DNA from: Elusimicrobiota bacterium
GTDB lineage: Bacteria; Elusimicrobiota; Elusimicrobia; Elusimicrobiales; UBA9959
Assembly: GCA_026388125.1 (NCBI GenBank)
Contig: JAPLKJ010000310.1
Span: forward strand, 1 to 36,947
Direction: 5' to 3'
DNA: 36,947 nt
Shown piece by piece: positions 1-36,947 of the stretch. A program made the position numbers and the translations under genes. The notes below the pieces were generated by a model. It made no database searches. It worked only from the letters and a program-made list of their open reading frames with translations, and was not told the origin of the DNA. Within the stretch, counting starts at the first letter, position 1. Every line of letters starts with the position of its first letter.

Positions 1-2
1 CT

Positions 3-446
3 TCCTCCCGGTCGCATGCCGGCTATTCCCGCCATGTTTCCAAGTCTTTTGCTTTTACCGTAGAACTTCCCAACCCGGCCGGGCTTGATCTTTATGTCGG
101 GCCGGACTCCATACTGCAGACCCCGATCGGCTTCCTGCCGGAAAAGCTGGATTCCTCCGCCTGGAACTGGGCCGGCCAGCTGGCCGTGCGCGGCGAGCCG
201 CGCCAGGCGGCCGAAGCTTTCTTCGGGAATAGCGCTTCGTGGCAGCTGTTCAGCGATTTCTTCGGCAGGGTCACCTGCCGGCTCAAGGATGAAAAGATGG
301 AATTCGAGCCCGGGCCGGGCGTTATGCCGGGGGACGATCAGGAGAACGTTTCAACGCCTGAAACTATAAAGGGTTTAATAAATCAGGCCGTGGAAGTGGC
401 CCGCCTTGTGGCCGCCCTGCCGCCGGCCGGGAATTACCCGGCATAG
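3..446 (+). CDS. C-terminal part of an unrecognised protein (5' end outside the window)
   Basis: An open frame runs from the first bases of the window to a TAG at 444-446, giving about 147 residues without a start, so the gene begins upstream of the window. The visible part has no motif, signal or membrane segment that I recognise. It contains the stretch AWNWAGQLAVRGEPRQAAEAFF and a Val/Ala-rich C-terminal helix (VEVARLVAALP). Internal start codons exist, for example near 186, but the frame is equally coding-like upstream, so a truncated larger gene is the better reading. It is followed at once by a rho-independent terminator shared with the convergent gene. Function unknown. Confidence 0.6.
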   Translation, partial: SSRSHAGYSRHVSKSFAFTVELPNPAGLDLYVGPDSILQTPIGFLPEKLDSSAWNWAGQLAVRGEPRQAAEAFFGNSASWQLFSDFFGRVTCRLKDEKMEFEPGPGVMPGDDQENVSTPETIKGLINQAVEVARLVAALPPAGNYPA

Positions 447-463
447 AGCGGCGATGGTTTAAA

Positions 464-494
464 TAAAAAAAGCCCCGGCAGCGGGGCTTTTTTT
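464..494. terminator. Bidirectional rho-independent terminator between convergent genes
   Basis: A GC stem GCCCCG (472-477) pairs with CGGGGC (482-487) around a GCAG loop. It is flanked by a run of A on the left and a run of seven T on the right, so it works on both strands: for the partial gene ending at 446 and for the minus-strand gene ending at 500. Confidence 0.85.
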
Positions 495-499
495 ACAGC

Positions 500-1174
500 T
501 CAATCCGCGGCTGTCCCTGTCGACTTTCTCACCGGCCCTGGCGGCTTGGGGTGGCTTTGTGCGAGTTTCGCCGCGGCGGCCTTGTCTGAGTTCTGCCGCG
601 CTATTATCACGGCGTTTTGTTCGGCTTTCCTGCTTTTCACCGCTTTGTCGAATTCGGCCTGCGGTTTCCCTTTGAGGCTCTGCTTGAGCGTATTTATTTC
701 GTCGATATTGTTCTTTCTGAGCTCCTCCACGGTCAACTCCCGTGCAGAGGCCGGGGTAAAGGCCCCGATCGTGGTGGTGCTGTGAAAGGGGCGGAAGCCT
801 GTCGCACCCGGTTCCGCCGTGCCACCCAGCGCCGGTAAGGCGCTCTGTACGGGCCGGAAAAAAGCGGAGGCCGGCGCCGTTGTAACAGTAAGCGTGGGGA
901 CAGGGTTCTTCACGGGGCGGAAGAAGACGGCTTCCGGCGATGTGACCACCGGCGCGGCAGGAACGGCGGTAGGCTGTGCCGAAGGCGCAACCGCGGGCTG
1001 GGCCGGTCCTGCCAATGTGGGCTGGGCCGGCTTCTCTAAGGAAGGCTGGGCGGGCGCTGCTGCCGAAGGTTGCGCCGGCTTCTCCAATGAGGGTTGCGCC
1101 GGGGCGGCCGTATTCTGCGCGCCGGCCGCTGGAGCAAGCCAAGCCGCCAGCGCTATTATCGATATTATTTTCAT
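500..1174 (-). CDS. Secreted Pro/Ala-rich repeat protein of unknown function
   Basis: 224 residues. The N-terminus is a Sec signal peptide (Lys at position 2, hydrophobic core, AGA-Q cleavage region near residue 19). Residues about 22-75 are a low-complexity chain built from short PAQP units alternating with SLEKPAQP. This is followed by two FFRPV motifs, a related FRPF motif, and a charged, probably helical C-terminal part (about 140-224) rich in Lys, Glu and Gln. The ATG at 1174 is supported by AAGGA about nine bases upstream. The repeat zone resembles a periplasm- or wall-spanning linker and the charged tail could bind another polymer, but that is inference. I recognise no family. It is transcribed towards the shared terminator at 464-494. 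Confidence 0.7.
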   Translation of the reverse strand: MKIISIIALAAWLAPAAGAQNTAAPAQPSLEKPAQPSAAAPAQPSLEKPAQPTLAGPAQPAVAPSAQPTAVPAAPVVTSPEAVFFRPVKNPVPTLTVTTAPASAFFRPVQSALPALGGTAEPGATGFRPFHSTTTIGAFTPASARELTVEELRKNNIDEINTLKQSLKGKPQAEFDKAVKSRKAEQNAVIIARQNSDKAAAAKLAQSHPKPPGPVRKSTGTAAD

Positions 1175-1338
1175 GTTTTCATCCTTGCGCCGCGGCCTAC
1201 GGCCGCGGTGGCAGGGGCCGTAAAGTCCAGCGTTCTGTTCTTTCCAGTTTTCTCTACCCGTTTATACCGGTAAAGCTGGTCTGAGATAAGTATAGCCCCT
1301 GGCCGGCCGGCCGGCTATTCGGAATGTTGCCCGGCCTG
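1175..1338. other. Intergenic stretch with GC palindromes
   Basis: No convincing gene lies here. It contains a hairpin CCGCGGCC-TA-CGGCCGCGG near 1190-1208, upstream of the secreted repeat protein, and a run of overlapping CCGG/GGCC units near 1302-1316. The run could fold but has no U-tract. It probably holds the promoter of the 500-1174 gene, but I could not pick a clear -35/-10 pair. Bases 1339-1500 are treated separately as a displaced coding tail. Confidence 0.4.
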
Positions 1339-1500
1339 CTAGGTAGTAATACGGTCCGGGCCGGTATATTTCAGGGCGCGGACTTTCTTGAAAAGGAAGT
1401 CGGTGATATTCCGGCAGCAAATGATATCCAACTCGGGCGGCAGCAGCAGACCTTCCTTTATGGGGCCGCCGCCGGCCATGACGAAGGAGTTTTCACGTTC
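1339..1500 (-). pseudogene. Out-of-frame coding tail of the large secreted protein (or a tiny separate gene)
   Basis: Directly after the TGA (1499-1501) of the 773-residue gene, the +1 frame stays open for 53 codons to a TAG at 1339-1341. It reads ERENSFVMAGGGPIKEG and later ICCRNITDFLFKK. The composition is protein-like and uses the same GC-ending and ATA codons as its neighbours. There is no Shine-Dalgarno before its only ATG (1479), so independent translation as a 46-residue protein is less likely. Skipping one base at about 1500-1504 joins it smoothly to the upstream protein (NPSALS then ERENSF), giving about 826 residues. A sequencing error, a real frameshift mutation or a programmed +1 shift at GAC-TGA-A would all look like this. 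Confidence 0.5.
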
Positions 1501-3820
1501 AGTCGCTCAGCGCCGAAGGGTTAGAATAACGGCCGTTATTCAGCTCGAGCCCGCGCTGTACGGCGGCGGCCTCGCTGTCCGGCCCGCCGTTGAGAGCGAG
1601 GCGGGCCGAGCTGTCCTGTTCGCCCTTTATCTTCTTGTCCGCGCGGAAGTTGAGCTGCGCCGCTATGTCGGCCGGCTCCGCGAGCTGTATCAGCACCCGG
1701 AGCAGCCCGGTGTAAGCCAGGCCTGAGCTCCCTTCGCCGCCCATGAGCCTGGCCAGCCTCTCGGCCTTCTGGTCCGGGTCGGCTATGGCGCGCACGCCCG
1801 CGATATCCGCCGCCACCCTGGCGGCGGTAGCGCAAAGTTTGGCGATCATGTCCATTATGCCGAACCCGGGTTTGAATTCATCTCCGGTCAGGTCCACTAC
1901 CCCGGCTACGTCCCGGCGGGAGTAGCTGAGGCCGCCGTTCTCGTCCACCGTGGAGACCGAAAGCACTTTCATCATTATCCCGCCCGCGGCGGCGTCCAGC
2001 GCGTTGAAAAAAGACTTTACGATAAGGCCGGCGGGTGCGGCCAGGATATCGGCCACCGCCTTTGTGCTGAAAGCCAGGCTGAAGGACATGAAAGTTGACC
2101 CGTAAACGTGGTCCTGCCCTGCGCCGGAGGCCGGCGGGCGCGGCGGATGGATAGAATCCAGCGGCAGCTCCGTTGCGGGGTTTATTCCGTCGCCTTTGGC
2201 GCCGGCGTACTTCACTACGTTGTTGGCCTCCTCCAGCATCTCGCGGGCGCTGTGGTCGTGGTGGCGCATCTCGCTTTCGAACTGCTGGTACACCAGCGCG
2301 GGGCCGCTGACGGCCGCCGAAGAGCTGCGCGTGGTCAGCGCGTACGCGTTGCGGCTGCTGTCGTGCCTGATCAGCGGGCCGGCCACGGGAACGGGGAAGA
2401 AATCGGAATCCCGGTTCTTGTATTTATGATAGACGGTCATGACCGCGCCGCCCCCGGCCGGGGCGAAACGGTCGTAGCGCAGGCCCGAGGCGTTGCGCTG
2501 GTCGGTTATCAGCGGAACGTGGAGGTCCACGCTGTGAGCGTGGTCGTTATAGGCGTCCATGCCGGCGTAGGCGGGGTCCGTCTCCAGCCTGCCGCCCCAT
2601 TTGGCCTGCAGCCTGTCCAGCTCCTGCGCGCTCTCTATGCTGGCGTGTCCCGGCAGATAGCGCCACGCGGTAACCATCTTCGCCAGCTGGCGGAGGTTGT
2701 CGAGCTGACCGCCCTGCAGCAGGGCGGCCAGCGCCTCCATCTGTCCGGCGTCTGTCGGGTCCAGGACGTACTCTATAAGGATGCGCTGCCCTTTGCGCTG
2801 GCCCAGGCTGAGGTTGAAGCTGGCGGTCAGGTAATTCTTGAAGACCTCAACTATCTTTTTCGCGGCAGGCACGCCTACGGTGCCGCCGAGATAACTCTCC
2901 AGCTGCGGCTGGATGGCGTCCAGCGCCGTATGCTCCGGGAACAATCCCGCGCTTACCGAGCCGCCTGCCGCGCGGATCACGGCCCTGTCTATGCGCAGGC
3001 GGAAACGCAGCTCCTTCCCGCTCCTGCGGAACAGCGAGACCGTGGGGACATATTCGCGGGCGCTGGTGAACGAAACGCTGACGGTGGTCTGGTAGGCCGT
3101 GGCGCCGACCGACGGCGTGATGCCGGCCCAGAAGACCACCGGCATTTTCCACAGCTCGCCCACCTGCATACCTGAAATATGTTCCGCGTTCAGCGGCAGG
3201 ATGGTCTTTATCTTGAGCGGGTTGAGCAGCACGCGCAGCTGGCCGCAGCTTTTTACGTAGCCGAGGTCGCGGATAACTACGGACTCGCCCTCCAGCCGGA
3301 CGCCCGCCTTAAGGCCCAGCGAGACCCCGGCGCCGGCCTCCAAAGCAGGGGTTTCCAGGCCGAGGTTCAGCCTGAGCGCGACGGCGTCCGTCAGCGCCAG
3401 GCGGCCGTCCGGAAAGCGGCGGAAGTCGCGGTGCAGGCCGGCGCCTGCGCCGACCGCCAGGCCTTCCACGCCCATCAGGTCGGTGGGGCTGACGTCGAAG
3501 CTGAGCGGGATCTTCGCTTTGTCGCAGATATCTTTGTTCACGTCGAACTTCGCCTGCATCTTTTCCCAGAACGAGATCTCGTCCGCCGACTGCCCGCCCA
3601 GGGGCGCGGCCGGCCCCTGTACCGTAGAGACGGCCACGGTCTGCCAGCCGCCCTTCTCCATTAAGGCGGCGCCGGGCCCGGCCATGGCAACAAGTCCGTT
3701 CAGCGCCTCGGCGCCGGCCGCCGCCAGCGGGGCGCAGGCCAGCCCAACGAGCAGGGCCGCAGCAAGAAAGCCCGGGAATTTAACTGTATCAGGTCCTTTC
3801 ATTTTATTCATGAAGTTCAC
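1499..3820 (-). CDS. Large secreted protein of unknown function, coupled to the PLD-family gene
   Basis: 773 residues as read. The GTG at 3820 overlaps the TGA of the phospholipase D gene (GTGA, 3817-3820), which suggests translational coupling. In-frame ATGs at 3811 and 3802 are alternatives, and no site has a clear Shine-Dalgarno. A signal peptide follows (hydrophobic FLAAALLVGLACAPLAAA). The mature part is an alternation of Gly/Ala/Val-rich, probably beta-rich, segments (for example the LGLKAGVRLEGESVVIRD region), a central His/Asp-containing segment (YNDHAHSVDLHVPL; later MRHHDHSAREML) and hydrophobic stretches near residues 590-625 that could be membrane-associating. I recognise no family. 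Its frame ends next to a coding-like tail in the +1 frame, so the true C-terminus may lie at 1339. Export and the tight link to a PLD enzyme suggest a role with it at the envelope or outside the cell; that is inference. Confidence 0.75.
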   Translation of the reverse strand: MNFMNKMKGPDTVKFPGFLAAALLVGLACAPLAAAGAEALNGLVAMAGPGAALMEKGGWQTVAVSTVQGPAAPLGGQSADEISFWEKMQAKFDVNKDICDKAKIPLSFDVSPTDLMGVEGLAVGAGAGLHRDFRRFPDGRLALTDAVALRLNLGLETPALEAGAGVSLGLKAGVRLEGESVVIRDLGYVKSCGQLRVLLNPLKIKTILPLNAEHISGMQVGELWKMPVVFWAGITPSVGATAYQTTVSVSFTSAREYVPTVSLFRRSGKELRFRLRIDRAVIRAAGGSVSAGLFPEHTALDAIQPQLESYLGGTVGVPAAKKIVEVFKNYLTASFNLSLGQRKGQRILIEYVLDPTDAGQMEALAALLQGGQLDNLRQLAKMVTAWRYLPGHASIESAQELDRLQAKWGGRLETDPAYAGMDAYNDHAHSVDLHVPLITDQRNASGLRYDRFAPAGGGAVMTVYHKYKNRDSDFFPVPVAGPLIRHDSSRNAYALTTRSSSAAVSGPALVYQQFESEMRHHDHSAREMLEEANNVVKYAGAKGDGINPATELPLDSIHPPRPPASGAGQDHVYGSTFMSFSLAFSTKAVADILAAPAGLIVKSFFNALDAAAGGIMMKVLSVSTVDENGGLSYSRRDVAGVVDLTGDEFKPGFGIMDMIAKLCATAARVAADIAGVRAIADPDQKAERLARLMGGEGSSGLAYTGLLRVLIQLAEPADIAAQLNFRADKKIKGEQDSSARLALNGGPDSEAAAVQRGLELNNGRYSNPSALSD

Positions 3821-5217
3821 AGCCCGGCCAGGTCGACAGGCAAAGAAGTCTGCGGGCTCAGGAAAGGCAGGTGCCCGGCGATAGCGTTGCCGAGATCGAA
3901 CTTGGCGCTGGTTATCCGCAGGCTCTGGGCGATATCCTTGTCGAAAATGCGGGTGTCGAGCTGCGCCGCGAATTCCCGGTCGAGCACCAGCAGGTTCATC
4001 TCATTGTTGTATCTGAGGCTCTGGGGATCGAGATTGGACGAGCCAACCGTGGCCCAGAGATGGTCCATTACCGCCACCTTCAGGTGCTCCATGCGCGGCT
4101 GGTATTCGTATATCTCTATGCCTGCCTTCAGCATGTCCTTATAATGCGAGCGGAAGGCGCTCAGAGTTATCTGCATATCGTTCTTGGCAGGCACTATCAG
4201 CTGCACTTTAAGGCCCGGGCGCCGGGGGTCGGCGGCGGCTTTAATAAGCGCCTCTATTACCTTGCGGTCGGTGAAATACGGGTCTTCTATGCGGATAAGG
4301 TCGCGCGCGGTGTTGATGGCCAGAATGTAGGCGCTCTTTATGTTATGGTCGGCGCCGCCTCCTTTATGCGTGATGACGTAGGTGCGTACGCCGCCTTCCT
4401 CCGGCCGCGGCTCGGGGAAGCCTGAAAGCTCTTCTCCGGCCGATTTTTTCCATTTCTCTATAAAAGACCTATGCAGCTGCGCTACCGCCGGCCCCGTAAC
4501 GCGCGTCTGCTGGTCATGCCAGTTCAGCTGGTAATCCTCGCCGATGTTCATCCCGCCGGTATAGCCCACCAGCCCGCCGGCCCCGTCGTCCATCACTATC
4601 ACTTTGCGGTGGTCCAGGTGCAGCAGCTCGAACGGGCGCACCTTTACCTCTATGCCAGAGTCGCGCATGGAATCCACGAACTTGTTCTCCCTGCTACCCA
4701 CGACCATAAGCGAACTTCCGAGGCGGTCCAGCATTATCCTTACGCGTACGCCGGCTTTCACTTTTGCGGCCAGCAGATCGCGCAGCTTCGCGCCTATCTC
4801 GTCCGCCTGCCACTGGAAGATCTCGATATGGATGAACGACCTGGCGCCGCGCAGGTCGGGCCCCGCGGCGCGCATCACCTCCGGCCCGTCCACCAGCAGC
4901 TGTAATTTGTTCAGCCCGCAGTCGGCCAGCCCGCCCGGCTTGACCATGCCGCCCAGCTGCCAGAAATAGTCCTCCCAGGCCTTGGCCTGTCCCAGCGGGT
5001 AGGGGGATGCCGCGGGGAGCGGCCCGGCCGGCGCCGGCACAGCCGGGCCGGCGGGCAGGTCCGCGTAAATGTCGGAGTAAGCGCCCGGAGCGCCGTCGAA
5101 ACTGATATCCATACTCTGTGCCGGGGGCACAGCGGCGCAAAGGGAGCATCGGGGTGTTAAAAAAATAATCCCCAGCGTCAAGAGCGATACCGCGCAAACC
5201 GTGTTCTTTGTGTTCAT
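3817..5217 (-). CDS. Exported phospholipase D / cardiolipin synthase-like protein
   Basis: 466 residues with two HKD motifs, the hallmark of the PLD superfamily: H203-x-K205-x4-D210 (in LLHLDHRKVIVMDD) and H378-x-K380-x4-D385 (in MEHLKVAVMD), each followed by the usual Gly/Asn-rich segment (GYTGGMNIGEDY; VGSSNLDPQS). Such enzymes cleave or transfer phosphodiester head groups through a phospho-histidine intermediate. Cardiolipin synthases share this layout but normally begin with two membrane helices. Here there is one N-terminal hydrophobic segment (LLTLGIIFLTP) and a Cys/Pro-rich linker, so the catalytic domain is probably exported. The start at 5217 is preceded by AGGAG. The downstream gene overlaps its stop by four bases. 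The substrate cannot be read from sequence: membrane phospholipid synthesis, phospholipase or nuclease are all possible. Confidence 0.88.
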   Translation of the reverse strand: MNTKNTVCAVSLLTLGIIFLTPRCSLCAAVPPAQSMDISFDGAPGAYSDIYADLPAGPAVPAPAGPLPAASPYPLGQAKAWEDYFWQLGGMVKPGGLADCGLNKLQLLVDGPEVMRAAGPDLRGARSFIHIEIFQWQADEIGAKLRDLLAAKVKAGVRVRIMLDRLGSSLMVVGSRENKFVDSMRDSGIEVKVRPFELLHLDHRKVIVMDDGAGGLVGYTGGMNIGEDYQLNWHDQQTRVTGPAVAQLHRSFIEKWKKSAGEELSGFPEPRPEEGGVRTYVITHKGGGADHNIKSAYILAINTARDLIRIEDPYFTDRKVIEALIKAAADPRRPGLKVQLIVPAKNDMQITLSAFRSHYKDMLKAGIEIYEYQPRMEHLKVAVMDHLWATVGSSNLDPQSLRYNNEMNLLVLDREFAAQLDTRIFDKDIAQSLRITSAKFDLGNAIAGHLPFLSPQTSLPVDLAGL

Positions 5218-5263
5218 CTATGGTTTCTCCTGTACCGGGTCGTCGTCTGCCGTTTAAACAGCG

Positions 5264-5300
5264 TACAACGTTGTAATAACAATGCAATACATTGTATTAC
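5264..5300. promoter_or_regulatory. Clustered inverted repeats upstream of the PLD gene (possible operator)
   Basis: A perfect 12-base palindrome TACAACGTTGTA (5264-5275) overlaps a second imperfect inverted repeat, GTAATAACAATG (5273-5284) with CATTGTATTAC (5290-5300), around a CAATA spacer. The AT-rich block stands out from its GC-rich surroundings and lies 47-83 bases upstream of the PLD start codon, a suitable place for an operator overlapping the promoter. No matching regulator gene is adjacent. Confidence 0.4.
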
Positions 5301-5437
5301 ATCCGGCGCGCGCGGTCATGGGCAGTCGGACCCAGGCCTCCCTGGGTACTTTATCCCGGCCGGGGGCTTGGGGATGTCTTATATTAAGGAAAAGAGGGCG
5401 GGCGGCAGGGACAGCGGCCGGCGCCGCCGTTAACAGG

Positions 5438-5471
5438 AGGAAAGAAAGGACCGCGGGGCGGCCCGCGGTCC
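5438..5471 (-). terminator. Rho-independent terminator of the OPA-type transporter gene
   Basis: A perfect ten-base-pair stem (GGACCGCGGG at 5448-5457 with CCCGCGGTCC at 5462-5471, GCGG loop) is followed on the minus strand by TTTCTTTCC. It lies just past the stop of the transporter gene at 5497. Confidence 0.75.
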
Positions 5472-5496
5472 TATGCCGGCAAGTGTGAGCCTTCCG

Positions 5497-6837
5497 CTAA
5501 GCTTCGTCTTCCACCAGCGGCCGGTGGTCTTCCGGCTCGCCGGTGTCGGGCTTATTAAGCGGCACCGCGTTCCACAGGCGGGTCATCAGCAGCGCGCCGG
5601 CCAGCGAGAAGGGCATTATCATGTATGTCCAGGAGCCCCAGCCCCATTTGTCCAGGAAATGGCCCATCAGGAAGCCCGTGAGGCCCGAGGCCAGGTACTG
5701 CACGCCGTCGAGCAGGCCCGCCACCGTGGAGGCCGCCCTTGTGCCGCCGAAGTCCATGGAGGCGGTGCCGGTGAGCATCCCGTGCACGCCGAAGATCCAC
5801 ATACAGGAGACGCCTATCATCAACGACGCCACCAGCGGGCTGGCCGTCTGGCCGAGTATGAACAGCGAAACTATCTGCAGCAGGTAGAAGATAAAGGCCA
5901 CCGGCGGGCGGCGCGACTGGAACAGCTTGTCGGACATGTAGCCGCACAATATCCCGCCTATTATTCCGCCCACGGTGATGCCGGAGGTGGCGATGGTGAA
6001 CAGTGTGCCGCCGTGCTCTATCTTGTGCACTTCGCTCAGGAACGGCACGAACCAGAGCAGCAGGCCCTGGCGCACGAAGCCGGTGCAGAATTCCGAGACG
6101 GCCAGCGTTACTATCACGGGGTTGGTGAACACGCGGGTCATCAGTTCGCCGAATTTAAGGGGTACGGCGTTGTCTTTCTCGTGGGAGGAGGCGTCGCCGG
6201 TGTTGAAGTTCTCGAAGCCGGCGGCTTCGGGCGTATCCTTCACCATGAACAGGTCCACCAGGAACATGAGGAAGATGGCGGCCGAAGGTATCAGGAACAC
6301 CATGTACCAGGCCATGGTGGACATTATCCAGCCGCCTACGGTCATGGCCAGGAAGTAGCCGCCGGAGATCATTATGCCGAAGATGCCGCCGAACACGCCG
6401 CGCTCCTTCACGTGGAACCACGGGGCGTTCACTTTCACCACCGACAGCGCGCCGAAAGACTGGAAGTACTGGTTCACGGCGTAGAGCAGCGACATGCCGA
6501 CTATCAGCTTCGTGCTCCAGCCGTTGAGGAACAGCAGGCCTATCACCAGGTTCAGCAGCGAAGCGCCCAGCGCGCCGAAAAGTATTGCTTTCTTGCCGCC
6601 AATGCGGTCGGCCAGCGGGCCGTTGAACATTACGGACAGGGCGTAGGTCCAGAACCCGGCGGTGGCTATGATGCCGAATTCCCCCTTGCTCAGGTGGAAC
6701 ATGTCCATCATGCTCTTGGACGCGACGTTAAGATTGTAGCGGCCCATGTAGAACGTGGCGTAGGTAAGGCCGAGGGGGAACCAGTTCAGGAAACGGCGGC
6801 GGCGGTAGTCGGGTGAGTGGACGGGGGCTTCTGGCAT
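5497..6837 (-). CDS. MFS transporter, organophosphate:phosphate antiporter (GlpT/UhpT)-like
   Basis: 446 residues with about twelve hydrophobic segments, typical of the major facilitator superfamily. The N-terminal helix carries YATFYMGRYNLNVASKSM, resembling the conserved Arg/Asn-containing helix 1 of the OPA family (GlpT, UhpT, PgtP), in which the arginine binds phosphate. The loop LADRIGGKKAILFGAL is the family-typical motif between helices 2 and 3. Substrates of this family are glycerol-3-phosphate, hexose phosphates or phosphoglycerates exchanged for phosphate; which one applies here cannot be told. The start at 6837 has AGGAG eight bases upstream. It is monocistronic by appearance, with its own terminator and an AT-rich upstream region containing TATAAT on the minus strand (6879-6874). 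No sensor or regulator gene of the Uhp/Pgt type is adjacent. Confidence 0.8.
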   Translation of the reverse strand: MPEAPVHSPDYRRRRFLNWFPLGLTYATFYMGRYNLNVASKSMMDMFHLSKGEFGIIATAGFWTYALSVMFNGPLADRIGGKKAILFGALGASLLNLVIGLLFLNGWSTKLIVGMSLLYAVNQYFQSFGALSVVKVNAPWFHVKERGVFGGIFGIMISGGYFLAMTVGGWIMSTMAWYMVFLIPSAAIFLMFLVDLFMVKDTPEAAGFENFNTGDASSHEKDNAVPLKFGELMTRVFTNPVIVTLAVSEFCTGFVRQGLLLWFVPFLSEVHKIEHGGTLFTIATSGITVGGIIGGILCGYMSDKLFQSRRPPVAFIFYLLQIVSLFILGQTASPLVASLMIGVSCMWIFGVHGMLTGTASMDFGGTRAASTVAGLLDGVQYLASGLTGFLMGHFLDKWGWGSWTYMIMPFSLAGALLMTRLWNAVPLNKPDTGEPEDHRPLVEDEA

Positions 6838-6969
6838 TTATAGGCTCCTGTTTAGGTATTCTACTATGCGCTAATTATATGAATTCGGGAAATACCGGAA
6901 TGTAAATTCTGTGTAAAGCCGGACGGGCCGGCGGCGCAGGCAGTAAATTTGTTAAGCAGGCGCGGGGGC

Positions 6970-7003
6970 AAAACAAAACCCCGTCCGCGGGGCGGACGGG
7001 GTT
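6970..7003 (-). terminator. Rho-independent terminator of the FadL-type porin gene
   Basis: AACCCCGTCCG (6977-6987) pairs with CGGACGGGGTT (6993-7003) around CGGGG. On the minus strand it is followed by TTGTTTTG. It lies directly downstream of the TAA at 7027-7029, which supports that distal stop as the true end of the porin gene. Confidence 0.75.
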
Positions 7004-7026
7004 CGTTACGCGTTTAGCCTGTAAGC

Positions 7027-8268
7027 TTAGAACTTGTAGCTTACGGTGATGGCCGGCAGCATGGCCGAGGCGTTGTACTTGCCGTTCAGGTAATTGCCGC
7101 CGATAGTGGCTCCATCGTCCTGCACGCTGGAGTCTATCTTCCTTTCCATGAACTTCAGGTACATATAGGAAGCGTCCACGGTTATATTGCCTTTGGTGTA
7201 GCCCGCGCCTATGGAGAAGGCCAGGCGGTCAGCGTCGGGTACGCGGGTCTCGAAGTATTTCTCCGTGACGGGGGTCCAGTCATAGAAAATACCGGCCCGG
7301 GCTTTCCAGGCGTCGGATACTTTATACTCGGTGCCGGCGCGAAGGGCCCATACGCTGGTCCAGTTCTTGTCGTCTATGGTCTTGGCGGCCGCGCCGGTAT
7401 TCCTGGTGTAATCTATTATCAGGCGGCGGTAGGTAGACCAGTTGGTGTAGTCGGCTTCACCCGAGAACAGCTAGGTGTCGCTGTATTTATAGGACGCGCC
7501 GAGCTGGAACATGTCGGGCATGGTTATCGTGGTCTTGGCGTTCCTGTTATCCGCCGCCAGGGCGCCAAGCGTGGTGCCGGTGGTCGGGAGATTTATTTTG
7601 CCGTCCACATCTATCTTTACCGCGCTCCGGTAGCTGGTGCCGAACTGCCATTTGTTCCATTTGTACAGGCCGGCGACGTTGAAGCCTACGCCGTTGCCGT
7701 CGCCTTTCAGGGTCTGTTCGACGTTGGTCGTGCCGAATTCCACTTTCTTGTTCATGGTCGCGTCCAGGCTTACGTAGCTGGCGCCGGCGGCCACGGAAAG
7801 GGCGTCGTTCACTTTATAAACGCCGTTGAGGTTGGTGTAGACGGCCTGTATCTCGGATTTAGTGGCTATCTCGCGGGTATTCGCGGCCAGCTTATCCCAG
7901 TTGGTGGAAAGGCCGAAGGGAGCGTTCACGCTCAGGCCGATGGCTATTTTCGGGGTCATTTTGCGCGTGGCGTAAAAATGCGGAGGAACGTGGAGCACGT
8001 TCTCTATCTTGTCCGTGGAGGTCGCTCTGACCTCGTTCTTGTGGTCCATGGAAGGAGCCACCATTACGCTGCCCAGGGACAGGTTGGTGCCCTCAAGGCC
8101 CAGAATGGCCGCGGGGTTGTACCAGGCCGCCGAGGCATTGTCGGCTACCGCCACGAACGAGTTACCCATACCTGTCGCTTTCGCGTCCTGTTCCGCCAGG
8201 CGGAAACCGGCGGCGCCGGCATTGCCCGCCATCGCGAGGACTATTGCTAAGATCGCTGTGTTTCTCAT
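7027..8268 (-). pseudogene. FadL/OmpP1/TodX-family outer-membrane porin with an in-frame TAG
   Basis: Read through one TAG, the frame gives a complete porin of 413 codons. It has a signal peptide (MRNTAILAIVLAMAGNAGA), the FadL N-terminal hatch signature (GFRLAEQDAKATGMGNSFV, then ADNASAAWYNPAAI) and alternating beta strands ending in VSYKF-stop, the aromatic C-terminal signature of outer-membrane barrels. The TAG is codon 266 (7471-7473): SDT-stop-LFSGEADYTNWS. In the family a W or Q often fits there, one base from TAG. Everything after it is intact and family-like, and the terminator lies after the distal TAA. Such porins take up long-chain fatty acids or other hydrophobics. ATG 8268 has AGGAGGG upstream; the upstream TTG at 8286 would place that site inside the gene. 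Recent mutation, sequencing error or suppression are possible; other genes here use TAG as a normal stop. Confidence 0.8.
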
Positions 8269-8319
8269 TAAACCCTCCTGAATCAATTTATCAACGTGTA
8301 CTATTCTACATAAAAACGG

Positions 8320-8335
8320 CGTTACATTTGTAACG
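8320..8335. promoter_or_regulatory. Palindrome upstream of the FadL-type gene (possible operator)
   Basis: CGTTAC-ATTT-GTAACG is a perfect inverted repeat 52-67 bases upstream of the porin start and just upstream of a plausible minus-strand -10 (TAGAAT, about 8306-8301). Size and position fit a dimeric repressor site of the kind that controls fatty-acid uptake genes, but no regulator can be assigned from sequence. Confidence 0.4.
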
Positions 8336-8356
8336 AAAAAGCGGCCAGCGCGCCGC
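8336..8356 (-). terminator. Rho-independent terminator of the WD40 gene
   Basis: GCGGC (8341-8345) pairs with GCCGC (8352-8356) around CAGCGC. On the minus strand it is followed by a T run (complement of the A run at 8336-8340). It lies eleven bases past the stop of the WD40 gene. Confidence 0.6.
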
Positions 8357-8366
8357 GCCCCGGCCC

Positions 8367-9227
8367 TTACAGGGCCCAGAGCTTCACGGTCTTGTCGTTG
8401 GAGGCCGAGGCCAGAAGTTTCCCGTCCGGAGAGACCGCCACGCCGTAGATCTCGTCCGTATGGCCTTCGAAGGTCTTCACGCAGGCGCCGGTGGCCGGGT
8501 CCCAGAGCTTTACGGCCATGCCGCCGGTTATCAGGAACCTGCTGTTGGTGGTGAAAACCACGCAGTTCAGCCAGTCGGAGTCTTTCACCGAGCCGGCCTC
8601 TTCCAGGGTTTCCGCGTTCCAGATCTCGTAGCGTTTTTCCATGCCCGTGGCCACGGCCAGCATTTTCCCGTCCGGGGAGAAAGCCAGCTGTTTAACGCCG
8701 TGCAGGTAGTTGTCGTTGTCCTTGAGCAGCCTGCCCGCGGGCTCGAGCAGCTGCAGGTCCACCCCGCCGGCCGCCAGCAGCCCTTTGGGCGAGACCGCCA
8801 GGGCCTTTATGTCTCCCATGCCGGGGTTTATGGTGTTTTCCAGCGAACCGCCGGGGGAGGAGAATACTTTGATGGTGGCGTCGTCCGAGCCGGAAAAAAG
8901 CTGCTTGCCGTTGGGCGAGAAGGCCAGGCAGTTCACCGCGGCGGTATGCTTTTCGGCTTCGGCCAGCGTGGCGCAGTCGGAGGTCCGCCAGAGCTTTACC
9001 GTCTTGTCCCAGGAGGCCGAGGCGAAGATGCCGCAGTCGGGCGAGAAGGCCAGGGCCCGGACGTCGCCTTTATGGGCCTGCAGGGTCCGGATCTCGATGC
9101 CGTCCGGTGTGTCCCAGAGCCTTATGGTATTGTCGGCGCCGGCCGTGGCCAGGAATTTACCGCAAGGCGAGAAAGCCAGGGCGAGCACGCCTTCGGTATG
9201 CCCCTGCAGAGTCTTTATTTCGTTCAT
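8367..9227 (-). CDS. Cytoplasmic WD40-repeat (seven-bladed beta-propeller) protein
   Basis: 286 residues made almost entirely of WD40 repeats: about seven units with the pattern GH..V..LAFSP.GK.LA....D.TI.LWD, clearest at the two ends (TIRLWDTPDG near residue 40; DKTVKLWAL at the C-terminus), as needed to close one propeller by pairing the termini. There is no signal peptide or extra catalytic domain, so it is probably a cytoplasmic protein-binding scaffold; bacterial WD40 proteins are otherwise often fused to kinases or caspase-like domains. The true start is ATG 9227, preceded by AAGGGAG. The same frame stays open far upstream, but that part is antisense to the MFS gene and is not coding. 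The central repeats (residues about 120-165) are degenerate. The partner is unknown. Confidence 0.85.
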   Translation of the reverse strand: MNEIKTLQGHTEGVLALAFSPCGKFLATAGADNTIRLWDTPDGIEIRTLQAHKGDVRALAFSPDCGIFASASWDKTVKLWRTSDCATLAEAEKHTAAVNCLAFSPNGKQLFSGSDDATIKVFSSPGGSLENTINPGMGDIKALAVSPKGLLAAGGVDLQLLEPAGRLLKDNDNYLHGVKQLAFSPDGKMLAVATGMEKRYEIWNAETLEEAGSVKDSDWLNCVVFTTNSRFLITGGMAVKLWDPATGACVKTFEGHTDEIYGVAVSPDGKLLASASNDKTVKLWAL

Positions 9228-9272
9228 AGCCGCTCCCTTGCCCGTCCGCTCAGAGGATAATTTATATAATTC

Positions 9273-10571
9273 ATGGACACAATGCAAAAACAGCGCGTTA
9301 AAACCAGCGTGGAGGCCTCCATAAAGGATGGCGTCGCCTGGGCGCTGATGAGCGGTTTCGCCGATCCCTACGGCGTGCCTTTCGCCCTGGCGCTGGGCGC
9401 CACCCCCATGGGCATCGGCCTGCTGCGGTCGCTGCCGCCGCTGGCTTCGGCCTTCTGCCAGCTGTTCACCGAGAAAATAGTGCTGGCGCTGGGGCGCTGC
9501 AAGAAAGCCTTGCTGCTGGCCGTGGGCCTGCAGGCGGCGGCGCTGGCCGGCGCGGCGGCCGCGGTTTTCCTGCCGGCGCGCTGGGCGCTGGCGGCGTTCA
9601 TAGCCCTGACGGTGGCGTACACGGTGGCGGGGAACCTGTCCGGCCCGCCCTGGGCGGTGCTGATGGGCGAATACATCCCGCCTTCGAAGCGGGGAAATTT
9701 CTTCGGGCTGCGTTCGCAGTTGGTGGGCGTCGTTTTCTTCGCCGCCAGCTTCCTGGCCGCCAGGATACTGGGGCTTTGGGAAAAAGCCGCGCCGTGGGGC
9801 TTTTTTTTCATCTTCGCCGCGGCCGCCGCGTTCCGGCTGGCCTCTTTCTATTACCTGACGCTGATGCACGAGCCGCGCAACAGCTATCATATGCCGCGCG
9901 GCGCGGGCGTGGATTTCCTGTCCGCCCTGGACCTGCGCAAAGGGCGCATCCCGGCGCTGTTCTTTTCGGTTTTCCTGCTGCTGTGCTCCACCTACCTGTC
10001 CGCGCCGTTCTTCGGGGTTTACGTGCTGTCCGACCTGCGCTGCGGCTATACCCGCTACATGGTGCTGATGAGCGTGGGGCCGCTGATGACCTACCTGTTC
10101 ATGCAGCGCTGGGGCCGGCTGGCCGACCTCTACGGCAGCGTCATGATACTCAAGGCGGCTTTCCTGCTCATTCCTCTGGTGCCGCTGTTCTGGACCTTCA
10201 GCCGGAATTTCTATTACCTGGCCGTAGTTGAAATATTTTCCGGGATCATCTGGGGCGCCTACCTGATAGGCATGAATAATTTCATCTATGAAACGGCCCC
10301 CGCCCACTCCCGCACCGGCTACAACGCTTTTTACAGTTTTATCGGCGGCCTGGCCCAGTTCGGCGGCGCGCTGGCCGGCGGCTGGCTGTACGGGCGCCTG
10401 CCGGCCGTCCGGGGCAGCTCGTTCATTTTCCTGCTGTTAATTTCCGCCGCGCTGCGCGCGCTGGCGGTGGCGCCGCTGTTCCTGCTGGTGCGCGAAGTGC
10501 GCGCGGTGAAAAAGGGCGGGCCGCTGGAACTGCTGTCCGTCATCTCCGGCTTTAGGCCGGCCGGCGGCTGA
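9273..10571 (+). CDS. MFS-type transporter of unknown substrate
   Basis: 432 residues with around twelve hydrophobic helices and the major-facilitator layout. Instead of the canonical GRR loop it has LGRCKKALLLAVG after helix 2 and PPSKRGNFFGLRSQ after helix 4, the latter resembling the R-G-x-x-G-L motif C/D region of drug- or sugar-type carriers. It is divergent from the WD40 gene, with 45 bases between the two starts. A TATAAT at 9265-9270 lies only two bases before the first ATG (9273), so if that promoter is used, translation would start at the second ATG (9282, MQKQRV). Neither start has a Shine-Dalgarno. A substrate cannot be assigned. Confidence 0.8.
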   Translation: MDTMQKQRVKTSVEASIKDGVAWALMSGFADPYGVPFALALGATPMGIGLLRSLPPLASAFCQLFTEKIVLALGRCKKALLLAVGLQAAALAGAAAAVFLPARWALAAFIALTVAYTVAGNLSGPPWAVLMGEYIPPSKRGNFFGLRSQLVGVVFFAASFLAARILGLWEKAAPWGFFFIFAAAAAFRLASFYYLTLMHEPRNSYHMPRGAGVDFLSALDLRKGRIPALFFSVFLLLCSTYLSAPFFGVYVLSDLRCGYTRYMVLMSVGPLMTYLFMQRWGRLADLYGSVMILKAAFLLIPLVPLFWTFSRNFYYLAVVEIFSGIIWGAYLIGMNNFIYETAPAHSRTGYNAFYSFIGGLAQFGGALAGGWLYGRLPAVRGSSFIFLLLISAALRALAVAPLFLLVREVRAVKKGGPLELLSVISGFRPAGG

Positions 10572-10586
10572 ACAATACAAAAGTTA

Positions 10587-10592
10587 TATAAT
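10587..10592 (+). promoter_or_regulatory. Candidate -10 element upstream of cysE
   Basis: TATAAT occurs in the 69-base gap before cysE. No good -35 hexamer is visible at 16-18 bases, so it may be weak or activator-dependent. It would start transcription near 10599, giving a leader of about 42 bases that includes the GGAGG (10631-10635) before ATG 10641. Confidence 0.4.
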
Positions 10593-10640
10593 GGTTGCTG
10601 CTTTTCAGGGCGGGAAAAGAGCTGTGCGGCCGGAGGGAAC

Positions 10641-11261
10641 ATGCGTTTTCTTGAAGATATACGGACTGTGTTCAAAAAAGACCCGGCCGCGCGCGGCTGG
10701 GCGGAGGTGCTGCTCTGCTACCCGGGCCTGCACGCGGTGTGGGTGCACAGGCTCGCCCACTGGTTCTGGCGGCTGGGCCTTTACCTGCCGGCCCGCCTGC
10801 TGTCGCATTTCGCCCGTTTTTTTACCGGCATAGAGATACACCCCGGCGCCACCATAGGCCGCCGTTTCTTCATAGACCACGGCATGGGCGTGGTCATAGG
10901 CGAGACCACCGAGATAGGCGACGACGTGCTGCTTTACCAGGGCGTGGTGCTGGGCGGCACTTCGCTGGAGCACAAGAAGCGCCATCCCACGCTGGAGAAC
11001 GGCGTGGTGGTGGGCGCCGGCGCCATAGTGCTGGGCGCCATAACCATAGGCGCCCGCTCGCGCATAGGCGCGGGGTCGGTGCTGCTGCAGGCCATCCCGC
11101 CCGACACCACGGTTTTCGGCGTGCCGGCGCACAGCGCGCACGGCGGCGCTTCGGCGAAGGGCCAGCTGGACCATAACAAGCTGCCCGATTTCTGCAGCGA
11201 GGAAATGCGCCGCGTGCACAAGGAACTGGACGAGCTGCGCAAGCTGGTGGAGGTAAAATGA
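10641..11261 (+). CDS. cysE: Serine O-acetyltransferase
   Basis: 206 residues. CysE makes O-acetylserine from serine and acetyl-CoA, the first step of cysteine synthesis. The short alpha-helical N-terminus (residues 1-60) is followed by a left-handed beta-helix of hexapeptide repeats ([57 protein letters not shown]) and the GVPA turn. H-containing [13 protein letters not shown] is the catalytic segment of the family. The length matches the short bacterial CysE type. ATG 10641 follows CGGAGGGAAC. Its TGA overlaps the ATG of cysK (ATGA, 11258-11261), which shows an operon. The C-terminal tail, usually inserted in the CysK active site in the cysteine synthase complex, ends here in LVEVK rather than in the usual Ile, so complex formation is uncertain. 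Confidence 0.93.
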
Positions 11262-12214
11262 AATACGCCAAAGACCTTACGGAACTGGTGGGGGCCACGC
11301 CGCTGGTGCGCCTGAACCGGGTGACGGCCGGCAGCACGGCCCTGGTCCTGGCCAAGCTGGAATTCTTCAACCCGACCTCCAGCGTGAAGGACCGCATAGC
11401 GCTGGGGATGCTCGACGCCGCCCGCGAACAGGGGCTTATCCGGGAGGGCAGCCTTATCATAGAGCCCACCAGCGGCAATACCGGCATAGGCCTGGCCTTC
11501 GTCTGCGCCGTGCGCGGCTACCGGCTTACGCTGACCATGCCCGATACCATGAGCGTGGAGCGCCGGAAAATACTCAAAGCCCTGGGCGCGGAGATCGTGC
11601 TTACGCCGGGGATAGAGGGGATGAAGGGCGCCATAGCGAAGGCCGCCGAGCTTAGGGCCGCCGCGCCCGGGGCGTATATGCCGCAGCAGTTCGACAACCC
11701 GGCCAACCCGGCCGCGCACCGGACTACTACCGCCGAGGAGATCTGGCGCGATACGGACGGCGCGGTGGACTATTTCGTGGCCGGCGTGGGCACCGGCGGC
11801 ACCATCACCGGCGTGGCCGACGTGCTCAAGGCCCGCAAGCCGTCGGTTAAAATAATAGCCGCGGAGCCTTTCACTTCCTCCGTGCTGTCCGGCGCGCCCG
11901 CCGGCCCGCACAAGATCCAGGGCATAGGCGCCGGCTTCGTGCCCGGCGTGCTTAAAACAGCGTGCCTCGACGAGATAATACGGGTGACCGACGCCGAGGC
12001 CGGAGGCATGGCCCGGCGGCTGATGAAGGAAGAGGGCATCTTCGCCGGCATTTCGGCCGGCGCCGCCATGCACGCGGCCGCGCAGGTGGCCGCGCGGCCT
12101 GAAGCTTCCGGCTATCCACGAAGGGAAATGGAACGGCCTGGGCGGCAAATTCGAGCCCGGGGAATCGCCCGAGGAATGCGTGATCCGCGAAGTGCGCGAG
12201 GAGGCCGGCCTTAA
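11258..12214 (+). pseudogene. cysK: O-acetylserine sulfhydrylase with its C-terminus lost by fusion to a Nudix gene
   Basis: The frame opens with a clear CysK: the PLP-lysine segment [11 protein letters not shown] (Lys about residue 44), [21 protein letters not shown] (phosphate-binding loop) and GISAGAAM. CysK converts O-acetylserine plus sulfide to cysteine. Homology stops near [10 protein letters not shown] at about 12,105. The remaining 35 residues ([14 protein letters not shown] and on) are the Nudix gene read in the wrong frame, and the usual last 35-45 residues of CysK are missing. A deletion of perhaps 150-250 bases joining the two genes explains both defects. Activity is doubtful because the lost segment contributes to the fold around the PLP ring. 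If the join is a misassembly, the real gene is intact. It overlaps cysE by four bases. Confidence 0.85.
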
Positions 12215-12494
12215 AATAAAGAACCCGAGGCTCAAAGGCGTACTGACCTTCCCCGACTTCGCCAAAGAAGAGGACTGGTACGTTTTCGTGTTCACCGCCC
12301 CGGAGTTCACCGGCCGCATGCGGGACTGCGCCGAGGGGGAGCTGGAATGGATAAAGGACGCCGACCTGCTGAAGCTCAATCTTTGGGCGGGGGACAAGGT
12401 TTTTCTGCCCCTGCTCAAGCGGCGCGGCCATTTTTCCGGCAAGTTCAGCTACAAGGACGGCCGGCTGGTGAAATACAGCGTGGAAAAATACTGA
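12099..12494 (+). pseudogene. Nudix hydrolase lacking its N-terminus (MutT/8-oxo-dGTP pyrophosphatase-like)
   Basis: In a frame different from cysK, the sequence reads [20 protein letters not shown], then [13 protein letters not shown], which matches the complete Nudix box (G-x5-E-x7-R-E-V-x-E-E-x-G-L) that binds the metal and catalyses nucleoside diphosphate-X cleavage. It continues to WIKDADLLKLNLWAGDKVFL and a normal C-terminus at the TGA 12492-12494. The first 30-40 residues of the domain (start codon and the strand with the LMLHR-type motif) are absent. No start codon occurs between the upstream in-frame stop (12024) and the box; the GTG at 12180 cuts the box in two. So it is a fragment created by the cysK fusion. 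The next gene, anmK, starts three bases after its stop. Confidence 0.85.
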
Positions 12495-12496
12495 TC

Positions 12497-13606
12497 ATGA
12501 AAACAGAAAAAATAATGGGCCTGATGAGCGGCACTTCCGCCGACGGGCTTTCTATAGCACTGTGCGCGGCCGGCCCCGGCAAAGAGCTGAAGGTGCTTAA
12601 ATTCTCCAATTACCCTTATTCCGCCGCGCTGCAGGCTAAAATAATAGCCGCCAGGGAAATGAAGGCGCCGGAACTTTCCGCGCTGAACTTCGAGCTGGGC
12701 CGCCTGTGGGCGGGCATGGTGCGCAGGTTCTGCCGGACGCACAGGGTGGCTTATAAGAGCATAGCCGTCATAGGTTCGCACGGCCAGACCGTGTGGCACA
12801 GCCCCGGCGGCCGCGGGCACACGCTGCAGATAGGCGAGGCCTCTTTCATAGCCGAGGAGACCGGCCGCCCGGTGGTCTGCGATTTTCGCCCCGCCGACAT
12901 GGCCGCGGGGGGAGAGGGCGCGCCGCTGATCCCTTTCATGGACGAATACCTGTTCGGCGGCGGCTCCCCTGCGGCGCTGCAGAACATAGGCGGCGTGGGC
13001 AACATAGCTTTCGCAGGCTGCGGCGTTAAGACCTTCGGCTTCGACACCGGGCCGGGCAATTCGCTGATGGATACCGCCGTGGCGCTGCTGACCGGCGGCC
13101 GGCGGACCTACGACCGCGGCGGCGCTCTGGCCTACGCCGGCGAGCCCGACCGGGCGAAGGTGGAGAAATTCCTGGCCATGCCGTTCTTCCGGCGGAGGCC
13201 GCCCAAGTCGCTGGACCGCAGCGAGTTCTCGGAGGCGTTCATAGAAAAACATTTCGGGCGCGTGACAAAAAGCTCGGCGCCCGGCGTGCTGGCCACGCTG
13301 AACCTTTTTACCGCCGCCTCCATAGCGCTGGCTTTCAGGAAATTCGCGCCGCGCGGCACGCGCGAGCTGATAGTGAGCGGCGGCGGGGCGCTGAACCCGG
13401 CGCTGCTGGACAATATAGCCGCGCTGCTGCTGCCTTCGGGCGTAAGGGTGCGGTCCTCCGCCGAGTTGGGCCTGCATCCGCTGGCCAAGGAGCCGGCCTG
13501 CTTCGCGCTGCTGGCCTGGCTGGCCCTGAAAGGCGCCGTGAACCATTGCCCGTCGGCCACCGGCGCCCGCGGCCCGCGCATACTGGGAAAAATAATAAAA
13601 AAATGA
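12497..13606 (+). CDS. anmK: Anhydro-N-acetylmuramic acid kinase
   Basis: 369 residues, the usual AnmK length. It opens with the family signature GLMSGTSADGLSIAL (residues 8-22; ATP-binding DGxD-like segment), followed by IGSHGQTVWH, QIGEASFIAEETGRPVV, NIGGVGNIAF, FDTGPGN and VSGGGALNP, all in the order of the ASKHA-fold AnmK family. The enzyme opens the 1,6-anhydro ring of anhMurNAc and phosphorylates it, feeding peptidoglycan recycling. ATG 12497 is chosen because the protein signature begins immediately after it and because it follows the Nudix stop by two bases. The upstream in-frame extension is Nudix sequence in another frame. Its TGA overlaps the start of the MFS gene (ATGA at 13603-13606). 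No MurQ is in view. Confidence 0.93.
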   Translation: MKTEKIMGLMSGTSADGLSIALCAAGPGKELKVLKFSNYPYSAALQAKIIAAREMKAPELSALNFELGRLWAGMVRRFCRTHRVAYKSIAVIGSHGQTVWHSPGGRGHTLQIGEASFIAEETGRPVVCDFRPADMAAGGEGAPLIPFMDEYLFGGGSPAALQNIGGVGNIAFAGCGVKTFGFDTGPGNSLMDTAVALLTGGRRTYDRGGALAYAGEPDRAKVEKFLAMPFFRRRPPKSLDRSEFSEAFIEKHFGRVTKSSAPGVLATLNLFTAASIALAFRKFAPRGTRELIVSGGGALNPALLDNIAALLLPSGVRVRSSAELGLHPLAKEPACFALLAWLALKGAVNHCPSATGARGPRILGKIIKK

Positions 13607-14916
13607 CGGACCACCCCGCCGCCCACCGGTCCAGGCTCGCGCTGATGCTGCGGGCCTTCAAATACAGGAATTACCGGCTGTTCTTCGGCGGGCAGTGCAT
13701 CTCTCTCATCGGCACTTGGATGCAGACGGTAGCGCTGAGCTGGCTGGTGTACCGGCTTACAGGCTCGCCGCTGCTGCTGGGCGTCACCGGCTTCGCCAGC
13801 CAGGCGCCCAGCCTGCTGCTGGCCCCGCTGACCGGCGTGACGGCCGACCGCTTCGACCGGCGGCGCATACTGCTCATAACCCAGAGCCTGGCCATGCTGC
13901 AGGCTTTCGCGCTGGCCGCGCTGGTGCTGTCCGGCACGCCGCAGGTCTGGCAGATAATAACGCTGGCCGCCCTGCTCGGGTTCGTCAACGCTTTCGACAT
14001 TCCCGCCCGGCAGGCCTTCGTGTCGGAAATGGTTGAGAAGCGGGAAGACCTGGCCAACGCCATCGCGCTCAATTCCTCGATGTTCAATTCGGCCAGGCTT
14101 ATAGGTCCGTCCATAGCCGGCGTCTGCATAGCGGCTTTCGGCGAAGGCATTTGTTTCCTGCTCAACGCCTTCTCCTATATCGCGGTCATAGCCGCGCTGC
14201 GGGCCATGCGCATGCCGGCGGGCAGCGGCACGGCCGGCAGGAAGGCCGGCGGCGGCTTCGCCGAGGGCCTGAAATACGCCGTCGGTTTCCCGCCCATAAA
14301 ATACGTGCTGCTGATGCTGGCGCTGGGGAGCCTCCTGGGGATGCCGTACGCCGTGCTGATGCCGGCCTACGTAAAGGAAATACTGCACGGCGGCCCGCGG
14401 ACGCTGGGTTTTCTTATGGCCTGCTCGGGCACCGGCGCGCTGCTGGGGGCGCTGCGCCTGGCCGGCCGCCGGCATCCCGCGGGGCTCGAGCGCGGCATTC
14501 CGCTGTTCACCGCTATCTTCGGCACCGGCCTGCTGGCTTTCTCGTTCTCCACCGTTTTTGTTTTTTCCGCGGTTTTTATCGGCATGGCCAGCTTCGGCAT
14601 GATAAGTTTCATGGCTTCCGCCAATACCCTGGTGCAGACCCTGGTGGACGACGACAAGCGCGGCCGGGTGATGGCGCTTTATTCGGTGGCGTTCATGGGC
14701 ATGGCGCCTTTCGGCAGCCTGCTGGCCGGCTGGGCGGCCAGCCGCATAGGCGTGGCGCATACCATGGCGCTCAGCGGCTTTTTCGTGCTGTGCGGCACCG
14801 CGGCTTTCAGCCTGAAGCTTAAAGAGATCTCCGCGCACTCCGCCGCGGTTTACGGCCGCATGGCGGCCGCCAACCTTGCGGCGGCCGAGGCCGGGCGGGC
14901 CGGGCTGCAGGTTTAA
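13603..14916 (+). CDS. MFS transporter, EntS-like exporter (MFS_3) family
   Basis: 437 residues with twelve predicted helices. The beginning FKYRNYRLFFGGQCISLIGTWMQ and the loop TADRFDRRRILLITQ are typical of the MFS_3 family (EntS-like exporters and many uncharacterised bacterial homologues). NAFDIPARQAFVSEMV and ANAIALNSSMFNSARLIGPS are further family hallmarks. Exporters of this group move siderophores or drugs; the substrate here is unknown. The ATG at 13603 overlaps the anmK stop, so the two are co-translated; this could hint at transport of a cell-wall-derived compound, but MFS_3 proteins sit beside many unrelated genes. The open frame before 13603 belongs to anmK in another frame. Confidence 0.88.
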   Translation: MTDHPAAHRSRLALMLRAFKYRNYRLFFGGQCISLIGTWMQTVALSWLVYRLTGSPLLLGVTGFASQAPSLLLAPLTGVTADRFDRRRILLITQSLAMLQAFALAALVLSGTPQVWQIITLAALLGFVNAFDIPARQAFVSEMVEKREDLANAIALNSSMFNSARLIGPSIAGVCIAAFGEGICFLLNAFSYIAVIAALRAMRMPAGSGTAGRKAGGGFAEGLKYAVGFPPIKYVLLMLALGSLLGMPYAVLMPAYVKEILHGGPRTLGFLMACSGTGALLGALRLAGRRHPAGLERGIPLFTAIFGTGLLAFSFSTVFVFSAVFIGMASFGMISFMASANTLVQTLVDDDKRGRVMALYSVAFMGMAPFGSLLAGWAASRIGVAHTMALSGFFVLCGTAAFSLKLKEISAHSAAVYGRMAAANLAAAEAGRAGLQV

Positions 14917-14941
14917 GACGGGTTCGACAGGGAGAAAATAA

Positions 14942-16753
14942 TTGACCGAAGGCTTTTCCTGGCGGCGGGTACTGGCAGTAGCCGCGCTCGCCCTTATCGT
15001 GCGGGCCGTATTCCTGGGCCAGTGGCTGGGGCTGCCTTATGTCGGCGCGCTTTCCGCCGACGCCTGGGTGCACGATAAATGGGCGCTGGAGATCCTCGGC
15101 GGGCAGCTGGTGCGGCACGCGGCTTTCTACCAGTCGCCGTTCTATCCTTATTTCCTGGCTTTTTTTTATAAAGTGTTCGGCCATCATCCGGCCGGCGTGC
15201 TGTGGCTGCAGGTCCTTGTGGATTCCCTGAGCTGCGCGCTTATCCTGCGCGTTGGCGAGCGCTGCTTCGGCGCCCGCGCCGGGCTGCTGGCGGGCCTCGC
15301 CTGCGCGCTTTACCGGCCTTTTATTTTCAGCACCGGCCTGCTTACCAAGGAAACTTTCGTCATTTTCTCTACGGCGCTGTTCACGCTGCTGGCCCTGCGC
15401 GCCGGTGAGCGCGGCCTGAAAAAAGACTACCTGTTCTGCGGCCTTGCGGCGGGCCTCTGCGCGCTGATGCGCACGAACGTCCTGGCGCTGGTGCCTGCCG
15501 CCCTGTTCTGGTTCTGGCTGCGGCGGCGCGGCAGGGCTGAACCGGCGCGCAAGTTCGTCACGGCGGCCGCGCTGCCGCTGCTGCTGGGCGCGGCGCTGCC
15601 CATACTGCCCGCCACGGTGCATAACTTCGCGGCCAGCCGGGACCTGGTGCTGGTGAACTCTACCGGCGGCTTCACTTTCTTTATAGGCAATAACCCGGAG
15701 GCCACCGGCACCGCTAATTTCCCGCTGGGCATCAGCTCCGACCCCCTGCTGGAGGAGTCGCAATCGACAGGTCTGGCCGGAAAGCTGGTCGGCCGGCCGC
15801 TGAAGCCTTCGCAGGCGTCGGCGTTCTGGTTCAGAAAAGGGCTGGCGTTCATTGCTGAACATCCCGCCCGCTGGCTGGGCCTGACCGCGGTTAAATTCTG
15901 GCTGTTCTGGAACTGGTACGAGATCCCGGACAACTACGACCTGCAGTTCGTCGTAAAGCATTTTCACACCGTGCTGGGCTGGCCGCTGGTTCCTTTCGCG
16001 CTGGTCGGCTGCCTGGGAGCGGCCGGGCTTTTCCTGTGCCGGTGGCGCGAGGCTTCCGGGCTGCCGGCTCTGCTGTTCGCGGCTTACCTGGGGCCGCTGC
16101 TGTTCTTTATAATGGGCGACCGCTACCGCCTGCCGGCGCTGGTCTTCCTGCTGCCGGCCGCGGGAGCCGCGGCCGACCGCCTGCTGACGGCGGCGGCGGG
16201 CTTTGACTTCAGAGGCCTGTGGAAACCCTGCCTGGCGGCGCTGCCGCTCATGCTGCTGTGCCTGAGCCGCACGCCGTTCAACCTTGAACTGGCCGAAGCC
16301 GCGGGCTGGGCGCAGCTGACCACGGTGTACGCAGAGCGCGGCGAGCACGCGCTGGCGCTGGAGGCGTTCACCCGCGCCTTCGACACCGACCCGGGCGGCA
16401 TTGACGATTCCACGGTGGCGAAGGCCGCGGCCTCGCTGGAACGCCTGGGGCAGGCGGACGTGGCGCTGGGCCTGTATAAGCGCTGGCTGAAGGTTTACCC
16501 GGGGTCGCCCATGCTCCACAACAATTGCGGCATACTGCTTTTTAAGCTGGGCAGGACCGGGGACGGGGTGGAAATGTTCGAGCGGGCGCTGGCGCTGGAC
16601 CCCGCGCCGGCGGAGGAATACCGCAATCTGTTCTACGGCTATTCAAAGCTGGGGAAAAAAGCGCAGGCGGTCAAATACGGGGAGATAGCCGCCGCGCTGC
16701 AGCCCCGGGACGCGGAGCTGCAGCGGGCGGTGGCGGAGCTTAAAAACCGTTAG
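14942..16753 (+). CDS. GT39/ArnT-like membrane glycosyltransferase with C-terminal TPRs
   Basis: 603 residues. The N-terminal about 420 residues hold ten or more hydrophobic helices with the layout of the PMT/ArnT (GT39/GT83) superfamily: a first periplasmic loop with acidic residues (SADAWVHDKWA), then YQSPFYPYFLAFFYKVFG, TKETFVIFSTALF and GDRYRLPALVFLLPAAG. These enzymes move sugars from polyprenyl-phosphate sugars to proteins or lipids on the outer face of the membrane. The last about 160 residues are TPR-like (AERGEHALALEAFTRAFDTDPG; FKLGRTGDGVEMFERALALDP). I take the TTG at 14942, which follows GGGAG by eight bases; there is no earlier start and the first ATG-free stretch is already hydrophobic. 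It follows the MFS gene by 25 bases. Its stop overlaps the convergent gene by 14 bases. Confidence 0.82.
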   Translation: MTEGFSWRRVLAVAALALIVRAVFLGQWLGLPYVGALSADAWVHDKWALEILGGQLVRHAAFYQSPFYPYFLAFFYKVFGHHPAGVLWLQVLVDSLSCALILRVGERCFGARAGLLAGLACALYRPFIFSTGLLTKETFVIFSTALFTLLALRAGERGLKKDYLFCGLAAGLCALMRTNVLALVPAALFWFWLRRRGRAEPARKFVTAAALPLLLGAALPILPATVHNFAASRDLVLVNSTGGFTFFIGNNPEATGTANFPLGISSDPLLEESQSTGLAGKLVGRPLKPSQASAFWFRKGLAFIAEHPARWLGLTAVKFWLFWNWYEIPDNYDLQFVVKHFHTVLGWPLVPFALVGCLGAAGLFLCRWREASGLPALLFAAYLGPLLFFIMGDRYRLPALVFLLPAAGAAADRLLTAAAGFDFRGLWKPCLAALPLMLLCLSRTPFNLELAEAAGWAQLTTVYAERGEHALALEAFTRAFDTDPGGIDDSTVAKAAASLERLGQADVALGLYKRWLKVYPGSPMLHNNCGILLFKLGRTGDGVEMFERALALDPAPAEEYRNLFYGYSKLGKKAQAVKYGEIAAALQPRDAELQRAVAELKNR

Positions 16754-17870
16754 GGTTCCCGGGGTGTTCCTGGTAGAAGGCCAGCACCAGCGAGGTGATG
16801 GCTCCCACCACTTCCTTGGGGTAGAGTTTCGTGTCCACGTCGCCGCTTATCGAGCCGCGGTCGATGTTGAGGCTTATCCCGGTATCCTGGATATAGAAGG
16901 ACTGGTCGCCGAAGCGGCTGCGCAGCTCCAGCTTCACGGCCTGCTCGGGCTTTTCGGCGTTGCGCAGCTCCACCGTGCCGGTCAGCTCGTAGCTGCCCGC
17001 CCATTCCTCCATCCTGAGGTCGGTGCGGCCGGCGCGCAGCTCGTAGCGGCCGGTGAAGAAATTGCTGACCCGGCCGTTGACCCTGCTGTTGCCGGCTTCT
17101 ATCTCCGCGTCGTATTCCCTGTCGAAGATCTTCCTGAGCCCCACCGTAATGCGGGCGAAGGGGTCGCTGGCCTCCACGGTGTTCCAGCCCATGCCGCCGC
17201 GCGTGATCAGCCAGATCCTTTCGGTGTTCTTAACGGCTTTCTCCTCGTGTTTAGGCTGCCCTTTCTCCACCTGTACGGCCAGCAGCAGCGAAACCACGCC
17301 GGCCACCGCTTTCTTGGAGAAGCGGTCGGTATCATAGTTGCCGTTGACGGAATTCCTGTCCGTATACAGGCTAATGCCGTTGCCGAAGACGTTGTAGGAG
17401 AAATCGTCGAAGCGCCGGCTTACGTTCACGCTCACCTGCGTGGTCTTGCCGTTCTCGGATACGTTGCCGTTGACGAAATAAGAGCCGTTGGAGCCGCTCA
17501 TGTTCAGGTACAGCCCGGAGCCGGAAAGGGTGTAACAGGTGCCGGACTTGCGGATGGAACCCCAGGAATTGTTCAGGTCCGAGCGCAGGCTCACGTCGTA
17601 GCTGTCCTGGAAAGTTTCGCGCACGCGCGCTTCTATGCGGGCGCCGTAGTCGTTGGCGTCGGCTTCCTTCATGGCGGCGTTGTTGCTGACGCTCATCCAC
17701 AGGTACTGGCTGGCGGCTTTTACGGCGGCCGTGACTTCGGCGGCGGCCGTGGCTTCCACGGCGGCGGGTCCGGTTCTTTCTATGCCGGCGGCGTTGACGG
17801 TTTGCAGGTCGAAGGAAAAAGCCGGGCAGGCGGAAGAGACCAGCAGAACGGCTGACAGGATCTTTATCAT
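16740..17870 (-). CDS. Secreted protein with two copies of an unknown domain
   Basis: 376 residues with a signal peptide (MIKILSAVLLVSSACPAFS). The rest consists of two related halves of roughly 150-160 residues: compare GNGISLYTDRNSVNGNYDT followed by KKAVAGVVSLLLAVQ in the first with DTGISLNIDRGSISGDVDT followed by KEVVGAITSLVLAFY in the second, and the preceding ARIEARVRETFQDSYD with ARITVGLRKIFDREYD. Each half is a helix, then many short polar strands (Asn/Ser/Gly/Tyr-rich), then a closing hydrophobic helix. I recognise no family. The start is ATG 17870, five bases after GGGGG; the longer frame upstream starts in the promoter. Possible role: envelope or extracellular beta-structure binding protein (inference only). 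Confidence 0.78.
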   Translation of the reverse strand: MIKILSAVLLVSSACPAFSFDLQTVNAAGIERTGPAAVEATAAAEVTAAVKAASQYLWMSVSNNAAMKEADANDYGARIEARVRETFQDSYDVSLRSDLNNSWGSIRKSGTCYTLSGSGLYLNMSGSNGSYFVNGNVSENGKTTQVSVNVSRRFDDFSYNVFGNGISLYTDRNSVNGNYDTDRFSKKAVAGVVSLLLAVQVEKGQPKHEEKAVKNTERIWLITRGGMGWNTVEASDPFARITVGLRKIFDREYDAEIEAGNSRVNGRVSNFFTGRYELRAGRTDLRMEEWAGSYELTGTVELRNAEKPEQAVKLELRSRFGDQSFYIQDTGISLNIDRGSISGDVDTKLYPKEVVGAITSLVLAFYQEHPGNPNGF

Positions 17871-17906
17871 TATACCCCCATTCGGACAGCTAGCGTACAC
17901 GCTGAT

Positions 17907-17935
17907 ATTGTAGACACCTCGGCGGAGGGGGGAAA
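17907..17935 (-). promoter_or_regulatory. Candidate promoter of the duplicated-domain secreted protein
   Basis: On the minus strand TTTCCC (17935-17930) and TACAAT (17912-17907) are separated by 17 bases. TACAAT matches five of six -10 consensus bases; the -35 is weak. Transcription would begin near 17900, about 30 bases before the start codon. Confidence 0.4.
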
Positions 17936-18042
17936 GGGCCATACTGCTCAGGCGCGCCTGGGCCTTTGGGACCGGGCTTAGGCCGGTATTCTGACGGTTC
18001 AGAGTTTAAAGGTGGGGACAAGTTTTGTAAAATTTGAGGGTC

Positions 18043-19107
18043 ATGCCTAAACGCGACGTTATTGCCGGAGAAACTAAAAGCATCCTTAAAAAAGTTTCCC
18101 GCACTCTTTACCTGAGCGTCAACATCCTTCCCGAACCTGCCCGCTCCCTTATGGGCCTGGGCTATATGCTTTGCCGCGCCATGGATACGGTGGTGGACAC
18201 GCCCGGCGTTCCCGCCCCGGAGAAGCTCGAGTTCCTGAACCTCATGCGCGGGCTGGATACGCCCGGCAACGCTCCGCTCCTGGAGGAGCTGGCCAAAAAG
18301 CTGTCCCCGCTGGCGGCCGCTCCCGGCGAGAAGGAACTGCTGCTCAAGTTCAGCAGGCTGCTGGCGCTTTACGAGCGCCTGCCGGCGCACGATAAGGAGC
18401 TTTTTACCCCGCTGCTGGGCGGGGTGGCGGCCGGCCTGGAGATGGATATAAAATGCTTCCCGGGCGGCCGGCCGGCGGCCCTGCCCGCGGCCTGCGACCT
18501 GGAGCGCTACTGCTCGCTGGTGGGCGGGGCGCCTGGCGTTTTCTGGGCCCGGCTGTACCGCGAGACCATCAGGCGCGCCAGCCACTCAGCCGTGGCTTTC
18601 CCTTCGGAAAAAGAGGCGGAGGCGATAGGCGCCGCGCTGCAGATGACCAATGTGCTCAAGGATATAGCCGCCGACCTGCGGCTGGGGCGCTGCTATCTGC
18701 CGCAGACCGACCTGGACATGAACAATCTTAAGCCGGAAGAGCTGTACGATCCGGCCGCCATGCCGCGCATACGGGAGACGGTGTCGAGATGGATAGCCTG
18801 GGCGGTGGACCGCTTCGACATGAGCGAGGCGTTCCTGATGGCTGTGCCCAAGACCGAGCTGACCCTGCGCGCGGCCGTTATCTGGCCGGTTTACTGGGCC
18901 ATGGAAACTCTGGAAGCCGTGGCGCATTCCAACCTGCTTGACCCCGCCGACAGGCCGAAGATAAAACGCAGCCGCATCTACGCCACCATCGCGTCCACGC
19001 CGCCGCTGCTGCTCAGCAATACCGCTTTCGCGCGCGGCTACCGCTTCCGCCGGGAGATGCTCATAGTTTCCATAACCGGCGGGAATTTCGAAGGCCGGGC
19101 TATCTAG
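18043..19107 (+). CDS. Squalene/phytoene synthase family protein
   Basis: 354 residues with both aspartate motifs of head-to-head prenyl synthases: C-R45-A-M-D48-T-V-V-D52 (first Asp motif, binding Mg and diphosphate) and QMTNVLKDIAADLRLGRCYLP (about residues 200-220; second Asp motif with the conserved Q, N, D, D, R, G, R-x-YLP). Family members join two farnesyl or geranylgeranyl diphosphates to make presqualene/squalene or phytoene. Sequence alone does not decide which, and no hpn, crt or desaturase gene is adjacent. Length is normal. The start is uncertain: ATG 18043 has GAGGG only two bases upstream; TTG 18034 is also possible. A TAAAAT (18028-18033) lies nine bases before the ATG, so the mRNA may be nearly leaderless. 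Confidence 0.88.
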   Translation: MPKRDVIAGETKSILKKVSRTLYLSVNILPEPARSLMGLGYMLCRAMDTVVDTPGVPAPEKLEFLNLMRGLDTPGNAPLLEELAKKLSPLAAAPGEKELLLKFSRLLALYERLPAHDKELFTPLLGGVAAGLEMDIKCFPGGRPAALPAACDLERYCSLVGGAPGVFWARLYRETIRRASHSAVAFPSEKEAEAIGAALQMTNVLKDIAADLRLGRCYLPQTDLDMNNLKPEELYDPAAMPRIRETVSRWIAWAVDRFDMSEAFLMAVPKTELTLRAAVIWPVYWAMETLEAVAHSNLLDPADRPKIKRSRIYATIASTPPLLLSNTAFARGYRFRREMLIVSITGGNFEGRAI

Positions 19108-19215
19108 GAACAGGCTTCCGCGAACAGCATTGTCCGCCGTTTTGCCCCAAAGGCCGTATACTCGTAGGCCTTATGGCCCTTATGCCCGGGCGCGAATGGA
19201 TGTAGATTATCATTA

Positions 19216-19965
19216 ATGTTAAAGTTCATAAGCGTGGGGCAGGGCGACGCCGAGTACATCGAGCTGCCCAACGGCAGGAACGTGCTGATAGACGGCGGTC
19301 CCAACCCGACGGCGCCGCTGGTCAAGTTCCTCACCGACCACAATATAACGCATCTCGACCATGTGGTGCTGACGCATCCTCACCTTGACCATTACAGCGG
19401 GCTGGGCTACGTTTTCGGCCGCATCCCGGTGGATAATTTTTATGATACGCGCGAAGACAATGCCGGCGCGGCCGGCGCGAAGGCTTTGCGCGAGAAAATA
19501 GCCGCCTTAGGCGTTAACGTGGTCTACCCCGCGGCCGGCGACCTCCTGGACTGGGACCCGGGCGAAGTGGCTGTGAAGGTGCTGAACAGCTGCTCTACCC
19601 CGGGCTCCAGCACTTCGGGCGCCGTACTCAACGACTGCTCCATCGTGCTGAAAGTGACCTACCAGGATACCACCATACTTTATACCGGAGATATGCAGGC
19701 GGACCAGGAAGCGAACCTCATAACCACTTACGGCGCCGAATTGAAGGCGGACGTGCTGAAAGTGGCCCATCACGGCAGCAATACGGCTACCAGCATGGCT
19801 TTTCTCGACATGGTGAAGCCTAAATACGCCTACATAGAGGTGGGTGCAGGCAATACTTTCGGCTTTCCCTCGGCCGTCACCCTCAACGACCTGCAGGCGG
19901 CCGGCGTTACCGTTTTTCGCACCGACATGGGCGGCACGCAGGAGTACGTGATAAACGGGCGGTAG
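19216..19965 (+). CDS. ComEC C-terminal-like metallo-beta-lactamase-fold hydrolase
   Basis: 249 residues that match the soluble MBL domain of ComEC/Rec2: FISVGQGDAEYIEL, NVLIDGG, the metal motif THPHLDHYSG (H54, H56, D58, H59), YTGDM (metal Asp) and VAHHGSN (second metal His). It lacks the membrane channel of ComEC, so it is a stand-alone member of the group, probably a nuclease or phosphodiesterase. The domain begins directly at the start codon with no signal peptide, and the frame upstream has no alternative start before a TAG at 19165, so it appears cytoplasmic. No Shine-Dalgarno is present. TAGATT (19203-19208) lies seven bases before the ATG, which suggests a leaderless transcript. Substrate unknown. 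Confidence 0.82.
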   Translation: MLKFISVGQGDAEYIELPNGRNVLIDGGPNPTAPLVKFLTDHNITHLDHVVLTHPHLDHYSGLGYVFGRIPVDNFYDTREDNAGAAGAKALREKIAALGVNVVYPAAGDLLDWDPGEVAVKVLNSCSTPGSSTSGAVLNDCSIVLKVTYQDTTILYTGDMQADQEANLITTYGAELKADVLKVAHHGSNTATSMAFLDMVKPKYAYIEVGAGNTFGFPSAVTLNDLQAAGVTVFRTDMGGTQEYVINGR

Positions 19966-19968
19966 CCG

Positions 19969-19997
19969 TTTACAGCGCCCCCGGATTTTGTTATAAT
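19969..19997 (+). promoter_or_regulatory. Strong sigma-70-type promoter
   Basis: TTTACA (19969-19974), 17-base spacer, TATAAT (19992-19997): five of six and six of six consensus matches at ideal spacing, the best promoter in the window. Transcription should begin near 20,004, leaving about 188 bases before the next start codon. Confidence 0.8.
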
Positions 19998-20003
19998 AGT
20001 ACT

Positions 20004-20156
20004 ACAACATCGTAAGGCAGTAGTGTTTTCCGTATCTTACAAGCTGCGCGGGTATCCTTAAACACCTAAGACTACTCTCCGCAGTGATGTCTCGCAAAGT
20101 CCGCGAGCGCGTTAAGTTTCCCCCACCTACAACGGAACTTAGCACAAAGTATCGGG
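20004..20156 (+). ncRNA. Structured leader or independent small RNA, possibly 6S-like
   Basis: The transcript from the strong promoter contains about 150 bases without a likely gene but with several complementary segments. AGTAG and GTGTTT pair with AAACAC and CTACT (about 20,030-20,081, with a bulge). CTCGC-AAAGTCC-GCGAG forms a hairpin (about 20,093-20,109). TTCCGT (about 20,036) can pair with ACGGAA (about 20,132) to enclose the whole. One long branched rod closed by a stem and holding a bubble resembles 6S RNA, and the order CTCCGCAGTG...CGAG...TTAAGTT recalls the 6S apical part. This is recognition by eye, not a covariance score. Alternatives are a cis-regulatory leader of the secreted protein at 20192 or no specific RNA. 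A frame from 20084 through this region is open but lacks protein character. Confidence 0.35.
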
Positions 20157-20172
20157 AATATAATAAAAATTA
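20157..20172 (+). other. AT-only hairpin next to the ribosome-binding site
   Basis: AATATAAT-AAAA-ATTATATT (about 20,157-20,176) is a perfect eight-base-pair inverted repeat just before the GGAGG at 20179-20183. It contains TATAAT (20159-20164), so it may instead be a second -10 element for the gene at 20192, with a poor -35. Confidence 0.4.
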
Positions 20173-20191
20173 TATTTCGGAGGCTTGTGTT

Positions 20192-20809
20192 ATGAAAAAG
20201 TACGTCAAATTGGTCCCTTGTATTCTCTTTGCAGCCCTGTCCGGCTCAGCTTTCGCGCGGCCGAACCTGGGCAATTCCGCTCTTGAGGCCGTTATCGCTG
20301 GTACCGACGCGCAGCTGGCGCCGGCCCTGAGCAGCGCCCTGGAGCAGTATCAGCCCGCCCCGGTCCCCGCGGCGGAACCGGAAAAAGCCGCCCAGGTACG
20401 GCTTACGGATATAACCGAAAAATGCACGCACAACGGCGAAGTGGTCTCGGCCTATCCCGCTATCTATAAAATGGTGCCCAGCGAGGAAAATTCCCGCGTG
20501 ATAAAAGTGTTCAGCTTCCGGGACGCTAAAGGCGTTGAGCGCCGGCTGGAGGTCTTCTACACCGGCGGCGACTGGATGCAGTACGGGCTGACCTATTTCG
20601 TGACCGACGCGGGGCAGGAAAGGGCCCAGGCCGGGGCTTATTTCATGACCGACCTTTCCACGTCCGACCGCGAAGAGGGCGCCGTGGCCCCCAAGGTGGA
20701 CCCTTTCAATATGCCGCAGCTTACCGGCTTTATCGTGGCAGAGTTCCTTGACGCCGCCGGCAAAGTGAAGGCCGCGTTCGGCAGCGTAGCCATAGCGTCC
20801 GCGAAATAG
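20192..20809 (+). CDS. Small secreted protein of unknown function
   Basis: 205 residues with a classical signal peptide (MKKYVKLVPCILFAALSGSAFA) and a mature part of mixed strands, for example RVIKVFSFRDAKGVERRLEVFY and GDWMQYGLTYFVTD. Residues 45-65 are a Pro/Ala/Glu-rich linker. No family recognised. ATG 20192 is preceded by GGAGG at eight bases; an upstream in-frame ATG at 20084 would add residues that precede the signal peptide and is rejected. It is expressed either from the strong promoter at 19969-19997 with a long leader or from an AT-rich element at 20159-20164. A terminator follows. Confidence 0.75.
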   Translation: MKKYVKLVPCILFAALSGSAFARPNLGNSALEAVIAGTDAQLAPALSSALEQYQPAPVPAAEPEKAAQVRLTDITEKCTHNGEVVSAYPAIYKMVPSEENSRVIKVFSFRDAKGVERRLEVFYTGGDWMQYGLTYFVTDAGQERAQAGAYFMTDLSTSDREEGAVAPKVDPFNMPQLTGFIVAEFLDAAGKVKAAFGSVAIASAK

Positions 20810-20833
20810 AGTATTGGTTCAGGAAGTTAATAA

Positions 20834-20863
20834 GCCGCCGCGAGAAATCGCGGCGGTTTTGTT
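20834..20863 (+). terminator. Rho-independent terminator
   Basis: CCGCCGCGA (20835-20843), GAAA loop, TCGCGGCGG (20848-20856), then TTTTGTT. A nine-base-pair stem with a GNRA-type loop ends the transcript of the secreted protein. Confidence 0.85.
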
Positions 20864-20885
20864 CGTGTAGCGTCCCGGATGCCTC

Positions 20886-21458
20886 TTATTCTTTATCTTT
20901 AAAAACCGGCCGGGGCAGCGGCGACAGGTCCCCGCCCAGTTCGGTGCGTTTTATCTCGCCCGGAGTCTCGTCGCCTGCGCTGTCCGCCTGCTGGTCTTCC
21001 TCCTGCATTTCGCGCTGCAGCGCCAGGACGCACGCTCCGATGCCGTAAAGGAAAACTCCCCTGGAAATATACCTGCCCCCGATCGGGAGGAAGGCTTCAG
21101 CTGCGACCATGGCGCCTCCCGCCAGGATGATGGCCAGGAACCTGTGTTTGCCGCCGTCGATCCCGGCCAGTCCGGCTATCAGCGCGTAGCCTGTAGAGTT
21201 GCAGACCAGCAGCAGCGGGAACCCCAACAGCATCAGGGCCATGGTCTGCCGCCCCGCGGGTATCATGAAACTTAACACCAGCGCCAGCACCCACACCGCT
21301 CCGCAGGCCGCGAAGCCTACGCTGAAGCTTTTCCCTATTTCGCTGTGGCCTACCTTATAGACGTGCATGAAATATTTCGGAAAGGCAGCGGCAACAGCCA
21401 GCGACGCCAGCACCAGCAGAATATTATAGATCGTGTTAAATACCGCGTTGTATCCCAT
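20886..21458 (-). CDS. Membrane protein of unknown function
   Basis: 190 residues. Residues 1-150 contain about five hydrophobic segments: FNTIYNILLVLASLAVAAAF, SVGFAACGAVWVLALVLSFM, TMALMLLGFPLLLVC, FLAIILAGGAMVAAEAF and a last one near YISRGVFLYGIGACVLAL. They are followed by a polar, acidic cytosolic tail of about 40 residues. No motif of a known transporter or enzyme is seen. The start has GGAGGTGAG a few bases upstream (an extended Shine-Dalgarno), so it is probably well translated. It is convergent with the secreted protein gene and divergent from the B12 receptor unit. Confidence 0.7.
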   Translation of the reverse strand: MGYNAVFNTIYNILLVLASLAVAAAFPKYFMHVYKVGHSEIGKSFSVGFAACGAVWVLALVLSFMIPAGRQTMALMLLGFPLLLVCNSTGYALIAGLAGIDGGKHRFLAIILAGGAMVAAEAFLPIGGRYISRGVFLYGIGACVLALQREMQEEDQQADSAGDETPGEIKRTELGGDLSPLPRPVFKDKE

Positions 21459-21622
21459 GTCTCACCTCCGGGCTGTATCGCCGGTTTCGGCGCCGTTACC
21501 TGGCTGTCCGGTTATCCTAGCAAATCCTTGCAAGGGAGTGAGCTGGATCCTGGGCATGTAAGATCAACCGCACCCGCCCGTCTTTCTCCGCAGGGCCGGT
21601 TCCGCGGCTGGATGCAGTTTGA

Positions 21623-21628
21623 TATAAT
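21623..21628 (+). promoter_or_regulatory. Candidate -10 element of the cobalamin-riboswitch transcript
   Basis: TTGATATAATTAACG contains TATAAT placed so that transcription would begin about 21,635, exactly where the riboswitch aptamer begins. The -35 region (about 21,600-21,605, TTCCGC) is weak. Confidence 0.55.
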
Positions 21629-21635
21629 TAACGTG

Positions 21636-21758
21636 TTCTGGCGGAGGAATCCGGTGTAAATCCGGAGCTGCCCCGCAACGGTGATGTCCGTCCCTGACGG
21701 TCTAAGCCCGGTCTACCGCCGGAACGGTCGCAGCCTGCGAGGGACGGCATTTTTCCTT
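21636..21758 (+). promoter_or_regulatory. Cobalamin (AdoCbl-type) riboswitch
   Basis: The core has the conserved order GGAATCCGGTG-AAATCC, GAGCTGCCCCGCAACGGT, then the B12 box AAGCCCGGTCTACCGCC. The aptamer binds cobalamin and lowers expression of the downstream gene. Downstream lies TCGCA-GCC-TGCGA, and GGGACGG (21741-21747), which is complementary to CCGTCCC (21688-21694) inside the aptamer and is followed by CATTTTTCCTTTT. This pairing could be the aptamer-to-expression-platform contact that, with the T-rich tail, stops transcription when B12 is bound; a translational mechanism is not excluded. It sits directly upstream of the BtuB-like receptor. Confidence 0.92.
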
Positions 21759-21810
21759 TTAAGGGATGGCCGCCTTTTGTTATGGCGCGGCCTGTCCCGC
21801 GGGAGGAAAA

Positions 21811-23640
21811 ATGAGGATCACGCCAGTATTGTTGTTGTTGTGCCTTAGTCCATTGAACCTGTATTCCACAGAAAAGACCGGCCAGGACGTATTTTTTTCC
21901 ATTTCAAGGACCGCCGCTTACCGCGCGCTGCCGCCAGTCGACGCCAGAACGCTGGATGCCGCCGCCCTGGAGCGGCAGGGAACGGCGTCCTTGGCCGACC
22001 TGCTGGAGGGCTCGCTGCCGCTGACCATCAGGCGGCTGAACGGTCCGCTGGGCCTGGCCACCGTTTCGATGCGCGGCTTCCAGGCCAAGCAGACGGCGGT
22101 GTTTCTTGACGATGTCCGAGTTCCCTCCGATATAACCGGCACGGTCGACCTTTCCCTGATTCCGGCCGCGGGGTTGGGTAAAGTCGAGATACTTCCGGGG
22201 GCGGCCTCCTCCATATACGGCGGCAACGCGGAGGGCGGGGTGGTGCAGCTGTTCACGCGCCGCCTTTCCCCGGGGGCCAGGCTGGCCGGCGCGGAGGCCT
22301 CCTGCGGCTCTTACGCCGCCCGCCACGGTTCCGTAAAGGCCGGCGCCGCCGGGCGGCGGCTGGAGGTTTTCTTCGGCGGCTCGTCCGACGCTTCGGCCGG
22401 CTTCCAGCAGAACTCGAAACTGGACAAGGACGCCGCCAACGGCCGCGCCGCGCTGGACCTGGGCGCGGCGGGCAGCCTTACTTTTACCGGCTTCGTGTCG
22501 CGCCTGAAAACCGGATTGCCGTCCGGTACGCCGGCGCCGGTGTCCGCTTGGGACGGCTCCAAAGAACGGACCGCAAATTCCCTTACCGACCGGCAGACCT
22601 CGCGCAGGAGTTTTTTGTCCGGCTCCTGGAGCGCGGGCGGCCGGGACCTGGCCCTGCGCGTGGATTCCTCCCTTTCCGCGAACGATATAGAAGCGTACCA
22701 GTGGGGAGCGCTCAACGGGGCGAAGGTCACGGACAGGGCTTTGGCCGCCAGGCTGACGCTGTTGGGCACCGCGGTGCTGGGGGCGGAAAGCGCGGTCTCC
22801 AGGCTGGCTTCCGGCACTTACGGCGACCATGCGCTGGACTCGGCCGGCTTCTTCGCGCAGAAAACGTTCAGTCCGGCCGAAGGCTTTGAACTGACGCCGG
22901 GGGCAAGGCTGGATAAAAGCGCCGGCTTCAAAAGCCGGGTCAGCCCCAAGCTGGCGGCGGTTTACGCGCCGGATGAAAAATGGAAATTCTCGGCCTCCGG
23001 CGGCTATGGCTTCCAGGCGCCGACTTTCGCCGACCTCTATAACCCCTGGGCGGCGCCCACCCCGGGGCTTAAGCCCGAGACCAGCCTGAACGCCAATGCG
23101 GCCGTGTCTTACGGCTCGCCCGACGGCTGGTACGCCGGCCTGACCGGCTATTATTCTGACATTAAAGACAGGATAGCACTGGACCCCGTAACCTGGGCGG
23201 CGGCCAACCTGGACGCCGGCTTTAACACCGGCCTGGAGGCCGAAGCGGGCTTTAAGTCCGGCGCGGTGACGGCCACGGCCGGCTATGTGCGCAATATAAG
23301 TATGGTGAAGACCGGCGGCGCCAGCTACAAGCTGTTGAACTTCAGCCCGGCGCAGCGTTTCACCGGCTCGGTTACGGCTAAAGCCGCCGGCCTGGACCTG
23401 GGCCTCAGCGGCCGCGGCGTTTCAAGGCAGTATACCGGGCGGGGGAGAACCGGCTTGTGCCTGCCGGAATTCTGGGTGTTCGGTTTAACGATGGCCCGGA
23501 AGCTGGGCGTGCTGGAATTATGGGGGGGCGTGGCGAATATCCTGAACAGGCGTTACGCCGAAACCGCCGACGCTTTCAACGGCTGGTTCCCCCAGCCCGG
23601 CCGCACCTTCACCGCCGGTCTGAAAGCCCGATTCCTCTGA
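21811..23640 (+). CDS. btuB: TonB-dependent outer-membrane receptor, BtuB-like (cobalamin uptake)
   Basis: 609 residues. Signal peptide, then a plug domain (about residues 40-150) with the family-typical pattern ADLLEGSLPLTIRR, VSMRGFQAKQTAVFLDDVRV, VEILPGAASSIYGGNAEGGVV. Then a long beta-barrel region (YGFQAPTFADLYNPW near residue 410; PGLKPETSLN; GYYSDIKDRI) and a C-terminal RTFTAGLKARFL strand. The cobalamin riboswitch immediately upstream identifies the ligand as cobalamin or a related corrinoid, by regulatory logic rather than by residues. ATG 21811 has GGGAGG five bases upstream. The earlier in-frame ATG (21766) lies inside the expression platform and is rejected. No btuCDF, TonB or cobalamin-salvage gene follows in the same direction, so the receptor is encoded alone. 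The symbol is by function and is tentative. Confidence 0.85.
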   Translation: MRITPVLLLLCLSPLNLYSTEKTGQDVFFSISRTAAYRALPPVDARTLDAAALERQGTASLADLLEGSLPLTIRRLNGPLGLATVSMRGFQAKQTAVFLDDVRVPSDITGTVDLSLIPAAGLGKVEILPGAASSIYGGNAEGGVVQLFTRRLSPGARLAGAEASCGSYAARHGSVKAGAAGRRLEVFFGGSSDASAGFQQNSKLDKDAANGRAALDLGAAGSLTFTGFVSRLKTGLPSGTPAPVSAWDGSKERTANSLTDRQTSRRSFLSGSWSAGGRDLALRVDSSLSANDIEAYQWGALNGAKVTDRALAARLTLLGTAVLGAESAVSRLASGTYGDHALDSAGFFAQKTFSPAEGFELTPGARLDKSAGFKSRVSPKLAAVYAPDEKWKFSASGGYGFQAPTFADLYNPWAAPTPGLKPETSLNANAAVSYGSPDGWYAGLTGYYSDIKDRIALDPVTWAAANLDAGFNTGLEAEAGFKSGAVTATAGYVRNISMVKTGGASYKLLNFSPAQRFTGSVTAKAAGLDLGLSGRGVSRQYTGRGRTGLCLPEFWVFGLTMARKLGVLELWGGVANILNRRYAETADAFNGWFPQPGRTFTAGLKARFL

Positions 23641-23646
23641 TAATAA

Positions 23647-23724
23647 GGGACGGACACCTATATAATTTATTTACATAGTGCATTGGATTGATATAATTTT
23701 ATGCCGAGACTAGGTGTCTGTCCC
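23647..23724. repeat. Short inverted-repeat element (MITE/REP-like)
   Basis: GGGACGGACACCTA (23647-23660) and TAGGTGTCTGTCCC (23711-23724) are inverted copies matching at 13 of 14 positions, and 50 AT-rich bases lie between them, including TATAATTTATT and GATATAAT. The terminal motif GGGAC-GACACC resembles REP/MITE elements associated with IS200-like REP-type transposases in several bacterial phyla, as I recall. No transposase is present here, so this would be a non-autonomous copy. It sits between the receptor gene and the M42 peptidase, and may act as a terminator or bring a promoter. Confidence 0.6.
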
Positions 23725-23802
23725 CAATTAGCCAATTTTCTCCGGTAGGGGCGGAGTTTTGTATTATTATCAGGACGAAAATCAGTTTTGACGGAGAACA
23801 TC

Positions 23803-24834
23803 ATGAAGAATTCCGAAACTGTAGAACTGCTGCGCAAACTTGAGGCCATAAATTCGCCCAGCGGGTACACTAAAGAGGCCATAGCTTTCCTGGCCGGCCT
23901 GTTCAGGGCCGCCGGGCTTAACCCCACGCTCACCAACAAAGGCGCGCTGCTGGTGTGCGAGCACCCCGAGCCGGTTACGGTCTGCGCCGCGCACGTGGAC
24001 ACTTTAGGCGCCATGGTAACGCAGCTGCAGGGCGACGGCACGCTGCGCGTAACGCAGGTGGGCGGCTGGCCGTGGAATTCTTTCGAGGGGGAATACGTTA
24101 CGGTGCTGGGCTCTGCCGGAAAAAAATGGCGCGGCACCCTGCTGTGCGACAACCCCGCCGCGCACGTGAACCGCAATATCGGCAAAGCGGAGCGCTCGGC
24201 CGAGAACATGCACATCCGCCTGGACGTGGAGGTGAAGACCGCCGCCGATACGAAAAAACTCGGGGTCTGCGCCGGGGATTATGTTTTCTTCGATCCCCGC
24301 TTCGAGGCCACGGACACCGGCTTTATCCGCTCCCGCTTCCTGGACGACAAGGCCGGCTGCGCGGTGCTGGCCGAGGTGATCCTGAACGCGGGCGCCAGGC
24401 TTAAAAAAATGCCCGCAGCGTTCTTTTTCTCCAATTACGAGGAAGTGGGCCACGGCGCCAGCGCCGGCATACCGCGCTGCGTGCGCGAGATGATAGCGGT
24501 GGACATGGGCGTGGTGGGCCATAACGTGTACGGCCACGAGACCCTGGTCTCCATCTGCGCCAAGGATTCCACAGGCCCGCACGATTATGAACTGCGCCAG
24601 CGGCTGGTGAACCTGGCCAGGAAGAAGCGCATCCCGCACGTGGTGGACATCTTCCCTTTCTACGGCTCGGACGCGCACGCCACCATGGGCGCCGGCTACG
24701 ACGTGCGGGTGGCGGTCATAGGCCCCGGAGTGTCGGCCTCGCACGGGGTGGAGCGCACCCATATAAAAGGCATACGCGCCACGGTACAGCTGGTGGAGGC
24801 CTACCTGGCCGATATCTGCGCCGCTAAAAAATAA
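23803..24834 (+). CDS. M42-family metallo-aminopeptidase
   Basis: 343 residues. Zinc and catalytic motifs of the M42 family (tetrahedral aminopeptidases) occur in order: AAHVDTLG (H64, D66), SRFLDDKAG (D181, D182), NYEEVGHGAS (general base E213, E214), AVDMGV (D234) and a late GSDAHATM with the C-terminal metal histidine. The enzyme trims N-terminal residues from peptides in the cytoplasm. Family length is about 340-360, so it is complete. The ATG at 23803 follows GGAG by six bases; the upstream TTG (23788) would put that site in the coding region. There is no signal peptide. A terminator-like hairpin follows the gene. It seems unrelated to B12 uptake, as the repeat element separates them. 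Confidence 0.9.
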   Translation: MKNSETVELLRKLEAINSPSGYTKEAIAFLAGLFRAAGLNPTLTNKGALLVCEHPEPVTVCAAHVDTLGAMVTQLQGDGTLRVTQVGGWPWNSFEGEYVTVLGSAGKKWRGTLLCDNPAAHVNRNIGKAERSAENMHIRLDVEVKTAADTKKLGVCAGDYVFFDPRFEATDTGFIRSRFLDDKAGCAVLAEVILNAGARLKKMPAAFFFSNYEEVGHGASAGIPRCVREMIAVDMGVVGHNVYGHETLVSICAKDSTGPHDYELRQRLVNLARKKRIPHVVDIFPFYGSDAHATMGAGYDVRVAVIGPGVSASHGVERTHIKGIRATVQLVEAYLADICAAKK

Positions 24835-24861
24835 GCCGTTGCCCGTTGTACCCAGCCCGCG

Positions 24862-24909
24862 GGGGGCCGAATAACAAGACTTCTTTGAGTCTTGCGGCCC
24901 TATTTTCTC
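24862..24909 (+). terminator. Rho-independent terminator after the M42 peptidase
   Basis: CAAGACT (24875-24881), loop, AGTCTTG (24888-24894), inside an outer GGGCC/GGCCC pair, then TATTTTCTCC. Branched or bulged but with a perfect inner stem. Confidence 0.6.
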
Positions 24910-24958
24910 CTTCGCATAGTTGATTAGAATTAAGGCTGCCTGTATAAGGAGAGAACGC

Positions 24959-25861
24959 GTGAAAAAAGAATTCCTGGCCCTTGCCGCGGTTACAGCGCTG
25001 GTCACGGTTGCGCATGCGCAGCAGAACACGGCGCTCTCCCAGCTTATCGACCCTTCCGATATAAGTATTTCCATTCCGGCCGCTTCCCTGCCGGCGCGCG
25101 GCGGCGTGGTTACCGCCGTGGCCAACCCCTGGGACCCGGCGGCGCCGTTTTCCTACAACCAGCTGCCGGCGCAGCTCTTCCCCGCAGGAGGCGCGACAGG
25201 CGTCCGCAACGTGCGTTCCTGCCCGGCCCCGGCCGACCATAAGAGCTACAAATGGGATACCGTTACCGTGAATTCGGCGCGGATAGCAAAAGTGCTTTAC
25301 GGCTACCGGCTTTACGGCACGGGGCATTCCTTCCTGGTGTTCATTTTCAACGATGGCGGCGCGGTGGACGCGCGCGGGCACAACGTGCGGGCGCTGACCT
25401 TCGGCGCCGAGGCCTGGAGCCGCGAGCCTTACGGTTTTACCCTGTCCCATGCGCTGCTGGGCCGCTACCCGCTTATCTGGGTAGCTACTACTTTTGAAAG
25501 CTACACGGATTACATCGCCGTGGTAAAGAAGAAGGACACTTTCTTCAAGACCCTCGCGCTCGGGCCGGAACAGAATCTGAGGCTTTTTAAACTGCTGCTG
25601 GCGCGCGTGGACGAGACCAACCGCAACAGGGAAACCTATAACCTGTTCAATAACAGCTGCACCAATAACCCCGTGGACCTTATCAACCAGGTCATCCCCG
25701 CGGCGGCGCGCATTTCGCTGGACGTGGCCGGCCTGATGAACCCCTACGCGTCCATCCCCAGATTCGCGGTGCAGAGATACACGGCCAACGGCGTACTGAC
25801 GGGCGAGCCCTTCCGCCTGGGCGCCGACAATGCCGGCGCCTTCGACGTAAATAAAATATAA
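24959..25861 (+). CDS. Secreted DUF4105/Lnb-like protein (tentative)
   Basis: 300 residues from GTG 24959, which follows AAGGAG by seven bases. A signal peptide (KKEFLALAAVTALVTVAHA) is followed by a mature domain with GTGHSFLVFIFNDGG, FTLSHALLGRYPLIWVAT and a late ETYNLFNNSCTNNPVDLINQ. The last block, an Asn-Cys-Thr turn after an aromatic-Asn strand, together with the upstream HSFLVF histidine, resembles the DUF4105 domain found in secreted proteins and in the Lnb lipoprotein acyltransferase, whose fold is linked to NlpC/P60-like thiol enzymes. A His-Cys pair would be its catalytic core here. I cannot check this alignment, so the family call is provisional. The protein has one extra cysteine near residue 85. 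Confidence 0.6.
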   Translation: MKKEFLALAAVTALVTVAHAQQNTALSQLIDPSDISISIPAASLPARGGVVTAVANPWDPAAPFSYNQLPAQLFPAGGATGVRNVRSCPAPADHKSYKWDTVTVNSARIAKVLYGYRLYGTGHSFLVFIFNDGGAVDARGHNVRALTFGAEAWSREPYGFTLSHALLGRYPLIWVATTFESYTDYIAVVKKKDTFFKTLALGPEQNLRLFKLLLARVDETNRNRETYNLFNNSCTNNPVDLINQVIPAAARISLDVAGLMNPYASIPRFAVQRYTANGVLTGEPFRLGADNAGAFDVNKI

Positions 25862-25896
25862 AAAAAGGACCCGCGGCGTGTTAGGCGCGCGGGTCC
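25861..25896 (-). terminator. Rho-independent terminator of the obg transcript
   Basis: GGACCCGCG (25867-25875) pairs with CGCGGGTCC (25888-25896). On the minus strand it is followed by six Ts (complement of the A run at 25861-25866). It lies 20 bases past the obg stop; the plus-strand tail is only weakly T-rich. Confidence 0.85.
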
Positions 25897-25917
25897 GTTC
25901 TGTGCGGCTGGCCGGGT

Positions 25918-27282
25918 TCAGTATTCCTGGTCGAACTTCCTGTATTTGTAAGCGAACTTCGAGGGCCTGCCCGTGGGGGCGGCGGCGTCCGACCACTGGA
26001 ATTCCTTGCCGCCAAGGCGCACCAGGTCGTCCTTCACCACGCCTGCCTTCTGCAGGGCCTTGTCGAGGCCTATCAGCTTGAAGATGCGGTGTATGCGGTC
26101 CCAGGAATCCGGCTGTGCGAAGTTGGTCATGGCCACCATTTTGTCTATCTTGGCGCTGGTCACCCGCACCACGCCGTCGCCGTCGTGCGTTATCACGAAG
26201 CCTTTGCCCACCGGCTTGGGGCCGCGCACCGCAGTGCCGGCCGCCTGGTAAAGGTCTTCCTCTTTTATGGTAGGCAGCATTTTTATCACGCGGTCCATCA
26301 GCTGGCTGACGCCCTTGCCCGAGACCGCCGAGATAAGGAAGATCTCCCGTTTCTTGAATCTCTTCGCAAGCGCTTTCTGCACCACTTCCGCCTCGGGCAG
26401 GTCGGCCTTGGTCACCACCAGGATGGAGGTTTTTTTCGCCAGCTTGGGGTGGAACTCCTTCAGCTCTTTCTCTATCACGCGCACCGATTTCTCGGGCTTG
26501 ATCTTGCCGAAACCCTGCGGGTCCACCAGGTGGATGAGCATCTTCGTGCGCAGGATATGCTTCAGGAACATGTCGCCCAGGCCCTTGCCGGAGTGCGCGC
26601 CCTCTATCAGGCCGGGGATGTCGGCCACCGCGAAATTAGTCCCCTTGTGCGTTACCATGCCCAGGTTGGGGTTGAGCGTGGTGAACGGGTACGCGGCCAC
26701 TTTGGGGCGCGCCTTGGAGATCACCGACAGCAGCGTGGATTTGCCCGCGTTGGGAAAGCCCACCAGGCCCACGTCCGCCAGCACGCTCAGCTCCAGGTTG
26801 GCCTCGAACTTCTCGCCGGGCTCGCCGTTCTCGGAGATCTTTGGCGCGGTGTTGAACTGCGTCTTGAAAGCGGTGTTGCCGCGGCCGCCGCGGCCGCCCC
26901 TGGCCACGCGGAAGCGCTGGCCGTGCTCCTTCAGGTCGGCCAGTACCACGCCGTCCCGCTTTATCACGGTGCCCCTGGGCACGTAGATGGTCTTGTCCTC
27001 GCTCTTCAGGCCGTCCCTGCGGTTGCCGCCGCCAGGGGAAGCGTTGTCCACGGTGATATGCGGGTGATAGGCCACTTCGGCCAGCGTGGTGATGTTGGAG
27101 GAGGCCTCGAACCAGATGCTGCCGCCCTGCCCGCCGTGCCCGCCGTCGGGGCCGCCGTAGGGGATGTATTTTTCCCTCCGGAACGAGGAGCAGCCGTTGC
27201 CGCCGTCGCCGGCCTTAAGGTAAACGTGGGCCGTGTCTATGAAGCCGGCCGAACTGCGGTGGTCGCCTGTTTTTTTCATCAT
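25918..27282 (-). CDS. obg: Obg (CgtA) GTPase
   Basis: 454 residues in three domains: the glycine-rich Obg fold (residues about 12-168, with KAGDGGNGCSSFRREKY, GGPDGGHGGQGGS and GGRGGRGN), a G domain with P-loop GFPNAGKS (175-182), switch DIPGLIEGAH and VVTKAD (guanine recognition), and a C-terminal OCT domain (about 370-440). It is an essential ribosome-associated GTPase that checks 50S maturation. ATG 27282 and ATG 27279 are both possible starts, with GAGGAAG upstream. The gene follows rplU and rpmA, a widely conserved order, but a terminator hairpin separates it from rpmA, so expression may depend on read-through. Confidence 0.97.
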   Translation of the reverse strand: MMKKTGDHRSSAGFIDTAHVYLKAGDGGNGCSSFRREKYIPYGGPDGGHGGQGGSIWFEASSNITTLAEVAYHPHITVDNASPGGGNRRDGLKSEDKTIYVPRGTVIKRDGVVLADLKEHGQRFRVARGGRGGRGNTAFKTQFNTAPKISENGEPGEKFEANLELSVLADVGLVGFPNAGKSTLLSVISKARPKVAAYPFTTLNPNLGMVTHKGTNFAVADIPGLIEGAHSGKGLGDMFLKHILRTKMLIHLVDPQGFGKIKPEKSVRVIEKELKEFHPKLAKKTSILVVTKADLPEAEVVQKALAKRFKKREIFLISAVSGKGVSQLMDRVIKMLPTIKEEDLYQAAGTAVRGPKPVGKGFVITHDGDGVVRVTSAKIDKMVAMTNFAQPDSWDRIHRIFKLIGLDKALQKAGVVKDDLVRLGGKEFQWSDAAAPTGRPSKFAYKYRKFDQEY

Positions 27283-27317
27283 ATGCGGGTCTTCCTCTGC
27301 GGAACTTCCATGGCGGG

Positions 27318-27363
27318 AATAAAAAACCTCCTGAAAGCGGTTAGCTGTTCAGGAGGTTTTTCG
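27318..27363. terminator. Bidirectional-type terminator between rpmA and obg
   Basis: AACCTCCTGAA (27325-27335) pairs with TTCAGGAGGTT (27348-27358), with T runs on both sides (plus strand TTTTTC, minus strand TTTTTTATT). On the minus strand this ends the rplU-rpmA transcript or limits read-through into obg. No plus-strand gene needs it here. Confidence 0.8.
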
Positions 27364-27372
27364 TCTGGTAAG

Positions 27373-27651
27373 TTATTTGGCGGCGGCGGTGGCGGCGGCG
27401 GCGGGATAAACGCTGATCATTTTCTTGTTGCGTTTCGCCCACTCGAACTTCACCACGCCCGCTATCTTCGTGTACAGCGTGTCGTCGGAGCCTTTCCTGA
27501 CGTTCTCGCCGGGCAGGAACTTGGTGCCGCGCTGGCGGCAGAGCACCTCTCCGGCCTTCACCACCTGGCAGCCGTAGCGCTTTACGCCGAGCCGCTGGCC
27601 CTTGCTGTCACGTCCGTTAGTGCTTGAACCTTGTGCTTTTGTACTGGCCAT
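27373..27651 (-). CDS. rpmA: 50S ribosomal protein L27
   Basis: 92 residues with the L27 hallmark [19 protein letters not shown], then [21 protein letters not shown]. The N-terminus starts directly with the mature sequence, without the cleavable extension that in Firmicutes and some others needs the Prp protease; consistently, no prp gene lies between rplU and rpmA. L27 contacts the peptidyl-transferase centre. The C-terminal tail AAAATAAAK is a low-complexity extra. The RBS is GAGGT. The 107-base leader contains two hairpins, GGCCGA/TCGGCC and GCCGTT/AACGGC. Confidence 0.97.
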
Positions 27652-27758
27652 GATTGAACCTCAATATCCGCGTAGATGCCGTTTGAACGGCCGATCGTAA
27701 AACTTCGGCCAATACCCGCCCGGTACTGCGGCGGACCGTGGCCATGAACAGCCAAAAA

Positions 27759-28070
27759 CTATGTTAACTGGATATCTTTAACTTCTATCTCAGTAAGTTC
27801 CTGGCGATGCCCCGAGGCCTTTTCGTAAGCTTTCTTGGATTTTTTCCTGAAAACTATTATCTTGGGACCCTGGAGATGCCGGACTATCCGGGCTGTGACT
27901 TTCGCGGCCGGAGACTTTGAGTCGGGAGCGGTTTTTGCTTCCTGATCTGCGGACCACAGCGCCGTGAAGGTCACTTCGGTGCCTTCTTTTGCCGTGAGCT
28001 TTTCCACATGCAGGATCTCGCCCGGGACTACCCAGTACTGCTTGCCGCCTGTTTCGATGATTGCGTACAT
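27759..28070 (-). CDS. rplU: 50S ribosomal protein L21
   Basis: 103 residues with the L21 start MYAIIETGGKQYWVVPGE, then ILHVEKL and the C-terminal RKKSKKAYEKASGHRQ segment. A 23S rRNA-binding protein of the 50S subunit. Length is normal. There is no Shine-Dalgarno before ATG 28070; instead, a promoter (28080-28108) ends nine bases before it, so the mRNA would have a leader of two to three bases. It heads the rplU-rpmA unit. Confidence 0.96.
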   Translation of the reverse strand: MYAIIETGGKQYWVVPGEILHVEKLTAKEGTEVTFTALWSADQEAKTAPDSKSPAAKVTARIVRHLQGPKIIVFRKKSKKAYEKASGHRQELTEIEVKDIQLT

Positions 28071-28079
28071 AGTGGTAAT

Positions 28080-28108
28080 ATGATATCAAAACGGGAGGGA
28101 ATAATCAA
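28080..28108 (-). promoter_or_regulatory. Promoter of rplU-rpmA giving a nearly leaderless mRNA
   Basis: On the minus strand TTGATT (28108-28103), 17-base spacer, TATCAT (28085-28080): four of six and five of six consensus. The start codon lies nine bases after the -10, so transcription should begin within about three bases of it. Confidence 0.6.
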
Positions 28109-28246
28109 ATAGACCGCGCGCGGCAGCCGGGGCGGGGGCCCCTAAAGACCCACGTTAAGGTGGGCCGTAAGCCACTTCCGTGCGGCCTGCTTATATACGA
28201 TACTATAACTACAACCATGAAGCAAACATGTCAAGCGGAGGCTTTA

Positions 28247-28672
28247 ATGAAGATCACCCGGACTTTTATTTTCGCGGCGGCGGCGGCCGCTGCTTTTTCC
28301 ACCCTGGCCGCGGCGGGCGGGCCCGTTCTGCTGGCGCTCAACACTCCCGTTAAGGAAACCGTTAAACCGGTCCTGATCAGTTCAACTACTATTACCAGCC
28401 CTGCCGCCGTGCAAGTGAAGGCCGCGGAAGGCGACTGCACCGATTTCGACGCGCTGAGCGCCGTGGACGATCCGCTTTACCGCGAAGGCGCCAAAGAGAT
28501 GCTCAAGCAGGTGTGCGAGAACGACGCCGCCGCCATTGCCGCCGCCGCTAAGACCGCGCCCGCGATGCGCGACGCGCCCAATTCCAATTCCAGGCCCGTG
28601 TCCAGGATAAAGAAGCCCCGCGCGAAAAAACCCGCGCATGCCGACCCCGTGAAGTCCAAGAGCGATCTGTAG
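28247..28672 (+). CDS. Small secreted protein of unknown function
   Basis: 141 residues. The signal peptide begins KITRTFIF and is followed by an Ala-rich core (AAAAAAAF). The mature chain has a Lys/Val linker, an acidic central segment with two cysteines (EGDCTDFDALS and LKQVCENDAAA), likely one disulfide, and a basic C-terminus rich in Pro/Lys (RIKKPRAKKPAHADPVKS). No family recognised. The ATG at 28247 has GGAGG five bases upstream; an in-frame ATG at 28217 would extend the leader and is less likely. It has its own terminator. Confidence 0.7.
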   Translation: MKITRTFIFAAAAAAAFSTLAAAGGPVLLALNTPVKETVKPVLISSTTITSPAAVQVKAAEGDCTDFDALSAVDDPLYREGAKEMLKQVCENDAAAIAAAAKTAPAMRDAPNSNSRPVSRIKKPRAKKPAHADPVKSKSDL

Positions 28673-28691
28673 GCGCTCAGCCTTTGCGCAC

Positions 28692-28726
28692 AAAAGCCCG
28701 GCGGCCCTGCGGCCCCGGGCTTTTTT
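28692..28726 (+). terminator. Rho-independent terminator
   Basis: AAAAGCCCGG (28692-28701) pairs with CCGGGCTTTT (28715-28724), then TT. Ends the small secreted protein gene. Confidence 0.8.
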
Positions 28727-28783
28727 GCGTTCGCGCGGCCATAAATAATAGAATAATACTGCAACCTTGCACCGGAGGATAAA

Positions 28784-29470
28784 ATGCTCAACGATGTGAT
28801 CGGAATTTTTGAAGAACCGCTTTTGAACGTCTGGCGGCTGTTCTCGGATTATATCCCGAATATCCTGGCGGCTTTCGTTTTCATACTGCTGGGCCTTTTC
28901 GTGGCGCGCATCGTCAGCTCCATGCTGGAGAAGTTCATGCGCCGCATACAGCTGGACTCCTACACCAGCCGCGTGGGCATCAACGAAATGCTCACCCGCT
29001 TCGGCTTCGGCAAATCCCCTTCCAAAGTAGTGGCGTTCATGGTCTACTGGGCGCTGCTGCTGATGTTCTTCGTGACGGCGGCCAATATCCTTAACATGGC
29101 CGTCATCTCGGCCATCCTGAAAACGTTCATCATCGGGTTCATCCCGCGCATGGTGGCCGCCATCTTCATAGGCTTCGGCGGCCTGCTGTTCGCGCGCTTC
29201 CTGGGCGACGTGGTGCTTAACGCCGCCACGGCCAACAACCTGCGCGGCGGGCGCTCGCTGTCGAAGATCGTGCATTTTGTGGTGGTGGTCTTCACGCTGA
29301 TCGCGGCCATCGAGCAGCTGGGCATCGAGATGAAGATGATCCGCGGCGCGGTGGACATCCTGTTCGCCTCGCTGGGGCTTTCCTTCGCCATCGCCGTGGG
29401 CCTGGGCGCGAAGGACATCGCGCACGACGTGATAAAGGGCCTGTTCACGGACAACAAAGAAGAAAAATAA
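28784..29470 (+). CDS. MscS-like membrane protein lacking the cytosolic beta domain
   Basis: 228 residues with four or five hydrophobic helices: YIPNILAAFVFILLGLFVARIV, VVAFMVYWALLLMFFVTAANIL, IIGFIPRMVAAIFIGFGGLLFA, IVHFVVVVFTLIAAI and ILFASLGLSFAIAVGLGAKDIAHDVI. The repeated IPN-I or IPR-M starts and the LGLSFAIAVGLGAKD segment resemble the conserved TM-helix family of small mechanosensitive-channel proteins, whose last helix aligns with the pore helix of MscS. The chain ends about 15 residues later, so the MscS beta and alpha/beta domains are absent. It may sense tension or form a small channel; that is inference. RBS GGAGG is at the right distance from ATG 28784. A terminator follows. Confidence 0.8.
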   Translation: MLNDVIGIFEEPLLNVWRLFSDYIPNILAAFVFILLGLFVARIVSSMLEKFMRRIQLDSYTSRVGINEMLTRFGFGKSPSKVVAFMVYWALLLMFFVTAANILNMAVISAILKTFIIGFIPRMVAAIFIGFGGLLFARFLGDVVLNAATANNLRGGRSLSKIVHFVVVVFTLIAAIEQLGIEMKMIRGAVDILFASLGLSFAIAVGLGAKDIAHDVIKGLFTDNKEEK

Positions 29471-29492
29471 GTTTCCGCCGGCGGAAAAGAAG

Positions 29493-29525
29493 AAGCCCCG
29501 AAAGTTGCCGGGGCTTTCTCTTTTT
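29493..29525 (+). terminator. Rho-independent terminator
   Basis: AAGCCCCG (29493-29500) pairs with CGGGGCTT (29509-29516), followed by TCTCTTTTT. Ends the MscS-like gene. Confidence 0.8.
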
Positions 29526-29649
29526 ATACTGCGGATGATGAGTGTGATCAGCCCGTCGGGACGCCGGGCGGTTTTGTTTTTCGGGGCGGGTTTTGTAGGA
29601 TATGTCTATAGGGGTTACGGGTTCTCGCACATGTCAGCCGGGGGGGGCA

Positions 29650-30762
29650 ATGAAACATCCTGAATGGGTGAAAAAAACAGGTTCAGTATCAGCCGTGCTC
29701 GTGTTCCTATTCATTTGCGGATGTTCTAAGCCCCCGAAGAGCGCCGCGGATTATTACAACCGCGGGGCCGTTTACGCTAACAACGGCGAATTCGACAAAG
29801 CGATAGAAGATTTTTCCAAAGCCGTGGAGCTCGACCCGAAAGACGTCAGGTCTTATTACAACCGGGGGCTTTCCTACGGGGCTAAAAGCGCGTACGCTCC
29901 GGCGATAGAGGATTTTTCCAAAGCGATAGCCATCGCTCCCGGCTCCGGTTTGGCCTATCTTAGCCGCGGGAACATGTACAGTCGAAAGGGCGCGTACGAC
30001 CTGGCGATAGAAGATTATTCCCGCGAGATAGAAATTGCCTCGAAGCCAGTGGACGCGTATTATTACCGCGGCCGCGCTTACGCCGCCAAGGGCAGGCAAG
30101 AGGCGGCGATAGAGGATTTTACGCGGGCGATAGCGAATGACCCGAGATGTTCCGGGGCGTATGCCGACCGTGGACTTGCCTACTACAATATAGGCGAGCA
30201 GGAGATGGCGATGATAGATGTCTCCAAAGCGCTGGAGATAAACCCGGAGCTGGCCGAGGGCTATTCCATACGCGGGACTATCTACATGGGAACGGGCCGG
30301 GGCGCTCTGGCGATAGACGCCTTTACCATGGCGCTGGCCATGGCCCCGAAAGACGCGCGGGTATATGCCGACCGCGGCCGCGCCTATGCCGGTGAAGGCC
30401 AGTACGCCCCGGCTATCGACGACTTCTCCCGCGCGCTGGCGCTGGAACCGAAACTGAGCGGGGCGTATTCTGGCCGCGCGGCTGCGTATCTAAAAAAGGG
30501 CGACTTCGACAAAGCGATAGAAGACAGCGCCAGGGCGATAGCGCTGGACCCGGAGTCCGCGGAGCCTTATTACAACCGGGGCCTCGCCCGCGCGTATAAG
30601 GGCGAGCACGACAGGGCGATAGAGGATTTTTCCTCGGCGATAGCTATATCGCCGCGTATGGCCAGTCTATATTACAGCCGCTCGCTGTCTTACCGTGAGA
30701 AGGGAGAATCCCAGAAGGCGGCGGCCGATAAAAAGAAATACCGGAGCCTGGCTAAGAAATGA
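29650..30762 (+). CDS. TPR-repeat lipoprotein
   Basis: 370 residues. The N-terminus carries a lipoprotein signal (hydrophobic VLVFLFI, then CGC-SKPP; lipid on the second Cys is likely although the lipobox ICGC is imperfect). From residue 35 on there are about ten 34-residue tetratricopeptide repeats, with the consensus YYNRG.AY...G.YD.AIEDFSKAI.LDP very regularly kept. TPR arrays bind peptides or proteins; as a lipoprotein it would sit in the periplasm or outer membrane. The ATG at 29650 is preceded by a run of seven Gs, an unusual ribosome-binding site. The in-frame ATG at 29602 would add residues before the signal peptide. It ends in a terminator shared with rpoD. Confidence 0.85.
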   Translation: MKHPEWVKKTGSVSAVLVFLFICGCSKPPKSAADYYNRGAVYANNGEFDKAIEDFSKAVELDPKDVRSYYNRGLSYGAKSAYAPAIEDFSKAIAIAPGSGLAYLSRGNMYSRKGAYDLAIEDYSREIEIASKPVDAYYYRGRAYAAKGRQEAAIEDFTRAIANDPRCSGAYADRGLAYYNIGEQEMAMIDVSKALEINPELAEGYSIRGTIYMGTGRGALAIDAFTMALAMAPKDARVYADRGRAYAGEGQYAPAIDDFSRALALEPKLSGAYSGRAAAYLKKGDFDKAIEDSARAIALDPESAEPYYNRGLARAYKGEHDRAIEDFSSAIAISPRMASLYYSRSLSYREKGESQKAAADKKKYRSLAKK

Positions 30763-30781
30763 AATAAACTTCCACGCTCCG

Positions 30782-30817
30782 AAAAAAAGCCCCGGGGGTT
30801 CCGGGGCTTTTATTTTT
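30782..30817. terminator. Bidirectional terminator between the TPR lipoprotein gene and rpoD
   Basis: AAAAGCCCCGG (30785-30795) pairs with CCGGGGCTTTT (30801-30811), flanked by A and T runs on both sides. It serves the plus-strand lipoprotein gene and the minus-strand rpsU-dnaG-rpoD cluster. Confidence 0.85.
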
Positions 30818-30832
30818 ACGCTTTGCGGCCGC

Positions 30833-32542
<1,710 letters not shown>

Positions 32543-32567
32543 CTTTGTCTCCTAATCCCGCCGCTGT

Positions 32568-34310
32568 TTAAATATCCTTGTCCGAAGCTTTCAGCTCGGA
32601 CATCAATCTGCCGTATTCCCGCAGCTGCTCCGGAGTCATAGCCCCGGAATTCTTCAGTTCCTTCAGGTAGCGCTCCATGGCGGAGCGCTTTATCCTGCGT
32701 GCGGCCCCGGCCGCGTTCTGCGTGCTGTCCGATTCCCCCGCGGGGTCCGACACCGCCAGCTCCATTATCAGGGTGGCGTCCTCGGGGAACTGCTCCGCCA
32801 GGCTGGTGGAGGCGTTGACCCTGGCTTCCGCCGGCATGGCGCCTATCGCCGAGAAAAGTTTGCGGGCCAGGGGGCTCGCGAAGTCCCCGGGTTTGAGGTC
32901 CGCCGCTTTTTCAAACAGGGCGGGGTCCCTGAGCAGCAGCTGGATGAAGCCGCGCTCGATGGCGGGCATGTCCGGGGCGGGCGCCTTGGCGCGCGGGGCG
33001 GCGGGCCTGGGCCCGGACGCGCCGGCTTTCTTAAGTTCCTTGTGCACCGACGCTTCCTCCACGCCGAAGCGGGAGGCCAGCGCCTTTACCCATTCGCTCT
33101 TCATGATCTCGTCGGGCTGCTTGGCCACGGTCTCCAGCATGGCCGCTATGGCCTGGGCCTTCTCCTGCGAGGTGGGGGGAGTTGTGCGGTCCTTGAAAAA
33201 AAGGTTCATGCGGAATTCCAGCGGGTCGGCGGCCGAGGCCATCTTTTTCTCGAACTCCTCCCTGCCGTATTCGTTCAGGAATTCGTCGGGGTCCAGCGCG
33301 CAGCCGAGGTCCGCCAGGCGCACGTACAGGCCCGCGTCCATGAAAACTTCCGCGGCCCGTACCGAGGCGGTTATGCCGGCGCGGTCGCCGTCGAACATCA
33401 CCACGGTGTCCTTGGCGTAGCGGCCTATGAGGCCGGCGTGCTCGCTGGTCAGCGCCGTGCCCAGCGGGGCCACGGCCCAGTCCACGCCGTGCTGGTGCGC
33501 GCCTATTACGTCCATGTAGCCTTCCAGCAGCAGCAGGCGGCCGCTCTTGCGTATCTGCGGCAGGGCCTCGTGGATGCCGTAAAGGGTGCGGCGCTTCGAG
33601 AACAGGACGGTTTCCGGGGAGTTCAGGTATTTCGGCTGCGCTTCGGGGTCAAGCACGCGCCCGCCGAACGCCACGGTGTCGCCGGTCTGGTTGCGGATGG
33701 GGAACATGATGCGGCCGCGGAAAGTGTCGGTCACCCTGTCGCCTTCGCGCTCGGAGACCAGCCCGGCCTTCAGGGCCAGGTCGCAGCTCCAGCCGTGCGC
33801 CTTCATCTCCTCTATCAGGGCGTTGCCGCCGGCCGGGGCCCAGCCCAGCTCGAAGCGCTCCACGGTGGCCTTGCTCAGCCTGCGCTCGCCCAGGTACAGC
33901 CTGGCTTTCTCGCCGGCGGGGGAAAAAAGAGTTTTGTGGTAGAAGGCCGCGGCCGCGGTGAGCAGTTTCTTGAGCTCCAGCCGTTCCTTGTCCGACTCCG
34001 TCATGGCGTGGGTGCGCTCGTCGCCGTATTCCACGCCGGCCTTCAGCGCGAGCTTCCGGGCGGCCTCGGGGAAGGTCAGGCCTTCTATCTTCATCACGAA
34101 CTTGAAAATATCGCCGCCCTCGTTGCAGCCGAAGCAGTAGAAGATCTGCTTCTCGGGGCTGACGGTGAAAGAGGGGGTTTTTTCGTTGTGGAACGGGCAG
34201 GGGGCCTTGTGGTTGCGGCCCGCCTTCTTCAGGGCGGGCACGTACTCCCGGACGACATCCACGATGTCCAGCTTTTCCCTGATAAGTTCTATGACGGGAG
34301 ATGAACTCAT
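32568..34310 (-). CDS. dnaG: DNA primase
   Basis: 580 residues. The N-terminal CHC2-type zinc finger is complete (C38-P-F-H41 ... C59-F-G-C62), then the primase core with KDTVVMFDGDRAG (TOPRIM acidic motif) and LLEGYMDVIGAHQHG (TOPRIM glutamate), then a C-terminal helicase-binding region. It synthesises RNA primers for replication. I start at ATG 34310 (MSSSPVIELIREKLDIVDVV), which fits family N-termini. The upstream in-frame ATG at 34361 lies in the rpsU terminator hairpin and is rejected. There is no clear Shine-Dalgarno, so the initiation rate could be low, as is known for dnaG in this type of operon. Confidence 0.97.
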   Translation of the reverse strand: MSSSPVIELIREKLDIVDVVREYVPALKKAGRNHKAPCPFHNEKTPSFTVSPEKQIFYCFGCNEGGDIFKFVMKIEGLTFPEAARKLALKAGVEYGDERTHAMTESDKERLELKKLLTAAAAFYHKTLFSPAGEKARLYLGERRLSKATVERFELGWAPAGGNALIEEMKAHGWSCDLALKAGLVSEREGDRVTDTFRGRIMFPIRNQTGDTVAFGGRVLDPEAQPKYLNSPETVLFSKRRTLYGIHEALPQIRKSGRLLLLEGYMDVIGAHQHGVDWAVAPLGTALTSEHAGLIGRYAKDTVVMFDGDRAGITASVRAAEVFMDAGLYVRLADLGCALDPDEFLNEYGREEFEKKMASAADPLEFRMNLFFKDRTTPPTSQEKAQAIAAMLETVAKQPDEIMKSEWVKALASRFGVEEASVHKELKKAGASGPRPAAPRAKAPAPDMPAIERGFIQLLLRDPALFEKAADLKPGDFASPLARKLFSAIGAMPAEARVNASTSLAEQFPEDATLIMELAVSDPAGESDSTQNAAGAARRIKRSAMERYLKELKNSGAMTPEQLREYGRLMSELKASDKDI

Positions 34311-34343
34311 TATTGAACTTGGTTGTCCCGGAGTGAAACAGGC

Positions 34344-34372
34344 AAAAAGCCGTCCGCCCAAGGCGGACGGCT
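34344..34372 (-). terminator. Terminator hairpin between rpsU and dnaG
   Basis: AGCCGTCCGCC (34348-34358) pairs with GGCGGACGGCT (34362-34372); on the minus strand TTTTT follows. As in the classical rpsU-dnaG-rpoD operon, this partial terminator would make S21 far more abundant than primase. Confidence 0.8.
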
Positions 34373-34389
34373 CTTTGTTCGGCAGCCGC

Positions 34390-34581
34390 TTAGAAACTTC
34401 TTCTGCCTTTGCGTACTTTGCGGCGGGCTTCCTGGGACTTTATCTTGCGCTTCATGCTGGGGGGCATATAATGCTCCCGGCGCTTGATCTCCTTGAGGAT
34501 GCCGTTGCGCTCACAGTCGTGCTTAAAGCGCCTGAGGGCTTCTTCGATAGATTCTTCGTCTCTTACTTTGACAAATACCAC
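34390..34581 (-). CDS. rpsU: 30S ribosomal protein S21
   Basis: 63 residues, Arg/Lys-rich, with VKVRDEESIEEALRRFKHDC, then LKEIKRREHYMPPSMKRK, the S21 pattern. It helps mRNA binding at initiation. I prefer the GTG at 34581 as the start because AAGGTGGTGATTA (34596-34584) matches the extended Shine-Dalgarno at good distance; the two earlier GTGs (34593, 34590) lie inside that site. The result, MVFVKVRDEES, also agrees with known S21 N-termini. It is the first gene of the rpsU-dnaG-rpoD cluster. Confidence 0.92.
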   Translation of the reverse strand: MVFVKVRDEESIEEALRRFKHDCERNGILKEIKRREHYMPPSMKRKIKSQEARRKVRKGRRSF

Positions 34582-34639
34582 GCTAATCACCACCTTAGTT
34601 GTTTAGAATGCTAAATCTTTTCCGTCGTGCGCGGGGCTC

Positions 34640-34981
34640 TCAGCCCGGCGGCCACATCAGCTTGCGGCCTGCCAGCAGGTGGTAGTGCAGATGGTCCACC
34701 GACTGTCCCGCTCCGCGCCCGTTGTTCGTGACCAGGCGGAAAGCGCCTTCCACTTTCAGGTCCGCGGCGATCTTGGCGGCGGCCAGCTGCAGCTTGCCCA
34801 GCAGCTCCGCGTCCTCCGGCGCCGCCGAGGTAAGGCGGTCCAAGTGCCGGCGCGGGATTATCAAAATGTGCGTAGGCGCCTGCGGATTGAGGTCCATGAA
34901 AGCCAGTACGTCAGGGTCCTCGTAGACGATCCGGGAGTTTATCTCTCCGGACGCTATCTTGCAAAAAAGGCAATTCGCCAT
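34640..34981 (-). CDS. HIT-family (Hint-like) nucleotide hydrolase
   Basis: 113 residues. Hint-type layout: an N-terminal CLFCKIASGEI pair of cysteines, VLAFMDLNPQAPTHILIIPRRH and the histidine triad H97-L-H99-Y-H101-L-L near the C-terminus, with the active-site His101 for AMP transfer. Hint proteins remove AMP from adenosine phosphoramidates. There is no Shine-Dalgarno; the -10 TATAAT lies seven bases before the ATG at 34981, so the mRNA is probably leaderless. An inverted repeat CGCCATTG...CAATGGCG (34976-35023) surrounds the promoter and the first codons. Confidence 0.93.
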   Translation of the reverse strand: MANCLFCKIASGEINSRIVYEDPDVLAFMDLNPQAPTHILIIPRRHLDRLTSAAPEDAELLGKLQLAAAKIAADLKVEGAFRLVTNNGRGAGQSVDHLHYHLLAGRKLMWPPG

Positions 34982-34988
34982 TGGCCCT

Positions 34989-35018
34989 ATTATATTACTT
35001 TATAAGGGGACAGGGCAA
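34989..35018 (-). promoter_or_regulatory. Promoter of the HIT gene, likely leaderless
   Basis: On the minus strand TTGCCC (35018-35013), 18-base spacer, TATAAT (34994-34989): four of six and six of six consensus. Seven bases separate the -10 from the ATG, so transcription starts at or next to it. Confidence 0.65.
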
Positions 35019-35057
35019 TGGCGGCGGGAAAGGGAGGGGCGGGCGGCCCCGGGGGCG

Positions 35058-35675
35058 TCAGAAGCCGGAGAGGGGCAGATATCTCTCGTTGAACTTCCCC
35101 GGGGTGCTTTCCAGGGGATTTACCGAGGTTTTGCTTTTGTTTATCCGCAGCGGCGTTACCCCCGCTTTGCGCGCCTGAATGATGCCGGCGTCCGAAGGGC
35201 CGGCGTACAGCACGAAACGGTTCTTCTCCAGCAGTTCGTATTTCTCGTTGTCGCTGCGGGTGAAATAGATATCGTCGGCCAGCCTGCTCCAGCCGGCTTC
35301 AAGGCTGTCGGAGCCTTCAGGGCCGCGGTCCAGGAAAAAAGCTATGCGGAACCCTATCACTTTCAGCGCCCAGGCCGTCAGCCAGGGCACCGGCTTGAGG
35401 CGTTCGTAAGTGTAGGCCCTGTTGACCGCGTTCCAGTAATCGGGGCTGCCGGCCTCCAGCTGGTCCTTGGCGGCCGCCTGGAACGCAGGGGTGGAGTAGA
35501 CCAGGCCGTCGTCGTACTCGAACCCGGCGCGGAAGCCTATCAGCGAATTCACGCTGAAAATGAAACCCCAGGCCCCCGCCAGCATGCAGAAAGCCCTGAG
35601 CCGGTGGAACCATTTGGAGAACCACGCCTTTATGATGTCCGGAATAGTAGGTTTAGGGGGTTCTTGTTGCGGCAT
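35058..35675 (-). CDS. Membrane-anchored class B acid phosphatase-like HAD protein with degenerate active site
   Basis: 205 residues: a cytosolic N-terminus, one hydrophobic helix (about 27-45) and a domain outside the membrane that resembles class B acid phosphatases (AphA). It has FEYDDGLVYSTPAF at 52-65 in place of FDIDDTVLFSSPGF, a YWNAVNRAY segment, and YAGPSDAGIIQARKAGVTPLRI in place of the GDSDND-type loop. The nucleophile Asp of motif I is Glu53, the motif I Thr is Gly57, and the metal Asp of motif IV is Pro160; only Asp55, Asp56, Asp162 and a possible Lys145 remain. This predicts loss of phosphatase activity. It overlaps the 5'-nucleotidase-like gene upstream by 23 bases, so the two are made together. 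A regulatory or binding role towards that enzyme or its nucleotide is possible (inference). Confidence 0.7.
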   Translation of the reverse strand: MPQQEPPKPTIPDIIKAWFSKWFHRLRAFCMLAGAWGFIFSVNSLIGFRAGFEYDDGLVYSTPAFQAAAKDQLEAGSPDYWNAVNRAYTYERLKPVPWLTAWALKVIGFRIAFFLDRGPEGSDSLEAGWSRLADDIYFTRSDNEKYELLEKNRFVLYAGPSDAGIIQARKAGVTPLRINKSKTSVNPLESTPGKFNERYLPLSGF

Positions 35676-36947
35676 TTTTCCCGGCCCGGCCGTCCTCCAT
35701 CCTGATCATGGTCTTGCGGCTGGAAAAACACCAGCCTATTATTTCCCTGAGATAGCGTCTTGAATTGGCGAATTCCATGGCGTTGGAAAGCACGGCGGTC
35801 TCTTTGCCGCTTACGAGCGAATCCGGCACCGCCAGGTGGTAGACTTTGCCCGCCGTCAGCGGGCCGGCCGCGGTCTCCACCCGCTCCAGCGCGCCGTCCT
35901 TCATGAAAAGTTTGAGGCCCGAAACGCTGAATTCCCCGGGCTGCAGGCCCGCCAGCACGTTCTCCAGGTCGTCGCCGCGGATCTTCACGAACACCACGCT
36001 GGAATCCAGCGGGAACGCGTTGTACAGGTCGGCCACCGTCACGGGGCCGCTGGAAAAACCCGCGGCGGGTTCGGAGACGCCGACGATGGCCGCGTTGGCG
36101 CGCGCCCAGGTCTTGATGCAGTCGGCCGCGAATTCGGCCACCGGGGAAACGCCGTGTTCCGTCAGCGGCAGCGGCGCGCCGAGCGTGCCGATCCTCTTCG
36201 AGAAGTGCGCCGTGGAGAAGGCCCGGTAGGCGTCGGTTATCTTCAGGACCTCCGGGTCCTGGCCGTACTTCGCCGCGTCCAGCGGCAGCAGGTCCCAGTC
36301 CAGGCCGGCCAGCTTGCCGGAGGAGGGGTCAAGGGCCAGCGTTATCCTGGCGGTCTCGGCCATTTCCAGCCCCGCCCTGACCACCCAGGAGCGGCCTACC
36401 TTGAAAGGCTTTTTCACCGCCGCGTCGTCGGTGATCACAAGGTCCACGCGCGGGACCTTGGTGAGGAAATCACGGTAAAATTCGGTTTTCGCCTGGGTCT
36501 TGGGGTTGACGCTCAGCAGCAGCACTATGACCTTGGCCCCGCCGGCCTTCAGGTTCTTTATGGCCCGCTCGGTTTCGTAAGTTTCTTTTTCCAGCTTGTA
36601 GTTGGTGAAATATTTGGCCCGGTTCGGTTTGGCCGGGTCGGGCAGCATGATGGAAAACAGGCCTATCTTGTGCCGCCCCGCTTCCAGCACCTTCTGGCTT
36701 GAAAAAAAATCGGGCTTGACGTTGGATTTGAGATAGAGGTTCGAAGCTACCAGGGGGAACCGCGCCGCCGCCGCGAGCTTCTGCAGTTCTTTGGGGGGGA
36801 GGGATATGTCCTCCATCCCGGCCGCGGCCAGGGAATAGGGGACGGCGTTCATGCAGGCCATGGTGGACTGCCCGCGCGTAAGATAGCCTTCGGGCGTGGC
36901 CCCGAACCAGTTGCCGGAGTCCACGGCCAGCTTGGGCAGTTTCTCCT
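35653..36947 (-). CDS. 5'-nucleotidase/UshA-like metallophosphatase (N-terminus outside the window)
   Basis: The frame runs from the window edge to a TAA at 35653-35655, about 430 residues. The part visible starts within the calcineurin-like phosphoesterase domain (VDSGNWFGA, then MNAVPYSLAAAGMEDI) and contains KAGGAKVIVLLLSVN, VDLVITDDAA and the C-terminal 5'-nucleotidase domain (GPVTVADLYNAFPLDSSVVFVKIRGDDLENVL, then VSGLKLFM and KVYHLAVPDSLVSG). Such enzymes in the periplasm release phosphate from nucleotides or related compounds. The upstream metal ligands and the signal peptide lie outside, and the usual NHE-type metal motif is not seen in this part. It ends 23 bases inside the start of the HAD-like gene, which suggests one transcript. 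Confidence 0.8.
   Translation of the reverse strand, partial: EKLPKLAVDSGNWFGATPEGYLTRGQSTMACMNAVPYSLAAAGMEDISLPPKELQKLAAAARFPLVASNLYLKSNVKPDFFSSQKVLEAGRHKIGLFSIMLPDPAKPNRAKYFTNYKLEKETYETERAIKNLKAGGAKVIVLLLSVNPKTQAKTEFYRDFLTKVPRVDLVITDDAAVKKPFKVGRSWVVRAGLEMAETARITLALDPSSGKLAGLDWDLLPLDAAKYGQDPEVLKITDAYRAFSTAHFSKRIGTLGAPLPLTEHGVSPVAEFAADCIKTWARANAAIVGVSEPAAGFSSGPVTVADLYNAFPLDSSVVFVKIRGDDLENVLAGLQPGEFSVSGLKLFMKDGALERVETAAGPLTAGKVYHLAVPDSLVSGKETAVLSNAMEFANSRRYLREIIGWCFSSRKTMIRMEDGRAGKNAATRTP

Follow-up and report, generated by a model that had tools for sequence, protein, structure and literature searches.

A covarying 5' leader RNA before exported-protein genes in one family of Elusimicrobiota, a candidate riboswitch

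In this study, in which the window, i.e., the whole stretch of 36,947 nucleotides, was analysed together with related genomes, we found that positions 20029-20187 of the + strand carry a conserved structured RNA. The covariance model of this RNA, R1, comprises the helices P1, P2/P2b, P3, P4 and P5, and it recognises the copy in the window with 171.2 bits (E 7.5e-43), a score to which the window sequence itself contributed as one of the 42 from which the model was built. As judged from its surroundings, with a promoter just upstream and an ORF for an exported protein downstream, the element is an mRNA leader rather than a free RNA. We consider it probable that the leader is a cis-regulatory, riboswitch-like element that controls translation. 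The fuller reading, that it represents a new riboswitch class of one Elusimicrobiota family, which would sense a molecule and adjust the output of a small group of co-regulated exported envelope proteins, among them a barstar protein directed to the periplasm, is held more tentatively, with rather more doubt than assurance.

The promoter (19969-19997, + strand) is of the sigma-70 type with an extended -10 element, TTTACA-17-TATAAT with the extended TG, and matches the consensus at 11 of 12 positions; transcription would start at about 20004. The initial annotation had called it the best promoter of the window. It is indeed strong and near the consensus, but it shares its score with a second 11/12 match at 23670, which lies within an inverted repeat, GGGACGGACACCT...AGGTGTCTGTCCCC (23647-23725). 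This repeat looks like the end pair of a small mobile element, and its 12-base arm has only one exact occurrence in the genome. The strong promoter proved to be a general property of the leader, as 93.5% of the 62 sites identified among related genomes had a match of at least 9/12 upstream of the motif, compared to 8.5% of the shuffles. The extended TG was present at 56 of the 62 sites, and, where the promoter reached 9/12, the distance from the end of the -10 box to the start of the motif was 8-55 nt. In the window, the 5' leader is about 190 nt long, contains the structured core at 20029-20187 and reaches the ATG at 20192. No U-rich terminator was seen between the leader and this ORF; in contrast to the proposed 150-base RNA, no end is expected near 20191 and the leader continues into the ORF. 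Among members of the main clade, 2-8 nt separate the end of the motif from the start codon. The spacer is longer in the divergent copies L063 and L066, in which an exported-protein ORF, as judged by eye, still follows. The absence of a protein-like frame from the leader was borne out: no reading frame was conserved among the 62 relatives, stops were absent from just 4-8 leaders in each frame and the leader lengths varied regardless of multiples of three. A protein-coding leader was rejected on these grounds.

The fold that the copies have in common is a branched junction in which P2, P3 and P4 lie inside P1 and P5 stands beside the Shine-Dalgarno sequence; all of the helices are on the + strand. 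Paired segments had been described in the initial annotation in a rod-like arrangement, of which the pairing was confirmed, but the rod was not, since the consensus is a multi-helix junction. The order of short words that had drawn attention, CTCCGCAGTG..CGAG..TTAAGTT, is real: the first two words are the 3' strands of P2 and P3, and the third is the 5' strand of P4. The 5' side of P1 (20030-20038) consists of CCG at 20030-20032 and CUU at 20036-20038, which would pair with CGG at 20153-20155 and AAG at 20147-20149 on the 3' side (20147-20155), the same bases being able to extend P5. P2 (20043-20047/20081-20085) and P2b (20051-20054/20073-20076) together span 20043-20085, were changed on both sides in eight of nine pairs and enclose a conserved loop, UCC..AAA..CC.AAGAC. 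In one copy (L161, genome G068), about 40 nt resembling a self-complementary repeat are inserted into the P2b loop, the remaining fold being kept. All five pairs of P3 (20091-20107; 20091-20095/20103-20107) were changed on both sides. The same was true for 5 of the 10 pairs of P4 (20109-20145; 20111-20119/20135-20143 plus G20109-C20145), a count that depends on the inclusion of the divergent copies L150 and L151. P4 is capped by a conserved C-rich loop, and inspection by eye revealed no covariation for a pseudoknot between this loop and the Shine-Dalgarno sequence. P5 (20156-20178) is an AU-rich hairpin immediately 5' of the Shine-Dalgarno GGAGG (20179-20183, + strand), which is followed by CUU (20184-20186), a triplet that is often conserved but not kept in all copies. 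The arms of P5 change length together (GA/UUC, GAA/UUUC and GAAA/UUUUC); the hairpin is missing or different in at least four divergent copies (L063, L066, L150 and L151). Moreover, about 40 positions of the leader are invariant, many of which lie in loops and junctions. The folding energy was -54.9 kcal/mol compared to -41.8 kcal/mol for shuffled sequences (z -2.84), with one of the 200 shuffles being equally good.

The helices were further examined for compensating changes. In an alignment of 42 sequences, which was made using MAFFT and was therefore blind to structure, the drawn helices paired in 98.2% of the cells. There were 61 doubly changed cells compared to 12.5 in the shuffles, with none of the 500 shuffles reaching as high, and sliding the structures by 1-3 columns reduced the paired cells to 33-48%. 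Across all 62 copies, 129 compensating cells were counted where 23.7 were expected, and 23 of the 38 pairs were changed on both sides, although this alignment was fitted to the model and hence is biased towards its structure. The check for covariation at related loci that had accompanied the original proposal thus came out in favour of a structured RNA. In the structure of the 62 copies, G·U cells numbered 229 and A·C cells 16, which identifies the + strand, that of the mRNA, as the RNA strand. Based on these comparisons, we regard the helices P2, P2b and P3 as established, and P4 as well once the divergent copies are counted; P5 is supported by the joint lengthening and shortening of its arms. 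P1 is a putative helix that is only weakly tested and is unproven by covariation because it is nearly invariant.

The distribution of the leader is narrow. In 33 of 61 related genomes, leader DNA of 74-97% identity was found, at 46 places in total; the protein downstream in the window was present in only 18 of 101 genomes. A loose core pattern that was searched through about 85,000 species returned 53 stretches, all of which were labelled Elusimicrobia, Elusimicrobiota, Elusimicrobiales or plain bacterial MAGs. The same pattern had no match in viral contigs, and a viral origin was rejected. The covariance model, applied to 341 Elusimicrobiota genomes under strict filters that may miss remote copies, identified 62 places in 47 genomes, all within the window's own family and spread over 11 genera. 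Several copies may occur in one genome, each of them running into an ORF. In the genome of the window, a barstar homologue runs off the end of a contig (G000, C297:3-206), so that assembly alone may account for the lack of another leader copy there.

The leader is common to three unrelated types of exported protein, whose signal peptides were judged by eye and without a dedicated program. Type A (16 sites) is the family of the window, where the gene at 20192-20809 (+ strand) encodes a 205-aa protein with a signal-peptide-like N-terminus, no Pfam family and no confident structural match; a structure search with the predicted type A domain likewise returned none. Type B (31 sites) is DUF3108-like with a weak Pfam score (E 0.0013), and its predicted structure resembles the LolA/LolB/RseB-like barrels (best E 3.5e-7 at a low TM-score), a modelled likeness that places the protein in the envelope and points to no ligand. 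In type C (15 sites), a barstar domain (E 1e-10 to 1e-11) comes after the signal peptide. Barstar is normally a cytoplasmic inhibitor; at the type C loci (L046, L051, L052, L057 and others), the barstar proteins with signal peptides are apparently bound for the periplasm. Family genomes that have the RNA usually carry one of types A or B, with or without type C. The leaders were 86-90% identical compared to 66-69% for the coding sequences. In the leader tree, the sequences grouped by gene type (9 changes vs. 26.7 when shuffled), which indicates that the leaders mostly descend with their genes. In one genome (G002), the type A and type C genes were 88% identical in the signal-peptide stretch and 60% elsewhere, which suggests that the leader and the signal sequence can be transferred together as one cassette. 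Type B matches of full length adjoin places of the RNA. The leader was absent from the shorter, signal-less DUF3108-like paralogues (mostly about 190 aa), from the signal-less barstar paralogues of about 138 aa and also from two divergent type A homologues in genome G073. No common pathway was found among the gene neighbours of the leader sites, and the functions of the downstream genes point to no ligand.

A covarying aptamer-like structure and a placement in the 5' untranslated region, both of which are expected of a riboswitch, were found for the leader. In the proposed mechanism, the P1-P4 junction would bind a small molecule, an ion or a protein, and in the bound state P1 would close via CCG/CGG and CUU/AAG, thereby withholding bases from the hairpin beside the ribosome-binding site so that translation could start. 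In the unbound state, P5 would be lengthened by AAG and UCGG into the Shine-Dalgarno region, with less translation as the result; in this manner, envelope or exported proteins might be controlled jointly by the element, as members of a small regulon. Both the direction, that of an on-switch, and the ligand are guesses. Folding of the RNA alone predicted P2-P5 and gave P1 a probability of only 0.01-0.02, because AAG and UCGG pair more favourably in a P5 that is lengthened in the direction of the Shine-Dalgarno sequence, and 31-39 of 41 sequences can form the competing pairs of P1 and extended P5. Translational riboswitches are commonly laid out in this way, and we consider such a switch the most likely explanation. 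According to the thermodynamic model, the Shine-Dalgarno sequence is about 40% unpaired with the default extended P5, and forcing P1-P4 brought no net gain (access of 0.42 vs. 0.40). Since at least four divergent copies have an altered P5 or none and the CUU is not universal, the switch cannot be universal either, and, together with the unchanged access, this means that we infer the mechanism rather than demonstrate it. Control of translation fits better than attenuation because no U-run terminator follows P5, and an intrinsic terminator was rejected for the same reason.

Among the other explanations, a constitutive leader is the most serious, although we regard it as rather unlikely. The fold and P5 would then do no more than shield the mRNA against decay and offer ribosomes a strong binding site on messages for abundant exported proteins, without any sensing, which agrees well with the strong promoter and the strong Shine-Dalgarno sequence at nearly all sites, the position of P5 immediately before the latter and the link to exported proteins instead of to one pathway. 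The invariant positions in loops and junctions, however, exceed the needs of a stabilising hairpin, and the competition of P1 and P5 for the same bases also speaks against it. The several unrelated targets per genome and the restriction to one family would fit an RNA-binding protein, e.g., a lineage-specific regulator that co-regulates the exported proteins, as well as they fit a ligand, but the size and the branched fold with its conserved junctions exceed most simple protein sites and no candidate protein was identified; we find such a site improbable. The high DNA identity between loci could also be thought to mark a conserved DNA element, either a protein-binding site or a mobile element. 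Such an element hardly deserves consideration, as the compensating changes and the asymmetry between G·U and A·C require that one strand folds as RNA and the leaders track their gene families by descent.

The reading that was originally preferred, 6S RNA, or any other trans-acting small RNA, is very improbable, although slightly less so than a DNA element. It draws on the resemblance in short sequence words and nothing else. None of the families of Rfam 15 matched the window copy or the tested relatives at the gathering score, and the 6S model (RF00013) had no match in the region even when E values of up to 10 were allowed; the single match at that level was to a microRNA and is attributed to chance. 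RF00013 was found in none of 59 family genomes, a result of limited power, as the control detected 6S RNA in only 5 of 14 well-known genomes. The only Rfam match in the window is a separate element, an AdoCbl (cobalamin) riboswitch (21619-21754, + strand, 58.5 bits), which lies directly 5' of a TonB-dependent receptor gene (21766-23640) and marks an ordinary B12-controlled outer-membrane uptake gene. The rod with a large central bubble that characterises 6S RNA is replaced here by a multi-branched junction, and in place of a free-standing RNA gene, the inspected sites have a motif that leads into an ORF for an exported protein. Covariation, distribution and position all speak strongly for the alternative offered at the outset, a new leader.

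Most Elusimicrobiota have not been cultured, and records of their RNA regulation are scarce. No published description of this leader, or of such a motif in Elusimicrobia, was found among the papers searched, which did not include subscription journals. A leader that is common to three unrelated exported families would define a regulon without a known protein regulator and links otherwise anonymous proteins, i.e., the LolA-fold protein, the barstar-domain protein and the family of the window; as a candidate orphan riboswitch, it also comes with a ready alignment and covariance model. Compared to known systems, the leader resembles 6S RNA in its length near 180 nt and the order of short words, but differs in its branched, mRNA-linked form, in its several copies per genome and in the lack of a covariance match. 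With riboswitches that have translational expression platforms, it shares the 5' leader position, a covarying multi-helix junction, invariant unpaired bases and, in the proposed mechanism, competition for bases between a helix and the hairpin beside the Shine-Dalgarno sequence. Unlike them, it matches no Rfam riboswitch family and its targets are exported proteins rather than a metabolic pathway. It is also similar to the orphan structured RNA motifs known from comparative genomics, which are supported by covariation, precede genes of unknown function and are confined to a narrow lineage. We would class the element as a new RNA family that belongs to a known kind, namely structured 5' leaders that are candidate riboswitches, and not as 6S RNA.
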